64,000 nucleotides of DNA, from positions 135,408 to 199,407 of the forward strand of contig JAGCXM010000015.1 of assembly GCA_017961325.1 (NCBI GenBank), read 5' to 3'. The notes beneath the pieces are model-generated. The model saw only the letters and a program-made list of their open reading frames with translations. It made no database searches and had not been told where the DNA came from. Position numbers and translations under genes: made by a program. This DNA comes from a bacterium (GTDB taxonomy: Bacteria; UBP6; UBA1177). Each line of letters starts with the position of its first letter. Positions within the stretch are counted from its first letter, which is position 1. Shown here piece by piece: positions 1 to 64,000 of this stretch.

Positions 1-622
1 ATTCTTCCAGCATCGAATTCAGCGAAAAAATGAAAATCCCGCCGTTCCAGAGGTAATTTCCGCTCTTAACAAATTTTTCAGCCTTTTCAAAGCACGGTTT
101 TTCTTCAAAAGATTCAACTCCGAAGATTTCGCTTTCAACAACTTCCCCCTTTTTTATGTAACCGAAACCTGTTTCGGGATAAGCCGGCTCGATTCCGACC
201 GTTCCGATATAATTTTTGTTTTTATCAAGAAAATCAAGCCCTTTTTCAACGGTTTTTCTGAACCTTTCAGGATAAGCGACATAGTGGTCCGACGGCAGGA
301 CAAGAAGCGCCCTATCTTCACAACACATTGATTTTATTGCAAAAAGTGAAAGAAGGATGCACGGCGCGGTATTCCTTCCGCAGGGCTCGTAGATAACTTT
401 CACTTTTTCGTATTTTCCGGCATCCCGCTCTATTTCAGCGCGCTGTTTTAAGGAAGAAACTATCGTGATTTCTTCTGCAAGCGGCATTATCCTTTCAATA
501 GTTTCGGCAAGGAGCGTCTTTTCCGAAAAAAGCGCCAGACTCTGCTTTGCCTTCGATTCTCTCGAAAGCGGCCAGAACCTTTTACCGCTGCCGCCTGCCA
601 TAATCACAGCCGAAAGTTTCAT
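1..622 (-). CDS. manC: Mannose-1-phosphate guanylyltransferase (3' end outside window)
   Basis: The protein makes GDP-mannose from mannose-1-P and GTP in the cytoplasm, supplying surface polysaccharide synthesis. Translation from the ATG at 622 begins MKLSAVIMAGGSGKRFWPLS, with the nucleotidyltransferase signature GGSGKRFWPLSR. It continues with LPSDHYV, the family's conserved motif, then ETGFGYIK, FEEKP and YLWNGGIF. All of these are typical of the GMP type II family. About 207 residues are visible; the rest lies beyond base 1. The start overlaps the upstream gene's stop by one base (TGATG), which implies translational coupling. The partner gene at 622-1380 carries the isomerase-type cupin that is usually fused to the C-terminus of ManC. 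Whether this protein also keeps such a domain cannot be seen. Confidence 0.9.
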   Translation of the reverse strand, partial: MKLSAVIMAGGSGKRFWPLSRESKAKQSLALFSEKTLLAETIERIMPLAEEITIVSSLKQRAEIERDAGKYEKVKVIYEPCGRNTAPCILLSLFAIKSMCCEDRALLVLPSDHYVAYPERFRKTVEKGLDFLDKNKNYIGTVGIEPAYPETGFGYIKKGEVVESEIFGVESFEEKPCFEKAEKFVKSGNYLWNGGIFIFSLNSMLEE

Positions 623-1380
623 CAGACTCTCCCGTAAATGTCTTCTATTCTTCTGACGTCGTCTTCGCCGAGGTAGCTTCCGAGCTGGAGTTCAACGATA
701 ACCATAGATGAATCTTCCGTTTCTGCGCGGTGTTTTTCATGCTTTTGGATCGTGAAGACAAGTCCCTTTTCAGCCTTGAATCTGCGGTCTCCGATTACGA
801 CGAACCCGCCTCCTTCCGCAATCATCCACGTTTCGCTTCTGAATTCATGCGTCTGCAGACTCAATTTCTGATGAGGTGCGACAAAAATGTGTTTTATTTT
901 GTAATCTTCGGCATTTACGAGAGTTTTCCACCATCCCCACGGACGGGTGTCGAACGATTTTGTGTTGACAACTCTGTGTTCATAAAAATCGCAGAGTTCA
1001 TCAAGCGAAAAGTTTGAAATATCGCATTCCGAGCAGTTGAGACCGTTAATATTATCAATCAAACCGGCATATTTTTCTTTCAAATCGAAATCGAAAGAAT
1101 AGAACACGAACTGCCTGAAAAAGGCTCTGTTGACAAACGGAAGAAACGAAAAAGTATGAAGGGCATCAAAGCTTTTCATGTCGGTTTTTGTTTCAGAACA
1201 GAGTTTTTCAATGTCGCGGATTGAAAGATTTTTTATATCCAAAGCAGAAATATCAAGAATTTCAGCGTAAAAATCTTCGCGGGAATTCACTTCAGAAGCC
1301 AGTTTTTGAATAAAATCATTAGTGAATTCTGAATTTTCAGTCAACTCGTCGGCAGACTGGGTAATAAAAAGAATTTTCAT
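622..1380 (-). CDS. Cupin protein like the mannose-6-phosphate isomerase domain of ManC, with an unknown N-terminal half
   Basis: Residues from about 140 to the end match the mannose-6-P isomerase type II cupin normally fused to ManC. Visible motifs are RPWGWWKTL, IFVAPHQKLSLQTHEFRSE (metal-binding His region), W-IAEGGGFVVIGD and the closing EDDVRRIEDIYGR. The first ~120 residues (acidic, with SFDALHTFSFLPF and an FYSFDF stretch) match nothing I recognise. A stand-alone cupin of this type next to a separate guanylyltransferase suggests a split bifunctional enzyme. The start ATG has GGAGG seven bases upstream. The gene follows the two lipoprotein genes on the same strand. Isomerase activity is inferred from the family; the N-terminal half might add a different role. 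Confidence 0.75.
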   Translation of the reverse strand: MKILFITQSADELTENSEFTNDFIQKLASEVNSREDFYAEILDISALDIKNLSIRDIEKLCSETKTDMKSFDALHTFSFLPFVNRAFFRQFVFYSFDFDLKEKYAGLIDNINGLNCSECDISNFSLDELCDFYEHRVVNTKSFDTRPWGWWKTLVNAEDYKIKHIFVAPHQKLSLQTHEFRSETWMIAEGGGFVVIGDRRFKAEKGLVFTIQKHEKHRAETEDSSMVIVELQLGSYLGEDDVRRIEDIYGRV

Positions 1381-1395
1381 TTATCCTCCGCAAAA

Positions 1396-2301
1396 TCACT
1401 TGCATACATAATCGTCAGTCATATATTCGGCACACCATTCATCGTTTTCGCAGCTTTTTGCAACACACTGCGAATTTCTGCACTCGTAAAATTTTTCCGG
1501 GTAAACAGAATTTGAGCAGTCGGCGGCAGTAGAACACGAAATCGTGCAGATTTTCAATGTTTTTCCGTCATATTCCTGCGGCAGACACTTGTAATCGCTT
1601 GAATATGTCGTGGTTTCGCACTCGGCATCGCTCAGGCAGCCTGTATAGACGCACAATCCGCTTTCGCATTTGTAGTTGTCAAAATCGTAGGCATACTGCG
1701 TTGAAGAGCCCTGACCGTAAAGATCGCAGTCGGCATCTTCCGAGCACACCGGCGTACATTCCGGGTAACCGTAAGCTCCGTTTTTGTTGCAGCGGTAGAC
1801 TCTGCCGGTCGCGGCAGTAACAGCTTCGTATATTTCGTCACATTCGGCATCGCTCAGGCAGCCTAAATATACACACCTGCCGTTATCGCAATTGTAGTTG
1901 TCAGCGTCGGTTATGGCGTTAAAACCTGCCGGAACGCAGTCTGAAGCCTTTTTGCAACCGATAACGCAGTATTTTGCCGCATTTTCCGACGGGTTTTCTT
2001 CGTCTGGTTCTTCTGCAGGATTCGTTCCGCCGTTTAAATCGGCATCTGAAACTGTTTCTCCGCCGTCATCTCCGTTCTCGGAATTTTCCGATTCACCGGT
2101 TTTTCCGCCGTCATTAGAATTTGAATCATTTTCGGTATTTTCCGTATTTTCAATATCTGAGGCTTCCCCGTTTTCATCGGATATCTCAGAATTATTCCCT
2201 TCGTTTTTACCGTTTTCCGGTGAAGCAGAACTCTTTCCGCCGTCTCCGCACGAAATCGCGGAAACAAGCAATAAACTCAATAAAAACAATAATTTCTTCA
2301 T
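1396..2301 (-). CDS. Cysteine-rich outer-surface lipoprotein
   Basis: The protein starts with a lipoprotein signal peptide ending in VSAISC, so Cys18 should be lipidated. An acidic, Asn/Glu/Ser/Asp-rich linker follows to about residue 110. The C-terminal two thirds hold repeated units of the form C-x-GC-x-SDAEC-x(n)-YKC-x-x-GxCVYxGC, roughly four copies, which are probably disulfide-bonded modules exposed outside the cell. The last unit ends in YVCK. No enzymatic motif is visible. It is the second gene of a minus-strand run, beginning one base after the stop of the CAP lipoprotein gene, and its own ribosome site is weak, so it is probably translationally coupled. Function unknown; adhesion or surface coating is only a guess. 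Confidence 0.8.
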   Translation of the reverse strand: MKKLLFLLSLLLVSAISCGDGGKSSASPENGKNEGNNSEISDENGEASDIENTENTENDSNSNDGGKTGESENSENGDDGGETVSDADLNGGTNPAEEPDEENPSENAAKYCVIGCKKASDCVPAGFNAITDADNYNCDNGRCVYLGCLSDAECDEIYEAVTAATGRVYRCNKNGAYGYPECTPVCSEDADCDLYGQGSSTQYAYDFDNYKCESGLCVYTGCLSDAECETTTYSSDYKCLPQEYDGKTLKICTISCSTAADCSNSVYPEKFYECRNSQCVAKSCENDEWCAEYMTDDYVCK

Positions 2302-2302
2302 T

Positions 2303-3541
2303 TTACTTCAACTCAAACCAATATTGATAAAGTGTAGAAACGTTGTTGACCATTATGTTCGAGACGGTAACATTATATTTTTTATTATATTCGATCCCTT
2401 CGGCCAGCCAGCTTATATTATTCGGAACCCCGATTCCGTCCGTATCGTATTGAAGACCGCTGACAGCTATCGTTTTATTGTTGGTAGAATCAATTATCGC
2501 AATCGTTGCCGATGCGAGATTCATGCTCGACGCGTTACCGAACTTGTTAATTTTATCCTTCAGAACGGTAAACGACATTCTGGTAAAACTTCCGGGATAA
2601 AGTTTTTTCGGATAGCTTTCAAAAGGATAGGCAATAAAATCGATTTCCAAATCTGAAACATCCGGTCTGTCATCGTGGATAACCTTTACGGCCGAACCAA
2701 GGACAAAAATTCCGTTTCCGTCGGTATAATCGGCGCGTCCGAACGAAATGTGACCGAGCCACGGGTCAAGAAACCAGCGTCTGTGACCGACTGAGTCTAC
2801 ATCTTTGTCAACCATAAAACCATCAACTATTTCCGCACTGTCGACCGAAGAAAGATCGGTATTCTGAGCCCAGCCGACATGAATATTGCTCGAATGACAC
2901 CCGTCGTAAGCCTGCTGCGACCAGCAATCCCACGATTTCGGCGGTTCATGACTAAGCTGGAGAGGACTGCCTTCAATATTGTTAGCCGCGATTATAAGCG
3001 AACATTCCGCAGTAATCTCATCACCTTCGGTATCATAAACGACCTGCGGCAGACCGTGGATCGAACGGATATAATTGAGCCTGTTCAGAACTTTCTGCTT
3101 TTCGCTGTCTGACGGAACACCGGAAGAACACGATTCAATTTCCGGCCACAAATAATAAAGCTCTTCCTCTTCGGCATCTCCCTCGTCATCTTCATCGGGA
3201 GTTTCGTTGCTTCCTCCGCCGTCATTGATGATCACATAGCTCTCTACATCCTCATCCGAATCATCAGAATACTCCGAATCGTCGTCCTCGTCATCACTTG
3301 ATCCGCCTGAATTCCCGCTTCCGTTGCTGCTTCCGTTGCTGCTGCCACCGCCGCCAGGTCTCGGAGCATTATCAGGACGTTCGCTTTTAGAAACATCTTC
3401 ATCAGAAACTTCGGAAGGATTATCGGCCACGATATCGTCACCGTATTCGACATCATCGTAAATACTGCCCGAATTTCCGTTGTCACACCCGAGCATAAAC
3501 AGGCATAATGTCAAAAAAAGGATATAAAACATTTTTTTCAT
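2303..3541 (-). CDS. CAP (SCP/PR1-like) domain lipoprotein
   Basis: The ATG at 3541 is chosen because GGGAGGTG lies just upstream and a good lipoprotein signal follows (MKKMFYILFL...FMLGC). The longer open frame upstream has no signal peptide or ribosome site. A Ser/Gly/Asp/Glu-rich linker spans about residues 20-125. The C-terminal domain resembles CAP/SCP proteins: LNRLNYIRSIHGLPQVVYD, an H-containing LQLSHEPP, and GHRRWFLDPWLGHISFG. Known CAP proteins include secreted proteases, lipid binders and venom proteins, so the substrate is open. The residue after the lipidated Cys is Asp. The gene leads the minus-strand operon to manC and is divergent from the S8 protease, so the 211 bp between them should hold both promoters. 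Confidence 0.8.
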   Translation of the reverse strand: MKKMFYILFLTLCLFMLGCDNGNSGSIYDDVEYGDDIVADNPSEVSDEDVSKSERPDNAPRPGGGGSSNGSSNGSGNSGGSSDDEDDDSEYSDDSDEDVESYVIINDGGGSNETPDEDDEGDAEEEELYYLWPEIESCSSGVPSDSEKQKVLNRLNYIRSIHGLPQVVYDTEGDEITAECSLIIAANNIEGSPLQLSHEPPKSWDCWSQQAYDGCHSSNIHVGWAQNTDLSSVDSAEIVDGFMVDKDVDSVGHRRWFLDPWLGHISFGRADYTDGNGIFVLGSAVKVIHDDRPDVSDLEIDFIAYPFESYPKKLYPGSFTRMSFTVLKDKINKFGNASSMNLASATIAIIDSTNNKTIAVSGLQYDTDGIGVPNNISWLAEGIEYNKKYNVTVSNIMVNNVSTLYQYWFELK

Positions 3542-3618
3542 CGTACACCTCCCACAAAACCGGAACATTATACTTACTATTGAAAAAAACAAAATAAAAT
3601 AAGGGATAAAAAGCATCC

Positions 3619-3646
3619 TTGATTTTATAATCTTATGAATTAAAAT
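3619..3646 (+). promoter_or_regulatory. Probable sigma-70-type promoter of the S8 protease gene
   Basis: TTGATT at 3619-3624 and TAAAAT at 3641-3646 are separated by 16 bp, the same spacing as the other promoters proposed in this window. The protease ATG at 3753 is about 105 bp downstream. The intergenic region is AT-rich, so chance matches are possible. Confidence 0.4.
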
Positions 3647-3752
3647 AATTGGTTTTTTGCGCTTTGCAGAAGGTGCCGATTTTATTGGCTCTTTTTGTAA
3701 GGCATTGCTTTTGCTTATGATTTTTTGTTTTTTGTTGATAAAGGAGGAAAAA

Positions 3753-6350
3753 ATGTCCTGTGTTAAGAAAGTCTTAATCTCTTTTCTGCTCTGTTTTTCA
3801 TTTGTTTTGTCCGCTGAAACGTTGGAATTTGAAGAACCGGTTTTAGGCAGACTCATCGAAAGAAACGGTAGGCTTTACGATACTTTTTACTACCATATGA
3901 ACGGCGAACCGCAGTATCTGCTGCAGAAATACGATGAAATCGCGATTCCGCATTCTGTAGATCTGAATTCTCTGCGCGGGCTTGAATTTAACGGTATTCA
4001 GATTTCCGGCATGCTCTCGGAAGTTACTTTCGATGCTCAGAATTTCAGGGCTTTCAAAATCAACCTTGATGAATTCGACCGCAAAAACTGGATCCAAGTC
4101 CGTAATATTCTTGCGAAAAACGGTGTTGAAGCATGGCCGGTCCTAACTTATCACGCTGCAAACGCTCCAATCGTTCTGGACGGAACAATGGGAATTGTTT
4201 TCACAAAATATATGCCCAAAGAAGAGCAAGAAAAAGTCCTTAAAACCTTCAATCTTGAAGTTATCGAGATAGTTGATGAGGAAAACAATTTTTATCAGGT
4301 AAAACTTCCTGCCGGAACGGATCCTTTCGCTATCGCCAACGCACTTTTTAAAGGACAGCTCGTCCGTTGGGCTCAGCCGAACTGGACTTGGCACATGATA
4401 CCGCTTTCGACGACTCCGGACGATCCTTATTTTTCAAAACAGTGGCATCTTACTCAGATAAACGCGCCGGAAGCATGGGATACCGAAACTGCCGAAAACA
4501 AAGATGTCAGAATCGCAATCGTTGACACCGGTGTAGACCTTAATCATCCGGATCTTAACGTTCTTTCAAACCTTGGTAAAGATTATATCGGCAATTTAGG
4601 CGGAGCTCCAAACACCTCGCGAAACGGCAACGACCACGAAGGTGTTCCTCACGGAACGTCATGTGCCGGACTTGCTGCTGCAAAAACAAACAACGGCATG
4701 GGTGTTTCGGCTTCGTGCTGGGGCTGTCCTATTATTCCGATAAGACTTATCGCAGACAGCACCTCCCAATATTATTCGATCAAAGCAGAAGACAACTACA
4801 ATGCTATGAAACACGCATACGAAAACGGCGCATGGGTCGTAAGCAACAGCTGGGGTATGCAGGATGTGGACAACTGGGGTAACTGCACCGGTGTTCCTTC
4901 AGACAACTATAGCTCTCAGGGTGTTATCGACGGTCGTACAAAAGGGAGAGGCGGAAAAGGAACAATTTTCCTTTGGGCGGCAGGCAACTCACACTGCAAT
5001 ACCAATCAGAACGCTTTCCTTAAAGACAACAATTTCCTTACCGTCAGCGCAATCGGTCAGTCAGGTTCCATGGAAAGTTACTCAAATTACGGTACTGAAA
5101 TTGATATCGCTGCCGGTGCAGGAGCCAACACTACCGATATTCAGGGAAATCAGTACGGATATGCATGCAATTCTTACGGCTGTCTCGGAAGTCTTGACAG
5201 CAACGGCGACTACACTAGCGGATTCAGCGGAACAAGCGCGGCCACACCTGTTGCTGCCGGAGCGGTAGCACTCATGCTTGCGGCAAACCCCGATTTGGAT
5301 GTTTCAGGAGCCTTGAACTGCGTAAAAGTTTCCGCACGCAAACCGTCAACGAACTGTTCGGAAGGCAGCTGGACAATGCAGAACGACGAATGGATTCAAG
5401 GCGGTTCTAAGGAACACTCGCCCTGCTTCGGTTTCGGTATAATTGACGCAAATGCGATGGTTGTGGGAGCTAAGAACGGAACATGCGGCTCTTGCGTCGC
5501 TACGGCTGCAGTTGACGGCTGTGTAGGAAACTACTACGACAGAGATGACGACTGCGACGGCGTAGTCGACAATGATTGCGCAAACGGCGGAAAAGGAAAG
5601 ACCGGAGATCCCTGCTCTGTAGATTCGGAATGCATAAATGCCGCAGCAAACCCGAAATGTATCACCGATGAAGGCTGGAACGGCGGCTACTGCTCGGCAA
5701 AATGCAATAAAAATACTGATTGTTACAATGGAAACAACAAAGTCGAATGCTATCAAGGTCAGTGCATAGCAAAATGCAGCTATAACGAAGTCCGTTCCGG
5801 ATATGCCTGCATTTCAAACAAAATTCTTCCCAAAGGAACCGAGACGGTTGCAAGCTGCGGAAATAGTTTGAAAGAAGAAGGTGAAAAATGCGACGGCGAC
5901 ACCAAATCGTGCAAATCCATCGACGACAGATTTACCGGCGGTTACGCTAAATGTAATTCAAGCTGCACCGGTTATGATACATCTACATGCGAAGGCGGCG
6001 GCGGAGATCTCTGCAGAAACGGAAACGTAGATGCGGGCGAAGTATGCGACAGTGAAGAAATTCCGTGCAGCCAGCTTGCCGGTGCGCCGAAGAACGGAAC
6101 GGCGAAATGCGCTTTTGACTGCATGAGCTGGGATAAATCAGGTTGCCATGACGGCAGCGGTTCGAATCAGGAAGGCAACACCAGTCCGGAAGATTCCGGC
6201 ACATGCGGAGACGGATTTGTCGACGATGGCGAACAGTGCGACGACGGCAACAACATAAACGGCGACGGCTGTTCGAAATTCTGCATGTTTGAAGACGACG
6301 CTCCTGAAGGCAACTCGTCATCTTCAGGATGCTCTGCAATCCTTCTTTAA
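3753..6350 (+). CDS. Secreted subtilisin-family (S8) serine protease with Cys-rich C-terminus and a short GC tail
   Basis: The ATG at 3753 follows AAGGAGG and opens a signal peptide (MSCVKKVLISFLLCFSFVLS-A). A ~220-residue prodomain precedes the S8 catalytic domain. The triad is visible as Asp258 in VDTGVDLNHPD, His300 in PHGTSCAG and Ser495 in GTSAATPVAAG. From about residue 580 the protein is Cys-rich, with copies of a Myxococcus-type disulfide repeat near the end (CGDGFVDDGEQCDDGNN, GDGCSKFC). It closes with SSSSGCSAILL, only five residues after the Cys. This matches the start of the longer GC tails in neighbouring proteins but lacks their hydrophobic segment. It is probably an exported, surface-held or released endopeptidase. 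Total 865 residues. Confidence 0.92.
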   Translation: MSCVKKVLISFLLCFSFVLSAETLEFEEPVLGRLIERNGRLYDTFYYHMNGEPQYLLQKYDEIAIPHSVDLNSLRGLEFNGIQISGMLSEVTFDAQNFRAFKINLDEFDRKNWIQVRNILAKNGVEAWPVLTYHAANAPIVLDGTMGIVFTKYMPKEEQEKVLKTFNLEVIEIVDEENNFYQVKLPAGTDPFAIANALFKGQLVRWAQPNWTWHMIPLSTTPDDPYFSKQWHLTQINAPEAWDTETAENKDVRIAIVDTGVDLNHPDLNVLSNLGKDYIGNLGGAPNTSRNGNDHEGVPHGTSCAGLAAAKTNNGMGVSASCWGCPIIPIRLIADSTSQYYSIKAEDNYNAMKHAYENGAWVVSNSWGMQDVDNWGNCTGVPSDNYSSQGVIDGRTKGRGGKGTIFLWAAGNSHCNTNQNAFLKDNNFLTVSAIGQSGSMESYSNYGTEIDIAAGAGANTTDIQGNQYGYACNSYGCLGSLDSNGDYTSGFSGTSAATPVAAGAVALMLAANPDLDVSGALNCVKVSARKPSTNCSEGSWTMQNDEWIQGGSKEHSPCFGFGIIDANAMVVGAKNGTCGSCVATAAVDGCVGNYYDRDDDCDGVVDNDCANGGKGKTGDPCSVDSECINAAANPKCITDEGWNGGYCSAKCNKNTDCYNGNNKVECYQGQCIAKCSYNEVRSGYACISNKILPKGTETVASCGNSLKEEGEKCDGDTKSCKSIDDRFTGGYAKCNSSCTGYDTSTCEGGGGDLCRNGNVDAGEVCDSEEIPCSQLAGAPKNGTAKCAFDCMSWDKSGCHDGSGSNQEGNTSPEDSGTCGDGFVDDGEQCDDGNNINGDGCSKFCMFEDDAPEGNSSSSGCSAILL

Positions 6351-6400
6351 TTGGAAAGAATCTTTAAAAAAATCAATGTATTAACTGCAAGGAGCCCAAA

Positions 6401-8035
6401 ATGAAGAAAGAGTTTTTCCTTATTTTTTTTCTTACGTTTTTTCTGTTGCTTTCAGCATGTTCAAGTGACAAAAAAACAGAAGAAAAAAACGAAAATACAG
6501 AGAGCGGCAGCTCTTCAGGAAACGAAATCGCCGATGACGACAGCTATTCTGAAAACGAGATTACTGATGACGACTCATTCACGAACCCGGATTTTGAAGA
6601 ACTCGAATGCGGCTCCTCTTTCGGTGATATTGCCTGCGATTTCACTCTGCCGTTTGAATCCGGAGATTGGAATTTCGCCGGAAATTATTCAAAAGATGAA
6701 AATTATCTGTTTGTTTTTTACCGCAAAAAAAATTCGGAAAGCAGAAAGATCTGGGAGACCGATCTTTATACTCTTTTTGATCAGACACCTGAAAATACTC
6801 ATTATTTTTTCATGGTTGAGAGTGATGACGCCGATTTTGTAAAAGAAAAAATCCGGATAATCAAGGATTCCGTCGAAGATGCGCACGATATGGTCGGGAA
6901 CACTCCGCTTTTAAAGAAAATCCACATTCTCGAAAAGCCGGTTGCGGAAACGGATTCTTGGATAAACGAATGGCTCAAAAACAATTCAGACTTCTTTTTC
7001 GGAATAGACCAGGAGCGCAAAATCAGACGCGGCGGGTCGTTTTCAAGCTGGGATTCAAGCGATTTGCCGCCGAAATTCAAAAATCTCCACAAAGAGGCAG
7101 AACTTTACAACTATGAAAGACAAGTTTCTGATTTTATTAAAGAAAATTCTACGAATTCAACTTTTTTCAAAGGTCTTGAAAACAAACCTTTCGCCGAAGA
7201 AGGCTGGGTGAAAGACATTGATTTTTCAACAGATTTTGAAGGACTTTCAGAAAACGGCGGACTTTACATTCTGCTTGAACAGATTTGCGACACACCGAAA
7301 AAATGCGAATGGGACAGACTCGAAAGGCTTTTTCTCTGCGACGAAACAGGCGAAAAGTGCGAAACCGAAATCGGCCGCTGGATTACTACTTACGGCAGAA
7401 GCGGCAGATGGCTTACCGATATCACCCCTCTGAAACCGCTGTTTGAAAAAGGCGGGAAATATAAATTCCGCTTCACGGTCGAAGGCGACTATTATGTCAA
7501 CAATCTCGACTTCATTTTCGTGAAAAAAGAGAGCGATACGCCGAAAAAAATTATTCCGCTTTTCAATCAGCGCGAACAGTTTGACGAAAATTACAATTCC
7601 CGTTTCGAGCCGAAAATTCTGACAGAGGAAAATGTGAAAAAAGCCGAAATCGTCGCCTTTATAACAGGTCACGGAAACGGCTCGGAAGAGGCGAACTGCG
7701 CCGAATTCTGCAGATTCGAATCGGTTTTTAACGTTAACGGCAGCGATTTTGAAATCGATTTCAAAAATGCCGGAACCGGTGAAGGATGTTTTGAAGCGGT
7801 TGCCGACGGCGTTGTGCCGAATCAATACGGTTCATGGCCTTACGGACGTGCCGGATGGTGTCCGGGACAGGATGTCAAACTTATAAAAATCGATGTAACG
7901 GATGCACTCGCAAGCGGTGAAAATACGTTTTCATACTCCGCATATCTTGACGGAGACGTCTACGAACCTGTTGTCATAGACGAAAACGGCTATCGCGCCG
8001 AAATTTATCTTTCAAGTTATCTTGTTATTTACTGA
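6401..8035 (+). CDS. PNGase F-like lipoprotein (peptide-N-glycosidase / asparagine amidase family)
   Basis: The lipoprotein signal MKKEFFLIFFLTFFLLLSAC is followed by an acidic linker to about residue 65. The remainder resembles the two jelly-roll domains of PNGase F. Visible are YGRSGRWLTDITPLKPL, the core FITGHGNGSEEANCAEFC, a later PNQYGSWPYGRAGWCPG, and a final domain ending in EIYLSSYLVIY. Known members remove whole N-glycans from glycoproteins by cleaving the Asn side-chain amide, so a cell-surface role against eukaryotic glycoproteins is plausible. The N-terminal half (residues 66-260) is less recognisable. AAGGAG precedes the ATG. The gene follows the S8 protease by 50 bp, probably as one operon, and its last 7 bases overlap the 3' end of a convergent gene. 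Confidence 0.8.
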   Translation: MKKEFFLIFFLTFFLLLSACSSDKKTEEKNENTESGSSSGNEIADDDSYSENEITDDDSFTNPDFEELECGSSFGDIACDFTLPFESGDWNFAGNYSKDENYLFVFYRKKNSESRKIWETDLYTLFDQTPENTHYFFMVESDDADFVKEKIRIIKDSVEDAHDMVGNTPLLKKIHILEKPVAETDSWINEWLKNNSDFFFGIDQERKIRRGGSFSSWDSSDLPPKFKNLHKEAELYNYERQVSDFIKENSTNSTFFKGLENKPFAEEGWVKDIDFSTDFEGLSENGGLYILLEQICDTPKKCEWDRLERLFLCDETGEKCETEIGRWITTYGRSGRWLTDITPLKPLFEKGGKYKFRFTVEGDYYVNNLDFIFVKKESDTPKKIIPLFNQREQFDENYNSRFEPKILTEENVKKAEIVAFITGHGNGSEEANCAEFCRFESVFNVNGSDFEIDFKNAGTGEGCFEAVADGVVPNQYGSWPYGRAGWCPGQDVKLIKIDVTDALASGENTFSYSAYLDGDVYEPVVIDENGYRAEIYLSSYLVIY

Positions 8036-9033
8036 AAAAGATTCGATACTAAACTAAAAACAGCTGAAATCATTGATGGAAACGATGCCGGATTTGTGTC
8101 GATTGCAGTGACTGCACAACCTGAACCTTTCACATCTTCACTTGCTTCAGCCGCATCAAGACCGTTGCAGATGTAGTAGATGTTTTCCACTTCTGCTTCG
8201 TCAAGAACACCGTTTCCGTTGGCATCGGCACCGCTCATAAATTTTTTACCGCCGGCTTTACAGTGTTTTCCGGCAGCTTCGTCGGCAACACTCATTACCG
8301 TATCGCGTCCGTCAGAGCCGTCAGCTCCTTTTTCGCCCTGAATTCCCTGTTCTCCCTGCTCGCCTTTGTCGCCGCGTTCGCCTTTCGCACCGTCAGAGCC
8401 GTCATTTCCATCCAATCCTGATGTCACGGGTTTGCCTGACTGACCCTGCGGTCCCTGCGGACTTTCGCCGTTGCAGACATAACTTACTGAAATTTCAGAT
8501 GTTTCAAATTCACCGTTGCCGTTTTTATCAAAACGGTTTTCTATTTTTTTGCCGCCGGTTTCACAGTTCTCGCCTGCCGGCTCGTCGGTTACGACAAATT
8601 CAGAAAACTTTCCGTCATTGCCGTCGGAACCGTTGGCTGCGTTTTCGGCATTTATCTCTGTCGAACCGTCTTCCGACACATTTTTACCGTAACAAATCGA
8701 TACGCTGCTATCTTCCGAATCCATTACTCCGTTATCATCACAGTCCAAACCGCTTTTGACAACAACGGCAGGCTTACAATCGGGATTTGTTGAATTTATA
8801 GAAACATTCGCCAACATTTTGCATCCGTCGTCCCCATCCTCTCCGTTGCAGACATATGCCTTCGGAATCTGTTCGTTTTCTTCCTTGGTTTTATCAGAGT
8901 CCGAAAAAGAGATAAGTATTCCGCCGTTCGGGCAGTGTTCATCTCCCTTACCAAGATCTGATGTCGCAACCGACCAGTCAGCGCACAACTGCGCCGAAAC
9001 AAAAACGGAAAACAAAAACACTATTTTTTTCAT
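8029..9033 (-). CDS. Secreted collagen-like protein with EF-hand-like repeats and a GC tail
   Basis: A signal peptide (MKKIVFLFSVFVSAQLCA) leads into units built as GGKK-x(n)-D-x-NGNG-x-x-x-x-x-E-x(n)-YxCNG. The D-x-N-x-NG-x-L-x-x-x-E core looks like a calcium-binding EF-hand/dockerin loop, seen clearly in DKNGNGEFETSE and DANGNGVLDEAE. Between two units lies a collagen-like Gly-X-Y stretch (KGERGDKGEQGEQGIQGEKG and flanks). The tail reads GSGCAVTAID and then a short hydrophobic stretch (SMISAVFSLVSNLFQ) without a basic end. GGAGG precedes the start and the gene begins 8 bp after its paralogue's stop, so the two form an operon. It is probably a surface or matrix protein; its ligand is unknown. 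Confidence 0.75.
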   Translation of the reverse strand: MKKIVFLFSVFVSAQLCADWSVATSDLGKGDEHCPNGGILISFSDSDKTKEENEQIPKAYVCNGEDGDDGCKMLANVSINSTNPDCKPAVVVKSGLDCDDNGVMDSEDSSVSICYGKNVSEDGSTEINAENAANGSDGNDGKFSEFVVTDEPAGENCETGGKKIENRFDKNGNGEFETSEISVSYVCNGESPQGPQGQSGKPVTSGLDGNDGSDGAKGERGDKGEQGEQGIQGEKGADGSDGRDTVMSVADEAAGKHCKAGGKKFMSGADANGNGVLDEAEVENIYYICNGLDAAEASEDVKGSGCAVTAIDTNPASFPSMISAVFSLVSNLFQ

Positions 9034-9041
9034 AATGCCTC

Positions 9042-10292
9042 CTAACTGCGGACCTTTTTCAATGCAAAAATCGCAAAAGCAGCAGCAAAAAGGGCTAAAA
9101 CAGCTGAAATCAGACTTCCGTTTTCATCAATGACTTCCAGAGAACAGCCTGTCGACGAAGAACCGAGCCCCGTCTCTTCGGCACTGCTTCCGTTGCATAC
9201 ATAGGAATCTTCGCCGGTGATTTCATCAGCGTCAAGCATTCCGTTTCTGTTTAAATCGACTCCTATCATGATTTTTTTGCCGCCGGAAACACAGTTTTCG
9301 CCTTTCGGTTCGTCAGCTACCGATACGAGAGCCGCAGCACCGTCCTTGCCGTTTGCACCGCTGGCACCGGTTTCACCCTGAATTCCCTGATCGCCTTTGG
9401 CACCTCCGTCACCCTTCTCACCCTGAGCACCGTTGCATACATATTTTGTCTGTTCAGCGGCGACCTCGTTGTCGTTTAGAAGATGATCTCCGTTTTTGTC
9501 GTTACCGACTTCTACCTTTACTCCTCCGTTGGCGCAGTTTCCGCCAGCCGGCTCTTCCGAAGTTCTTGAAAGCGCGTCGTCACCCTTGGGACCATTCCCG
9601 CCCTGATGACCTTTTTCGCCGTCGCAGACATACTTCGTCTGAGTATCATCGATTTCCTTTCCTGCGAGTTCCCCGTCTCCGTCAGCATCAACACCGACTT
9701 CGATTTTAACTCCGCCGTTCTGACATCCGGTATCGCCTGCAGATTCATCAGTCAATCTCGTAATTTTTGACAGTGCGTTTCCGCCGCTTGCTCCGTCTGC
9801 GCCGTTGCAGGAATATTCCGTATTGGAAATTTCCGCTTCGTCAAGCGTTCCGTTTTTGGGATTGTTGTCGAGTCCGACTTCGATTTTAACTCCGCCGTTC
9901 GGACATGGACAGCCGGATGTTCCTGCCGCCACCTTGGTAGCCTTAATCAATGCATCCGTTCCTGATTTTCCGTTGCATACGGGAAGTTCGTTGATTCCGT
10001 CTGCAACTACGATACCGCCCAATCCAGGACAGTAAGTTCCGTCGTCAGCCTTTATCGAAACACCGGCCGGTTCACCGTTTGCGCCGTCTGCGCCGTTGCA
10101 GACGAACTTCGTTTCATCAACGACATCGATTTTGTTGTCTCCGTCGGTGTCTGTACCGACTTCGATTTTTTTCCCGCCGTTCTGACATTCGGCCGAACCG
10201 GCAGGTTCGTCAGTCACCATGACAAGCATATTGTCCGCCGACAGAACCTCTGCAAACAAAAAACATACAAAAACAAAAAATAACTTTTTCAT
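9042..10292 (-). CDS. Secreted collagen-like, EF-hand-like repeat protein with a MYXO-CTERM-like tail
   Basis: The ATG at 10292 has GAGGTG upstream and opens a signal peptide (MKKLFFVFVCFLFAEVLS-A). Five clear repeats and one degenerate one follow. Each pairs a C-x-NGG(K/V)KIEVG strand with a D-x-D-x-DG/NG-x-x-x-x-x-E loop and a closing YVCNG. Short Gly-X-Y runs (GEKGDGGAKGDQGIQGETG) separate some of them. The C-terminus has SSSTGCSLEVIDENG, then a hydrophobic segment (LISAVLALFAAAFAIFAL) and the basic end KKVRS. This is the tripartite GC / membrane / basic layout of MYXO-CTERM signals, though with a longer gap after the GC. It is the first gene of a two-gene operon and probably a surface-anchored, calcium-dependent protein. 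Confidence 0.8.
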   Translation of the reverse strand: MKKLFFVFVCFLFAEVLSADNMLVMVTDEPAGSAECQNGGKKIEVGTDTDGDNKIDVVDETKFVCNGADGANGEPAGVSIKADDGTYCPGLGGIVVADGINELPVCNGKSGTDALIKATKVAAGTSGCPCPNGGVKIEVGLDNNPKNGTLDEAEISNTEYSCNGADGASGGNALSKITRLTDESAGDTGCQNGGVKIEVGVDADGDGELAGKEIDDTQTKYVCDGEKGHQGGNGPKGDDALSRTSEEPAGGNCANGGVKVEVGNDKNGDHLLNDNEVAAEQTKYVCNGAQGEKGDGGAKGDQGIQGETGASGANGKDGAAALVSVADEPKGENCVSGGKKIMIGVDLNRNGMLDADEITGEDSYVCNGSSAEETGLGSSSTGCSLEVIDENGSLISAVLALFAAAFAIFALKKVRS

Positions 10293-10386
10293 ACTGCACC
10301 TCAAAGGTTGAAACAAAACAAAAAACTTCCGTTATCTTCTTTAAAATTGTAAAAATTTCAAGTTTAGGCAAAGTTTTTCGTTCGTT

Positions 10387-10414
10387 TTGACTTATTTTTG
10401 TTTTCTGCTAAAAT
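10387..10414 (+). promoter_or_regulatory. Sigma-70-type promoter of the large surface protein gene
   Basis: TTGACT at 10387-10392 and TAAAAT at 10409-10414 are 16 bp apart. The element lies 50 bp upstream of the ATG at 10465. It is 24/28 identical to the promoter at 25641-25668, which drives another GC-tail protein. Confidence 0.65.
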
Positions 10415-10464
10415 TTATAGCTTTTGGGTTTTGAAATTTTACAGGTTTTTGATAGGAGATTGTA

Positions 10465-12849
10465 ATGAAAAAAATTTCCCTTTTGATTTTCACACTTTTT
10501 GCGGCGTTTTCCGCATACGCCTATGAAGGAACCACGATCGGCCCCGAAGTTTCCACGCTTGACGGCAGAAAACTTCAATGGGAAGCGGGAAGCTACGACT
10601 ATTTCGTCATGTTCAAATCTTTGATGGGTAACGATATCCGCGAGATATGCTCCAGTGAAAGCTCGCCGGCAGGATGCGACTGGGGAGACAACCCGGAACC
10701 CGACAGCTGTCTTCCGCAGAGCACTTTCCAGCTTACGAACAGGCATGTTCCGGAAGATGCGTATGTTGAAGCGGCTTATCTTGTCTGGACTTCAAGTCTT
10801 GATCCGGCGAACGTAAACCACACCGACAACACGGCAACTCTTAACTTTACTTCTGACGACAATCAGATCACCCAGACTATAAACGCGGTCGCTCCGAGAA
10901 TAGGAAGTGCCGGAACCGATGCAAATCCGGGTCAGCAGGATTTCACATTCGAAGGAATAACAACCGAGCAAAACGGCACGATTTACGGCGGATACTACAC
11001 CTACCGTGTTGACGTCACCGATTTTTTCAACCAGATTCACGCTAAAGGAAGAGATTTGGGCTACAAATCTGACGGTATGTCGCTTTACGGCAGCTATACT
11101 GTCAGCGATGTAGAATGCTCGAATTCTTCTGACTATCTTTCACAGGTCGTAGGCGGGAACGGTTACAGCGCTTCGGTAATGTGCGGCTGGTCGCTTATAA
11201 CCGTTTACCGTTCGACGAGAGTCAACCCGAAAATGGTTTACATCTACAACGGTTTCGGCAGATTCTGCAAACAGGAAGTCAACCTCGGAATTTCCGGTTT
11301 CGAGTTTCCGGACAAACCTATCATCAAAATGACCATGGCTGTTCACGAAGGTGATCCCGGCCTGGCAAGCGCAACAGGCTGCGGCGCTCTGGGCTTCGCA
11401 GCATGTCCTCCGGAAGGTCTTTCGGTAACCGGTCAGCAGACACCGCCCGAAGATCTGACTATCCTTCAGAACAACTGCAACCCTGCCAAATTCCAGGATC
11501 AGAGCGGAACGGCATTCAACTATTCCGATACCTACAACTCGATTTCGAGTATTTACGGTTGGAATGATTCAGCCGAAACCTGCATAGGCGGAGACCCGAA
11601 CTATCCTGACCCGAACACTCTTGAATACACGATGGATGTCGACACTTTCCTGCTTGATGCCGAGGCTAACACTGATTTCGACAGACAGTTCAAAAAGGGT
11701 GACGAATCCCTGTTCATAAAAATAGGTGCCAATCAGGACTGCATCTATCCGAACTACATGGTCGTATCGCTTGATACCAAAGCTCCGAGATACGACATTC
11801 CGGTAAATCTTGCGACTCCGGACGGAAGAGAGAAAAATTACTGTTCATGTTCCGAACAGGCTGATACAGTCTGCTCAACGGCTCCTTTCTACTTTATGAT
11901 CAAAGTTCAAAACTGGGGCAACGATATTTCCACCGGCGTAAAGGTTCAGGATACGCTTTCTTCAAAAGTCAGCTATATTCCAGGCACGACTGAAATGTGC
12001 AAAGAATGGAAAAGCGAAAACGTATGCAAAAAATGGATACCGATTGAAGACATAAACGGCGGTTTCCCGCTTGCCAATGATTATAGGGTTGCAGACACGC
12101 TCAGTTACTGTGATGCAATTTCCCAGACTTGTCCCGAAACGATAATGATTCGTTTCAAAGTTATGCCTAAAGAAAATCTCCCGAAGAACGAAGTCATTGA
12201 AAACACTGCAATAATAAACGACGACAACAACCGTCCGTACAAATCGAACACGTCGATTCCGCTCAGACTTACATTCGGCAACTGCCCCTCTCCGGCTGCA
12301 TGCGAAAATCCCGATCTGACTAACTGCGGCGGTTACGGTGACGGCGAAGGCTGCACGAAAAACGAAGACTGCGGTAACGGTCAGACATGCCAGAACGGAC
12401 AATGCGTAAAAGATTCCTCGCTTTTTGCCAAAGACGTACAGATTACCGTCACTGCCGGCAAAAACACTCCAGTCAGCGATGAATCAGCGATAATAATTGC
12501 TTCGCCGGCAGAAAAACTTGTCGCAGGACAGTTCTCGCTCATCGCTTCAACTGAAGAAAAAGGTAAAAATTTCACGTTTGAATCCGTTATAACATCACTT
12601 GACATCAAAGATTCAAAAACGATCCTCTCGAACATGAAACTGGTTTACGACAAAAACGGCAACGGCCTTTTTGACGAAAACGAAAAAATTGTAGCTGAAG
12701 CGCAGAGCGTAAATGCAAAAACGGCAACATTCGCGCTTAAAAACGATTCCGCCGACTATGAAACGAATGTGCTTCACCATTTTATAATCGTTACTGACGT
12801 GAAATACGATTCCGAAGACATTCCGCTTGACAAGACCTTCAATTCCTGA
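10465..12849 (+). CDS. Large exported surface protein with DUF11-like region, N-terminal part (frame breaks at 12829-12849)
   Basis: A signal peptide (MKKISLLIFTLFAAFSAYA) begins a 794-residue reading frame. An N-terminal Cys-containing region (to ~450) includes VEAAYLVWTSSLDP and a VDVTDFFNQ stretch. Residues ~475-610 resemble DUF11-type repeats, with VQNWGNDISTGVKVQDTLS and VIENTAIINDDNN. Next comes a small Cys module (CTKNEDCGNGQTCQNGQCV), then beta-rich units with an EF-hand-like DKNGNGLFDENE. The frame stops at 12849, but the -1 frame opens at 12831 and continues the same composition to 13574 with a GC tail. The full product is therefore expected to be about 1,035 residues. The stop may be a real mutation, an assembly error or, less likely, programmed frameshifting. 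A strong promoter and GGAGA support expression. Confidence 0.7.
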   Translation: MKKISLLIFTLFAAFSAYAYEGTTIGPEVSTLDGRKLQWEAGSYDYFVMFKSLMGNDIREICSSESSPAGCDWGDNPEPDSCLPQSTFQLTNRHVPEDAYVEAAYLVWTSSLDPANVNHTDNTATLNFTSDDNQITQTINAVAPRIGSAGTDANPGQQDFTFEGITTEQNGTIYGGYYTYRVDVTDFFNQIHAKGRDLGYKSDGMSLYGSYTVSDVECSNSSDYLSQVVGGNGYSASVMCGWSLITVYRSTRVNPKMVYIYNGFGRFCKQEVNLGISGFEFPDKPIIKMTMAVHEGDPGLASATGCGALGFAACPPEGLSVTGQQTPPEDLTILQNNCNPAKFQDQSGTAFNYSDTYNSISSIYGWNDSAETCIGGDPNYPDPNTLEYTMDVDTFLLDAEANTDFDRQFKKGDESLFIKIGANQDCIYPNYMVVSLDTKAPRYDIPVNLATPDGREKNYCSCSEQADTVCSTAPFYFMIKVQNWGNDISTGVKVQDTLSSKVSYIPGTTEMCKEWKSENVCKKWIPIEDINGGFPLANDYRVADTLSYCDAISQTCPETIMIRFKVMPKENLPKNEVIENTAIINDDNNRPYKSNTSIPLRLTFGNCPSPAACENPDLTNCGGYGDGEGCTKNEDCGNGQTCQNGQCVKDSSLFAKDVQITVTAGKNTPVSDESAIIIASPAEKLVAGQFSLIASTEEKGKNFTFESVITSLDIKDSKTILSNMKLVYDKNGNGLFDENEKIVAEAQSVNAKTATFALKNDSADYETNVLHHFIIVTDVKYDSEDIPLDKTFNS

Positions 12850-13574
12850 TTGAAGACATCAGTTCATTCAAATTCGGCAATGCCAGCAATATTACCGGGG
12901 AAATGACGCCCGCACCCCTGAATTTCGCGAAATTCGCATTTGAACCGACAGTCGAGGCATTTATTTTCACGAAAGGCAGCATAGAGCCGCCGGTTCCTGC
13001 GCCTTCCGAGATAAACAAATCATCGGTCGGAGTTCTTCAAATAAGAGCAAAATCCATTAAGAGAAGTGACAAAATCAAAAAGATAATTCTTAAAACATCG
13101 TCAAAATCGGTAAATTTCAAAGACGGAATCACCCAGATAGATCTTTATCTCGATGCAAACAAAGACGCCCGTGCAGAAGGCGAAGAACTGCTTGCAACCG
13201 TTGTTCCGAGCGAGGCTTCGAATATTCTGGACATCGTTTTTGACCAACCTCTGTTTTTCGGAATAGACGAAGAAAAGACTTTGCTTCTTGTCGCCAAATT
13301 CAATATTCCGAAAGAAGAAATGGCACAGATTTCCATTCAGAAATCGAAAGTCAAACTCGATTCCGGCGATGATCCCTACGGTCTGCCGATTAAATCGAAA
13401 GAATTCAGCTACAAATGCGAAGAAGGTGATTTAACCTGTATGGAAGACGGTGACGATATCGGCTGCGCTGTCACCGCACTTGAAGAGACGGAATCCTCCC
13501 GTTACATGATTTTCGCGGCTTTAGCGTTTTTCTGCAGTCTGGCACTGGCAGTTCGCAGGTTTTTATTAAAATAG
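12831..13574 (+). pseudogene. Displaced 3' portion of the large surface protein, with GC tail
   Basis: This frame has no start of its own. It opens right after the TGA at 12828 in the -1 frame and joins the upstream gene near TTCAATTCCTGA, reading QFLIEDISSFKFGNASNITG before the first Met at 12903. It contains beta-rich units with DLYLDANKDARAEGEE, an EF-hand-like loop, similar in style to the preceding gene. The C-terminus has DDIGCAVTALEETESSRY, a membrane segment (MIFAALAFFCSLALAV) and RRFLLK, the clearest MYXO-CTERM-like signal in the window. Starting instead at Met 12903 would give a 223-residue protein without a signal peptide, which makes little sense for a membrane-sorted tail. It is best read as the end of the interrupted gene. 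Confidence 0.7.
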
Positions 13575-13578
13575 CACC

Positions 13579-14991
13579 ATGAAATCAGCAATAGTTTATC
13601 TGCTCACATCATTTATAATTTCATTTGTTTTTGTCTGTCTCGTTACCCCTTTGCTTATCAAAGCAGGTAAAAAATTCGGTTTCGTAGATCAGGTCAATCA
13701 ACGCAAAATACACCGCGGAGCAATTCCGAGAATAGGCGGAATCGGCATCTCGATCGGGACAATGCTGCCGGTCCTGCTTCTTTTCATCATCTTTAAGGTA
13801 AAAAACGTGGTCGATGCAGAAACGACCAACAACATGACTCTATACTTCGGCGGCGGACTTGCCATAAGTTTTCTCGGTCTAATCGACGACATTAAAGGAG
13901 TAAATGCAAAACTAAAGCTTCTTTTTCAGGCAGTTATAGCCGTAGTCGCAACACTGCACGGAGCTTTGATTCAGTCGCTGCCGATGCCCTGGGGAAGGCT
14001 TGAACTCGGATTTTTCGGATACGTCGTCACCGTTTTCTGGATAATTGCTATCATCAACGCCTTCAATCTTATTGACGGTATAGACGGCCTGTCATCTGGA
14101 ATCACGCTGTTTTCATCACTGACGATAGCGATTCTTGCAATCGTGAACGGTTATCTGGCTGTCGCACTCGTCGCACTGGCTTTAGCCGGAGCCGTTACGG
14201 GATTTCTGATTTACAATTTCAATCCGGCGAAAATCTTCATGGGCGATTCGGGATCGATGTTTATCGGCTATATTCTGGCGATTCTTTCGCTTAGAACTCA
14301 GTCCAAAACCCATGCGATCGTATCGATTTTGGTTCCGATAATCGCGATGGGTCTGCCTATTCTTGATACTACTCTCGCGTTCCTGCGCCGGATCCTCAGG
14401 CATCAGTCGATTTTCATGGCCGACAAGCAGCACATTCACCATTTTCTTCTGTCGCTCGGCTTCAACCAGCGCAAGACTGTACTGATACTTTATTCGATTT
14501 CGATTCTGTTCACGATCCTTTCAATGCTTATGATTTTCAATCAAAACATTGATACTTTCCTTATCGTTCTCGTATTTGCGATAATCGTTGTCGTAATAAT
14601 CACGAAACTGGGTTATATCGAAATGATTTACGGCAAATTCCGCGTAAAAAAGGAAAATTCGCTCGAAAAGCACCTCGAAAACTTCTTCATAGACAGAATC
14701 GATTTGAAAGAAGATGAAAACTTCTTTTCGGAACTTCCGATAAAGGGCTTCGACATTCTCGACATCAAAGGGGAAAATCTGTTTTCAAAAGGGGAAAAGG
14801 ACAAAATAAACTTCTTCGACATTTCGGCGAGAAGATCGCGCATCGTCCGCCTTTACTGGAATGAAAATGTTCCGATAATCGGCTCGCGCGAATCGGCGAT
14901 GCTCATTCTGGTGGCGAAGACCCTCGTCGCCAAATTCGCTCCGATAAGCGACGAAGACGAAAAGATTCTGATTGAGCTTATCGACAGATAA
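13579..14991 (+). CDS. WecA/TagO-like undecaprenyl-phosphate sugar-1-phosphate transferase with C-terminal extension
   Basis: This polytopic membrane protein of the MraY/WecA family transfers a HexNAc-1-phosphate to undecaprenyl phosphate to start glycan synthesis. Visible signatures are RKIHRGAIPRIGG, LIDDIKGVNAKLK (the Asp pair region), NAFNLIDGIDGLSSG, FNPAKIFMGDSGSMFIGY and the loop MADKQHIHHFLLSLG. About ten hydrophobic segments are present. The family core ends near residue 350. A further ~120 residues form a charged, soluble C-terminal domain with no recognised family. It begins 4 bp after the previous gene's stop. It could prime the glycan built by the polysaccharide cluster near 52-64 kb, but no physical link is seen. 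Confidence 0.88.
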   Translation: MKSAIVYLLTSFIISFVFVCLVTPLLIKAGKKFGFVDQVNQRKIHRGAIPRIGGIGISIGTMLPVLLLFIIFKVKNVVDAETTNNMTLYFGGGLAISFLGLIDDIKGVNAKLKLLFQAVIAVVATLHGALIQSLPMPWGRLELGFFGYVVTVFWIIAIINAFNLIDGIDGLSSGITLFSSLTIAILAIVNGYLAVALVALALAGAVTGFLIYNFNPAKIFMGDSGSMFIGYILAILSLRTQSKTHAIVSILVPIIAMGLPILDTTLAFLRRILRHQSIFMADKQHIHHFLLSLGFNQRKTVLILYSISILFTILSMLMIFNQNIDTFLIVLVFAIIVVVIITKLGYIEMIYGKFRVKKENSLEKHLENFFIDRIDLKEDENFFSELPIKGFDILDIKGENLFSKGEKDKINFFDISARRSRIVRLYWNENVPIIGSRESAMLILVAKTLVAKFAPISDEDEKILIELIDR

Positions 14992-15000
14992 TCAGTAAAA

Positions 15001-15759
15001 TCAAAGACTTGTCAAAACAACAGGGCCGTTTGCAGTGATTGCGACAGTGTGTTCGAACTGGCAGCTCAGCTTGCCGTCCATCGTGACGACAGTCCAGCCG
15101 TCGCTCAAAGTTCTCGTTTTGTAGGTCCCTTCGTTGATCATCGGTTCGATCGCAACGACCATTCCCTCCTGAAGTTTAAGTCCGTCACCGCGTTTGCCGT
15201 AGTGCGGAATCGCCGGATCTTCGTGAAGATGCACGCCCGTGCCGTGACCGACGTACTCGACGACGACCGAAAAGCCGTGACTTTCGGCATACTCCTGAAT
15301 TACAGCACCGATATCACCGATGTGATTCCCCGGAACGCACTGCTCGATGCCGAGTTCGAGGCATCTGCGTGTAACTTCGACAAGTTTTTTCGCCTTGTCG
15401 CTTGCCCCCGGCATGACATAAGTCATCGTGCTGTCACCGATGTAACCGTTGAGCGTTACTCCGCAGTCAACCGAAAGAATGTCGCCGCGCTGAATGATCT
15501 TAGCCTTTCTCGGAATGCCGTGAACGACCTCGTTGTTTACTGCGATGCATGTTGCATGGGTATAGTCGTCAACCGATTTGAAAGTCGGATGACCGCCGTG
15601 TTTTTTGATGAATTTGTCGGCAAAAGCATCGATTTGAAGCGTTGACACACCAGGTTTGATATAACTTTTCAACTCGTGATAAAGCTCTGCCAAAACATGA
15701 CCGGCAGCCTTGATTTTTTCAATCTGTTCAGGAGTTTTGATAATTATTTCGTCGCACAT
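15001..15759 (-). CDS. map: Type I methionine aminopeptidase
   Basis: The enzyme removes the initiator Met from nascent cytosolic proteins. At 252 residues it is the usual length for bacterial MetAP type I. All five metal ligands are visible: Asp98 (SVDCG), Asp109 (IGDST), His172 (GHGTG), Glu205 (IEPM) and Glu236 (QFEHT). His80 lies in VVHGIP and His179 in the HLHED segment. GAGGG lies five bases before the ATG. It is convergent with the WecA-like gene, their ends 9 bp apart, and lies downstream of the RelA-like gene on the same strand. Confidence 0.97.
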   Translation of the reverse strand: MCDEIIIKTPEQIEKIKAAGHVLAELYHELKSYIKPGVSTLQIDAFADKFIKKHGGHPTFKSVDDYTHATCIAVNNEVVHGIPRKAKIIQRGDILSVDCGVTLNGYIGDSTMTYVMPGASDKAKKLVEVTRRCLELGIEQCVPGNHIGDIGAVIQEYAESHGFSVVVEYVGHGTGVHLHEDPAIPHYGKRGDGLKLQEGMVVAIEPMINEGTYKTRTLSDGWTVVTMDGKLSCQFEHTVAITANGPVVLTSL

Positions 15760-15857
15760 TTTTCCCTCGAAAAAAAAATCAATACAAAACCAACGGCAGA
15801 TTATTTTGGTTGTTTTCTGGAAAAAGCAAGAATTTTTGACTTTGCCAATCAGGCTGA

Positions 15858-17042
15858 CTAGTTATCCGAAGTCAGAATTTCAGTTTCCCACCGGTGCTGG
15901 CGCTGGTATCTCAGCACGTTCGTAAGAACGCGCTTCCTTGCCGCAATCGTCTGATTTTTTTTGTATTCTTCGTGGCTTGCACGCCCGGAACGGCTTTCGG
16001 AGAAACTCTCTTCATCCAGAATCTGAACCTCAAACGGGAAGAAAAAGCGGTAAATAGGCTTTGTCGGGTTTATCGGGTCTTCCATAGTTATGAGAAGTCG
16101 GCTCGTAAGCTGGATCGAAGAGTATGAAGTCGAAGAATAAAGGTTCGTCTCCTCGATGTTTTTTTTCGTAATCTCCTCCTTTTCTTCAGGCGGAATTTCC
16201 AGATATTTTTCCAGAAATTCGGCTACATCCTCCTGAGACCACGAGGAAAGATCGTGCGATTTCAGCTCTTCGACACCTTCGATAAAGTGCGGAATGTTGA
16301 CGACGTTGTTTTTCGTCCTGCTCGGCTTAATGTTGGCGAACGAAATGACGTGATTCGTAGCGAAATACCTGAGCACAAGGATGATATCGAGCTTTGTGTA
16401 GGTCACGATCCGCACTCCGACGCGGTCGAAAATATCGGCAGTGACATTCTCCTTTTTGTGAAGCAGTTTGAGTATCAGGCTGTCGCGCGACTTGTCATTC
16501 TTTATCTCGAAAAGTTTGAGCCTGATCGCGTCGTCGCCCGTTCCAAGAAAGTATCCGCCGGCAGAATTGCCGTTGAGATGGGCACTGAACCTTTTGTAAA
16601 TCTGGTTTCTGATGCCTGGCATAAAACTTTTTGCGAGGTCGTTTTCGACATGCGTGATCGTATGCGCCACCCTCAGAATCGCACAAGCCCATGCCTGTTC
16701 AAGAGTTTTCTCCTTTTCCGAAGCCATGATAAGCAGACTCACGATGTCGTCATTGCAGAGAATGTCCGGCGGAATTATCAGAGTTTCGGTTTTTCCTTCG
16801 GGATCTTCCAGAAGATAGCTCTGGATGAAGGTTTTCGCCTCGCTCAGAATCGAAGCGGCGGTATCCGCAATCTCAGGATCGGTTATGTCATAGCCGTAAT
16901 TTTTTATGAAAGTAAGTCCTGATTCCCTGTCATGGACGTTGAGCCTTTCGATATCGATGAAACTTTTCTGCGAAAAAATCGCGTCAAAAAGCTCAAACGG
17001 GAATTTCAGGAAATTTTTTTCAAGTTTGTTTTTAAGTTCCAT
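15858..17042 (-). CDS. Divergent RelA/SpoT-synthetase-like protein of unknown function
   Basis: This is a soluble 394-residue protein with no signal peptide. The first ~170 residues are mainly helical and include ILRVAHTITHVENDL. From about 187 the order of motifs follows the (p)ppGpp synthetase fold. KLLHKKENVTADIFDRVGVRIV (187-212, written here with its break at 200) parallels the RK...I-DI-G-RI strand, SYSSIQL (306-312) the YQSLH loop, FPFEVQIL (335-342) the EIQIRT strand, and SGRASHEEYKK (352-362) the G-A-AH-YK helix. Key residues of YQSLHT and EIQIRT are changed, so alarmone synthesis is doubtful. I recall an uncharacterised myxobacterial family of similar build (TIGR04552) but cannot confirm membership. 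AGGTGAG precedes the ATG. It follows the GH57 gene by 7 bp, so it is probably cotranscribed with it and glgC. Confidence 0.6.
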   Translation of the reverse strand: MELKNKLEKNFLKFPFELFDAIFSQKSFIDIERLNVHDRESGLTFIKNYGYDITDPEIADTAASILSEAKTFIQSYLLEDPEGKTETLIIPPDILCNDDIVSLLIMASEKEKTLEQAWACAILRVAHTITHVENDLAKSFMPGIRNQIYKRFSAHLNGNSAGGYFLGTGDDAIRLKLFEIKNDKSRDSLILKLLHKKENVTADIFDRVGVRIVTYTKLDIILVLRYFATNHVISFANIKPSRTKNNVVNIPHFIEGVEELKSHDLSSWSQEDVAEFLEKYLEIPPEEKEEITKKNIEETNLYSSTSYSSIQLTSRLLITMEDPINPTKPIYRFFFPFEVQILDEESFSESRSGRASHEEYKKNQTIAARKRVLTNVLRYQRQHRWETEILTSDN

Positions 17043-17049
17043 TTCTCAC

Positions 17050-19224
17050 CTACACATCCCACAGTTTGAAAAGGGCTGCTTCGTCGGGGACAGTCACTTC
17101 GATCGAGCCGTTTCCGGGTATTCTTTCAAGTTCGATTCCCTCGTTTGAGAGGATTTTGAAGTAGATTCTCACTTTTTCGCCAGGTTTCAGGCCGATTTTC
17201 TTTGCATAAAGCGTGAACTCCATAACTTCGTCAAATGCGGCTTCTCCGGCTCCAACGATGTCGGCAACCCTGCCAGATTCGTTGCTGCTGTGGATGAGGA
17301 ACGGCGTTTTTTCGATTTTCACCATCGGAAGGGCGAAATCGATGCTTTTGTGTTCCATGAGGAACCCTTTGATGAAGTATTTTTTGTGCTCGTAGAAGTG
17401 CATCGGGTTTGTCAGTTCGATCCTGAAAAACAGCATGTCACGGTTGAAGCCGTAAAGGATTTTGTCAACGAGTTTGATCGAATTGTACATCGCACCGCCC
17501 GCTTTCTGCGCGTTTTCAAAGCGGCCGGCCCCCGCCCATTCGTAGTAACCGTTGCTGCGGCCCGAAATCACGGGACTTATCTCTCCCGTCGGTTCAACGA
17601 TGAGGCTGCTGCCCAGCTCTGATGAAATCGGAATATCGAGAAATGTCGGATAGTTCATGCCTAGCAGGTTGTAAACGCGGCGCAGATGACGCCTGAAAAG
17701 ACGGTCGAAAAGCCAGTCGTTTTCAGTCGAGAACTGCGGTCCGTACCACCAGAACCAGTCACTTCCCTCGGCGCGGTAAAAGCAGCGCATGATTTCGGAA
17801 TGAATCTGCGGCCCGACGACGTGGTTCTGGCTGTATTTCGCATAAAAATCGCGGACACGCTTGAGATAACCCCACGCAGCGTTGTCTTCGTCGTTTCCTA
17901 TCCAGATCTCGTAGTTTCCGTTTATCCATGAACCTGACCACAAGTCGTTGATGACCGGATATCTGTCGGTTCCGCGACTTATGATGTCGGAATAAACCGT
18001 AGTTTTTATCTCTTCGTCGCTGCTCAGCCGTGAGAAAAGTTCTTTCAAAAAGTGCTCACCGTTGTCAGGATAGGATTCCCATGCGTTTTCGCCGTCCATG
18101 ATGACCGAAACGACAGGTTCAGAGCCGTTTGACGGGAAGTTTGCAGCCGCGTTTTTCACATAGTTCACGAAAATATCGGCAGCCTGCTCCGCTTTCATCT
18201 GAGAAAAAGAAAATCCCAGAAGATCCGACAGGTATTTGTCTCTGAAAAATACCGTAATATCCTGATTTTTTTCACTTTTTAAAAGATACGGCCTGTATAG
18301 CACCCGTGATTTGTCGCTGCGATGAAGCGACTTCAGAAGGATCGTTTCATCGGTTGTTATCCATTTTACCGAAGAATCGGCAGCCGCATCGGTTATTTCG
18401 GGAGCGACCGAGCCTTCAGCAGGCCACATTCCGTTCAGAGTGCGTCCCCAGACCTCTTCGCTGTAACGCTTTCCCTCTTCCAGGTGCCATTTTGCGTCTT
18501 CGGGATAGGAATACCGCGGCGGAAGCGGTAGTGTTGTGCTTCTTTTCGCGATGTCGCTGTCGTAAACGAGCGGAAAAATCGGGTGATAAAAGGGCGTGAA
18601 CGAAATTTCGATGACGCCTTCGTCTGCAAGCTGCCTGTAAAGCGGAATTATGCTGCGCAGGACTTTGCGCTGGATTTCGAGAAGATCCTCCTTGTCCCTT
18701 TTCGTAAAGCCGCAGTCCTTGCGTTCAAGCTCTGCAAGACGTTCGAACTCCGATTTTGCAGTAAAACCGAACCACTTGAGGTTGAAAAGAACCTGCAGGT
18801 CAAGGATTTCGTCATCGGAAAAGAGTTTGGCCATCTCGTTCCAGCCGAGCTTCTTTTCGTAGCGCAGACGCTTGTTCAAAAGCTCGTTGTAACGCGGCGA
18901 AGTCCTGACCAGACGATCCCAGTTGAGCATGAAGAAATTCTTTATTACGAAAGCCTTCTGCTCTTCCTTCATCTCTGACGGATCGGTAATCGTGTGCTCG
19001 AGCCAGGCATCGGTCACGTTGTTTTCGGTATAGTCCTTAAGCTGCTCGATAAGCGACGGAACTACGTTCACGACACCTTTGACACCGTATTTTTTCATTG
19101 CAGAGGGAATGTCGTAGTAGCCTTTCATAGCGTGAAGACGGACCCACGGCATGAGATAGGTATTTCTGATGCAGTCTTTGTAGTAAGGCTGGTGCATGTG
19201 CCACAAAAAAACGAGCTCGGTCAT
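17050..19224 (-). CDS. Glycoside hydrolase family 57 (alpha-amylase/alpha-glucan-active)
   Basis: The N-terminus LVFLWHMHQPYY is the first conserved GH57 region. The expected catalytic nucleophile is Glu near residue 270 in GMWPAEGSVAPE and the acid is Asp near 377 in VIMDGENAWESYP. The middle section (FTPFYHPIFPL) fits the same (beta/alpha)7 barrel. The C-terminal ~180 residues form a beta-rich domain. No signal peptide is present, so the enzyme should be cytoplasmic and act on glycogen-like alpha-glucan; 724 residues is typical of the longer GH57 subgroup. The start lies 3 bp after the stop of glgC, with GGAGG inside the end of glgC, so the two are coupled. Amylase versus 4-alpha-glucanotransferase specificity cannot be told from motifs. 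Confidence 0.9.
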   Translation of the reverse strand: MTELVFLWHMHQPYYKDCIRNTYLMPWVRLHAMKGYYDIPSAMKKYGVKGVVNVVPSLIEQLKDYTENNVTDAWLEHTITDPSEMKEEQKAFVIKNFFMLNWDRLVRTSPRYNELLNKRLRYEKKLGWNEMAKLFSDDEILDLQVLFNLKWFGFTAKSEFERLAELERKDCGFTKRDKEDLLEIQRKVLRSIIPLYRQLADEGVIEISFTPFYHPIFPLVYDSDIAKRSTTLPLPPRYSYPEDAKWHLEEGKRYSEEVWGRTLNGMWPAEGSVAPEITDAAADSSVKWITTDETILLKSLHRSDKSRVLYRPYLLKSEKNQDITVFFRDKYLSDLLGFSFSQMKAEQAADIFVNYVKNAAANFPSNGSEPVVSVIMDGENAWESYPDNGEHFLKELFSRLSSDEEIKTTVYSDIISRGTDRYPVINDLWSGSWINGNYEIWIGNDEDNAAWGYLKRVRDFYAKYSQNHVVGPQIHSEIMRCFYRAEGSDWFWWYGPQFSTENDWLFDRLFRRHLRRVYNLLGMNYPTFLDIPISSELGSSLIVEPTGEISPVISGRSNGYYEWAGAGRFENAQKAGGAMYNSIKLVDKILYGFNRDMLFFRIELTNPMHFYEHKKYFIKGFLMEHKSIDFALPMVKIEKTPFLIHSSNESGRVADIVGAGEAAFDEVMEFTLYAKKIGLKPGEKVRIYFKILSNEGIELERIPGNGSIEVTVPDEAALFKLWDV

Positions 19225-19227
19225 GGA

Positions 19228-20478
19228 CTATCTGTCCTCCTGGAAGTTATAACCCTTCGGAATTACTACAATTCCGTCTTCGGTAACGGTAAAGCCGCGT
19301 TCAGCATCCTTCTTGAGGTCGAAACCGACTTTCGTGTCGGGCGGAATAACGACATTCTTATCAACGATGACGTTTTTAAGCTCGCAGTAACGCCCGATCT
19401 TGACGTTGTTGAGAATTACGCACTGGTCAAGTTTGCTGTAGCTGTTGACTCTGACACCGGGAGAAAGAACGGAGCGGTTCACGCTGCCGCCGCTGATGAT
19501 GCACCCTTCCGAAACAAGCGAATCGGTCGCGATTCCCATTCTCTTGTGCTCCTTGTCGGCGAAAACGAACTTCGCGGGCGGCATGTTGACTTCGGGAAAA
19601 CCGAAGATCGGCCAGTGGCGGTTGTAGAGATTGATCGCCGGAGAAACCGAGACCAGATCCATATGCGCCTCGAAGTAGCTTTTTATAGTTCCGACATCAC
19701 GCCAGTAAGGCTTTTCATACTCGTTTTCATCGGGCATATAGATCGTATTTTTGAGGAAATCATAAACATAAACCCGTTTGTACGGATAAAGTGCGGGAAT
19801 GACGTTTTTGCCGAAATCGTGTTCGCTCGTCGGATCTTTTGCGTCGTTCGTCACAGCGTTGACGAGGACATCGCGCGAAAAGAGATAGTTCCCCATGCTG
19901 ACAAGGGCATAACCAGGATTCCCGGGAATCGGTTTAGGATTTTTCGGCTTCTCCTCGAAACCCACCATTCTGTAGTCTTCGTCAATCTCAATCACGCCGA
20001 AAGCCCCCGCCTCTTCGATCGGCACGGGAAGAGCCGCAATCGTCATGTCTGCATTTTTGATGTTGTGGTATGTGTACATCTGCGAAATATCCATTTTGTA
20101 GATGTGGTCGCCGCTGAAAACGAAGACATTTTTCGGAGATTCGTCGCGGACAAGATTGAGATTCTGATAGATCGCGTCGGCACTGCCGAGATACCAGTTG
20201 TCGCCGGTACGCATCTGTGCCGGAACCGAGTCTACATACTGGTTGAAGCGCGGTGACAGCCCCCAGTTTCTAGAAATGTGCTGGATCAAAGAGTCGCTCA
20301 TGAACTGCGTCAGAACCTTGATCTGCATAAAGCCGGAATTGACGAAATTGCTCAGGACAAAGTCAATTATACGGTAGGAACCGCCGAACGGAACCGCCGG
20401 TTTCGCCCTGTCTAAAGTAAGCGGAGCGAGCCTTTTGCCCTGACCGCCGGCCAGGATCATTACAAGTGCCTTTGACAT
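19228..20478 (-). CDS. glgC: Glucose-1-phosphate adenylyltransferase
   Basis: The enzyme makes ADP-glucose for glycogen synthesis. The N-terminus MILAGGQGKRLAPLT, followed by AKPAVPFGGSYRIIDF, is the family signature. SGDHIYKMD, AFGVIEID, FEEKP and the substrate loop RDVGTIKSYFEAH follow. The C-terminal ~120 residues form a left-handed beta-helix (SEGCIISGGSVNRSVLSPG, ILNNVKIGRYCELKN). At 416 residues it has the normal length. GGAGAAG precedes the ATG. It heads a run with GH57 and the RelA-like gene. Confidence 0.96.
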   Translation of the reverse strand: MSKALVMILAGGQGKRLAPLTLDRAKPAVPFGGSYRIIDFVLSNFVNSGFMQIKVLTQFMSDSLIQHISRNWGLSPRFNQYVDSVPAQMRTGDNWYLGSADAIYQNLNLVRDESPKNVFVFSGDHIYKMDISQMYTYHNIKNADMTIAALPVPIEEAGAFGVIEIDEDYRMVGFEEKPKNPKPIPGNPGYALVSMGNYLFSRDVLVNAVTNDAKDPTSEHDFGKNVIPALYPYKRVYVYDFLKNTIYMPDENEYEKPYWRDVGTIKSYFEAHMDLVSVSPAINLYNRHWPIFGFPEVNMPPAKFVFADKEHKRMGIATDSLVSEGCIISGGSVNRSVLSPGVRVNSYSKLDQCVILNNVKIGRYCELKNVIVDKNVVIPPDTKVGFDLKKDAERGFTVTEDGIVVIPKGYNFQEDR

Positions 20479-20508
20479 TTTCTTCTCCGATTATTTCAAT
20501 AAAATCAT

Positions 20509-21696
20509 CTACTTATGTTCAACAACCGTAGTCGCAAAAGGATATAACGACGGATCATTCAGTATGTTTTCGTACTCAGTCAGACCTTTGAGCGTAGAAT
20601 TGAAAAACGCCGTCATAAGCCCTCCGGTATAGGCGATGAACATAAGATTCATCCCCTTGTCGCCGCTTCCGGCACAGGTCGAGCAGTATACATTGCAGGC
20701 TTTCACATCTTCAGGATCAACCATGTCGGCGTGACCTACGCCGGCAGCGATTATGTGGTGGCTGGGAGAGGGATATGCCGCATAAAAGTTAACGCTGTTA
20801 TCATTTTTCGGAGCGCATGCCCCGGTATTGCCGTTCAACTTGTTTTTGGGACCCTTTTCAGTTCCCAGAAACATCGATTCGCCTGTAAACCGGACGGGAA
20901 CGTTGAGGCTCTGCGGATCGTCATCGCCGATAAAACCGTCTAACGGCGGAGCTGAATCGACAGGATCGACACCGAAGAAACTCGTCGCAATAGACGGATC
21001 TGTGTTGAGAACGCGGTTCATAACTTTGCCGCCGCGGCTGTGCCCGGAAACGCCGAAATGTTCGACATCGGCCGTAACGGAAACTTTCGACTGGATATTC
21101 TGTTTGAGCCAGTTTATGAACGTAATGACTTTTTCGGCTTCCTTAATGGTTGTGTCCCCGTTCACCATTTTATGTTCAGACTGACTCGAAACGACGATGA
21201 AACCGTGAGATGCCAGCCGCATCAGAAAATCGTCATAGTAGCTGATTTTATACATGAATCCGTGCAGAAAGTGGACAACGGGAATTTTGCCTTCCGCGCC
21301 TATCGGTTCGTATATTCTGAACTGTCTGGGAGAGCCGTCATCCCCGGAAGCGACATTGATCACGTTTACATAGTATTGACCGAAACAGAACAGAGGATCT
21401 GTTTCGCATACAACAGGCTCATCGTCCGAGTTATCCGCGTCGTCCGAATTTTCCAAGACATCGGCATCAACTTCACCCGTATCAGAAATTTCATTCTCAT
21501 CCGTAACTTCGGGAGCATCGGCATCATCATCGACCGTTTCCGGGGCATCGGCATCATCCGCCGAAGTATCCTGATCGTTGGTACGAGAATCGTCTTCAGT
21601 GACGGAAGTGTCTGTTTTCCTTGAATTTATAGAGTTCTCACAACCTGAAAAGAAAACGAACGGCAAAAACAAAAACAGAACAAAATACTTTCTCAT
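20509..21696 (-). CDS. Alpha/beta-hydrolase lipoprotein (chlorophyllase/cutinase-like fold)
   Basis: The ATG at 21696 follows GGAGAT and starts a lipoprotein signal (MRKYFVLFLFLPFVFFSGC). An acidic Asp/Glu/Thr-rich linker runs to about residue 100. The hydrolase domain then shows the oxyanion-side HFLHGFMYK, the nucleophile elbow GVSGHSRGGK (Ser in GHSRGG), an Asp region around FFGVDPVDSAPP and a late GVGHADMVDP that could supply the catalytic His. The order fits the chlorophyllase-like/PETase-like alpha/beta hydrolases, which are esterases. Two Cys pairs near the end (CNVYCSTC) may form disulfides. The substrate is unknown. It lies upstream of glgC on the same strand with a 30-bp gap, so co-transcription is possible. 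Confidence 0.8.
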   Translation of the reverse strand: MRKYFVLFLFLPFVFFSGCENSINSRKTDTSVTEDDSRTNDQDTSADDADAPETVDDDADAPEVTDENEISDTGEVDADVLENSDDADNSDDEPVVCETDPLFCFGQYYVNVINVASGDDGSPRQFRIYEPIGAEGKIPVVHFLHGFMYKISYYDDFLMRLASHGFIVVSSQSEHKMVNGDTTIKEAEKVITFINWLKQNIQSKVSVTADVEHFGVSGHSRGGKVMNRVLNTDPSIATSFFGVDPVDSAPPLDGFIGDDDPQSLNVPVRFTGESMFLGTEKGPKNKLNGNTGACAPKNDNSVNFYAAYPSPSHHIIAAGVGHADMVDPEDVKACNVYCSTCAGSGDKGMNLMFIAYTGGLMTAFFNSTLKGLTEYENILNDPSLYPFATTVVEHK

Positions 21697-22034
21697 TTCA
21701 AATCTCCATAACAAAAACCCGTATAATTTAGAGAAAAATGCCGTGAAATCAAGGAAAAATACCGCTTCGGCGGCGACAAAGGCACAAATGCAGCGCCATA
21801 ACGTCCAACTATTTCCATTTTTTAAAACTGAAAACGGATTTTCCAAAGAAAGCAAGAACTGCCGGAATTTAATTTTCCTGTTGCTTTTACGCAAGCCCTT
21901 GATTTCATAACATATTGATTTTATTGCGTTTTGTTCAAAGCAGATTCGGCAGGCGAACAAAATTGTTGACTTTTATCCTCTCATCCGTATAATTTCCGCG
22001 TTTTTTTTGACCCTTGTTATTGGAGGATTAAGGG
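21697..22034. other. 338-bp intergenic region between hydrolase lipoprotein and rpsO
   Basis: This divergent intergenic region is AT-rich and I see no credible gene in it. Its right end holds the rpsO promoter (21966-21993) and ribosome site. No clear hairpin terminator or riboswitch could be recognised by eye. Confidence 0.6.
21966..21993 (+). promoter_or_regulatory. Sigma-70-type promoter of rpsO-pnp-dut
   Basis: TTGACT at 21966-21971 and a perfect TATAAT at 21988-21993 are 16 bp apart. The rpsO start is 42 bp downstream, after GGAGGATTAAGGG. Confidence 0.75.
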
Positions 22035-22301
22035 ATGCTTGATAAAGAAAAGAAATCGGCTGTTATAGCTCAGTTTGCAACAAAAGAAGGCGATACCGGT
22101 TCACCTGAAGTTCAGGTTGCGATTCTCACCGCTAGAATCAACGAACTCACGGAACATTTCAAAACACACCAGAAAGACAACCACTCAAGACTCGGACTTC
22201 TCAAGATGGTTGGCAGAAGACAGAAACTTCTCAACTACATCAAGGGGAACAGTTTTGACAGATATACAACACTTATTAAAGAACTTGGTTTGCGTAAGTA
22301 A
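22035..22301 (+). CDS. rpsO: 30S ribosomal protein S15
   Basis: This is an 88-residue protein of standard S15 length. It has the typical core [38 protein letters not shown] and the C-terminal [12 protein letters not shown]. It binds 16S rRNA in the platform of the small subunit. It lies directly upstream of pnp, the classical gene order in many bacteria. A strong promoter and GGAGG site precede it. Confidence 0.98.
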
Positions 22302-22361
22302 TCGGCAGCTTCCTTTCGCGTTTCCAGTTTTCAAAACACAATCTATTTTTCAAGAGGCAAA

Positions 22362-24587
22362 ATGAATCAGGTAAAAGAATCTATTATTTTTAACGGCAAA
22401 GATTTATCAATAACTACGGGACGTTACGCGAAACAGGCTGACGGAGCGATCTGGTGCAACTACGGCGGAACGGTCATTCTGGCAACAGTCGTTGCAGCCA
22501 AAGGCGATCCGGCGGCTGAAGGCGATTTCTTCCCGCTCACGGTTGATTACACCGAAAAATTCTATGCTGCAGGCAGATTTCCCGGCGGTTTCCTCAAAAG
22601 AGAATCGCAGCCCAGCACTCAGGAAAAACTTACTTCACGTCTTATCGACAGACCGCTCAGACCGATGTTTGCCGACTGGTTCACCAACGAAACCCAGATT
22701 CTTGTCAACCTTCTCAGCTTCGATCCCAACTGCGATCCTCGCGTAATGTCTATTACGGCTGCTTCGGCTGCCCTTATGATTTCCGACATTCCCTTCAACG
22801 GACCGGTCGCAGGCTGCAGAGTCGTCAGAAAGAACGGCGAATTCATGATAAATCCGGCAGTAAGCGACGATGAAGAATACGATATCGATATCACGGTTGC
22901 CGGAAACTACGACTCTATAGTCATGGTCGAAGGAGAATCGAAGGAAGTAAGCGAAGAGGATATGACCCGCGCTATCGAACTCGGTCATCAGGCGATTCAG
23001 CCGCTTCTTGAAATGCAGGACAAGCTTGCGAAACAGATCAACCCGACGAAAAGAGCGGAAGTTGCGAAGGTAAAAGATGAAAATCTTGAGAAATTCGTTC
23101 ACGAAAACTGCGAAGAGATCGTTAAGGAAGCGCTTTCGACGACCGAAAAACTCAAAAGATACGCCCTTCTCGACGAAGCGAAGGCTGAACTTGTCGAAAG
23201 AGTAACAAAAAAACTCGAAGAAGGCTCCGATTTCATGAATGCGGACGATCCGCAGCTTGTCATCACCCGCGCAAAAACCTTCTTCGATGACTACCTTAAA
23301 TATGCTATGAGACATCAGATAATCACTGAAAACAGAAGAATCGACGGCAGAGATCTCACTTCGATCAGACCGATCACGATCGACCTCGGCGTTCTTCCGA
23401 TGACCCACGGTTCGGCTGTTTTCACACGCGGCGAGACCCAGTCTCTCGGCGTTCTCACTCTCGGAATCGGCAAAGACGAACAGAAAGTCGACACCGTTAC
23501 CGAAGGTGCAAGCAAACGCTTCATGCTTCACTACAACTTCCCGCCTTTCTCGGTCGGCGAAGTCGCAAGACTCAAATCTCCGGGAAGAAGGGAACTCGGC
23601 CACGGAAATCTGGCTGAAAGGGCTCTTTCAGCGATAATCCCGCCGAAAGAAGAGTTCCCCTACACCGTCCGTCTCGTTTCTGAAATTATGGAATCGAACG
23701 GTTCGTCCTCTCAGGCGACAGTCTGCTCAGGTTCTCTTGCACTTATGGATGCCGGCGTTCCGGTTAAAAAACACGTTGCAGGAATTGCGATGGGGCTTAT
23801 TCAGGACGGCGAAGACTTCTACATTCTTTCCGATATTCTCGGTGACGAAGACCACCTCGGCGACATGGATTTCAAAGTCGCCGGTTCCAAAGACGGTATC
23901 ACGGCAATCCAAATGGATATAAAAATCAAGGGTTTGCCGAAAGAAGTCATGGAAAGGGCCATGCTTCAGGCGAAAGTCGGAAGAATGCACATAATCGGCG
24001 AAATGGAAAAGGCAATCGCTGCTCCGAGACCGGAACTCAGCCCGAACGCTCCGAAACTCTGCCAGCTCAAAATCGATGTCGACAAAATCAAGGACCTCAT
24101 CGGAACCGGCGGCAAAAACATCAAATCGATTGTTGAAGAGACCGGTGCAGATGTTGAAGTCGAGCAGGACGGAACCGTTACGATCGCTGCAAAAAATCAG
24201 CAGGTGCTCAGTGCGACTCTCGCACTTGTAAAATCGTTCACGGACGATGTCGAACTCGGCAAAGTTTATGAGGGCGAAGTTACGAGAATTGAAGAATACG
24301 GCGCATTCGTCGAACTCTGGAGAGGCACTACAGGTCTCCTCCACGTCAGCAAAATTTCTGACGAAAGAGTAGAAAATGTAAACGATTACCTGCACTTGGG
24401 TGAAAAAGTCCGTGTAATAGTCACCGAAATCGAACCCGGCGGTAAATTCAAACTCAGCATGAAACCCGGCGATTTTGACAAAGACTGGACGAAAGAAAAA
24501 CCGGCGAGACCGCCGAGACCGAGAGATGATTTCAAAAACGGAGACCGCAGAGGTGGAGACCGTGGCGGCAAAGAAAACCGCAAATAA
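22362..24587 (+). CDS. pnp: Polyribonucleotide nucleotidyltransferase (PNPase)
   Basis: PNPase degrades RNA 3'-to-5' by phosphorolysis in the cytoplasm. Two RNase PH-like domains are visible, the first from YGGTVILATVVA to RPLRPMFADW and the second from GRDLTSIRPI through TRGETQSLGV. The conserved FPPFSVGE and GSSSQATVCSGSLALMDAGV are present. The KH domain has the GTGGKNIKSI loop, and the S1 domain runs from GKVYEGEVTRIEEYGAFVEL to KFKLSMK. A basic Arg/Lys/Gly-rich tail closes the 741-residue protein. GAGG precedes the start. The 3' end overlaps the proposed start of dut. Confidence 0.98.
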   Translation: MNQVKESIIFNGKDLSITTGRYAKQADGAIWCNYGGTVILATVVAAKGDPAAEGDFFPLTVDYTEKFYAAGRFPGGFLKRESQPSTQEKLTSRLIDRPLRPMFADWFTNETQILVNLLSFDPNCDPRVMSITAASAALMISDIPFNGPVAGCRVVRKNGEFMINPAVSDDEEYDIDITVAGNYDSIVMVEGESKEVSEEDMTRAIELGHQAIQPLLEMQDKLAKQINPTKRAEVAKVKDENLEKFVHENCEEIVKEALSTTEKLKRYALLDEAKAELVERVTKKLEEGSDFMNADDPQLVITRAKTFFDDYLKYAMRHQIITENRRIDGRDLTSIRPITIDLGVLPMTHGSAVFTRGETQSLGVLTLGIGKDEQKVDTVTEGASKRFMLHYNFPPFSVGEVARLKSPGRRELGHGNLAERALSAIIPPKEEFPYTVRLVSEIMESNGSSSQATVCSGSLALMDAGVPVKKHVAGIAMGLIQDGEDFYILSDILGDEDHLGDMDFKVAGSKDGITAIQMDIKIKGLPKEVMERAMLQAKVGRMHIIGEMEKAIAAPRPELSPNAPKLCQLKIDVDKIKDLIGTGGKNIKSIVEETGADVEVEQDGTVTIAAKNQQVLSATLALVKSFTDDVELGKVYEGEVTRIEEYGAFVELWRGTTGLLHVSKISDERVENVNDYLHLGEKVRVIVTEIEPGGKFKLSMKPGDFDKDWTKEKPARPPRPRDDFKNGDRRGGDRGGKENRK

Positions 24588-25017
24588 AATTGCAGTTAAA
24601 TTCAAACTAACCGGGGGCACGGCTCTTCCCGAGTACAAAACGGAGGGAGCTGCCGGAGCCGATATCTGCTCGAATGAAGATTGTATAATAAATCCGAACA
24701 GTTGGAAACTCGTATCAACGGGAATTTTCCCAGAGATTCCTGAAAATTTCGAAATTCAGGTTCGCAGCCGCAGCGGACTTGCAGCAAAAAACGGAATTTT
24801 CGTCCTCAATTCGCCCGGCACGGTAGACAGCGACTACCGGGGTGAAATCAAGGTGATTTTGGCAAACATGTCAGATAAAGTTTTTAAGGTAAAAAAGGGC
24901 GACCGCATTGCCCAGCTTGTCGTAGCTCCGGTTTGTCAGGCAGATTTTGAAACGGTTTCGGAAATTTCCGCAACTGAAAGATCATCCGGCGGTTTCGGAA
25001 GCACCGGAATGGAATAG
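24562..25017 (+). CDS. dut: Deoxyuridine 5'-triphosphate nucleotidohydrolase (dUTPase)
   Basis: The enzyme hydrolyses dUTP to dUMP, limiting uracil in DNA and feeding thymidylate synthesis. All five trimeric dUTPase motifs can be read: AGADI, RSRSGLA, GTVDSDYRGEI, GDRIAQLVV and RSSGGFGSTG. Homologues begin close to KIAVKFKLTGG. I chose the GTG at 24562, which has GGTGGAG four bases upstream and lies inside the last 26 bases of pnp. An ATG at 24526 in the same frame would add 12 residues translated from the pnp tail region and is less likely. The product is about 151 residues, the normal length. Confidence 0.92.
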   Translation: MAAKKTANKIAVKFKLTGGTALPEYKTEGAAGADICSNEDCIINPNSWKLVSTGIFPEIPENFEIQVRSRSGLAAKNGIFVLNSPGTVDSDYRGEIKVILANMSDKVFKVKKGDRIAQLVVAPVCQADFETVSEISATERSSGGFGSTGME

Positions 25018-25026
25018 GAGGTAAAA

Positions 25027-25578
25027 ATGAAAAAAAGTCGTTTTATTTTCAAGTGTTTGTCTTTTTTCGTCTTTATCTCGTTTTTCATCTTTGAGGCATC
25101 CTGTTCCAAACAGGATTCTTCATCAAAAGCAGAGCAATTCCCTGATCTTACGATAACTCAGGGCGACATAATGCTTCTTATCGAACACAAAAGGACGATT
25201 GACGCCATAACTGAAAAATATGACAAAAAAATGGCCGAAGTTCAGCCGAGCGCGGCACAAAAACTGATCGAAGACGGTAAAAGCGAAATAAACAAATATC
25301 TCGAAAGTAAAGGGATGAATCCGGAAATTTTTATGAAAAAATCCAAGAAAATTCTGCGTGCTTACCTCGCTTTTGCCGAAACCAGTAACGAAACTATGCA
25401 AAAAAGAATAGAGCTGCTCAAACAGAACGACGCTTCCCCCAACGAAATAGAAATGGGAATGCAGGCCTACAAAAAAGCCGGCGGAACATTTTTTAGGGAA
25501 ATGACTCAGGAACTTTCCCCTAAAGAAATGGAACTCATAAAATCGAACTTATCGACAATCGCATCCGTCGCGGAATAG
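25027..25578 (+). CDS. Small lipoprotein of unknown function
   Basis: A signal peptide ending FEASC predicts lipidation at Cys, followed by a short Ser/Lys linker. The rest of the 183 residues is charged and mainly helical (IDAITEKYDKKMAEV, ESKGMNPEIFMKKSKKILRAY, ELSPKEMELIKSN). It has no Cys after the lipobox and no catalytic motif. It follows dut by 9 bp with GGAGG before the ATG, so it is the last gene of the rpsO-pnp-dut run. It was not recognised; the layout suggests a periplasm-facing helical protein anchored to a membrane. Confidence 0.75.
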   Translation: MKKSRFIFKCLSFFVFISFFIFEASCSKQDSSSKAEQFPDLTITQGDIMLLIEHKRTIDAITEKYDKKMAEVQPSAAQKLIEDGKSEINKYLESKGMNPEIFMKKSKKILRAYLAFAETSNETMQKRIELLKQNDASPNEIEMGMQAYKKAGGTFFREMTQELSPKEMELIKSNLSTIASVAE

Positions 25579-25640
25579 CCGCAGCAAATTCATTCCCCAT
25601 ACTTGCAGAAATAGCCAGCGCCAGTAAAATCCTGCTCCGT

Positions 25641-25668
25641 TTGACTTATTTTCATTTTCAGATAAAAT
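25641..25668 (+). promoter_or_regulatory. Sigma-70-type promoter of the short GC-tail protein gene
   Basis: TTGACT at 25641-25646 and TAAAAT at 25663-25668 are separated by 16 bp, and the ATG at 25716 is 47 bp downstream. It is 24/28 identical to the element at 10387-10414, including the T-rich spacer. Confidence 0.65.
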
Positions 25669-25715
25669 ACTCTGTTTTTCACGTTTTTTATTAACTTTTG
25701 GAAAGAGGAAAACAC

Positions 25716-26558
25716 ATGAAAAAGTTCGTTTTTTCAACAATTATGGTTTTGGCGTGCCTGATTTCATTCGATCTGCTTGCAGAATGCACCGGCATCTCTT
25801 TTGATCCGGCAATGGATTTCGGAGAAGCTTACGACGAAAACGGCAACGTTACCGGTTATTACCCCAACACTATTCAATCGTATGATCTGTCCGGATTCAC
25901 CAGTGAAGACCAAGCCGGGATCTTTTCAATTGAATTTTATCCGAACGATCTTCAAAACGGCGACTGGACAACAGAGGCTGCTGCAGTCGGAACATACGAT
26001 CTTGGTGCAGGAAACAATACAAATTATGCCACCTGCAACCAGTGTGTAAGGATGTATCACTTCGTTCAAAATCCAGAGGCTACTACAGAGGCTGAAGCAT
26101 GGACTTCCGACAAACAGTTCTTTCAGCAGGAAGGCACGCTCCAGATCACACACACCGATTTTGTAGAAAACGACCATTATTATTACAACGGTGTTGTTTC
26201 CGTCAAACTTGCCGAGGCTACAGTCAACTCTTCGACTTGGGCATCCTCATTTGTCGAAGGCGGTGACTGCTACGAAATAGAAAGCGGAGCATGGACAACT
26301 TATCCGGAAGGTTCCGACCCGTCTGATACCGGCAGTGATCCGGTTGACACCGGCGACACAGAAGTTCCGGGCGACACCGGCGATACAGAAGCTCCAGCAG
26401 ACGACACACCGGCTGACACCGAAACTCCCGCTGATGACACACCGGCTGACACCGACGGTGAAACCACCGGTACCGGAAACGAGGAGAACAACAGTGATCA
26501 GACTCCGGCTGCAGAAGATGATGAAGATTCCAGCGGTTGCGCACTCGTAACAATCTAA
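25716..26558 (+). CDS. Secreted protein with Asp/Thr/Pro repeat linker and a short GC tail
   Basis: The ATG at 25716 is preceded by AGAGG and opens a signal peptide (MKKFVFSTIMVLACLISFDLLA-E). The globular part (residues ~25-195) is acidic and aromatic, with a CNQC motif near 108-111 and no recognised family. A low-complexity linker then repeats units such as DTGDTEVPG and ADDTPADTE, about 70 residues long, likely extended like a cell-wall spacer. The last residues are EDSSGCALVTI, ending five residues after the Cys exactly as in the S8 protease. There is no C-terminal membrane segment. It is probably a surface protein whose Cys tail is processed or modified. Function unknown. Confidence 0.75.
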   Translation: MKKFVFSTIMVLACLISFDLLAECTGISFDPAMDFGEAYDENGNVTGYYPNTIQSYDLSGFTSEDQAGIFSIEFYPNDLQNGDWTTEAAAVGTYDLGAGNNTNYATCNQCVRMYHFVQNPEATTEAEAWTSDKQFFQQEGTLQITHTDFVENDHYYYNGVVSVKLAEATVNSSTWASSFVEGGDCYEIESGAWTTYPEGSDPSDTGSDPVDTGDTEVPGDTGDTEAPADDTPADTETPADDTPADTDGETTGTGNEENNSDQTPAAEDDEDSSGCALVTI

Positions 26559-26589
26559 AACCTATTCGCCGACAATTTTAACAAAAATC

Positions 26590-26617
26590 TTGCTTTTTTA
26601 ACTTTTTTCACTATAAT
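26590..26617 (+). promoter_or_regulatory. Probable promoter of rpsF-rpsR-rplI-dnaB
   Basis: TATAAT at 26612-26617 is perfect. The best -35, TTGCTT at 26590-26595, lies 16 bp upstream. The rpsF ATG is 76 bp downstream behind AAGGAGG. The 76-bp leader could hold a regulatory structure, but none is evident by eye. Confidence 0.55.
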
Positions 26618-26693
26618 TCTGCGTCATTTGTTTTTTGAACAGTGGAAATCTCCTTGTTCAATGTTTTGGACTTTACACCCATAAGGAGGAATT

Positions 26694-27173
26694 ATGGAAA
26701 GAAAACACTATGAGCTTACTGCCATCCTCAGACCGGAAGGCGGCAACGAAGCTATCAAGCAGTTCGCTGAGCGCGTAGACGCAATCGTCAACGATTTCGG
26801 CGGCAAAGTCATCGCTCTTCATTCCTGGGGCGAAAGAAAACTCGCTTACGAAATCAAAAAGAATCTCAAAGGTCACTATCTGCTTTTCGACATCGTCGGA
26901 AACGGCAAAATGGTTGAAGAAGTCGAGAGAAACTTCAACATTTGGGAAGCTGTTCTCAAATTCATGTCGGTAAGAGTCGACAAGGTTGAAAACCTCGACG
27001 AGATGATCGAATCTGCAAAAGGAATCGCTTCTCTCTTCGAAAAACAGGAAAAAAAGGCTGAACAGCCTTACGAAGAAGGAAGAAACGGTTTTGAAGATGT
27101 AAGAAAATACAACGAAGAACTTCAGAAATCTCTCGGCAGCGCCGGTGAAGAAGACGAAGATGTTCAACTTTAA
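26694..27173 (+). CDS. rpsF: 30S ribosomal protein S6, with C-terminal extension
   Basis: The protein binds 16S rRNA together with S18. The core is clear: [34 protein letters not shown] and [19 protein letters not shown]. At 159 residues it is longer than the ~95-135 residues usual for S6. The extra ~55 residues after the core are rich in Glu, Lys and Asp and look disordered. AAGGAGG precedes the ATG. It is the first gene of the S6-S18-L9-DnaB cluster, a conserved bacterial order. Confidence 0.97.
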
Positions 27174-27187
27174 AAAAGGAGAGTAAT

Positions 27188-27412
27188 ATGGCTTCATACA
27201 AAAAAAGAAAAGTCTGCCGTTTCTGCCTTCATACCGAAGTAGAGCCGGATTATAAAAACGTAGATCTTCTTCTCAACTACATCACCGAAAGAGGCAAAAT
27301 AATCCCGAGAAGAATCAGCGGCGTATGCGCAAAACACCAGAGAGAGCTTTCAAGAGAGATCAAAAGAGCAAGATCGATCGCGCTCCTTCCCTACACCGTA
27401 ACCGGAAGATAG
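27188..27412 (+). CDS. rpsR: 30S ribosomal protein S18 (zinc-binding-type)
   Basis: This is a 74-residue protein of normal S18 length that pairs with S6 in the platform of the small subunit. Core motifs are [21 protein letters not shown], split around YIT, and [14 protein letters not shown]. Cys10, Cys13, Cys47 and His50 form a C-x2-C...C-x2-H set, the metal-binding version found in some lineages. AAGGAG lies seven bases before the ATG and the gene begins 14 bp after rpsF. Confidence 0.97.
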
Positions 27413-27421
27413 GAGGACAAA

Positions 27422-27898
27422 ATGAAAATTATACTTGCGAAAGATGTTGAAAAACTCGGCAAAGCCGGCGATGTCGTAAAAGTAAAAGACGGCTACGCAC
27501 GCAACTATCTCATTCCTCAGGGAATAGCGCTCGTTGCAAACGAAAAAAGCGTAAAACAGCTTGAATTCAACAAGAGAATGATCGAAAAGAAGATCAATTC
27601 CGAACTTGCAAAGGCCAACGACCTTGCATCGAAACTTGCTGCATGCGAAATCAAAATCAGCAAGAAAGTCGGCGACGAAGGCAAACTTTTCGGCAGCGTA
27701 ACGAGCAGAGAAATCGGCGACGCACTCAAGGAAAAAGGTTTTGAAATCGACCATCGCGACCTTATTCTTGACACGAACATCAAGAAAAGCGGCGTTTACG
27801 AAGTCGAAGTCAAACTTTTCAGGGAAGTACGCGGCGTTTTCAAACTTTTCGTCGTTTCTGAAGACAGCGAGGAAGTTCCGGTTCAGGCTGCTGAATAA
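27422..27898 (+). CDS. rplI: 50S ribosomal protein L9
   Basis: The N-terminal domain signature is intact: MKIILAKDVEKLGKAGDVVK, then GYARNYLIPQGIA. A long charged helix links it to the C-terminal rRNA-binding domain with GKLFGSVTSREI. The length of 158 residues is normal. AGGAGG precedes the ATG and the gap to rpsR is 9 bp. Confidence 0.97.
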   Translation: MKIILAKDVEKLGKAGDVVKVKDGYARNYLIPQGIALVANEKSVKQLEFNKRMIEKKINSELAKANDLASKLAACEIKISKKVGDEGKLFGSVTSREIGDALKEKGFEIDHRDLILDTNIKKSGVYEVEVKLFREVRGVFKLFVVSEDSEEVPVQAAE

Positions 27899-27904
27899 CG
27901 AATC

Positions 27905-29305
27905 ATGTCCGATTCCATCAGGATCTTACCTTCAAACATAGATGTGGAGGCGGCTCTTCTGGGCTGCCTCCTCAATGACGGAAGACTTTTTTCCGAAACG
28001 GAAAGTTCCGGTATTCTTCCCGAAGATTTTTCGCAGGAGCGCAATGCTACAGTGTTCAGGGCAATATGCTCCGTAGTCGCTTCGCAGCAGGTTCCAGACG
28101 TCCTAACCGTCACCGATGCCGTTGCCAAAATGGCTAATCCGGTCGATTCGTCGTACATTTTCGACCTGGCGAACAACGCTCCGATCATTTATGAAGAAAC
28201 TCTGCAGCAGTACTGTTCGATAATCCTGGAAAAATCGCTCTACCGCGAAATGATAGGAATCTGCGAAAATACGATCGACAGCGCATTCAGGCAGCAGGAG
28301 AGTTTTGACGAACTTTCCGACAAGGCTACAAGTTCGCTTATCACCCTGAGCAACCGCAGACAGGTAAAAAGCGTTCTTTCTCTCAAAAGTCTCGTGCTTG
28401 ATTCCCTGAAAAAGCTCGAATTCCAGCAGAAAAGCGGCGCTACGATTCAGGGAATTTCATCGGGTTATCCTTATCTGGACAGCATGTGCAGCGGTTTCAA
28501 GGCCGGCGATATGATCGTTCTTGCCGGAAGACCCGGCATGGGAAAAACCGGTTTTGCGCTGAATATCGCCCTTGCAATTGCGAAAAACAACCTGAATGTT
28601 CTTTTTTTCTCGCTCGAAATGCCCGCCGAACAGATAACGAACAGGATTCTGAGCATAGAATGCAGCATAAATTCGAGAAACATCCTCAACGGAAAGCTCG
28701 ATCAGGAGGAAATCAACAGACTTTATGCAAATCTGGACGACACCTCAAATCTTCCGATTTACGTTGACGAAACTCCGTCGATAACTATTTCGGAACTGCG
28801 TTCCAAGGCCAAAAAACTTGATGCCGAACTCCGAAAAATGCCGAATCCTAAGCGGGAAACACAGAACAAGCTCGACTGCATTTTCATCGACTATCTTCAG
28901 CTGATGTCTTCAAACATTTTCAAGGAAGACAAAGTACGTCAGGTCGAAGATATTTCCAAAAATATCAAAAAACTGGCAAAAGATCTGGGAATTCCGATAG
29001 TTGCAATGGCTCAGCTCAACCGTAAAATCGAAGAGCGCCGCGGCGGAAAGATGGAAATCAGCGGCAACAAACCGATGCTGAGCGACCTCAAGGATTCGGG
29101 TTCGATCGAGCAGGATGCCGATATGGTCATGTTCATCCACAGGGAAGACGCTTACAAAAAATCTGACGAAGAAAAAAACAACGAAGCCGAAATTTTCGTT
29201 CAGAAAAACAGACACGGACCGACCGGAACGGTCAAACTCCGCTTCACTCCGCAGTACATGAAATTCACGCCTCTCGACACATCTGCTGACAATTATGAAC
29301 GCTAA
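27905..29305 (+). CDS. dnaB: Replicative DNA helicase DnaB
   Basis: DnaB is the hexameric 5'-to-3' fork helicase. The N-terminal domain starts LPSNIDVEAALLGCLLND. The RecA-like domain has Walker A GRPGMGKTGFAL, then FSLEMPAEQI, Walker B FIDYLQLM, LKDSGSIEQDADMV and the C-terminal NRHGPTGTVKLRF. The length of 466 residues is typical and there is no intein. The start lies 6 bp after rplI with no visible Shine-Dalgarno, so translational coupling is likely. Confidence 0.97.
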   Translation: MSDSIRILPSNIDVEAALLGCLLNDGRLFSETESSGILPEDFSQERNATVFRAICSVVASQQVPDVLTVTDAVAKMANPVDSSYIFDLANNAPIIYEETLQQYCSIILEKSLYREMIGICENTIDSAFRQQESFDELSDKATSSLITLSNRRQVKSVLSLKSLVLDSLKKLEFQQKSGATIQGISSGYPYLDSMCSGFKAGDMIVLAGRPGMGKTGFALNIALAIAKNNLNVLFFSLEMPAEQITNRILSIECSINSRNILNGKLDQEEINRLYANLDDTSNLPIYVDETPSITISELRSKAKKLDAELRKMPNPKRETQNKLDCIFIDYLQLMSSNIFKEDKVRQVEDISKNIKKLAKDLGIPIVAMAQLNRKIEERRGGKMEISGNKPMLSDLKDSGSIEQDADMVMFIHREDAYKKSDEEKNNEAEIFVQKNRHGPTGTVKLRFTPQYMKFTPLDTSADNYER

Positions 29306-29306
29306 A

Positions 29307-29477
29307 ATGAGTCCTGAAAAAAGGAGAAAGCTTCTGATCCAAGCATTTTTCAGACTTTGCTTTATGCTTGGAATGATTGCAGGTTTTTTCTGTATCAGCA
29401 AAATAAGGCAATCCGGCGGCATCATCAAGTATTATTTTCCTAATGATATCTGCCGTTTACGATATTTTTCATTTTAA
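29307..29477 (+). CDS. Possible small membrane protein
   Basis: An open frame of 56 codons begins 1 bp after the dnaB stop. The product has a basic start (MSPEKRRKLL), one likely membrane span (FFRLCFMLGMIAGFFCISKI) and a short tail. No ribosome site is visible, and an in-frame ATG at 29295 inside dnaB is an alternative start. Basic-then-hydrophobic composition argues mildly for a real single-span protein. It is not recognised and could be a chance frame. Confidence 0.3.
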   Translation: MSPEKRRKLLIQAFFRLCFMLGMIAGFFCISKIRQSGGIIKYYFPNDICRLRYFSF

Positions 29478-29480
29478 CTC

Positions 29481-29508
29481 TTGACATCTTTTCAGTTTTA
29501 AATACAAA
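29481..29508 (+). promoter_or_regulatory. Sigma-70-type promoter of the efflux operon
   Basis: A consensus TTGACA at 29481-29486 is followed after 16 bp by TACAAA at 29503-29508. The TolC-family ATG is about 60 bp downstream. The TetR-family product of the operon is the obvious candidate regulator, but I see no convincing palindromic operator here. Confidence 0.55.
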
Positions 29509-29568
29509 TCATACGTTTTTTGTTTTTTGTCTTTTTTGCTCGAATGTTCAAAAATTCAGGGAGGGAAC

Positions 29569-30885
29569 ATGAGATTGAAAAATTTTACGGCAGCAGTTTT
29601 GGTTTTGTTCGCTTGTTTTCATGCGGCTGCCGAAACACTTTCTCTTGACGAGTGCATAGAACGCTCGCTTAAGGAAAGCGAAAAAATAAAAGCTATGCAG
29701 GAAAGCGAGGAGGCTGCTAAAAGCGGCAAGGACGGAACGGTCTTTTCGTTTCTGCCGACAGCGACTCTGGACGCAGGCATACAGTGGATGAAATACAAAC
29801 CTGAACAAGGTTCGATGAGTGTTGCAGGAATGAGCATCCCCGTTTCGTTCCCCGACAAAAGCAGAACGCTCGGGATAACTGTCGTTCAGCCGATAACTCC
29901 GCTCTGGAGCGTTTCCTACGGCTATAAAAGCCTGGAGACTGCGGAAGATATCGCGAAGATACAGCGCGAACTTTCGTCCGACCAGCTGAAACTCGAAGTG
30001 ATGAACCTTTTCTACAACTACCAGCTGCTTAACGAAACCATGGAGATCCTCAACGAGACGAAGGAACAGCTTCAGAAATACTACGAGCAGGCGAAGAATT
30101 TCTACGACGCCGGCGTAGTCGACAAGCGTTCGGTCCTCAAGATCGAGATCGAGATGACGCGCCTCGAGCAGCAGATCCAGAATGTAACGGGCAACACGAA
30201 CCTGATAAAAAGGAATATCGGCATCCTCATAAACAAGCCGGCGGAATCTTTCGAACTTGAAAAAAGGGAAGTCACTGAAAAGAATCTTTCGGCTGACAAC
30301 TCTCAGCTTGAAAAAATAATGATCGACAACAGGCTCGAATACAAACTTCTTGAAAAAAGCGAAAATGTTTCCGAATATTCGGAAATGCTCGCAGCTCAGC
30401 CCCTCATCCCGACTTTAGCGCTTGTAGCGGGCTACAAAAAAAACTGGGATGCAGGCGGGAGCCAGCCGGAAAACACCCTTTTCATCGGCGGAACTCTTTC
30501 ATGGCAGATAGGTTTCGACTGGGGAAAAACAGCTTTCGACATCAAGCAGTCGAAGCACAAAAAAGTTCAGACACGCCTTGAAAACGCAGCGACAAGAAAA
30601 CAGCTTTCGCTCCAGCTCACACAGCTTGAAAACGATGTCGAGATCAAAGCGCTGGCGATAGAAATTTCAAAAAGAGAGATCGAATCTGCTGAAGAAAACC
30701 TGCGTATAGAAGAAGACAAATACAAAGCAAAAATGACGACAGAGACAGATCTTCTCAACGCTTCGGTATCGCTCAGAAGCGCAAAATTAGGACTTCTCAC
30801 GGCGCTTTACGAGCACGAAGTCGCCCTCCACACTCTTGCCATAACAATAGGCACCGAATACGGAAAGATCACCGAAGGAGAGTAA
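29569..30885 (+). CDS. TolC-family outer membrane efflux protein
   Basis: The ATG at 29569 follows GGGAGGG and gives a signal peptide (MRLKNFTAAVLVLFACFHAAA-E). The longer open frame upstream lacks a ribosome site. The mature 420 residues carry the two coiled-coil repeats of OEP proteins: LSLDECIERSLKESEKIKAM begins the first, and the second includes EISKREIESAEENLRIEEDKY with repeat-end LLNASVSLRSAKLGLL. It forms the outer membrane channel for the adaptor and RND pump encoded two and three genes downstream. It is followed 1 bp later by the TetR regulator. Confidence 0.9.
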   Translation: MRLKNFTAAVLVLFACFHAAAETLSLDECIERSLKESEKIKAMQESEEAAKSGKDGTVFSFLPTATLDAGIQWMKYKPEQGSMSVAGMSIPVSFPDKSRTLGITVVQPITPLWSVSYGYKSLETAEDIAKIQRELSSDQLKLEVMNLFYNYQLLNETMEILNETKEQLQKYYEQAKNFYDAGVVDKRSVLKIEIEMTRLEQQIQNVTGNTNLIKRNIGILINKPAESFELEKREVTEKNLSADNSQLEKIMIDNRLEYKLLEKSENVSEYSEMLAAQPLIPTLALVAGYKKNWDAGGSQPENTLFIGGTLSWQIGFDWGKTAFDIKQSKHKKVQTRLENAATRKQLSLQLTQLENDVEIKALAIEISKREIESAEENLRIEEDKYKAKMTTETDLLNASVSLRSAKLGLLTALYEHEVALHTLAITIGTEYGKITEGE

Positions 30886-30886
30886 G

Positions 30887-31576
30887 ATGAAGATTTCCAC
30901 CGAAGAAAAAAAGGCGATGATCATTCAGAATTTCGTCTCCCTGCTTCAGCAGTACGGCATCGAAAAAGTGACTCTGAACGATGTTGCCGAGAAGTCGGGG
31001 CTCACGAAATCGGCTCTCTACTACTACTTTGATTCAAAGGAAGCTCTGATGATAGCGAGCTTCAGAAAATACCGTACAATGATGATCAGAAAACTTGACT
31101 CGATCCTCAGAAAAGCGCGGAATCCGAAAGAAACCATCGAATTATACTGTGATTTTCTTTTTGATCTGCCGAAAGACAAGGATGTAGCCCGCCTTATGAC
31201 TTTTTCCGACACCGTCATTGCGGAACTTGCGAAATATATCGTGAATGTTCCGGCTGTGACAAGCGAGATCGTGCAGAGCAGAAAGGCCGATTTCGACCAG
31301 ATAAAGCTTATGATCGCGAATTATGCCGGACGCAGCGAAAGCGATCCGAGAATCAAGAAAATAGCACTCTTTTTCAACATGGCCTGCGGGGAAACGCTGA
31401 AATACATGTTCAGAATGGGATACGGAGACCTGTCCGGTTCGGCGAATCAGGAGATCTGCCGGCTGGAAGCTGAATACAAGGAGATAATGAAGTCGCTGAC
31501 AAGAGAGGATTTTTCCGCTTTCATTATCAGCGGACTCGACGCCTTGATAAAAACGACATTTAAAGATAAAAATTAG
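30887..31576 (+). CDS. TetR-family transcriptional regulator
   Basis: The N-terminal helix-turn-helix is clear: EKVTLNDVAEKSGLTKSAL followed by YYYFDSKEALM. The C-terminal ~170 residues form the helical ligand-binding region and are not specific to a known subfamily. It lies between the outer membrane channel and the adaptor, starts 1 bp after the former and has AAGGAG at its start. By position it should repress or tune the efflux operon in response to a pump substrate. Confidence 0.9.
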   Translation: MKISTEEKKAMIIQNFVSLLQQYGIEKVTLNDVAEKSGLTKSALYYYFDSKEALMIASFRKYRTMMIRKLDSILRKARNPKETIELYCDFLFDLPKDKDVARLMTFSDTVIAELAKYIVNVPAVTSEIVQSRKADFDQIKLMIANYAGRSESDPRIKKIALFFNMACGETLKYMFRMGYGDLSGSANQEICRLEAEYKEIMKSLTREDFSAFIISGLDALIKTTFKDKN

Positions 31577-31589
31577 TTTGGAGGAAACA

Positions 31590-32732
31590 ATGAAATTCAA
31601 TTTTAAGTTCGCAATCATTATGTTTCTCGTCATCACCCTCACTCTTGCATCTTCGGTCTCATGCAAAAGAAAACCGAAACTGGAAAAAGGCGAGGAACTT
31701 TCTCAGGCTGTAATCATCACAAAACCGCAGACCAAGAAATTCGCGGAGACATTCGACAGTTCTTCGACGACGACTGCATTCAAAGTCGCGACAATCACGC
31801 CGAAAGTTTCCGCCAATATCGTTAAATTCCTCGTTCAGGAAGGCGACAAAGTCAAGGAAGGTCAGGCTCTGGCACAGCTTGACAAAACAGACTACATGGT
31901 CGGCAAAAAGGCTGCTGAAGCACAGGTCTCCGCTGCAGAAGCCGGCGTGATGCAGGCTGAAGCGGCTTTTGAAAAAATGAGCAGCGACTACGAGCGTTAC
32001 AAACAACTCAAAAAGCAGGGTTCGATCTCCGAAAGCGACTACGAGTCGGTCGAATCAGGCTACAAACAGACCGAAGCAGGCCTTGCAGCGGCGAAAGCGC
32101 AGGTAGAGATGGCAAAAAGTTCCCTCAGCAACTACAACAACCAGCTTGCCTACACGACGATAAAAGCTCCGTTCGAAGGCTATATCTCGATGAAAAGAGG
32201 CGAGATCGGCGAAATGGCGAGCCCCGCGATGCCTATGTTCGAGATCGTCCAGACAGACCAGCTGAAAGTCGATATCTACATCAGCGAGCTTGAGATATAC
32301 GGTATCACGAAAGACTCGACCGCCGAGATCACATTCGACGCTTACCCCGACAGAAGGGAAACCGCGAAGGTAAACTACATCAACAGCAAGGTCGATTCAG
32401 CGACAAGCAGCGTAAAAGTCGAATTCATTTTCGACAACAAGCAGCACATCTACAAACCGGGAATGACTGTCAGAGCAAAGATCACGATGCCCGAAAGAGA
32501 GCATCTCGTTGTCCCGAGAAACTCGATCTTCACCCGTGACAACGAAGTCGGAATGGTCTACTACAAGACTGAGGACAACAAAGTTTTCTCCAAGAACGTC
32601 ACACTCGGCGGATCGGTCGAAGGTTTTTCGATCATCAGAAACGGTCTCGACGGAAACGAAGAGATCGTTGTCGGCGGCGGAAGACAGCTCGAGGAAGGAC
32701 AGATTGTCACCGTCATTGAAACAAGAAATTAA
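31590..32732 (+). CDS. RND efflux periplasmic adaptor lipoprotein
   Basis: The ATG at 31590 has TTTGGAGG upstream. A lipoprotein signal ends in SSVSC. The body is that of a membrane fusion protein, with a split lipoyl/barrel-sandwich domain (KVSANIVKFLVQEGDKVKEG and TIKAPFEGYISMKRGEIGE). Between the halves is an Ala/Glu-rich alpha-hairpin, including SISESDYESVESGY. The C-terminal beta-barrel contains YKPGMTVRAKI and VPRNSIF. It bridges the RND pump to the TolC-like channel. Length is 380 residues. Confidence 0.93.
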   Translation: MKFNFKFAIIMFLVITLTLASSVSCKRKPKLEKGEELSQAVIITKPQTKKFAETFDSSSTTTAFKVATITPKVSANIVKFLVQEGDKVKEGQALAQLDKTDYMVGKKAAEAQVSAAEAGVMQAEAAFEKMSSDYERYKQLKKQGSISESDYESVESGYKQTEAGLAAAKAQVEMAKSSLSNYNNQLAYTTIKAPFEGYISMKRGEIGEMASPAMPMFEIVQTDQLKVDIYISELEIYGITKDSTAEITFDAYPDRRETAKVNYINSKVDSATSSVKVEFIFDNKQHIYKPGMTVRAKITMPEREHLVVPRNSIFTRDNEVGMVYYKTEDNKVFSKNVTLGGSVEGFSIIRNGLDGNEEIVVGGGRQLEEGQIVTVIETRN

Positions 32733-32743
32733 CGGAGGAAAAA

Positions 32744-35700
32744 ATGAGTATTCCTCAAGTTGCAGTAAAGCGGCCGGTCTTAGTCACGGTCATATTTTTG
32801 ATGATGACCCTTTTCGGTCTCTACTCGCTCACTGACCTTCCGATAGACCTTATGCCCGACATCGAGATCCCCTACATCTCGATCATCACAATCTACGAAG
32901 GCGCCGGCTCGGAAGAAGTCGAGGAGAAGGTCACGAAAGTCCTTGAATCGGCTCTTTCCTCAGTCGAAAATTTGAAAAACCTCCACAGCAAGTCGATGGA
33001 AAACCTCTCCACGGTAAGCTGCGAGTTCGAATACGGCGTTGATCTGGCGGAATCGACGAACTCCATCCGAGACAAGATCAACATGGTGCGAAGCTACCTT
33101 CCGGACAATGTCGACGATCCGCGTATATTCAAGATCGACATGAGCATGATGCCCATCATGTTCCTCGCGATCACTTCAGAAGAAGAGGATATCCGCTTCC
33201 AGAAAGAAATCATCGAGGATTTCATCCAGAACCCTATAGAACGAATCCCAGGTGTCGGCTCCGTAGCCCTTTTCAACGCGATGGAAAAGCAGATAATCAT
33301 TGCTGCCGACAAGCAGAAACTCGCTTCCCTCGGTCTTTCGGTCAGTGATATTTCGTCGGTCATCGCGGCTGAAAACCTCTCCGTTCCCGGCGGAAACATG
33401 CAGATAGGCTCTTTTGACTACACTCTCCGTGTTCCCGGCGAATACGAGGACATTGACGAAGTTGCCGAGACCATCATCGCAAACACTCCCATCGGCATCA
33501 TCAGGATCAAGGATGTCGCGAGAGTCTTCTGGGGTGCAGACGACACGAGACAGTTCGGTCTCAACAACGGAAAATACATGGTCTTCATGATGGTCCAGAA
33601 ACAGTCGGGCGCAAACACCGTCGCGATCGCGGACTCAGTCAGAAAAAGGATCGAAGAGATGAACGGCAGGCTTCCGAAAGGAATGAAGATCGACATCATC
33701 CGCGACAACTCCGAATACATCATGAGCATGGTAGGCAACCTCACAGATTCAGTCCTCACGGCTATGATCTGCGTCATGCTCGTCGTCGTCTTCTTCCTGC
33801 GGAGGATCCGCTCAAGCCTCATCGTCATCCTCTCGATACCTGCTTCAATGATCATCGCGTTCGCGTTCCTCTACGGCTTCGGCTATACCCTGAACATGGT
33901 ATCGCTCATGTCTCTCTGCCTTGCAGTCGGCATGGTCGTTGACAACTCGATCGTCGTTCTTGACAACATCACGAGATATCTCGAACAGGGAGAAACCAAA
34001 AAAGAGGCGGCGATCAAAGGCGCAAGCGAGGTCGGCAGCGCGATCATAGCGTCAACCCTAACCACGATCGTCATTTTTGCACCTCTTTTCTTCGTCAGCG
34101 GCATCATCAGCATATTCTTTGCCCAGCTTGCCGGCGTTATAATCCTTACTCTCACCGCATCGCTCATGTCCGCAATGCTTCTTACTCCGATGGTATGCTC
34201 GAAGATACTGAGAGAGGCGAAACACGATGAAAACGGCAACATAATCGTTGAAGAAAAGCCGAAAAGGCAGAATATCGTCTACCGTGCAGGAGAAAAATTC
34301 CTGACGACAGCAGAAAATCTCTATTCAAAGATCATCGCCGTCACGCTCCGCCGCAAAAAAACGACGATCTTCGTGTCGATAGCCCTTTTCATAGCTTCAC
34401 TTATGCTTGTTCCTGTCGTAGGCCTCGACTTCATGCCTGAAGACGACCAGGGCTCGCTCCAGATCGATATTGAGCTCCCACAGGGAACAAGGATCGAGGA
34501 GACACTCAAGGCGGCACAGCACATCGAGCGTATCATCCGTGAGGAGATACCGCTTGAGCACCTGACGAGAAGCTATGTCCGCGGCGGCTCGAACAACAGC
34601 GGTATGTCGCAGAAGATCGAAGGAACGAACACAGCGACCATAGGTGCGAAACTCATTTCGACGAACTACCGTGACATCACCGTAAGGCAGTATGCGAAAA
34701 AGATCCGTGCCCGCGTCACAACTGAAGTTGCCGGCATCGAAAAAGCCGATTTCTCGACAGGCGGAAACGGCATGGGCATGTCGGAAAAACCGATAACGAT
34801 AAAGCTCCTCAACAAGAGCTTCGAGAAAAACTCCGAGTATGCGGCGAAACTCCAGAGCGAACTTCTGAAGATACCCGGACTCACCGACGTCACGAACGAC
34901 GCCGATATTCTCAAACCCGAGATCTCGATCAAAGTCGACCGCATCCGTGCAAGCAAAGTCGGACTTAAAATGGCGCAGATAGCGATGGCGGTCAGATACT
35001 CGTTCTACGGTCAGACAGCTTCGGTCTACAGAGACAACGGACAGGAATACGACATCGTCGTCAAATACCAGAAAGGCGACCGTTCCAACATCGAGCAGCT
35101 CAAGGAAATGGAACTTAAGACTTTGAACGGCACAGTCGTAAAACTCAAAGACGTAGCCGAGATCACCGACGGACTCACATCTCTTGTCGTAAACAGGCTC
35201 AACCGTGAAAGAATGGTCACTGTTTCGGCAAACCTCGAAGACGATATCGCTGTCGGAAAGATCTTCCCGCAGGTCCTTCAGGCGTTCAAAAACATCGACC
35301 TTCCGGCCGACATCGGCGTCGAATTCGGCGGCAACATGAAGCAGCAGCAGGATACGACAGGTGACCTCGTTGCACTTCTTTTCCTCGGTATCATCCTCGT
35401 CTTCCTCGTTATGGCGGCGCAGTTCGAATCGTTCATTGACCCGTTCGTCATCCTCTTCTCGATACCGTTCGGCATCTCCGGTGTTCTCGTCGGACTTTTC
35501 ATAATGGGCAAATCTCTTTCGATGCCGGCATTTTTAGGCATGATCATCCTTGTCGGTATCGTCGTCAACAACGCGATCGTTCTTATCGACTACATGAAGC
35601 AGGTCAAGGAACGTGATTCGCTCTCGACGAACGATGCTCTGATCTACGCCGGCGGTAAGCGTCTGAGACCTATTCTCATGACCGCGATGACCACCATTTT

Positions 35701-35869
35701 CGGCATGGTCCCGATGATGCTTATGAGCGGCGAAGGCTCGGCTATGTTCAGCCCGATGGGAACCGCAGTCGTTTTCGGTCTCACCGTCTCTACACTCATC
35801 ACGCTTATACTTGTCCCCAGCGTTTACTCGCTTGTCGACAGCATTCTTGTTAAACTTCACTTGAGATAA
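32744..35869 (+). CDS. RND-family inner membrane efflux transporter (HAE1 type)
   Basis: This is a proton-driven export pump of 1,041 residues, the normal length. The N-terminus VAVKRPVLVTVIFLMMTLFG is typical, and twelve membrane spans in two blocks flank large periplasmic loops. TM4 reads AVGMVVDNSIVVLDNI, carrying one Asp of the proton-relay pair with Asn beside it, as in many non-AcrB HAE1 pumps. The TM10 region has GIVVNNAIVLIDY, and GGKRLRPILMTAMTTIFGM is the conserved C-terminal motif. It begins 11 bp after the adaptor with GGAGG. Substrates cannot be inferred. Confidence 0.95.
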   Translation: MSIPQVAVKRPVLVTVIFLMMTLFGLYSLTDLPIDLMPDIEIPYISIITIYEGAGSEEVEEKVTKVLESALSSVENLKNLHSKSMENLSTVSCEFEYGVDLAESTNSIRDKINMVRSYLPDNVDDPRIFKIDMSMMPIMFLAITSEEEDIRFQKEIIEDFIQNPIERIPGVGSVALFNAMEKQIIIAADKQKLASLGLSVSDISSVIAAENLSVPGGNMQIGSFDYTLRVPGEYEDIDEVAETIIANTPIGIIRIKDVARVFWGADDTRQFGLNNGKYMVFMMVQKQSGANTVAIADSVRKRIEEMNGRLPKGMKIDIIRDNSEYIMSMVGNLTDSVLTAMICVMLVVVFFLRRIRSSLIVILSIPASMIIAFAFLYGFGYTLNMVSLMSLCLAVGMVVDNSIVVLDNITRYLEQGETKKEAAIKGASEVGSAIIASTLTTIVIFAPLFFVSGIISIFFAQLAGVIILTLTASLMSAMLLTPMVCSKILREAKHDENGNIIVEEKPKRQNIVYRAGEKFLTTAENLYSKIIAVTLRRKKTTIFVSIALFIASLMLVPVVGLDFMPEDDQGSLQIDIELPQGTRIEETLKAAQHIERIIREEIPLEHLTRSYVRGGSNNSGMSQKIEGTNTATIGAKLISTNYRDITVRQYAKKIRARVTTEVAGIEKADFSTGGNGMGMSEKPITIKLLNKSFEKNSEYAAKLQSELLKIPGLTDVTNDADILKPEISIKVDRIRASKVGLKMAQIAMAVRYSFYGQTASVYRDNGQEYDIVVKYQKGDRSNIEQLKEMELKTLNGTVVKLKDVAEITDGLTSLVVNRLNRERMVTVSANLEDDIAVGKIFPQVLQAFKNIDLPADIGVEFGGNMKQQQDTTGDLVALLFLGIILVFLVMAAQFESFIDPFVILFSIPFGISGVLVGLFIMGKSLSMPAFLGMIILVGIVVNNAIVLIDYMKQVKERDSLSTNDALIYAGGKRLRPILMTAMTTIFGMVPMMLMSGEGSAMFSPMGTAVVFGLTVSTLITLILVPSVYSLVDSILVKLHLR

Positions 35870-35946
35870 CCAGCTGAAAAACCTGAAGAATTCGCGGTTT
35901 TAAAGTTAATAGGATATCGTCTTCAGTAGCTTGAAAATTTGAAAAA

Positions 35947-36981
35947 TCAGTAGTAGATTCTTCCTTTTTTACCGAAAATCACACGTGATCCGTCTGCTTT
36001 CGGCAGAAAAACCGCGTTTGAAAGTTCCGATTCCGAGGAAAGAACCGCGCCGTCGCCGGCGATAAGATTCGGTCCCAAAACGATATCGCTGCTTTTTTCA
36101 ATTTCACAGTTGTTCCCGACAACTATCGGCGGATTCTGCTTAATCGGCGGGAAATTGAGTTTTTTGCCCAAAGCAACGAAAACATCGTTGTTTCCGCCGT
36201 TTGCTCCCTGATAATCGTATTTCGTATGATAGTAATCTTTAAAAATATCGATATCGTCAAAGAATTTCAGCGGAAGATTCTGCAGCAGATCGAACGAACA
36301 GTTAAGAAAACCGTCCGGCGTTCCCATATCCCACCATTTTCCTTTGATGTAAAAGGCATTAAGACGTCTGTCGGACTGAACTGCGCGTTTATAGACGTAG
36401 CTTGTGACCGAAACAAAGCAGTTCTTAGGAATAAATTCAAGGAGCTTAGGATTTATAACATGAATTCCGGTAAAAATTGCGTTTCCTTCAGGAATCGTTT
36501 TGTAGCAGGAACCGTTTAAAATTCTGACGATTTTGTCGCCGTCGGCGCGGACTACCGCACGCGGGTCGTTTTGAGATGCAGGAATAACGCCCAAAGTTGC
36601 CAAGGCCTCGGAATGATTGTGGTTTTCAATCATTTTGTCAAGATCGAAATCAAAAATAGTGTCTGAGTTAACCACGATGAAAGGCTCTTTTTTGACAAAG
36701 GGCTCCATAGAGGCGATCGCCCCGCCAGTTCCTAAAATTTCGCTTTCGGGCAGATACTCTATTTTTACGCCGTATTTACTGCCGTTTCCCAGAGCTTTGA
36801 CAATTTTCTCGCCGTGTGAATGAAGATTAATATATATATCTTTTATACCGTAATGCTTTAAAAAATATATATTATATTCAATCGTAGGACGGTTAAGAAC
36901 GGGAATAAGCGGCTTCGGGATCACGTCTGTTATCGGGGCCATGCGCGTTCCGAAACCTGCTGCAAGAATAAGTGCCTTCAC
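35947..36981 (-). CDS. MurU-like sugar-1-phosphate nucleotidyltransferase with a beta-helix tail
   Basis: The N-terminal Rossmann-like domain has the signature MKALILAAGFGTRMAP, then IPKPLIPVLNRPTIEY, VVNSDTIFDF and a WWDMGTPDGFL loop. This resembles MurU and related mannose-1-P/MurNAc-1-P transferases. After ~235 residues it continues with a hexapeptide-like strand region (NPPIVVGNNCEIEKSSDIVLG, broken here at NN) to 344 residues, longer than MurU (~220). Translation starts at GTG, whose GTGA overlaps the stop of the kinase-like gene upstream. An AmgK/MurU-type pair makes UDP-MurNAc from recycled sugar in Pseudomonas. Here the sugar could instead be mannose or another hexose. Confidence 0.8.
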   Translation of the reverse strand: MKALILAAGFGTRMAPITDVIPKPLIPVLNRPTIEYNIYFLKHYGIKDIYINLHSHGEKIVKALGNGSKYGVKIEYLPESEILGTGGAIASMEPFVKKEPFIVVNSDTIFDFDLDKMIENHNHSEALATLGVIPASQNDPRAVVRADGDKIVRILNGSCYKTIPEGNAIFTGIHVINPKLLEFIPKNCFVSVTSYVYKRAVQSDRRLNAFYIKGKWWDMGTPDGFLNCSFDLLQNLPLKFFDDIDIFKDYYHTKYDYQGANGGNNDVFVALGKKLNFPPIKQNPPIVVGNNCEIEKSSDIVLGPNLIAGDGAVLSSESELSNAVFLPKADGSRVIFGKKGRIYY

Positions 36982-38018
36982 TTCGAACTCCCTGTTTCAA
37001 ATTCCGGAATATAAGGTGCTAAAATATTTAGTATTTTTTCATATCCCAACTTCAAAGACGCATCTTTTACATAACCCAGTGTCGGAAGAATGTAAGGAAC
37101 GAACCACTCTTTTCCTTTGACCTGATTGAGATAGACGAACCGGCCTGCATCCTTCATTTTCCGCTGCAGGGTCTGAAGATAGAAAGCATGCTCAAAACTA
37201 TTGAAATTACTAAATAAATTCTGAACAACACAGTTTGAATCCCAGAAATGGCGGACAAGCTTTGAAAGCTCGTCTGCAGAAAGGACGATGTAGGAATCCC
37301 GCAAAAGCGAAACAAGATCGTAAACGACAGGAGCCTTCAGAGCATCCTGGAAATCAATCAGATAGTGTTCACCGTTTTTTATCATTATGTTTTTTGACTG
37401 GAAGTCGCGGTGAGAGAAAAAGTAGGGAAGAGAAGCCAGCTCTTCCGAAATTTCAGTGCAGAATTTTTCGAGTTCCGGCCAGAGATTTTTGTAAGGAATG
37501 TGGTAAACCCTTTTTGCAATCATGTATTCATAAAAATGATAAAACTCCGCCATAAAAAGCTCTTTCGTAAAACTTCTTTTGTCCGCCGGAGTATCGGAAT
37601 CCGTGCGGGTCGAAAGGCGTTGCTGCGTCTCGGTCAAAAGGTCTGCGGCATCTTTTATGCAATCGAACCTGTTTCCGCCGTTTTCGATTGATTTAAAAAG
37701 GGTCAAATCGCCCAAATCTTCAAGAAGCAGCGCCTTCTGTTCGGGAATAACTGCCAGAATTTCCGGAACCTTTATTCCCAGACCGTTCAAAAAATCGCAG
37801 ATTGCAATGAAATCAGCGAAAGAATCACCGCGGCCGAATTCGCCGGGTTTGACGTCGGCGACCTTCATCATGACGACGGTCGTGTCTTCAAAGCTGATTC
37901 TGACATAAGAACGTCCAGAAGCATCGCCGAAAAGCGGAACGGCGGAAAAATCTGGAACTTTTCCGTTTTTGTAAAGACGAAGCAGGGAATAAGCCAAAAA
38001 ATCGGTTTCGTAACTCAT
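36978..38018 (-). CDS. AmgK-like anomeric sugar kinase (aminoglycoside phosphotransferase fold)
   Basis: This 346-residue soluble protein has the APH-type kinase fold. The N-lobe contains FGDASGRSYVRI and VVMMKV. The catalytic loop is FFSHRDFQSKNIMI and the metal-binding segment is YLIDFQDALKAP. The order and the motif DFQDA are characteristic of AmgK, which phosphorylates MurNAc/GlcNAc at the anomeric carbon. It overlaps its neighbours by ATGA and GTGA on both sides, so the three genes form a tight operon with the MurU-like enzyme next in the pathway. Confidence 0.8.
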   Translation of the reverse strand: MSYETDFLAYSLLRLYKNGKVPDFSAVPLFGDASGRSYVRISFEDTTVVMMKVADVKPGEFGRGDSFADFIAICDFLNGLGIKVPEILAVIPEQKALLLEDLGDLTLFKSIENGGNRFDCIKDAADLLTETQQRLSTRTDSDTPADKRSFTKELFMAEFYHFYEYMIAKRVYHIPYKNLWPELEKFCTEISEELASLPYFFSHRDFQSKNIMIKNGEHYLIDFQDALKAPVVYDLVSLLRDSYIVLSADELSKLVRHFWDSNCVVQNLFSNFNSFEHAFYLQTLQRKMKDAGRFVYLNQVKGKEWFVPYILPTLGYVKDASLKLGYEKILNILAPYIPEFETGSSK

Positions 38019-38629
38019 AATTTTATCTCTAACTGATCATAAAGTTCGTAAATTACTGAAAAAAAGTAAGGAAACATAAGCGCCTGGGCAACAACTCCGA
38101 GCGGCATGAAAATCTGGAAAAGCAGAAATGCAAAGGCAAGCGATGCGAAGAAAATGAGCGAAAAAAGGAAAAGCGGAAGCCTGTAACCGTTGCCGGTGCG
38201 GAGACTTTCGACAAGCGCGTCTACGGCAAAGTTCTGTTTCGCCGCCGTTATGAAAAATGAGAACATGAAAACGCTGAAAACCGCTATTGCCGGAATTATT
38301 GCGGCAACGGTTCCCAGAACGAGAGCAGGAAAAAGGAGAATAGAAAGCATAAAACCGTTTTTGAAATGCTTCCAAAGCATTTTCGGTGATGAAAACGTAT
38401 CGTTTTTAAGTCCTCTTGCCGATTGCGTGACGGTATTTGCAAGCAGAACCGCAGTAAAACCTCCTAAAACCAAAGTGACGAGCACTCCAGCCGTGATGCT
38501 GAATTTAAAACAGATCGAAGGAATGGCCAAAACCGCTCCGAAAGCAATGAATTTCAAAAAATCAGATTTGTAACGAATCCAAGCGTGTTCAAAAGCTTCA
38601 ATAAAATCGAACTTTTCTGTTTTCGGCAT
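38015..38629 (-). CDS. Polytopic membrane protein of unknown function
   Basis: This is a 204-residue protein with four or five hydrophobic segments (FIAFGAVLAIPSICF, VLVTLVLGGFTAVLLA, LSILLFPALVLGTVAAIIPA, LFLFSLIFFASLAFAFLLF). It starts with the soluble helix FDFIEAFEHAWIRYKSDF. The layout recalls DUF975-like or glycerophosphodiesterase-membrane-type proteins, without a diagnostic motif. GGAGGG precedes the ATG. Its stop overlaps the kinase start by ATGA, so it is the first gene of this three-gene run. Confidence 0.7.
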   Translation of the reverse strand: MPKTEKFDFIEAFEHAWIRYKSDFLKFIAFGAVLAIPSICFKFSITAGVLVTLVLGGFTAVLLANTVTQSARGLKNDTFSSPKMLWKHFKNGFMLSILLFPALVLGTVAAIIPAIAVFSVFMFSFFITAAKQNFAVDALVESLRTGNGYRLPLFLFSLIFFASLAFAFLLFQIFMPLGVVAQALMFPYFFSVIYELYDQLEIKL

Positions 38630-38755
38630 TTACTCCCTCCGTGCGAAGCGGCATGCATACACAAAACACGTCATTTTAGGTACGCAGAACAAGAATAGCA
38701 AGAAAAAATCCCGCCTTTCAAATGCTAACACCTAAAATTTATTATTTTTTCGGAG

Positions 38756-39703
38756 CTATTTTTCTTCCGAAAGGGGCAGGAATCCCCTGCCGTAAATCTG
38801 GTTGGTATCGAAAACCGAAAGAAAAGCATCCTGGTCGGTATCCTGAATGAAATCCTGCAATGCCGAAAGCTCGCGGCGGCTTAGGGCTGTGTAAATGACT
38901 TTTTTGTCGTCACGACCGTACATTCCCTGGGCAAAAAAGAATGTTCCGCCTCTTCTCAGCCTGTGGAGGATAAAATCACTTATTTCCTCGTGCTTTGACG
39001 AAACGACGAAAACAGCCTTCCTGTTGCTGCCGCCAAGCATTACGGCGTCAAGAACCTTACCGGTGAGATAGATCGTGATGAGCGCATAAATCGCGAGCGA
39101 AAAATCCTTGAATGCTATCACACCGATCGAAACGATTGTCGAATCAATGAAAATAAGGAGCTGCCCGACCGAAATCTTTGTATATTTATTGAGAATTTGG
39201 GCGATTATGTCACTGCCTCCGGTTGATGCCTTAGCCCTGAAAATAAGCGCAAGCCCGACACCGATCAAGAGACCCGAGACAATGCTCGCCAGAAACGGAT
39301 CCTGAACGGGAGACGCAATAAATTCAGCTCCTTCTGCAAGATCCTTCGGACGGAACCATCCGAATTTTTCTATAAGTTTTGACTGGAAATCGATAAAAAA
39401 CGATGTCGCAATCGTGCCGACGAATGTTTTCGCCCCGAATCTCGGTCCGAGAATATAGATTCCGAGAGCGAAAAGCGGAATGTTGAAAATAAGTCCTACC
39501 GTTCCTGTCGGGAATCCGAAAACGTGGTGAATGACTATGGCCGTACCGTAAACGCCGCCTGGAACGATTTTATGCGGGTCTGCGAAAAACGAATAGCCGG
39601 AAGCCATGATTATCGAGCCGAAAATTATAAGAAAATAGGATTTGAACCACCTTGCCGAATAAAGCTTATCGGTAAAAAAGTGTTCTTTCGTCGGAATAGA
39701 CAT
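38756..39703 (-). CDS. YitT/DUF161-family membrane protein with DUF2179 domain
   Basis: The ATG at 39703 is preferred because GTGGAG lies six bases upstream; an in-frame start at 39748 adds a hydrophobic leader without a site. The protein has five or six membrane spans, with the family segment KIVPGGVYGTAIVIHHVFG and GLIFNIPLFALG. The C-terminal ~80 residues form the soluble DUF2179 domain (KHEEISDFILHRLRRGGTFF, VIYTALSRRELSALQDFI). The family's function is not established. It stands alone between two short intergenic gaps. Confidence 0.88.
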   Translation of the reverse strand: MSIPTKEHFFTDKLYSARWFKSYFLIIFGSIIMASGYSFFADPHKIVPGGVYGTAIVIHHVFGFPTGTVGLIFNIPLFALGIYILGPRFGAKTFVGTIATSFFIDFQSKLIEKFGWFRPKDLAEGAEFIASPVQDPFLASIVSGLLIGVGLALIFRAKASTGGSDIIAQILNKYTKISVGQLLIFIDSTIVSIGVIAFKDFSLAIYALITIYLTGKVLDAVMLGGSNRKAVFVVSSKHEEISDFILHRLRRGGTFFFAQGMYGRDDKKVIYTALSRRELSALQDFIQDTDQDAFLSVFDTNQIYGRGFLPLSEEK

Positions 39704-39848
39704 TGAAAACTCCACTAACAAAAAACATACAAATAAAAGCGGCGGCAATATACAAAAAGTTTTCCGACAGTCAAATAATTTAGCTAACTCACTGTAATAA
39801 CGTATCTTTTGTACAAGATTGTTTTAAGATTTTTTTGGAATGAAAAAA

Positions 39849-40433
39849 CTATTGATTATTTTTTCTGCTATTTTCGATTTCCTTAGAAAGTTCGTCAAAG
39901 GCTTTGTCCGCTCTTTCCGCAACAGCTTTTCTGACACTTTCGCTAAGCTGGCTCATACTGCTGACGGTATTTTTGAATTTTTCAAGATCGGCGCACATAA
40001 GGATATAAATCGTTCCTGAATCGGAAATCCAGCTTTCTTTCTGCTCGGTGCCCGAAAGAGTAAGATCAGTGATCTGCTTTGCAACATCGACGATGTGCTG
40101 TTCGTCGTTTGCAGCCTTGCCGAACTCCTCGCCGCCGGTCGTCGTCGACTGATAGTCTTTCAGCATCGACTGAACTTTGAGCTCAAGCATCCTTGCGATT
40201 TCGGTTCTTCCTCTGCCGATTGCGGTGGTACGCATCATCGAAACGTTTCTCGAACCTGCCGCACTTCCTACCCCGCATATCTGTGTAGCCGTACTCGAGC
40301 TGCCGAGAACCCATTTGGGTGCACCTTCAAATTCATTTTTTACAGCATCACCTGTTCCTTTTTTGTCTGCACTTCCGCATGCCATCATCATTGCAACAGC
40401 AAACATCATAACAATTGCGAACAACTTTTTCAT
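39849..40433 (-). CDS. LPP20-like lipoprotein
   Basis: The ATG at 40433 has AAGGAG upstream and gives the lipoprotein signal MKKLFAIVMMFAVAMMMAC. The mature part begins EGAPKWVLG, then has CGVGSA and RTTAIGRGRTEIARMLELKV. Next comes a Gln/Thr/Ser-rich stretch and a strand GTIYILMCADLEKF. This order matches LPP20/LptM-neighbour-type outer membrane lipoproteins first known from Helicobacter. The final ~30 residues are charged and helical. Function in the family is unclear; it is likely an envelope protein. It is monocistronic by spacing. Confidence 0.75.
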   Translation of the reverse strand: MKKLFAIVMMFAVAMMMACGSADKKGTGDAVKNEFEGAPKWVLGSSSTATQICGVGSAAGSRNVSMMRTTAIGRGRTEIARMLELKVQSMLKDYQSTTTGGEEFGKAANDEQHIVDVAKQITDLTLSGTEQKESWISDSGTIYILMCADLEKFKNTVSSMSQLSESVRKAVAERADKAFDELSKEIENSRKNNQ

Positions 40434-40513
40434 GACCAACTCCTTTAAAAAAACAATAAACACAAAAAATTCAATAATTAGCTTAACTTATTTTCTGTCA
40501 AAAATTGCCGCTT

Positions 40514-43500
40514 TTAAAAATTCATACAGTTTTTGTATTCAAGAAAAGGTTCTACCCAGTCCCTGTTCTCAAGACCGTTTTCCTCAAAAAAGTGCAAAAA
40601 TCCTTTCAAAATTGAAAAATCCATAACTATCAAAGCGTTGGAAAAACCTTCTCTTATAAGCTCTTCCCAATCCCCGCCGTTCATCTTTTTGATTTTTCCG
40701 AGTAAGAACATTATTTTCGATTTGAAGTAGGAAATTTTGAATTTTTCAGCATAATTCAGCACTTCTTCAAGAATTTCGGTAGCCTGCGGATAATTTTTGA
40801 GCGTCATGCAGATTTCAGCGAGTTTGCAAGCGCTTCTGATGTAGAGGATATAGATGAATTCGGCAGGCCGCACCCCTTTTCCGTCTGATTTTTTAATTAC
40901 ATCGCGCAGAAGCTTATAGCCCCTGACTGCAAAAGTATTGGCCTCGAGATGCTCCGAATTGGCAATCAAAATATCGGTCGTCTTGTCAATCAGCCGGAAT
41001 TCATCCTCGTAGCATCCGGCGGTATGGAATTTTTTGATGATGTCGGCTACCGCGGAAATGTCTATGTTTTTCTCATCCAGAATAAGGATTTCTGACTTCG
41101 CAAGCATCTCAAGATGATAGTCGAAATGCTGCTTTGCATAGGTCAGCAGCTTTTCCCAGAAAATCTTAGCCCACTGCGGATCGACGATTTTCCAAAGTCT
41201 CGCGTTCTTTATTTCAGGAAGAATTCTGAAGTCGTCTTCTGTGTCATCGGTTTCAAAAGAAGAGATTATAGTCTGATAACTGCGCTGCGAAATCTCGAAA
41301 AATCCCAGTTTTTCCATATAAACAGCTGATGAGAAAAGGAAAGAATTCATTTTTTTATCAACGATTCCGCCGGAATTTATGTAGCTCAGAAGCAGCCAGT
41401 GCTTGTCAATCGAAGGAATTTCGGAATCGGTGGAAATGAGCTTGTTGACGGTATTGCGGTAGAACGCCCGCTCCGGTCTTCCGATTTTTATCGTTTTTTT
41501 CAGTGCCAGCATGATTGCACGCGCCGAAAAACGGACAGAATCGCCTTCCGGAACGAGATAGCCTCTTTTGATAAGTTCGTCGACACATTCGGAACCGGTC
41601 GTCGAAACGAGTGCGAAGAAATTTCTAGGAACAGAATAGAGGTTGAGAAGTGCCAGCTCTTTCAAAGTTGTAAACAAATCGTTCGGAAGCAAGGAAAAGC
41701 GTTTGGCGATAAGTTCATCAATTCCCGAGGGACACTTGAAATCGTCGGGCAGTTTCGCAAAACGCCAGCTGCCTTTCATCTCGAAAATAAGCCCTAAATC
41801 TTTAAGATATTCGGTAAGTTGCATTGCAAAAAGCATATTGCCGCCAGCCTTTTCGCGGAGAAGCTTCTCCATTTCGGCAGGAATTCTGTTTGTTCCCAAA
41901 GTCGCAAGCACTGCATTTGCAAGTTTTTCTTTATCAAAACCCCTGAAATCATAGATATTTTCGGGCAAAGCATCAGCAAGAACCATGGCTTTTTCATCGA
42001 CTGCGCAGATAACAGCCATGGGAGCGCATTCAAAAAGCGACTTCAAATTCGCCAGAAATTTAACCGTTCTCACATTAAGCGAATTGGCGTTGTTGATGAA
42101 CCACAAAACAGGTTTGTTGCGGCTGAGCGAATAAATGACGTAAGCTATCAGATATTCGATATCATGTTTCGGCAGCTTTGCCTTAATCGGAACAAAATTA
42201 AGGCTTATCAAAGCTCTCAGACACTCCTTTTTGTTGTTTGGAAGTGCCTCGCCGAAGATTGAACTGAATTTTTCGGCAACTTCCGCAGGATCGTTCGAGG
42301 TGATTTTCATCAATTTTTTTATAAGATTGATAAAAATCATAAAGTCGAAATCAAAAATATTGGCGTCGCTCACTACAAGATTGAAAGTTTCCGAATCTGA
42401 GTTCCCGTATTTTTCGGCATATTCCTTCATTTTTACGAACAGACGGCTTTTGCCGATTCCGGATTCTCCACGCAGAAAAAAGGCACCGCCTTTGCAAACG
42501 CGCATATTCCGCTCAATTTTCCGGAGCATCGGTATGCAGGATTCTTCAAATTCCGTTGAAACCGTCTCAGAAATAAGCTTGTCAAAAGAGACATCGTAAG
42601 TTTCATTTACGTAATAGGGTTTAAGTTCAAAAACTGGTGCTTCATGCGCTGGAATATTTTTTGCGGCAAAAGCTGCTTCAACAGTCATGTCGTTATTTTC
42701 AGCTTCCTTATCGGAATCCTCAATTATAAGAATTGTTTCTGGTGCAATCTGAATCTGAACTTCCTGACTCTTTTCATGTTCTCCGACAGACTCGATTTCA
42801 AGATCAAATTCTTTGGGCTCACCTGACTGCGGCTCTGCATTTCCGGTATTGCGGGAAAATTCAGCAGATTTCTCTTCACGCTGCGGAACTGTCTGTCCGG
42901 CCGCTTCATTCTTCGGAACATCCTCGGTTATCGACGTAAGCTCTGAGAAAAGCTCGTCAAAATTGAGTTCAGACGGCGCATTAGATTTTTTCGAAGATTT
43001 TCTGGCAACCTCTTTAGGAGCTTCCCATTTCGTAATAAAATCACCTGACGACTTTTCGTTCTCAACAGCCTTCAAAGTGTTTTTGCTGCTGCGCTCCTTT
43101 TGTTTCTTTTTCTGTTTCAGGACCTGACTTTCGAACTGAAGATCAAGTTCCGGCCCGGAATCATTCTGCGAATTGTCATCATCATCTATTTTGATTTCAA
43201 TCGTTGGACGCGGTTTTCTTTCCGGTCCTCCTGCAAGCTGCAGCTTTCCGTCTGAATTTTCCTGCTGTTCGGCCGGTTTGTCGGAATCATCGAAACTGTT
43301 TTTTTCTGAAAGCTGCAGTTTTTTCCCGCCTGCGCTTGCGTTTTCTCCGTCAGACACATCCCCTATGCCGAAATCGATTTCAACAAAACTTTCGGATTTG
43401 GAATCATCTTCGACCTTGCTTTCTACCGTATCAGATGCATCCCGATCCGAACCCTCGTCAAACTCTATCTCCAAATCTCCGTTCTGTTCAGACTGAAAAT

Positions 43501-43684
43501 CCTGCACCATTGACGCAGACGGGACAAGATCTTCCAATTTCCCGCCGCACGACATACAAAATTTTGCGCTTTTTTCATACATTACGCCGCAAACAGGGCA
43601 ACAACGCTCCAGTTTTTTTCCGCACATAATGCAGAATCCTGCTGAGTTGCCTTCATTTGAGTTTGAACAATAAAAACATTTCAT
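40514..43684 (-). CDS. Zinc-ribbon protein with STAND-like P-loop ATPase and helical-repeat C-terminus
   Basis: Two zinc ribbons open the protein (MKCFYCSNSN...FCIMCGKKL and CCPVCGVMY...FCMSCGGKL). An acidic, low-complexity region of ~300 residues follows. From about 375 comes an AAA/STAND-like ATPase. The P-loop is FLRGESGIGKSRLF near residue 403, a Walker B-like region around PVLWFINNANS follows, and ERNM and FDFDFMIFINLIKK flank it. Residues ~700-1056 are helical and TPR-like (KNYPQATEILEEVLNYAEKF). The build resembles large ATPases found with adenylate cyclases or LuxR-type regulators, but no output domain is seen. The ATG at 43684 follows AAGGTG. It lies 17 bp after apbE, at the end of the bamA operon. 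Confidence 0.75.
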   Translation of the reverse strand: MKCFYCSNSNEGNSAGFCIMCGKKLERCCPVCGVMYEKSAKFCMSCGGKLEDLVPSASMVQDFQSEQNGDLEIEFDEGSDRDASDTVESKVEDDSKSESFVEIDFGIGDVSDGENASAGGKKLQLSEKNSFDDSDKPAEQQENSDGKLQLAGGPERKPRPTIEIKIDDDDNSQNDSGPELDLQFESQVLKQKKKQKERSSKNTLKAVENEKSSGDFITKWEAPKEVARKSSKKSNAPSELNFDELFSELTSITEDVPKNEAAGQTVPQREEKSAEFSRNTGNAEPQSGEPKEFDLEIESVGEHEKSQEVQIQIAPETILIIEDSDKEAENNDMTVEAAFAAKNIPAHEAPVFELKPYYVNETYDVSFDKLISETVSTEFEESCIPMLRKIERNMRVCKGGAFFLRGESGIGKSRLFVKMKEYAEKYGNSDSETFNLVVSDANIFDFDFMIFINLIKKLMKITSNDPAEVAEKFSSIFGEALPNNKKECLRALISLNFVPIKAKLPKHDIEYLIAYVIYSLSRNKPVLWFINNANSLNVRTVKFLANLKSLFECAPMAVICAVDEKAMVLADALPENIYDFRGFDKEKLANAVLATLGTNRIPAEMEKLLREKAGGNMLFAMQLTEYLKDLGLIFEMKGSWRFAKLPDDFKCPSGIDELIAKRFSLLPNDLFTTLKELALLNLYSVPRNFFALVSTTGSECVDELIKRGYLVPEGDSVRFSARAIMLALKKTIKIGRPERAFYRNTVNKLISTDSEIPSIDKHWLLLSYINSGGIVDKKMNSFLFSSAVYMEKLGFFEISQRSYQTIISSFETDDTEDDFRILPEIKNARLWKIVDPQWAKIFWEKLLTYAKQHFDYHLEMLAKSEILILDEKNIDISAVADIIKKFHTAGCYEDEFRLIDKTTDILIANSEHLEANTFAVRGYKLLRDVIKKSDGKGVRPAEFIYILYIRSACKLAEICMTLKNYPQATEILEEVLNYAEKFKISYFKSKIMFLLGKIKKMNGGDWEELIREGFSNALIVMDFSILKGFLHFFEENGLENRDWVEPFLEYKNCMNF

Positions 43685-43701
43685 TCGCAATCACCTTCGA
43701 A

Positions 43702-44682
43702 TTAAAACCGCCACTCTTTCAAAACCGTCCCGCTTCCGTCAAGAGTATACAATTTTATATTGAAATTTTCCATAATTTTTTTAACGGATTCTTCATTTTT
43801 CAGTGCAACCGAAACTGCGGTCGCGGCAACATCGGCCGCGGTGGCATTTTTGGCAACGACCGTAACCGATTTCGCATCTTTGACAGGCTTACCCGTCTTA
43901 GGATTCATAATGTGCGAAAAAGTTTGACCTTCGATCACAAAAAAGCGCTCGTAATCTCCGCTTGTCGCAACGGCGCCGCATCCGGAGCCGAATTCCAATT
44001 TCTTCAATATTTCAGAATGATTATCAGGATTTTTTATTCCTATGCTCCACGGCTTTCCGGCCTTATTTCCGCAAATAAGCATGTCTCCGCCGTAGTTTAC
44101 GATGAAGTTCCCGACCCCGTATCTTTTCAGAATTTCTCCGGCTCTGTCGATGGCATATCCTTTCGCAACTCCGCCGAGATCGATTTTCACACCTTTTCCG
44201 GCAAACCTGATTTTGTTTCCGCTGCAGTCGGTTAAAACCTTGTCAGCACCTACGAAACGCTGTTTTTCCTCAATCGTTTTTTCGTCAGGGATCTTGTTCC
44301 CGTTGTTTTCCCAGAGAGCACCCGTACTTTTGTATGTTATGTCGAAAAAACCTCCGCTCATTTCACCGAATTTCAGGCTTTTTTCAATCAAATCACATAC
44401 TTGTTGCGGCACTTCTACATCTTTTTCGTGAGCTTCACGGTTCAGAATCGAAACAAAACTTGAATCTTTATAATAACTCAGCTCGTCTTCAACGGTTCCG
44501 GCGTCTCTTTTTACCGCTTCTTCGAGTGCTTCGTTTTTTTCACCGGTGTAAATCACCGAAAGAACCGTTCCCATTCCTGAAAAAGTGATTGAATTCAACT
44601 CGGTTTTATGTTCGCAAGCGCATAAAAAACTTATCATAAAGAGAAGAAAAACGAGTTTGAAGGCGCTTTTTTCTTCGTCCAT
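43702..44682 (-). CDS. apbE: FAD:protein FMN transferase (ApbE), lipoprotein
   Basis: ApbE attaches FMN from FAD to Thr or Ser of exported flavoproteins such as NqrC and RnfG. The lipoprotein signal ends in SFLCAC. Family motifs are FSGMGTVLSV, GGFFDITYKST, KIDLGGVAKGYAID, FIVNYGGDML, AVATSGDYERFF and SHIMNPKTGKPV, followed by ATAADVAATA. The ATG at 44682 is used; a GTG two codons upstream is an alternative, and neither has a strong ribosome site because bamA ends only 8 bp upstream. No target flavoprotein gene is in the window. Confidence 0.93.
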   Translation of the reverse strand: MDEEKSAFKLVFLLFMISFLCACEHKTELNSITFSGMGTVLSVIYTGEKNEALEEAVKRDAGTVEDELSYYKDSSFVSILNREAHEKDVEVPQQVCDLIEKSLKFGEMSGGFFDITYKSTGALWENNGNKIPDEKTIEEKQRFVGADKVLTDCSGNKIRFAGKGVKIDLGGVAKGYAIDRAGEILKRYGVGNFIVNYGGDMLICGNKAGKPWSIGIKNPDNHSEILKKLEFGSGCGAVATSGDYERFFVIEGQTFSHIMNPKTGKPVKDAKSVTVVAKNATAADVAATAVSVALKNEESVKKIMENFNIKLYTLDGSGTVLKEWRF

Positions 44683-44690
44683 TGCCACCG

Positions 44691-47024
44691 TCAGAATGAA
44701 TTTTTAATGTTGAATTCGAACTGGAATTTCGGATCGCCGGGTCTAGGAGTAAGCGGGAATCCCCATTCGAACGAAAGCGGCGCCATCGGAGTAACCCAGC
44801 GCAGACCGAATCCTGCGCTCCACAAGACGCCGAGCGGCAGATCATAGATATCGTTAGCCTTTGAATTTATGTAGAAAAGATGCTCGTCTTTCGCCCACGA
44901 GTTGCCCAAATCCACAAAGCCGATGACGCTGATTCTCATTGATTTGACAACCGGAATTTCAATCTCGTTGTTCATTATGAACTGCTTGTCACCGCCGATG
45001 ATGTATGGATAAGTCGAACTTGTCGGATCCTTTCCGTCGGTCGGGATGTTGTAGTCGGTATCAGGTCTGTCGTGGTTCGGTCCGATCGAATAGAACGGAT
45101 AGCCGCGGACGCTGTACATTCCGCCGAGTTTGAACCTCTCTGAATACGGAAGCGGCTTGTTCTGCAGGTGGATGTTGTAGCCGAGTTCGATATTCGTCCT
45201 GAAGATAACACCCAGGAAAAGCTCCTGATACCACCTGAAATTGAAATCAAGGTTGAGGATGTCCTCGTTGCTTCCCATCCAGCGCGGGAAATATTCCACT
45301 CCGCCGACTGCGTAAATACCTTTCGAAGCATACATTCTGTCGTTTCTCGTATCGACGGCAAGCCTGAAAGTGAGTCCTGATGAGAAGAAATCCCGGTAAA
45401 GATAGTTCATCTGATGCTCCGTCGCACCGTTGATATCGACTTTTTTGAGCCTGTATCCGATATACGTCCTCAGATATTTTGCAATAGGAATACCGAACGT
45501 TACGCTGAAACCGAAGCTGTTCTGGCTGTAATCGGCATAGTATTCGTAAATATCGGAATCGTAGTTGAGATAACGGTAATAAAACGAAATATTTGCAGAG
45601 ACATCGGAATCCACAAACCACGGCTCGTAAAAACTGAGGCTGACTTCGCGCCGCATTTTGCTGAGCTGACCAGCAAGGCTGAGGCTCTGCCCGTAACCCA
45701 GAAAGTTGTTCTGCTCGACTTTTGCATTGAGAAGGAAACTTTCAAATGACGAGAAACCTGCGCCGACATTGAATGTTCCGCTTTTGCGCTCTTTGACAGT
45801 AACAACAATTTTTGCCATATTCGGCGAAGAACCGTGAGTTACTTCGATTTTCACCTCATCGTAAAAACCGGTTCTTTTGAGGTTCATTTCACTTTCTTTC
45901 TGGCGTGAATAGCTGAAAAGATCACCTTCGTAAACTTCCATTTCGCGTCTTAAAACCTTGTCGCGCGTCCTTTCGTTGCCAGAAAAAGAAATTTCCTCGA
46001 TAAAACACTTCTCCCCTTTTCTGACTATGAAGTTCATGTCAACCGACTGTTTTCTGTCGTCAAGATGCCGGCCGGGCAGAATTTCGACAAACGGATATCC
46101 TTCGTTACCGTATATTTTTTTAATACGCTCGAAATCGTGAATAGTTTTGCTGTGTTGATACCATTCACCAGCTTTTTGCGTAAATTTCATCTTCGGCATT
46201 TTTCCGCTGTCTAACGGATCACCTTCAATCGAATATTCGCCGACTTTGTATCGTTTCCCCTCTTCAACGATGTAAGAAATGTAGATGTCGCGCTTGTCCT
46301 TCGAAATGGTTACGGTCGGTTTTGAAACCTTAACGTCGACAAAACCGTTTTCGTTGTAAAGATAGGTAATTGCCCCCATACTCTCTTCCAAAGCCGATTT
46401 CTTGTAACCGCCGTCGTTGACGAACGAAAACAGCCCGTCCTCCTGAACTGTCATGTATTTTTTCAGTTCAGCCTCTTCAAGATATTTGTTGCCGACAATC
46501 GTCACTTTCTTGACGCGGCTTTTCTTGCCTTCCGAAATCTTGAAATCGATGCTGACTTCCTGCTTTTCCTTATCGTGCACGATATCGGCGTCAATCGTTG
46601 CAGAAAGAAAGCCTTTATCATGATAAAGACCTAAAATCGCTGAAGTATTTTTTGAAATTTTGTTCATGTCGAGAAGTTCGTTCTTCTTGACGGTCACAAC
46701 CTCCTTGATGTCGTCGTTATCGATTTTTTTGTTTCCCGAAAACTTGACGGAACGGATTATCGGAAATTCCACGACTTTGAACTTCAAAAGATGTTTCGAG
46801 TCATCGTAAAAAACCGAGATATCTTCAAAAATCTCGATTTCTATGATTTTTTCAAGGATTTCGTTGATTTCCTTCTCGCTGTAATCTCTTTTTTCCTTGA
46901 AATACTGCGTCACTATCGACTGTTCCGTCCTGACCGTTCCTTCAACTGCGACATCATCGACCTGAAGCGCTGTCATAGGCAGAAGCAGCAGAAAAACGAG
47001 TCCGAAAACCAAAAATTTATTCAT
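44691..47024 (-). CDS. bamA: Outer membrane protein assembly factor BamA
   Basis: BamA inserts beta-barrel proteins into the outer membrane. The signal peptide MNKFLVFGLVFLLLLPMTA leads into five POTRA domains (for example VKFSGNKKIDNDDIKEVVTV, SFSGNERTRDKVLRREMEV). A C-terminal 16-strand barrel follows. The L6 motif is present as YSVRGYPFYSIGP near residue 637, and the protein ends in FQFEFNIKNSF with the usual terminal Phe. Length 777 residues. The start overlaps lolD by ATGA. Confidence 0.93.
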   Translation of the reverse strand: MNKFLVFGLVFLLLLPMTALQVDDVAVEGTVRTEQSIVTQYFKEKRDYSEKEINEILEKIIEIEIFEDISVFYDDSKHLLKFKVVEFPIIRSVKFSGNKKIDNDDIKEVVTVKKNELLDMNKISKNTSAILGLYHDKGFLSATIDADIVHDKEKQEVSIDFKISEGKKSRVKKVTIVGNKYLEEAELKKYMTVQEDGLFSFVNDGGYKKSALEESMGAITYLYNENGFVDVKVSKPTVTISKDKRDIYISYIVEEGKRYKVGEYSIEGDPLDSGKMPKMKFTQKAGEWYQHSKTIHDFERIKKIYGNEGYPFVEILPGRHLDDRKQSVDMNFIVRKGEKCFIEEISFSGNERTRDKVLRREMEVYEGDLFSYSRQKESEMNLKRTGFYDEVKIEVTHGSSPNMAKIVVTVKERKSGTFNVGAGFSSFESFLLNAKVEQNNFLGYGQSLSLAGQLSKMRREVSLSFYEPWFVDSDVSANISFYYRYLNYDSDIYEYYADYSQNSFGFSVTFGIPIAKYLRTYIGYRLKKVDINGATEHQMNYLYRDFFSSGLTFRLAVDTRNDRMYASKGIYAVGGVEYFPRWMGSNEDILNLDFNFRWYQELFLGVIFRTNIELGYNIHLQNKPLPYSERFKLGGMYSVRGYPFYSIGPNHDRPDTDYNIPTDGKDPTSSTYPYIIGGDKQFIMNNEIEIPVVKSMRISVIGFVDLGNSWAKDEHLFYINSKANDIYDLPLGVLWSAGFGLRWVTPMAPLSFEWGFPLTPRPGDPKFQFEFNIKNSF

Positions 47025-47725
47025 AAACCCAAGACTACTCCTTCATTTATTTCAATAACCCTTCCCATCTCCGCAGCAAAATCACGGTTGTGCGTAACGA
47101 AAAGGGTCGTCAAATTTCTTTCCTCCGCAACGGAAAGAATGAGTGCTATTATCATTTTTCCGGTATCGTTGTCCAGATTTCCCGTCGGTTCATCCATCAA
47201 AAGCAGCGAAGGGCTTGTTATAAGAGCTCTCGCGATTGCGACACGCTGCTGCTCACCGCCAGAAAGTTCGGCAGGTTTGTGGTTCAGACGGTGCGCCAGT
47301 CCGACCCGTTCTAGCATGTTTTCCGCCCTTTCGAAAGATCCCTTTTTCGAATGTGTCAGCATTAGCGGAATCGCCGCGTTTTCGAGAGCGGTAAATTCCG
47401 GCAGAAGATGGTGGAACTGAAAGACTATTCCTATTTCGCGGTTCCTGAAGGCACTCAGTTTAGCATCTGAAAAAGTTGCCGGATCTTCGCCCTTGAGCAG
47501 CATTTTTCCGCTGTCAGGCCTTTCCAAGGTGGCCATAATATTGAGCAAAGTCGATTTTCCGGAACCGCTTTTGCCGGTAAGTGAAAGGCGTTCGCCCTCC
47601 TTCATTTCAAGGTTGACCCCGCGCAGGACATCGATTCTGTGTCCTTCGACGAAATAGGATTTTTTTATGTTTTCCAAAGTAAGAATTGCAGGCGAGCCGC
47701 CCGCGCTCCGACAATTTTCACTCAT
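47021..47725 (-). CDS. lolD: Lipoprotein-releasing ABC transporter ATPase LolD
   Basis: The 234-residue ATPase has Walker A GKSGSGKSTLLN, Q-loop region IVFQFHHLLPEFTALEN, signature LSGGEQQRVAIARAL, Walker B LLLMDEPTGNLD and switch His in FVTHN. The order is that of the LolD/MacB family. It starts inside the last 8 bases of the permease gene upstream. With that LolC/E-type permease it should extract lipoproteins for transfer to the outer membrane, consistent with the many lipoproteins here. Confidence 0.93.
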   Translation of the reverse strand: MSENCRSAGGSPAILTLENIKKSYFVEGHRIDVLRGVNLEMKEGERLSLTGKSGSGKSTLLNIMATLERPDSGKMLLKGEDPATFSDAKLSAFRNREIGIVFQFHHLLPEFTALENAAIPLMLTHSKKGSFERAENMLERVGLAHRLNHKPAELSGGEQQRVAIARALITSPSLLLMDEPTGNLDNDTGKMIIALILSVAEERNLTTLFVTHNRDFAAEMGRVIEINEGVVLGL

Positions 47726-49016
47726 GTCTCAGCCCCTCGACCGGAGTTATTCCGGAAGCTTTTATACTCGGATAAAGCGTCGCCGCAACAGAAATCAGCA
47801 GAGTCGCAGCAATTACCGCCGCAAAAGTTTCAAACGAAATTCTCACGGGCAGCGTGTCGAAAAAATAAATCTCCTTGCTTATCGAAAAATGAATCTGCTT
47901 AAGCACGAAACAAATTGCTATCGCCGCAACCGAGCCGACAAGGGTTCCCAAAAAACCGATTATGAAGCCGTCAAGCATGAAAATCCCTCTGATTACACGT
48001 TTTTTCGCACCTATAGAACGAAGAATGGAAACTTCGCGCGTCTTGTCGATCACCAGCATGATCAGCGTCGTTATTATTCCGAACGAAGCGACTACGGCGA
48101 TAAAAACAAGGATTATGAACATTATCAGTTTTTGAAGATTAAAGAATTTGAAAGTCGTTTTGTGAAGGTCGCGCCAATCCTGAACCGCAAAAGGGAATCC
48201 GCCGACGCGTTCCATTATGACATCTTTAAAATCCAGTATTTTTCCCGGATTATCAACTTTTATCGAAACAAAGCTGACGTTTTTTCCTATTCCGAGCAGT
48301 TTCTGTATTTCGTCGATTCCGGCATAAACATAGCGCGAATCATAGTCATACATCCCGGATTCAAAAATTCCGGCCACGACCAGATTTCCTCCGACCGGAG
48401 CAGCATCGTCACCCTGCAAGTTCTTTCCGCCGGAAGTTACGAGAGAAATCAGCGAGCCGGGCTTGACCTGAAGTTTTTTTGCAAGATCACTGCCTAAAAT
48501 AACGGGCAAAATATGAGGCTTTTCTTCCAGAAAATCGTCCAAGTCACCGTTTTTTGAAAGATTCTGCCCGACATATCTGCATTTTTCCTTCAAATTCAGA
48601 CAGTTGTAGTCACCTTCTTTTACAAGTTGCGACAAGTCCGCGATTTTTTTATAACCTTCAGGCTCTATCCCATCAACGAACGCGGTTGCAAGCCCTTTTT
48701 CAGACATTAAAAGCACTTCTTTGAAAACGACCGGAGTTGAGCCCAAAACACCAGGAATCGTTGAAAGAATCTTTCCGGTTTCTTCGTAAGTGTCATAATT
48801 GCCGATCAGTTTGTACACGTTCGCGTGGGTCGTGTAGCGAAGAACGACTTTTTCGGTTTCATCGATAAGACCGTCCATCACCGAAAGAACGATTATCAGC
48901 GTCGCCACTCCGAGCGAAAGTCCCAGAATTGAAATCAGCGACATCAGGGAAAGCGTATGTTTCCGGTGACTTTGAGTGAAATATCTGAAAGCGATAAATC
49001 TGACAAATTCGCTCAT
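47718..49016 (-). CDS. lolC: Lipoprotein-releasing ABC transporter permease LolC/LolE
   Basis: The N-terminus FIAFRYFTQSHRKHTLSLMS is typical of LolC/E. One membrane span (LGVATLIIVLSVMDGL) is followed by a large periplasmic MacB-like domain. Three C-terminal spans include VVASFGIITTLIMLVID, then REVSILRSIGAKKRVIRGIF and the closing LYPSIKASGITPVEGLRHE. Only one permease gene is present, so a LolF-like homodimer is likely. The ATG has GAAAGG nearby. The gene starts ~60 bp after the CDP-alcohol transferase gene. Confidence 0.92.
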   Translation of the reverse strand: MSEFVRFIAFRYFTQSHRKHTLSLMSLISILGLSLGVATLIIVLSVMDGLIDETEKVVLRYTTHANVYKLIGNYDTYEETGKILSTIPGVLGSTPVVFKEVLLMSEKGLATAFVDGIEPEGYKKIADLSQLVKEGDYNCLNLKEKCRYVGQNLSKNGDLDDFLEEKPHILPVILGSDLAKKLQVKPGSLISLVTSGGKNLQGDDAAPVGGNLVVAGIFESGMYDYDSRYVYAGIDEIQKLLGIGKNVSFVSIKVDNPGKILDFKDVIMERVGGFPFAVQDWRDLHKTTFKFFNLQKLIMFIILVFIAVVASFGIITTLIMLVIDKTREVSILRSIGAKKRVIRGIFMLDGFIIGFLGTLVGSVAAIAICFVLKQIHFSISKEIYFFDTLPVRISFETFAAVIAATLLISVAATLYPSIKASGITPVEGLRHE

Positions 49017-49076
49017 CGAAAGCCTTTTTCCGCAAATTCAAAAAGTTCAAAACCGAAAAACGATTTCAAGCGCCTG

Positions 49077-49886
49077 CTACTCGGCCTTCTTCGGAATTTT
49101 TGCGACTTCGCGTTCCTTTTTGAGAACTTTTACTGAAAAAATAATCGGAACGACAATTATCCCGCACAGGATCAAACCGCTGTCCATGCGCGTAAAAATC
49201 CAATATTTCTCAGTAATCAAAGCCAAACCTGCCCAGAAGAATATGTCAACTTCATTCATTTTGAAAATCGAAAAAATCGCCTCGAAGAACCATTTTATCC
49301 AGTCGGAGAATTTGCGCTGCGGCGGAGTCGACCAAACCGGACATCTGTCCATTGACGCACCGAATTCTTCAAGAGTTCCCTTGCGGTAATTTTCTATGAT
49401 TTTAAGATCAAGAATGACTCTTTCGCTTACCCATTTAGTGTAACCGATAACGTATGTCGCAGTTGAAGCAAAAAGCGGAAGCAGCAAATCCACAGGTTCT
49501 TTCGTTACGTCATAAGCCCTGAATCCTATCGCCCAGAACATTATGATCATTGCAATAGAATCCGAAATTTTGTCGAAGAAAAAACCGAATTTTGTCGGAC
49601 AGTTTTTAAAACGCGAAACCGTTCCGTCCATATTGTCGAGAACAAATCCCAAATTGAGCAGAATTGCGCCTATTACCCCGCCGGAATAGGTTCTGTCGAA
49701 AAAAACATATGCGGCTCCGATGACTTTCACAATAAAGCTGAGAGCTGTGATTACGTTGGGAGTCACCCATTTTTGTTCAACAATCGGCAGCAAAAACAAA
49801 ATCGCCAGCGGACGGGCGAAAAGCATTGCCCAGAAATCCTTAGACTGAAAGTTTCTAAGTTTCATCCAGCGATCTTTAAGCTTCAT
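49077..49886 (-). CDS. CDP-alcohol phosphatidyltransferase family membrane protein
   Basis: The family motif is visible as DNMDGTVSRFKNCPTKFG, then FFDKISDS, matching D-x2-DG-x2-(A/S)R-x8-G-x3-D-x3-D with Ser in place of Ala. Several spans surround it (LAILFLLPIVEQKWV, VIGAILLNLGFVL, ALITEKYWIF, IILCGIIVVPIIF). The enzyme should move a phosphatidyl group or make a phosphoalcohol lipid from a CDP-activated donor; acceptor identity (glycerol-P, inositol-P, other) cannot be told. AGG precedes the ATG. It leads toward the Lol/Bam gene run. Confidence 0.85.
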   Translation of the reverse strand: MKLKDRWMKLRNFQSKDFWAMLFARPLAILFLLPIVEQKWVTPNVITALSFIVKVIGAAYVFFDRTYSGGVIGAILLNLGFVLDNMDGTVSRFKNCPTKFGFFFDKISDSIAMIIMFWAIGFRAYDVTKEPVDLLLPLFASTATYVIGYTKWVSERVILDLKIIENYRKGTLEEFGASMDRCPVWSTPPQRKFSDWIKWFFEAIFSIFKMNEVDIFFWAGLALITEKYWIFTRMDSGLILCGIIVVPIIFSVKVLKKEREVAKIPKKAE

Positions 49887-49959
49887 TTAAACCTCCCGAA
49901 ATAATTGACGAATATTTTGATTTTATTGAACATTTTGTTCAGATTAAAGCCATGAACCG

Positions 49960-50412
49960 TTAAAACGGCAGCTCGTCGTCATCGTTGTCGAACTTCGGAG
50001 CATTCCCCTGCGACTGCTGCGGCTGGTCAGCGTCTTTCTGGGTATTCTGATAGGTTCTTTCGGGCTGAGATTGGAAATTTGAATCTCTCGGATCAAGGAA
50101 ATTCAGCGAATTTGCAACAATTTCAAAGACATTTCTTTCGTTGCCGTCCTTATCCTGATAAGTCCTCGACTGAATTTTTCCGTCAACAAAGACAAGCGAC
50201 CCTTTTTTGAGAAATTTCGAAGCGTTTTCAGCCTGATTCCCGAAAACTACTATACGATGCCACTCAGTTTTTTCTTCGAAATTATCGCCTTTCCTGATCC
50301 TTTCGGAAGTTGCAATTGAAAAATTGCAAATCGGCGTGTTGTTTGACGAATATCTGATTTCCGGATCTCTTCCCAAACGTCCGATCAGCATAACTTTGTT
50401 CAATCCGCTCAT
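49960..50412 (-). CDS. ssb: Single-stranded DNA-binding protein
   Basis: SSB coats single-stranded DNA during replication and repair. The OB fold begins LNKVMLIGRLGRDPEIRYSS, then has TEWHRIVVFGNQAENASKFL and VFVDGKIQSRTYQDKDG. A Gln/Pro-rich linker leads to the acidic tip DDDELPF, the standard partner-binding tail. Length 150 residues. AGGAGG precedes the ATG. It lies 30 bp downstream of purN. Confidence 0.96.
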   Translation of the reverse strand: MSGLNKVMLIGRLGRDPEIRYSSNNTPICNFSIATSERIRKGDNFEEKTEWHRIVVFGNQAENASKFLKKGSLVFVDGKIQSRTYQDKDGNERNVFEIVANSLNFLDPRDSNFQSQPERTYQNTQKDADQPQQSQGNAPKFDNDDDELPF

Positions 50413-50441
50413 TTTTTCCTCCTAAAATAAATTTCTATTTT

Positions 50442-51050
50442 CTATCTGCCAACCAAAACATATCTGCCGTTTATGGAATAATTTCCACAGCTTACAATCG
50501 AGATTGCCCTTGAAAGAAGAATGTGTTCCTGCTCTAAAATACGTGCCTTGAATGTTTCGTTCGTGTCATCATCCTGTCTGAACACCGGCTGCTGCAGGAT
50601 TATCGGACCGCCGTCAAGGGTTTCGTCAACAAAATGAACTGTACAGCCGGAAACCTTTACGCCGTAGTCGAAAGCCTGCCCCTGAGCGTCGACTCCTTTG
50701 AATGAAGGAAGAAGCGACGGATGGATATTTATGATTTTTCCCTCGTATCCAGAAAGAAAAGTCGTTCCCAGCACTTTCATGAAACCGGCCAGAACTATAA
50801 GTTTCGTCCCGAAAGGACTGACTGCTTCAAGCAGACGAGTTTCGTAATCTTCTTTAGCCTCATCCTTCTTTTTAGGCAAAATTATTGTCTTTATCCCGAA
50901 TTTTTCAGCTTTTTCAAGCCCGGGCGCATTCTTTTTGTCCGAAAGGACAAAACTGATTTCATCAACGCCGGTGAGCCTGTTTTCAAAAAAATTACGGCAT
51001 ATAGCCGCCATATTCGTTCCAGTTCCCGAAATGAAAATCCCGATTTTCAT
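50442..51050 (-). CDS. purN: Phosphoribosylglycinamide formyltransferase
   Basis: PurN adds a formyl group to GAR in purine synthesis, using 10-formyl-tetrahydrofolate. The start MKIGIFISGTGTNMAAIC carries the nucleotide loop. LAGFMKVLG, INIHPSLLPSFKG, the conserved HFVDETLDGGPIILQQ and DDTNETFKARILEQEH follow in order. At 202 residues it has normal length. The ATG is in frame at 51050 with only a weak GGTAAG site. It is the last clearly housekeeping gene before the decayed toxin locus. Confidence 0.95.
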   Translation of the reverse strand: MKIGIFISGTGTNMAAICRNFFENRLTGVDEISFVLSDKKNAPGLEKAEKFGIKTIILPKKKDEAKEDYETRLLEAVSPFGTKLIVLAGFMKVLGTTFLSGYEGKIINIHPSLLPSFKGVDAQGQAFDYGVKVSGCTVHFVDETLDGGPIILQQPVFRQDDDTNETFKARILEQEHILLSRAISIVSCGNYSINGRYVLVGR

Positions 51051-51385
51051 ATTGCTTACCTTCGCAAAAACCTAAATATCAAGAAAAATCCGAAAAACGC
51101 CGAATATTATACTTATAATAAATTTTTTGTAAACAAAATGTTAAAAAATGCCGATTGGAATTAATTTTATTTTCCGGTTTTGCAATTTGAAATTCTAAAA
51201 AAAACGGCCGGCCATTGATGTTCGCAATTAAACCCTAAATTTTTCTGCGATACCAGAAGGATAAAATTTTAAAATAATATCTTTTAGGGTATAATTCTTG
51301 CGTTTTGTCGGTTTTTCTACTCAGAAGGGCGCCCGAAATGTTGTCTTGTGGTTAATTTATACCCTTCAGTTATCGATGGTGTGCT
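51051..51385. other. 335-bp intergenic region upstream of the hip remnant
   Basis: This region contains no credible gene. Its left part should hold the purN promoter. Its right part has a TATAAT at 51290-51295 and three copies of an AGGGT-type box described separately. The AT-rich sequence shows no clear terminator hairpin. Confidence 0.5.
51232..51365 (+). promoter_or_regulatory. Possible hip operator boxes and promoter
   Basis: ACCCTAAA at 51232-51239 is the reverse complement of TTTAGGGT at 51283-51290. AGGGTATA at 51286-51293 is the reverse complement of TATACCCT at 51358-51365. The middle box overlaps TATAAT at 51290-51295. Spaced inverted boxes around a promoter are the usual layout for HipB autorepression, but the link is inference. 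Confidence 0.35.
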
Positions 51386-51593
51386 ATGGAAACGATTTCG
51401 GAATTTTTTAAAAGAAAAAAGAAAGGAGACGGAACTCACCCATGAAGAGTTTGCCCTGCGCTCAGGCTTGGGCTGCGCTTTGTCCGCAAGCTTGAGCCGC
51501 ACGGATAAAGTGAATCAGGCATTGTAGATGTTCGCCTGTTGTCTTGGTGTGGTCAGGGTCAAGCGGTCAACCAATGAAGAAGATAATAAATGA
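51386..51593 (+). pseudogene. hipB: hipB-like antitoxin remnant
   Basis: Pieces of a HipB/Y4mF-type helix-turn-helix antitoxin appear in order but in changing frames. METISEFFKRKKK (from 51386) is followed, +1 frame, by TELTHEEFALRSGLG, then in another frame by LRFVRKLEPHG. After that the frame returns for TDKVNQAL, a TAG stop, and MFACCLGVVRVK. Intact relatives have the same blocks as one chain (lTqEEfAlRsGlglrfvreLE, then DKVNQaL). At least two frameshifts and one stop make it non-functional. Its final TGA overlaps the ATG of the next remnant, preserving the operon junction. Confidence 0.75.
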
Positions 51594-51823
51594 GTAGATT
51601 CCGTCGAGGAACAGTTTTTCTCAGGATAAAAAACGGGTGTGATCTCGGGGCAGAGGCAGGATATGAATTTGTCTATGACAAAGAATTCCTTGAAAATCCG
51701 GATTCTCATACTGTAAGCCTGCCACTTCCGCTTAAAAGGGAAGCCTGTTTTTCAAAGACGCTTTTTCCTTTTTTCGACGGACTTATTCCCGATGGATGGC
51801 TTCAGATACAAGGGTTCTTATGA
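51590..51823 (+). pseudogene. HipA N-terminal subdomain (HipS-like) remnant
   Basis: This 77-codon frame still reads as the N-terminal HipA subdomain: GYEFVYDKEFLENPDSHTVS, then LPLPLKREACFSKTLFPFFDG and LIPDGWL. In hipBST-type loci this subdomain is a separate protein, HipS. After DGWL the sequence turns unrelated (QIQGFL) and stops, so the ~30-residue end expected for HipS is missing. It could be a truncated HipS or the broken front of a full HipA. Confidence 0.7.
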
Positions 51824-52268
51824 ACAAGTGCGGCAAAATTATTTCAAAATATTTTGCAATGCCGGTTGAGGACAAAAGCGATTTTTTCAACCACCTGTTT
51901 TTTTGTTTTATAATCGGTAATAACGACATGCATTTGAAAAACCTTTAACTGATCGAGACCGATAATTCTGTTTTTGTGCTCTCTGCCGCTTACTATCTTG
52001 TTTCTGTCCAGATCGTCAATCCGGCAGATACCGAAGAGACGGCTTTAAACCTGAACGGAAAAAAGAGGAACCTTAAAAAAGCGACTTTTTGCGGCTTGCG
52101 GAAAATCTGGGTCTCAACGGAAAAGCTGCATGCAGGATGATTGAACGGAGTGTTGAAGTCGCTAAGAGGATCGACCGTGATTTCGTCGAGTATTTTTTGG
52201 AAGATTTGACAGAGCCGTTTTTTGATCTGGTTCAAAAACGATGTTCCGTGCTGGGTAGTGAAAAGTAG
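51820..52268 (+). pseudogene. HipA/HipT kinase C-terminal remnant
   Basis: The frame from the ATG at 51820 reads CGKIISKYFAMP, then FFNHLFFCFIIGNNDMHLKN, a TAA stop, LIETDNSVFVLSAAYYLVSV, and TEETALNLNGKKRNLKKATF. A frameshift near 52087 is needed to continue with LRLAENLGLNGKAACRMIE and end at EPFFDLVQKRC. These are the catalytic-loop and C-terminal blocks of HipA-family Ser/Thr kinases. The metal-binding Asp of the usual AYDLV motif is Tyr (AYYLV). The ~150 residues with the ATP-binding lobe are deleted between this and the preceding remnant. Confidence 0.75.
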
Positions 52269-52368
52269 TCTTTTTCGGTCCGGAAAAATATTGAAAAGTC
52301 GGTTTTTTCGGTCAAAAAATATATTGAAAAGTAGTCTTTTTTGCTCTGAAAAAATATTGAAAAGTCGG
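52259..52368. repeat. 33-bp direct tandem repeat, about 3.3 copies
   Basis: Copies run 52259-52291, 52292-52324 and 52325-52357, followed by a partial copy from 52358. Each starts TGAAAAGT and ends in an A-rich AAAATAT-like stretch. Copies 1 and 3 share GTAGTCTTTTT while copies 2 and 4 share GTCGG, hinting at an older 66-bp unit. It begins at the last codons of the HipT remnant. Confidence 0.85.
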
Positions 52369-52402
52369 AAAGTGTCTATTTCTCGATGTTTTTTTGAGAG
52401 CC

Positions 52403-52458
52403 GTCATCTTGAACGAATGTGAAAGAACTCTGAGATTCAACGCTACGCTCAAAGTGAC
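52403..52458. repeat. Imperfect palindromic intergenic element
   Basis: GTCATCTTGAACG (52403-52415) and CGCTCAAAGTGAC (52446-52458) are inverted, with 10 of 13 positions complementary. The loop contains a TGAGATTC segment. The form recalls the GTCATTCTGAGCG-type hairpin repeats seen dispersed in many bacterial genomes. Confidence 0.6.
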
Positions 52459-52545
52459 GTGTTTGGCTATTTGTAGCGGAGAAGTTCTTTCAGGAAACGT
52501 CTCAGCTTATCTTTGAAGGTGTATTTGTATCTTGAAATGAAAAAT

Positions 52546-53607
52546 TCATTTCTTGCTAATTTTCAATATATCCAAAGTTCTCTCGATCCCTTCTTTAATT
52601 CCGTATTGCGGTTTCCAACCCAGTTTTTTTAACTTGTTTCCGTCAAGCAACGCCTTTGTCGCTTTGCTGTAACCGCTTGCTTCTACCGCATCAGGGATCT
52701 CAAACACAACTTTTTTTCCAGCATAGTCGGCAATGATCTTTGCCAGTTCCTTCAATGTTATATTCGAAGCTTCATCAGCAATGTTATAAGCTTCGCCGCT
52801 TTCACCTTTAAGGATCAAAGTCAGAAGCCCGGATATCGCATCAGCCATATATGTGTAGGAATAATTCTGTGTTCCGGCAGATTTCAGAACAATGTTCTCT
52901 TTTGCAACACCTTTCCTTATGAACTGGCTGATCGCCTTTGTATCGCTCATCAGCATAGTCGGTCCGTAAGAACGGGTGAAGCGAGCAACAACAACATCCA
53001 GTCCTCTCTGTGATTTATAAGCCTGACAAAGAGCTTCGCCGCAACGCTTGCTTTCAGGATATCCGGCGCGAAGAGTATTTGAATCAATGTAGCCGCAGTA
53101 AGATTCATCAAACATTTCGACATCACCACGGTTTTCGCCATAGATCTCGTTTGAAGAAGCGAAAACAAAACGCTCGGCATTATGCGCAACTGCGAATTCA
53201 AGCATATTCTGAAGCCCGATGATGTTTGTTGCGATCGTTCCTATCGGATCTGTCGCATACAGCATCGGATGTGTATTGGATGCAAGGTGAAGAACATAAC
53301 TGACTTTCTCTAAACCTTCCACCGAAAGAGGTCTATTGACATCATAAGAGATAAATTTCAGATGACTGTCACCCCACCATTTCGAGAAGCGCTCAGCTGC
53401 CTTGTTCTCCGTTCTTCCCAGAGCATAGACAGTGCAGTTCAGACCTTCAGTGTTTTTCTGCATCAGAACATCGACAAAAAAACTGCCTAAAAGTCCGGTG
53501 GCACCGGAAAGAAGAACAGATCTATCCTTAAATTTTTCCCAAGGAAGATCGATGTTTGCCACCCGCTGAATATCTTCGGCATATTTATCATTAATGTAGA
53601 GAATCAT
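52546..53607 (-). CDS. NAD-dependent epimerase/dehydratase (extended SDR)
   Basis: The Rossmann dinucleotide motif is SGATGLLGSFF and the active-site Tyr/Lys pair lies in AGYPESKRCGE. FASSNEIYGENRG and RFTRSYGP are typical of UDP-/dTDP-sugar epimerases and decarboxylases. The start is taken as the ATG at 53607 (MILYINDKY); a TTG eight codons upstream would overlap the IspD-like stop. The N-terminal block LPWEKFKDRSVLLSGATG is common in SDRs found next to LicD and IspD-like genes. It is the last gene of that module and probably makes or modifies the sugar that receives the phospho-group. Substrate unknown. Confidence 0.88.
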   Translation of the reverse strand: MILYINDKYAEDIQRVANIDLPWEKFKDRSVLLSGATGLLGSFFVDVLMQKNTEGLNCTVYALGRTENKAAERFSKWWGDSHLKFISYDVNRPLSVEGLEKVSYVLHLASNTHPMLYATDPIGTIATNIIGLQNMLEFAVAHNAERFVFASSNEIYGENRGDVEMFDESYCGYIDSNTLRAGYPESKRCGEALCQAYKSQRGLDVVVARFTRSYGPTMLMSDTKAISQFIRKGVAKENIVLKSAGTQNYSYTYMADAISGLLTLILKGESGEAYNIADEASNITLKELAKIIADYAGKKVVFEIPDAVEASGYSKATKALLDGNKLKKLGWKPQYGIKEGIERTLDILKISKK

Positions 53608-53618
53608 CCTGCATCCCG

Positions 53619-54335
53619 CTATTTCAACCAATTATCCTTATCCGATTTAAGATATGCCTTGAACATTTCAAGGTCGTCTTTTGTTGTCAGCTTAATGTTT
53701 TTATCAGAACCGGCAGCGAAATAGAGTCTTTCACCAAGTTCGACCATCATGGTGTTTGTGTAAGACGAACCGTAAATACCGATACCTTCTGCAAATGCTT
53801 TTTTATAACCCCATAAAAGCTTGCTGAACTTATAAGCCTGCGGAGTCGAAACTCTGCGAAGCGTTTCGCGCGGAATGTATTTAACCGTGCTGATATCGTC
53901 ATCTACCACAAAGATCTGTTCGTTGTAAGGAAGCGATGTAACGGCATTTCCGTACTGCTGCGCTTTTAAAATAACATCCGTGAGAACCGTTTCATCGACA
54001 AGAGGTCTTATTCCGTCATGAATGATAACGATATCGTCTTCCGAACATTTGCTTTCAAGATTGTATACACCGTTGCGGATCGATTCCTGACCTGTGCTGC
54101 CGCCGGATACCACCCATTTCAACTTCGAGATATTGAACTGTTTTGCATAAGCCCATAGGACATCATGCCAACCGTCAATGCAAACGACTTCGATGGCATC
54201 GATCTGAGGATGTTTCTGAAATCCTTCAAGAGTATAGATGAGCACCGGTTTGTCATAAACATTAATAAACTGTTTCGGGATATCCTGCCCCATTCTGCTT
54301 CCCGAACCACCGGCAATGATTATTGCGACATTCAT
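53619..54335 (-). CDS. IspD/TarI-like cytidylyltransferase
   Basis: The protein makes a CDP-linked alcohol from CTP and a polyol phosphate. Motifs are IIAGGSGSRMGQDIPKQF, DGWHDVLW, VIIHDGIRPLVDE, ETLRRVSTPQAYKF and a late NIKLTTKDDLEMF. The length of 238 residues fits both IspD (methylerythritol phosphate) and TarI (ribitol phosphate). Its place between licD and an SDR gene in a polysaccharide cluster favours a role in activating a polyol for surface glycans. The ATG at 54335 has GAGGAG upstream. A role in isoprenoid synthesis cannot be excluded. Confidence 0.85.
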   Translation of the reverse strand: MNVAIIIAGGSGSRMGQDIPKQFINVYDKPVLIYTLEGFQKHPQIDAIEVVCIDGWHDVLWAYAKQFNISKLKWVVSGGSTGQESIRNGVYNLESKCSEDDIVIIHDGIRPLVDETVLTDVILKAQQYGNAVTSLPYNEQIFVVDDDISTVKYIPRETLRRVSTPQAYKFSKLLWGYKKAFAEGIGIYGSSYTNTMMVELGERLYFAAGSDKNIKLTTKDDLEMFKAYLKSDKDNWLK

Positions 54336-54348
54336 TCTTAAGATCTCC

Positions 54349-55011
54349 TCATTTTTTGTTAAGGCCAAGTAAGGTTTTGACAAAGTTCCGAAATTTCTTA
54401 GGAATTATATGAATCAGTATCTGCATATAATCTCTCCGCAAAATCAATGGAAAATAGGCTGCTTTATTTTGCGGAATACGCCAGTCTTTCCCATACAGCA
54501 TTATGAAAATTTTCTCATATTCTTGCGGAACAAAAAAGGATTCTCCAATAAAATCGACAACCTTTAAGTCATCAACAAACGAACTAGGAATTTTTGCTCC
54601 TGCTAAATAATATTTGCTTTTCCCGGCATTTCGCACAATATCGACATCTATGTAGACTCCTTGACGCAAAAAGGAATAGAGAACTCTTTTTTCTCCAGCG
54701 TAATAACGGATAAATAAAAAACCTTCTCCTTGTAATGCAGGAATCATATTCAGTAATTCTTCTTCACCTTTTGACACCACATCAATATCGGTGTCGTTTT
54801 TAATAAAATTCTGTTCCCTTATTGCTCCCAGTAAAGTTCCAAAAAAAAGGACAAATTTAAAATTGTATGATTTAGCAATGCTATTAAAAAGAAGCAGATT
54901 TGATTTCGCAATATTGGCATCAATTGCAATATCTGTTTCTCGGTCAAGTCTTTGGGGAGTATATCTAAATTCTTTACCCTTGATTTTAATTTTTTGTTCT
55001 GTGTCAGACAT
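54349..55011 (-). CDS. LicD-family phosphotransferase/nucleotidyltransferase
   Basis: LicD proteins attach phosphocholine or a related phosphoalcohol from a CDP donor to sugars. The characteristic block is FFGTLLGAIREQNFIKNDTD, then IDVVSKGEEEL, with the metal-binding Asp pair. The remaining 130 residues (YYAGEKRVLYSFLRQGVYID, FLKV-type strand DLKVVDFIGESF) also fit. At 220 residues it is of normal size. The start overlaps the 3' end of the upstream transferase gene by 8 bases, with GGAG before it. The next gene downstream could supply its CDP-activated donor. Confidence 0.83.
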   Translation of the reverse strand: MSDTEQKIKIKGKEFRYTPQRLDRETDIAIDANIAKSNLLLFNSIAKSYNFKFVLFFGTLLGAIREQNFIKNDTDIDVVSKGEEELLNMIPALQGEGFLFIRYYAGEKRVLYSFLRQGVYIDVDIVRNAGKSKYYLAGAKIPSSFVDDLKVVDFIGESFFVPQEYEKIFIMLYGKDWRIPQNKAAYFPLILRRDYMQILIHIIPKKFRNFVKTLLGLNKK

Positions 55012-55927
55012 GAAGTTTACTCCTTATTTTGCCGATAAAATTGAAGATTCTTATTGAAAAGGAAAAATGTGCATCCATGATTTTCCGTTCAAAATCTTTG
55101 TCGAGAGCAACATATTTTGGATGATTCAAAGGAAAACTCATTTCTTCTGAAGGCAAACTGTTGAACTTACTGTAAATATTTAACGTATGTGTTGCATCTG
55201 ACCCGAAACCGATATTACTGACAAGGTTTTTTGCAGGAACAACAGAAAGTCCTGAATTTATTTCTTTTATGAAACCCCACTGGTAATCCCACCAGGAAAC
55301 ATTCGGATTTTTAAAAGTTCTGTCAAGGATCCGGCTGATAAATTTGAAATATATGGGTTTATCAAAAAGTTGTCTAATGACTTTTTTTACATTTTTGTCT
55401 TCCCATACAGAAATTTCGAAATCGTAAAGATTCCAAGCTCTTTTCCATGTTCCCCAGCCCCATTCCGAAGCATAGTTTACGAAATAATAACTTTGATCAG
55501 AATCTTTATACTGATATTTTCCCAAGCGGTTTGTTCCGCTTATCTGCATGATCCGGTTATCATCTTTGTAGCGTATCAGAAGTTCTTCCATAAATTTAAA
55601 AAATGTATCGTTGGGCAAACAGTCATCTTCCAGAATTATTCCCATTTCAACTTGATCGAAAAACCACGATATAGCCTCTGCCGGACCTTTTCCGCAACCG
55701 AGATTTTCTTCCCGGATCAATGTTCTCAAATTGCAATCCCAATCAATTTGCGAAAGCACCCAATTTTGAACTTTCCGACACTTTTCGACTTCTCCCGAGA
55801 CATCTTTTCTAGGACCGTCCATCGCGATAAACAAATGCTTCGGTTTAATCTTTTTGATTCTTTCAAACACTTGCTTTGTAGGCTCGATACGATTGAAAAC
55901 TATAAATAAAACAGGGATATTATACAT
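55004..55927 (-). CDS. GNT-I-like glycosyltransferase (GT-A fold)
   Basis: The N-terminus PVLFIVFNRIEPTKQVFERI, then LFIAMDGPRKD, begins a GT-A fold. The metal-binding DxD-like site is GIILEDDCLPNDTFFKF, and the signature ASEWGWGTWKRAWNLYD follows. These match a family of bacterial transferases related to GNT-I that is frequent in O-antigen clusters. A paralogue lies at 62433-63353. GAGGTAGA precedes the ATG. Donor and acceptor unknown. Confidence 0.8.
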   Translation of the reverse strand: MYNIPVLFIVFNRIEPTKQVFERIKKIKPKHLFIAMDGPRKDVSGEVEKCRKVQNWVLSQIDWDCNLRTLIREENLGCGKGPAEAISWFFDQVEMGIILEDDCLPNDTFFKFMEELLIRYKDDNRIMQISGTNRLGKYQYKDSDQSYYFVNYASEWGWGTWKRAWNLYDFEISVWEDKNVKKVIRQLFDKPIYFKFISRILDRTFKNPNVSWWDYQWGFIKEINSGLSVVPAKNLVSNIGFGSDATHTLNIYSKFNSLPSEEMSFPLNHPKYVALDKDFERKIMDAHFSFSIRIFNFIGKIRSKLHV

Positions 55928-55955
55928 TGTTCTACCTCAATTGGCGAATGACCTC

Positions 55956-56861
55956 CTACCAGTAACATCCTTTTTCTACTCTTAAATGATCTTTCGGTGT
56001 TTCTTCAGCATCCGGTCTTACCCATGATTCATTGTAAAATTTTGAAATGATTGGATGTTTATCCCATCTTCTTCCTTTTATTCCGAACAGGATCTGAGTT
56101 GCTCCAGCCATGTGGATTGCCTGTTTTCCCATTTTTTTGACAAATGCCGCAAAAGGCAAACCATAAGCTCCGGCCCCGATAATTGCAACATCAAAGTCTA
56201 TTTTGGCAATCTGTTCACAGGAATAATCGAAAACTTCAAACCAGTTTTTAAATTTTTCGTGTCCGAAAATGGTATTTTCAGATTTGAATAAAATCAAGTT
56301 GAAATCTGGTAAAACATCTTTGTTTTCAAATAGTTTGGAATGTTTTGAATATTGTTTTTCAATCGTTTTTGCAAAAGGATGGACAACTAAAACTTTTTTA
56401 CCGTTCAGAGCCTTACTCCACGGATCGTTAAAGTAATACGGTTCCAGTGAAATCAGCGGCATCAGGGTCGCATTCGGGCAGAATTCCGAAATTGCGCTAC
56501 CTTCATATTCTGAAGAATTCCAAACGCCCATAAAATCGGCCTTTTCAGCTGATTTCATGTAAATCTCAGAAAACTTTGCAAGCAGTTTTTTGTCGTCTGC
56601 CGGAAAAAAACCGGTGTTGGCAATGGAATGCCTGAGTTTAAACGGAATCCTTAAACCGTGAAAGCTGCGATAGGCATAACCTATCTCGTTCGCACCGAAT
56701 CTTGTTGCCATAAACGGTAAATTTTCCTGAAGTTTTTGTTTTAAAAATCTGTTCCCTTCTTCTGCCGAAAGAACTTCGGACGGATAAACATTTTTTTTGC
56801 CCATACGACTGAGTTCGTAGGCAAAATTGAAAAATTTTTCCAGCAGCCTGCTATAAGACAT
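55956..56861 (-). CDS. GT-D fold glycosyltransferase domain protein
   Basis: The ATG at 56861 is chosen since CGGAG lies nine bases upstream and it overlaps the GT2 gene stop by 11 bp; a start at 56909 would overlap by ~60 bp. Family blocks are FMATRFGANEIGYAYRSFHG, then DFMGVWNSSEYEGSA, NGKKVLVVHPFAKTIE, FDVAIIGAGAYGLPFAAFVK and MAGATQILFGIKGRRWDKHP. The last two are the hallmark of the GT-D fold first seen in pneumococcal GalT1. It should add one sugar to the growing surface glycan. Length 301 residues. Confidence 0.78.
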   Translation of the reverse strand: MSYSRLLEKFFNFAYELSRMGKKNVYPSEVLSAEEGNRFLKQKLQENLPFMATRFGANEIGYAYRSFHGLRIPFKLRHSIANTGFFPADDKKLLAKFSEIYMKSAEKADFMGVWNSSEYEGSAISEFCPNATLMPLISLEPYYFNDPWSKALNGKKVLVVHPFAKTIEKQYSKHSKLFENKDVLPDFNLILFKSENTIFGHEKFKNWFEVFDYSCEQIAKIDFDVAIIGAGAYGLPFAAFVKKMGKQAIHMAGATQILFGIKGRRWDKHPIISKFYNESWVRPDAEETPKDHLRVEKGCYW

Positions 56862-57759
56862 TTTTTGCAACTCCGAAAGCGAAAAAAACATCCCCCAATT
56901 TTTTCGCAAAAAACCACGGCCCTTTTATCCAATAAAACGGAAAAAGGAACAAAAACAAGAATGCATATACAAAAGGTGCCGCGATTTTTTTAAACTTTTT
57001 GGATAGTGTAATATCGTTTCTTATTATTTTTCCGATTCCAGATCCGACATTGCAGGAACGTTTTAAACTTCCAATAAATTCAAGCTCTTTTAAACGCAGT
57101 TTGTGTTTGACTTCCATTTTCGGCTCGTAGTAAAAAACTTTCCCCGCTTTAAGCAGTCGGTATCCCATTTCGGAATCTTCACCCATCTGAAGTTTGCCGT
57201 TCACGATTCCGAAATTTTCCGAAAATAAGCCGACTTCATCAAAAAGCGATTTTTTAAAACAAGAGTATCCGCAACCGAAACCGAAGTCAAATCCGGAAGA
57301 TTGCATTTGTTTTCGTTCACTTCCCAAGTCAAAATCGTAAAGTCTTGGATTGTAAAAAATAGGAACTTCGGCAGAATCAATCCACGATAATAGTCTTCCT
57401 CCGACAACATCCGCATTGGTTTCGTTAAAACAGGCAAGAATCGATTGAATAAATTCTCTGTTTACGGTTTCATCATCATCAATATATGCCAGATATTTCC
57501 CTTTGGCCTCGGCTATTGCTCTGTTTCTTGCCTGACTGTGCCCCTGCCTTGTTTCAAAAACATATCGAAAATTATTGTATTTTTCGTAAAAGTCATCCGC
57601 AATTTTTTTTGTGTTGTCAGTTGAATTGTTGTCAATAATCAAAACTTCGAAAAGGTCTGAGCCGATATTTTGATTAGTCAAAGATTCAAGGCACTTCGGC
57701 AAAACATCCGCTCGGTTGTAAGTGCATACTGCGACTGAGATTTCAGGTGTTTCTGCCAT
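56851..57759 (-). CDS. Family 2 glycosyltransferase
   Basis: The GT2 start ISVAVCTYNRADVLPKCLES and the DxD region KYLAYIDDDETVN are intact, after NNSTDNTKKIADDF. The acceptor-side region includes FGFGCGYSCFKKSLFDEVGL and LQMGEDSEMGYRLLKAG. A membrane-associated end follows (PFVYAFLFLFLFPFYWI). GAGG lies before the ATG. It is one of three GT2 genes in the cluster and overlaps the GT-D gene downstream. Confidence 0.88.
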   Translation of the reverse strand: MAETPEISVAVCTYNRADVLPKCLESLTNQNIGSDLFEVLIIDNNSTDNTKKIADDFYEKYNNFRYVFETRQGHSQARNRAIAEAKGKYLAYIDDDETVNREFIQSILACFNETNADVVGGRLLSWIDSAEVPIFYNPRLYDFDLGSERKQMQSSGFDFGFGCGYSCFKKSLFDEVGLFSENFGIVNGKLQMGEDSEMGYRLLKAGKVFYYEPKMEVKHKLRLKELEFIGSLKRSCNVGSGIGKIIRNDITLSKKFKKIAAPFVYAFLFLFLFPFYWIKGPWFFAKKLGDVFFAFGVAKNVL

Positions 57760-57765
57760 TTTTCC

Positions 57766-58773
57766 TCAAAATCTGATCAGGGCCCGGACAAAAAGCCTGC
57801 AATTATCTTTCAAAGAGATTTTTTTGCAAAATAGAGGAGAACTGAAAAAAATACTTAATACTTTCAATCCGTTATGTGTTGACTTTCGGCATGTTTCGAA
57901 CCAATATTCTTGAATAACCTCTGTAACGGCTGTTTTGTCAAAACGGTCATTTTCCAACAACAAATTTTTCAATAAACTTAATGATTTTTCGATATGATTG
58001 ATATCGTCAATGTCAATTCTGGAGCGGGTCACTATTTTTCTGAAATTTTTTATGTCCTTTTCATCTAAAGTTATCCCTAGTCTTTCAGCATGTTCTTTTA
58101 TCACTAGAGAGGACCGGTCTTCCATAACTTTTGTAGTGTGTGACAGGCTTTTGTAATTTTCACGGAATTTTAAAAGCGGTAAACCCAAATTTGCGACACC
58201 GCTTTTTTCTGCAATCCGGCAATATAAATCATAATCTTCAGCTACAGGAAATCTTGAATCGTATAATTTATCAGGCAAATCAGATCGCCGGATCATTACA
58301 ACCGTAGAAAATGGGGAATGAAAAAACAAATCTACCTGTAATTTCTCAGGATCTGTTTCCATTGGCCAGATCTGTTGAGGATTACAAAATTTATCACATT
58401 TTATTAGCCAGGCTCCAACCAATCCGATTGCAGGATGTGTTTCCAAAAAATTTATCTGTTTTTCAAATCGGTTTTTTATAGCTATGTCATCGCTATCTAT
58501 CCACGCAATGTATTTCCCTTTTGAAAGGTTTATGAGCTTGTTTCTCGACTCTACGACTCCGAGATTTTTTTCATTCTGATAAACTTTTATGCGAGAGTCT
58601 TTGCTTTCAAAATCTTTAGTAATTTTAAAGCTGTTGTCAGTCGAAGCGTCATCAAGGATCAAAAATTCAAAATCATTAAAAGTTTGGCTCAGAATGCTTT
58701 CTATCGCTTCTGCGACAAAAAGCTCGGAATTGAAGACCGGCATCAAGACTGAAAGGAGGGGTTGATTATCCAT
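57766..58773 (-). CDS. Family 2 glycosyltransferase
   Basis: The ATG at 58773 follows AGGAGTC and overlaps the upstream GT2 gene by 8 bp. The catalytic region is LSVLMPVFNSELFVAEAIES, then LDDASTDNSFKI and AWIDSDDIAIKNRFEKQIN. VMIRRSDLP, FPVAEDYDLYCRIAEKSG and LKFRENYKSLSH complete the usual GT2 pattern. The last ~100 residues are not diagnostic. Specificity unknown. Confidence 0.88.
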   Translation of the reverse strand: MDNQPLLSVLMPVFNSELFVAEAIESILSQTFNDFEFLILDDASTDNSFKITKDFESKDSRIKVYQNEKNLGVVESRNKLINLSKGKYIAWIDSDDIAIKNRFEKQINFLETHPAIGLVGAWLIKCDKFCNPQQIWPMETDPEKLQVDLFFHSPFSTVVMIRRSDLPDKLYDSRFPVAEDYDLYCRIAEKSGVANLGLPLLKFRENYKSLSHTTKVMEDRSSLVIKEHAERLGITLDEKDIKNFRKIVTRSRIDIDDINHIEKSLSLLKNLLLENDRFDKTAVTEVIQEYWFETCRKSTHNGLKVLSIFFSSPLFCKKISLKDNCRLFVRALIRF

Positions 58774-59530
58774 AAATTTTGACTCCTGCTTTTCTGAGTC
58801 TGCGCCTGATAAGCTGATAGATCCAGGATTGGTATATAAAAGCCTCAAAAGAAGAATAAAAGCGCTTTTGAATTGTGGCTCTTTCTTCTTTCACGACATC
58901 TTCCGAAGTCGAACTGATCCCGGTAATATCGTAATATGCCGCAGTTATCGGCAGATATTCCTTTTTTAAGCTTTTGTTTGCCATAATTTTTAGTAGCATT
59001 TCGTAATCTGCCGCCAGTTTGAAATTCTCGTTGAATCCGCCGAATCGTTCAAATACGCTTTTCTTAAAAAAAGAAGCCTGGTGGCAAATGCAGTCCCGAA
59101 ACAAAAAATATTTGTCGGCATGATCAAATTTTTTTATTGTTGCTTTTTGCAACTCGTTGTTTTTGCAAAGCAAAATGTCGGTATATAAAAAATCGGGGTC
59201 GTCTTTTTCAAATTCTTTCAATATCTCTGATACGGATTTTTCGTCAAAAAGTTTGTCTCCTGCATTTAAGAAATAGATTATATCCCCTGTTGCGAGCCTT
59301 ATCCCTTTATTCATTGCGTTGTAGATTCCGGAATCAGGTTCGCTGATCCATTTTATGGGATATTTGTTGGCATATTGCTTAATGATTTCAACTGTTTTAT
59401 CGGCTGAAGCCCCGTCAATGATCAGGTATTCGATATTTGTTGCAAAACAATTTTGAGTCACAACGCTGAGCACCGTTCGTTCTATTGCGTTTTCAGCGTT
59501 TTTACAGACTGTAATTATTGAAACTTTCAT
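58766..59530 (-). CDS. Family 2 glycosyltransferase
   Basis: The 254-residue protein begins KVSIITVCKNAENAIERTV. EYLIIDGASADKTVEIIKQY, SEPDSGIYNAMNKGI, YFLNAGDKL, FKKSVFERFGGFNENFKLAA and DYEMLLKIM follow. This pattern is the WcaA-like GT2 subgroup, cytoplasmic and membrane-associated. The ribosome site is weak; it starts 14 bp after the ATPase/nuclease gene's stop. Specificity unknown. Confidence 0.88.
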   Translation of the reverse strand: MKVSIITVCKNAENAIERTVLSVVTQNCFATNIEYLIIDGASADKTVEIIKQYANKYPIKWISEPDSGIYNAMNKGIRLATGDIIYFLNAGDKLFDEKSVSEILKEFEKDDPDFLYTDILLCKNNELQKATIKKFDHADKYFLFRDCICHQASFFKKSVFERFGGFNENFKLAADYEMLLKIMANKSLKKEYLPITAAYYDITGISSTSEDVVKEERATIQKRFYSSFEAFIYQSWIYQLIRRRLRKAGVKIYG

Positions 59531-59543
59531 TTCAAAAGCCTTT

Positions 59544-61091
59544 TCACAATTCTTCCGTCAGGTATTCTGTAATTTTGCGTAGTTTTCTGTCCACCACAAG
59601 CGAAACGGCGATTTTCCTGCGCGGGTCCGGCATGAATTCATCGGCATAACCCTGTGTTTTTATCTGGTTTATGCCTTCTTCCGAAGTGTGCGGCGCCATT
59701 TTATATTCAAAAATATAGATATAATTTTTCGTTTTGATGACGGCATCTGCTCTGCCGTGATACGACGAAAGTTCGCTCAAAACCATATATCCCAAAGTCC
59801 GCAGAAGAACATAAATCAGCGAAGAATAATAGTTTTCGTTTTCTTTCGGGATTATCTGGTAAGGAATCGAAGCCAGAAGCGAGTTCACTCCGGCAATAAA
59901 ACCGTCAATATTACATATTTGAAGTGCCCTGAAAAGCTCTGCCTTCCTTCCGTCCAGATCCTGCTCTTTTGTATCGGCAAAATTATCAAGCAGATACCTC
60001 GTAAACGACCTGCGGACTTCTTCGTTGGGATAGTTGAGAATGTACTGGCCGAATTCGTTTCTTCCTGAAATCGTGAGATAACCGGTCTGGAACATCAAAG
60101 CTTTCAAATTTATCCTGTTAACATCAAAATTATTAAGGGCTTCCTCGGAAATCATTGCATTGTCCAGTTCTTTGACATCGATCCCGTTTTCGCGGATAAA
60201 ATCGACCAGAAGTTTCGGAAGACCGCTTTCAAACCAGAAGTTCTTAAACTCTCTTTTAGCAAAAAAATTGAGCATTGAAAAAGGATTGTAAATGTGCGTT
60301 CTGCCGTCGAATTTGTATCCGTCATACCAGAATCCTATCTTTTCATCGAGCTCAGCGCGTGAGATTTCCAGTTCTCCGCACGCTGCATCTTTGTATTCGC
60401 TGAAATATTTATCCAGATCTTCTTTCGTGAATCCACAGATTGCAGCAAAATTCCTGTCCATCGAAATATCGACCAGATTATTGAGTTCAGAAAAAATGGA
60501 AAGTTTGGAAAACCTTGAAATTCCAGTGATAAACACAAATCTCAGTGTATCACTGCAGGCCTTGATGACACCGTAAAAATTGCGCAGGATCATCCGGTTT
60601 TCTTCGGCATGTTCCGGTTCGTTGATATATTCTATTATCGGCTTGTCGTATTCATCTACTAAAATGACGACTTTTTCTCCCGTTTTTTCATAAAGTTTTT
60701 TGATAAGTTCGGCAAATCTGTTTTTGTTGTCCTCGCATGTAAGCCCGACACCGTATCTTTCCGCGTTGTCATCAAGTATTTCGTTGATCGCCAGAGAAAG
60801 CGGACGCCTGAAAAAACTGCGGCTTGTGAAATCGATTCTGATGACAGGAACAGGTTTCCAGTCGGTTTTATCTTCGATCCAGCAGCCTTTGAACAGCTCC
60901 TTTCTTCCTTCAAATAAGTATCTGAGTGTTGAAATCAGCAGCGATTTTCCGAATCTGCGCGGACGGGACAAAAAGAAACAATCGGCTGTCTGCAGCAAAT
61001 CATAAATAATTTTTGTCTTGTCGGCATAAATGCCGTTACGTTCGATGATGTTCTCGAAATCCTGCTGACCGATAGGCAATCTTTTTAACAT
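59544..61091 (-). CDS. AAA-ATPase-like protein with PD-(D/E)XK nuclease domain
   Basis: The ATG at 61091 has GGAGGT upstream. The N-terminal ATPase-like domain has LPIGQQDFENIIERNGIYAD, then FFLSRPRRFGKSLLISTL, a P-loop variant, and VVILVDEYDKPIIEYI as Walker B. The C-terminal domain carries a nuclease-like D...ExK set in YHGRADAVIKTKNYIY, then IFEYKM. This two-domain family is highly amplified in some anaerobic gut and animal-associated bacteria, where its role is unknown; mobile or selfish behaviour has been suggested. A palindrome sits just upstream of the start. The gene is unrelated to the surrounding glycan genes. Confidence 0.88.
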   Translation of the reverse strand: MLKRLPIGQQDFENIIERNGIYADKTKIIYDLLQTADCFFLSRPRRFGKSLLISTLRYLFEGRKELFKGCWIEDKTDWKPVPVIRIDFTSRSFFRRPLSLAINEILDDNAERYGVGLTCEDNKNRFAELIKKLYEKTGEKVVILVDEYDKPIIEYINEPEHAEENRMILRNFYGVIKACSDTLRFVFITGISRFSKLSIFSELNNLVDISMDRNFAAICGFTKEDLDKYFSEYKDAACGELEISRAELDEKIGFWYDGYKFDGRTHIYNPFSMLNFFAKREFKNFWFESGLPKLLVDFIRENGIDVKELDNAMISEEALNNFDVNRINLKALMFQTGYLTISGRNEFGQYILNYPNEEVRRSFTRYLLDNFADTKEQDLDGRKAELFRALQICNIDGFIAGVNSLLASIPYQIIPKENENYYSSLIYVLLRTLGYMVLSELSSYHGRADAVIKTKNYIYIFEYKMAPHTSEEGINQIKTQGYADEFMPDPRRKIAVSLVVDRKLRKITEYLTEEL

Positions 61092-61110
61092 TTGAAACCT
61101 CCGAAAGAAT

Positions 61111-61133
61111 GAGACGTCATAATATGGCGTCTC
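61111..61133. repeat. 23-bp palindrome before the ATPase/nuclease gene
   Basis: GAGACGTCAT and ATGGCGTCTC form 10-bp inverted arms with one mismatch around a 3-bp loop (AAT). The element lies about 20 bp upstream of the ATG at 61091. The sequence resembles short GAGACGCCAT-type hairpins found dispersed in other bacterial genomes. Confidence 0.65.
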
Positions 61134-61221
61134 TACCGCAAAAACCACAGTATTATACTCATTTTTTCAGGAAATGCGAGAAGGATTTTAATGAAATAGC
61201 GGGATCGGGAGAGCTTTTTAA

Positions 61222-62436
61222 TTATTTCAAAAGCTCCTCATAAAGCTTCATATAATCTAGTGCCATTCGTTCGGAAGAAAATTTTTTGCTTGCGCTGATG
61301 GCATTTTCTGCCATTTTTTCTCTCAATTCATCGTTATTCAGCAGTTTTTCCAAGGCTTCAACTAATTTTTCTCCGTTTTTGTATTCAACGACAAAACCTG
61401 ATTCCTCGTTTTCTACGATTTCAGGAACTCCGCCTGTCTCGAATGTGACAACCGGAAGTCCGCAGGCAAGGGATTCTATTGCAGTCAACGGGCAGTTGTC
61501 AGCCAAAGTCGGAAATAGATAAATATCTGCCGCAGAATATAATTTAGCCATGATTTTAGGATCGTTGACATAGCCAAAATCAAGCCAGTTTTCTGATTTT
61601 TGCCCGTTTTCTCCGCCTATATTTAAAAATAGGATATCATTACGGTTTTTCAACTTTTCAAATGCTTTAAAAACAAATTCGCCGCCTTTGAAAGGGTTCT
61701 TTACTCCTCCGTCTGCGGAAAAAAGGACTATTTTTTTGCTGTCTGGTAGTCCGAGTTTTTTTCTTGCTTCGGATTTATCGGTTTTTGTGAAATTTTCGAG
61801 GTCGATTCCGTTGTAAATAAGCCGAATATCCTTATTTTTCAAAAAACTTTGTTCAACGCATTTTTTCAGCCAGAGTGAGGGAGTCACGATCGTGAAATCG
61901 GCAGAATTAAAGATCCTGTTTTTGTAATTCCAAAGAAATTTAGTTCGGTCTTTTTGAATTGACGGATAAATATCTAATCTTTCGCATTTTCCGCAACCGC
62001 TTTTCCATTTTTCACATTCAAAAGAGTGGGCACAGTGCCCTGTGATCGGGAACATGTCGTGAAATGTCCAGACAACAGGAGCGATTTTTGAAAGTTTCGG
62101 CAGAAGATTTGTTTGGAAATATCCTCCGTGAATATTGTGAAGATGAATAATATCAGGAGCGATTTCACGGGTCTTTTTCAAAATAAAGTGCGTTTCAAGC
62201 GGAAGAAAACGGTATAGAAAACCTTGCTCGGACATGATCCGGGAGAATTTCCTGTAACCGAAAAATGCAGGGAGAGTTCTTGTCTGAAATATTCTTTCAG
62301 CGTTTTTATCAGAAGATTCTTTAACAAGAAAAAATTGTTCAATATCTTCATTTTGTTTGACATTTTTTGCAAGGATCCGCATGAGCAGTGCTGCGCCGCC
62401 TTGAGAAAAAACTGAATTTATGTGGAGGATTTTCAA
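61222..62436 (-). CDS. Family 4 glycosyltransferase (GT-B)
   Basis: The start at TTG (62436) overlaps the upstream stop by TTGA. The N-terminal domain has HINSVFSQGGAALLMRILAK, then IIHLHNIHGGYF and VWTFHDMFPITGHCAHSFEC, a pattern common in GT4 proteins with a CGKC cluster. The C-terminal domain carries the donor motif YLFPTLADNCPLTAIESLAC, then GLPVVTFETGGVPEIV. It is a retaining transferase using a nucleotide sugar. Length 404 residues. Confidence 0.9.
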   Translation of the reverse strand: MKILHINSVFSQGGAALLMRILAKNVKQNEDIEQFFLVKESSDKNAERIFQTRTLPAFFGYRKFSRIMSEQGFLYRFLPLETHFILKKTREIAPDIIHLHNIHGGYFQTNLLPKLSKIAPVVWTFHDMFPITGHCAHSFECEKWKSGCGKCERLDIYPSIQKDRTKFLWNYKNRIFNSADFTIVTPSLWLKKCVEQSFLKNKDIRLIYNGIDLENFTKTDKSEARKKLGLPDSKKIVLFSADGGVKNPFKGGEFVFKAFEKLKNRNDILFLNIGGENGQKSENWLDFGYVNDPKIMAKLYSAADIYLFPTLADNCPLTAIESLACGLPVVTFETGGVPEIVENEESGFVVEYKNGEKLVEALEKLLNNDELREKMAENAISASKKFSSERMALDYMKLYEELLK

Positions 62437-63353
62437 CTAAACAACCTCTTTAAAACTTTTCCGATAAAGCGTTTAAGTGAATATCTAGGCGGCGGATCAA
62501 AAACTTTTCTGAAATTTTTAAGTATTGTATTGTCTGGTTCAATGGTTTCAATTCTGGGCTGAAAATTGTCATCCAAAATATTGTCAAGCTTTTCATCTGC
62601 TCCGGTATGAGTTCCACTGTTGTCCAAACCGACATTCGTTACGAGTGATTTTACTGGGCGGATATTGAATTTGTTTTGCTTGAACAGTGAATAATCGAAT
62701 CTGATTGCCCAGGAATCAATTTTTCCTTCCATTTGTGCTTTGAGCATTCCGCTCATGTCAGCACCGCCGCGGTTAAATGCTTTTTGGAGTTCAATATTTT
62801 CAGAAAACTCTTTAAAATCAGTAACTTCCCAGTCAACGCTGTTCCATCTGCCAATCCATGTTCCCCATCCCCATGAGCCGTGACGGTATGAAAGATAAAT
62901 GTCTTTTTTGTAGTTTGTGGGAATCTTCATTGTTTTTGAAGGGAAGGTGTATCCGCTTACAGAAAAAATTCGCTCATCATTTTCAAAAAAATCCAAAGCT
63001 TCGTTCATAAATTTCAGAAAATATCTTGAAGTGACAAGATCATCTTCAACAACAATCGCCTTGCCGAATTTATTGATGATTTCTGTGACTCCGGCAATTA
63101 CGGAATTTGCTAAACCTTGGTTTGTTTCTTTTTCGCAGATTGTTATGGATTTAAAACCATTGATTTTGTGAATATATTCCCTGACTTGTCTGATTTTTTC
63201 TTTTTGTTCCTCTGTTGCGTTTGTTTTGGGTCCATCGGCAAAAATAAAGAGTTCGCTTTCAGTTGCCGAATCATTTTTTTGCAAAACTTCAACTGTTTGT
63301 CGAGTGTGCCAAGGACGATTGTAGACAAAAAGTATTATGGGGGCAAAAACCAT
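62433..63353 (-). CDS. GNT-I-like glycosyltransferase (GT-A fold), paralogue
   Basis: It shares its plan with the gene at 55004-55927: APIILFVYNRPWHTRQTVEV, then LFIFADGPKTNATEEQ, AIVVEDDLVTSRYFLKFMNE and YRHGSWGWGTWIGRWNSVDW. These are the GT-A core and the WGWGTW signature. AGAGG precedes the ATG and the stop overlaps the GT4 start. Specificity unknown. Confidence 0.82.
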   Translation of the reverse strand: MVFAPIILFVYNRPWHTRQTVEVLQKNDSATESELFIFADGPKTNATEEQKEKIRQVREYIHKINGFKSITICEKETNQGLANSVIAGVTEIINKFGKAIVVEDDLVTSRYFLKFMNEALDFFENDERIFSVSGYTFPSKTMKIPTNYKKDIYLSYRHGSWGWGTWIGRWNSVDWEVTDFKEFSENIELQKAFNRGGADMSGMLKAQMEGKIDSWAIRFDYSLFKQNKFNIRPVKSLVTNVGLDNSGTHTGADEKLDNILDDNFQPRIETIEPDNTILKNFRKVFDPPPRYSLKRFIGKVLKRLFS

Positions 63354-63361
63354 TTAAACCT

Positions 63362-64000
63362 CTATAAGTGCAGTAAATTCCTGCAACAATGATAAATATA
63401 TCTTAAGTTGGCTCTCGGAGTCTCAAATATTTTCCATCTTCTAAAAGTAGTGAAATACAAGTTCAAAGAAGTTATTTTATTTTTAATGCTGATATCCGAT
63501 AGCTTGAAAACAAAAAAACGTAAGGTTTTGTATAAATTATCGTTGTCAAAATGTTGATTGCCTCCAGAAAAAATTTTGTTCATAATATTGGCTGCAATAA
63601 ATAAATCATGTTTTGTTGTAATGTTAAAATCATTATACAAAATTTCTGTATATAAAATTTTTTCTTCTTCGGGAGTTAATGTAATGCCCCAACTATCAAG
63701 TTTATCCTTTCTTATAGAACCTGTTCCACTATTTACCCAAGAGGCATCAAAATGATGTATCGAATAGGTGTTTTCAGTTAAATTTATTTTACCTGAAAAA
63801 TATTCTTTAGGAGCAAAATATTCTGCAGGGAAAATTGTTAACCCATCGATCTCTTGAAAAGAATTGTCCAAAACCAAGCCTTTTTGTAAAAGATAGCGTG
63901 TTTGATATGCAGGTCCTGCTAATTTATTGAGAGTTCCGTCTTCATTTACGAAACTAAGTTGTTCGTAATAATCACGAAGTTCTTTAATTATAGGTAATTT
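63362..64000 (-). CDS. Probable capsular-polysaccharide-type glycosyltransferase (5' end outside window)
   Basis: The open frame runs off the right edge; 212 C-terminal residues are visible. EDGTLNKLAGPAYQTRYLLQ is followed by IDGLTIFPAEYFAPKEYFSG and TYSIHHFDASWVNSG. The last two resemble the C-terminal part of OCH1-like/Gly_transf_sug proteins, whose DxD core would lie upstream of this window. The final ~90 residues are helical and end in CCRNLLHL. It lies 8 bp upstream of the GNT-I-like gene. Confidence 0.7.
   Translation of the reverse strand, partial: KLPIIKELRDYYEQLSFVNEDGTLNKLAGPAYQTRYLLQKGLVLDNSFQEIDGLTIFPAEYFAPKEYFSGKINLTENTYSIHHFDASWVNSGTGSIRKDKLDSWGITLTPEEEKILYTEILYNDFNITTKHDLFIAANIMNKIFSGGNQHFDNDNLYKTLRFFVFKLSDISIKNKITSLNLYFTTFRRWKIFETPRANLRYIYHCCRNLLHL

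Follow-up and report, generated by a model that had tools for sequence, protein, structure and literature searches.

In Staphylococcus aureus RelP, a small synthetase of the RelA/SpoT (RSH) type, residues K80, S84, K88, R112, D107 and E174 are ligands of ATP and magnesium (PMC5794853), and an equivalent ligand set is found in FaRel2 (PMC11782079). Synthesis and hydrolysis can also be divided between two long enzymes: in the Moraxellaceae, SpoT[Hs] has lost synthesis and RelA retains it (PMC3153485). The TIGR04562/TIGR04552 family is named in only one paper found in the open literature, which lists an evolved mutation: a high-frequency single-base deletion (frameshift) in the TIGR04552 gene that swept one experimentally evolved Bdellovibrio line (PMC9888234). 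The gene is therefore dispensable there.

The protein considered here is encoded by an intact ORF of 394 aa at 15858–17042, minus strand, of the window (the whole 64,000 nt stretch of DNA that was analysed), part of a draft genome (2.35 Mb) from the phylum UBP6; this phylum is represented by metagenome-assembled genomes (MAGs), mostly rumen and other environmental. With RelP and RelQ (SAS) the protein shares the synthetase fold, the conserved ATP/Mg ligands and the absence of HD and TGS domains, and these enzymes are its best structural match. However, it is about twice as long, carries a new helical domain at the N-terminus, has an insertion in the G-loop region and changes in the acceptor loop and at the R of EIQIRT, and gives a sub-threshold Pfam score. 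Profile alignment with long Rel spans the SYNTH domain, including the GxAAHxxYK tail, but no Pfam match to the HD, TGS or ACT domains of long Rel was found in the 394 aa protein. The toxSAS enzymes (FaRel2, CapRel, Tas1) have the same RSH pyrophosphotransferase core, and CapRel is among the Foldseek matches listed, with weak scores; unlike them, the TIGR04562 family is not mobile, has no antitoxin and is universal in its lineages. The SAS subgroup bdRel, of the beta- and delta-proteobacteria, was compared by name and distribution only.

Family membership, domain layout and fold

The 394 aa protein is a full-length member of TIGR04562/TIGR04552, a linked NCBIfam pair without assigned function. 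It scores 332 bits against TIGR04562 (cut-off 140) and 315 bits against TIGR04552 (cut-off 125), over residues 14–373 in both cases; scores so far above the cut-offs place the match far beyond chance. All 51 relatives match both models. The Pfam RelA_SpoT model gives 23.6 bits on this protein, under the gathering score of 27, and matches 47 of the 51 relatives at E<=1 (best 1.6e-8); TIGR00691 spoT_relA is matched by 11. The features of the locus, with the source of each in brackets, are as follows.

15858..17042, minus strand: TIGR04562/TIGR04552-family protein, RSH-synthetase-like, 394 aa (profile matches, model, Foldseek, hhalign)
16533..17042, minus strand: N-terminal all-helical domain, residues 1–170, with a near-invariant H131 (alignment, model)
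15921..16532, minus strand: predicted RSH synthetase (SYNTH) domain, residues 171–374 (profile alignment, Foldseek)
16455..16493, minus strand: putative ATP-phosphate-binding stretch K184-S188-K192-K196 (RelSeq K243, S247, K251, K255), invariant (alignment)
16410..16427, minus strand: putative Mg-binding D206 and adenine-stacking R211 (RelSeq D264, R269), invariant (alignment; roles from PMC5794853)
16146..16292, minus strand: helical insertion, residues 251–299, in the acceptor (G-loop) region (alignment, model)
16110..16145, minus strand: family-specific acceptor loop N300..S303..Y307..Q311, in place of Rel PKxNGYQSLH (alignment)
16014..16031, minus strand: E338-V-Q340-I-L-D343, counterpart of E323-I-Q325-I-R-T (alignment)
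15960..15986, minus strand: G353..H357..Y360-K361, counterpart of RelSeq G338-AAH342-W-A-Y345-K346 (alignment)
17050..19224, minus strand: GH57 glycoside hydrolase, directly upstream of the 394 aa gene with a 7-base gap (Pfam, ORF)
19228..20478, minus strand: glgC, glucose-1-phosphate adenylyltransferase, 3-base gap from GH57 (profile match, ORF)

An AlphaFold2 model built with the 51 relatives reached a pLDDT of 89 and a pTM of 0.84. All 50 matches listed by Foldseek against the PDB are RSH synthetases, the best being S. aureus RelP 6ex0 (E 1.4e-4, probability 1.00). Target-normalised TM-scores to the small synthetases are modest, mostly 0.42–0.48, because of the insertions in the 394 aa protein. 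When the family was aligned with 21 intact Rel proteins by hhalign, only the SYNTH domain aligned (E 2.9e-6), with the catalytic residues in register, and an hmmsearch of PDB sequences returned YwaC (E 4.4e-4) and RelSeq (E 0.013). Profile alignment and model thus support an RSH synthetase fold for residues ~171–374. The initial annotation had reached the same fold from motifs that are indeed present in the order of the (p)ppGpp synthetase domain, and nothing among the Foldseek matches listed points to an unrelated one.

The N-terminal domain has no such counterpart. Residues 1–168 modelled alone (AlphaFold, pLDDT 77, weaker than the same region in the full-length model) gave a best Foldseek PDB match of only E 2.7. 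The N-terminal ~170 residues thus match no solved structure and contain no recognisable HD domain, in agreement with the earlier statement that HD and TGS are absent, and a remnant HD domain was rejected as an explanation for this region. The helical domain would probably act as a regulator of the synthetase. The helical insertion at residues 251–299 is variable across relatives and is almost missing in Eremiobacterota members.

A PDB profile search also returned glutamate–cysteine ligase 3ig5 (E 0.0019) over N300..D343 (window 16014–16145), sharing N, S, F/Y, IQ, FEVQ and D with residues 300–343. No glutamate–cysteine ligase is present among the Pfam families or the Foldseek matches listed, and the likeness is probably convergent.

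Conservation of the active site and the choice of acceptor

Fifteen columns are invariant in the alignment of the 51 relatives, which come from several phyla, and ten of these correspond to RelSeq K243, S247, K251, K255, D264, R269, E323, Q325, G338 and Y345. The six RelP ligands of ATP and magnesium likewise all correspond to residues invariant in the 51 relatives. The RelSeq positions that are changed in the 394 aa protein are only R241, K304/N306, H312 and R327/T328. R241 is one of two adenine-stacking arginines; it is not Arg in this family, and members of the TIGR04562 branch, but no others, have K/R at the preceding residue (K181). On the acceptor side K304, N306, H312 and R327 are all changed, and only the base-stacking Y308 is usually kept, as Y/F in most members. 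In E338-V-Q340-I-L-D343 the catalytic Glu is retained, the Arg is gone and the Asp is family-specific. As read from the alignment, therefore, both the donor half and the catalytic Glu have been retained, and the changes fall in the acceptor loop and at one adenine-stacking Arg. The description of the catalytic motifs as altered accordingly holds for the acceptor side and for that Arg, but does not extend to most of the donor/Mg ligands or to the catalytic Glu, which is invariant (n=51).

In the rumen UBP6 genus to which the window belongs (g1), the catalytic residues of the TIGR04562 protein are intact in 15 of 15 sequences, and the protein is extremely constrained, residues 171–250 evolving with a dN/dS of 0.005. 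The analysis thus shows family membership, fold, conservation of catalytic residues and purifying selection, as well as the loss of synthetase residues from a Rel that keeps its hydrolase (see below); enzymatic activity, the acceptor, the partnership with Rel and the part played by the N-terminal domain are inferred. The TIGR04562 protein would be an active RSH-type pyrophosphokinase that binds ATP-Mg and transfers pyrophosphate from ATP to the 3′-OH of an acceptor; this would most probably be a guanine nucleotide, with (p)ppGpp as the product.

The sub-threshold Pfam score, the loss of several Rel-invariant residues and the large helical additions would be consistent with an RSH-fold protein without catalytic activity, one that senses or regulates by binding alarmone or nucleotide. 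However, K184, S188, K192, D206, R211, E338 and Q340 are invariant in all 51 relatives across several phyla, and pseudo-enzymes lose exactly those residues, as the Rel synthetase of g1 has done (see below). The invariance of most donor/Mg ligands and of the catalytic Glu argues against a pure binder or sensor, two of the roles originally suggested, and we consider this reading unlikely.

Since the family lacks R241, K304, N306, H312 and R327, GDP/GTP may not be the acceptor, and a different nucleotide product, which the initial annotation also put forward, is possible. The main rival to (p)ppGpp synthesis is an active pyrophosphokinase with another acceptor (adenine nucleotides, the 3′ end of an RNA or some other metabolite), producing a signal separate from (p)ppGpp; less likely are an inactive binder, a toxin or a regulator specific to glycogen. 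Known RSH enzymes include some that act on adenine nucleotides or tRNA (PMC11782079; PMC12691689), and an invariant ATP/Mg side combined with an acceptor loop bearing family-specific N300, S303, Q311 and D343 would suit such an enzyme, as would the intact Rel found alongside it in most genomes, a hint that its task is a separate one. Against it, the partner that is kept in g1 is the Rel hydrolase domain, which acts on 3′-pyrophosphorylated nucleotides, and the gene is housekeeping, single-copy and mostly vertical, unlike those of toxic ppApp- or tRNA-directed enzymes. We regard another acceptor as possible, if doubtful. The more specific proposal that the family makes a 3′-pyrophosphorylated signal other than (p)ppGpp, with a new sensor domain at its N-terminus and an acceptor site that differs from those of all characterised RSH enzymes, is slightly more doubtful.

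The long Rel of the rumen genus

The genome containing the window encodes one other RSH protein, a long Rel (L001:340–2655, minus strand; G000:C42), and no third RelA_SpoT match at E<=10. In all 14 g1 genomes in which Rel was read, its synthetase domain carries D264N, R241K/E, S247Y/A and R327C together with a disrupted GxAAHWxYK motif, and two of these genomes additionally have K251S and E323K. The g1 genomes are MAGs, and one of the 15, which is 59 % complete, gave no Rel. Nine hydrolase residues, including HD, ED and DRLHNM, are all retained in 14 of 14. In other UBP6 genera D264 and the remaining ligands are kept in 6 of 6 Rel proteins, except for S247G in one. Judged by its residues, the g1 Rel is a pseudo-synthetase with an intact hydrolase domain.

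The divergence of the g1 Rel is specific to the synthetase domain. Identity to Rel of other-family UBP6 genomes is 63.2 % in the synthetase region of intact same-family Rel, versus 43.5 and 38.8 % in the two g1 branches. The corresponding values are 56.6 % against 54.7 and 53.2 % for HD, 58.7 % against 56.0 and 52.4 % for TGS, and 44.7 % against 37.8 and 35.4 % for the C-terminal region. The two synthetase halves of the TIGR04562 protein, compared in the same way, change from 74.5 % to 72.0 and 71.0 % and from 70.5 % to 64.9 and 64.0 %. Thus, the drop in HD, TGS and both TIGR04562 halves is only 2–7 points.

Within the main g1 branch, dN/dS is 0.043 for the degraded Rel synthetase, 0.045 for HD and 0.043 for TGS. 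A value as low as that of HD indicates that the domain is now under purifying selection, is not simply decaying and is retained for something; neutral decay is not supported on this basis, and a burst of change followed by renewed constraint fits better. The degraded synthetase may keep some function, perhaps in structure or regulation.

Because the g1 Rel has lost the Mg-binding Asp and further ligands and the TIGR04562 protein keeps its own, the latter is the best candidate for an alarmone synthetase in this genus, and from the sequences available it is apparently the only one. The most economical interpretation of a Rel with its hydrolase kept and its synthetase lost is that Rel acts as a hydrolase there and that the TIGR04562 protein produces the substrate. 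The TIGR04562 protein would then have taken over alarmone synthesis from the long Rel, which would stay only as a hydrolase, an [Hs] enzyme. The arrangement resembles the Moraxellaceae pair SpoT[Hs] and RelA[hS] (PMC3153485) in that a long RSH protein with a dead synthetase and an intact hydrolase stands beside a separate synthetase candidate, but differs in that the presumed synthetase of g1 is the TIGR04562 protein and not RelA. On balance, we favour the view that the TIGR04562 protein is an active pyrophosphokinase, most probably making (p)ppGpp in place of the synthetase-dead Rel of g1. If this is true, an unrecognised enzyme has replaced Rel as the alarmone synthetase of a whole rumen genus, leaving its long Rel a hydrolase only, and a conserved alarmone synthetase of Bdellovibrionota, Myxococcota and UBP6, that is, of predatory and environmental lineages, escapes surveys based on RelA/SpoT models. 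Both the product of the family and the stimulus sensed by its new N-terminal domain are then testable questions.

Distribution and genomic neighbourhood

Members of the TIGR04562/TIGR04552 family are present in 28 of 28 UBP6 genomes, in 126 of 144 genomes of Bdellovibrionota (the phylum of a Bdellovibrionales relative) and in 37 of 58 Myxococcota-type genomes, as well as in Kiloniella, some gammaproteobacterial, Eremiobacterota and Tanganyikabacteria genomes. So regular an occurrence in UBP6 and Bdellovibrionota is unlike that of a sporadic toxin. The UBP6 members form one clade (support 100/100) and lineages mostly cluster, which suggests largely vertical inheritance. A strong Rel synthetase match is found in 12 of 12 family-carrying genomes from other phyla and in nearly all Bdellovibrionota. 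Since the family thus coexists with intact Rel in Bdellovibrionota and Myxococcota, replacing Rel is not its general role; that role would be additional to Rel. A relA null mutant of Myxococcus xanthus reportedly shows no (p)ppGpp accumulation upon starvation, and large Myxococcota genomes carry TIGR04552 members; this would suggest that the branch makes little (p)ppGpp under such conditions, or makes something else.

One Bdellovibrionota genome (G122; L147, C1:1120500–1124800, on a 3-Mb contig) has a rel gene frameshifted within the synthetase domain, through mutation or sequencing error. A second natural loss of Rel in this phylum was considered and rejected, as this frameshift and a few MAGs without a match are isolated cases and possibly sequencing or assembly gaps.

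As a synthetase-only RSH protein, the TIGR04562 protein might be taken for a toxSAS-type toxin or antiphage effector. However, it has no PADLOC match, no relatives were found in viral contigs, the best match in a PHROGs search was only E 0.063, the gene is universal and mostly vertical in UBP6, and no conserved small partner gene is apparent at the loci examined. Such a role is extremely improbable.

Both GH57 and glgC lie upstream of the family gene, as noted in the initial annotation, which drew from this a link to carbon storage; all three are on the same strand, and GH57 and the 394 aa gene are probably on the same transcript. In g1 the family gene follows GH57 after 7–14 bases at 10 of 14 loci, the other four being beyond simple ORF calling. 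Adjacency of the family gene to glgC-GH57 is absent from all 10 loci of other UBP6 genera and from every locus examined outside UBP6. A general glycogen link was thus rejected, the neighbourhood not being conserved beyond g1; within g1 the operon may co-regulate the family gene with carbon storage. A role in glycogen regulation confined to the glgC-GH57 operon would account for the close spacing of these co-directional genes in g1 (3 and 7 bases in the window), but is very unlikely given the unrelated neighbourhoods in other UBP6 genera, in Bdellovibrionota and elsewhere. In Bacteriovoracaceae the family gene lies beside genes that we take, from reading the sequence and not from a family search, to be pgpA and recA, and in Bdellovibrio-like genomes beside what is presumably a plsC-like gene, named in the same way.

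Several further features of these neighbourhoods were observed. In Bacteriovoracaceae (L066, L068–L075, L083 and L088) the family gene consistently diverges from the pgpA-like gene, itself beside recA, and converges with a single conserved neighbour (cluster c4). Secreted proteins with a lipoprotein-type signal followed by long Asp/Glu/Thr-rich linkers are encoded at window 20509–21960 (minus strand) and in clusters at L032–L054; they recur beside family loci in UBP6. Additionally, the protein encoded at window 6401–8035 (plus strand) carries the C-terminal domain of peptide-N-glycosidase F (Pfam PF09113, E 8.6e-23).
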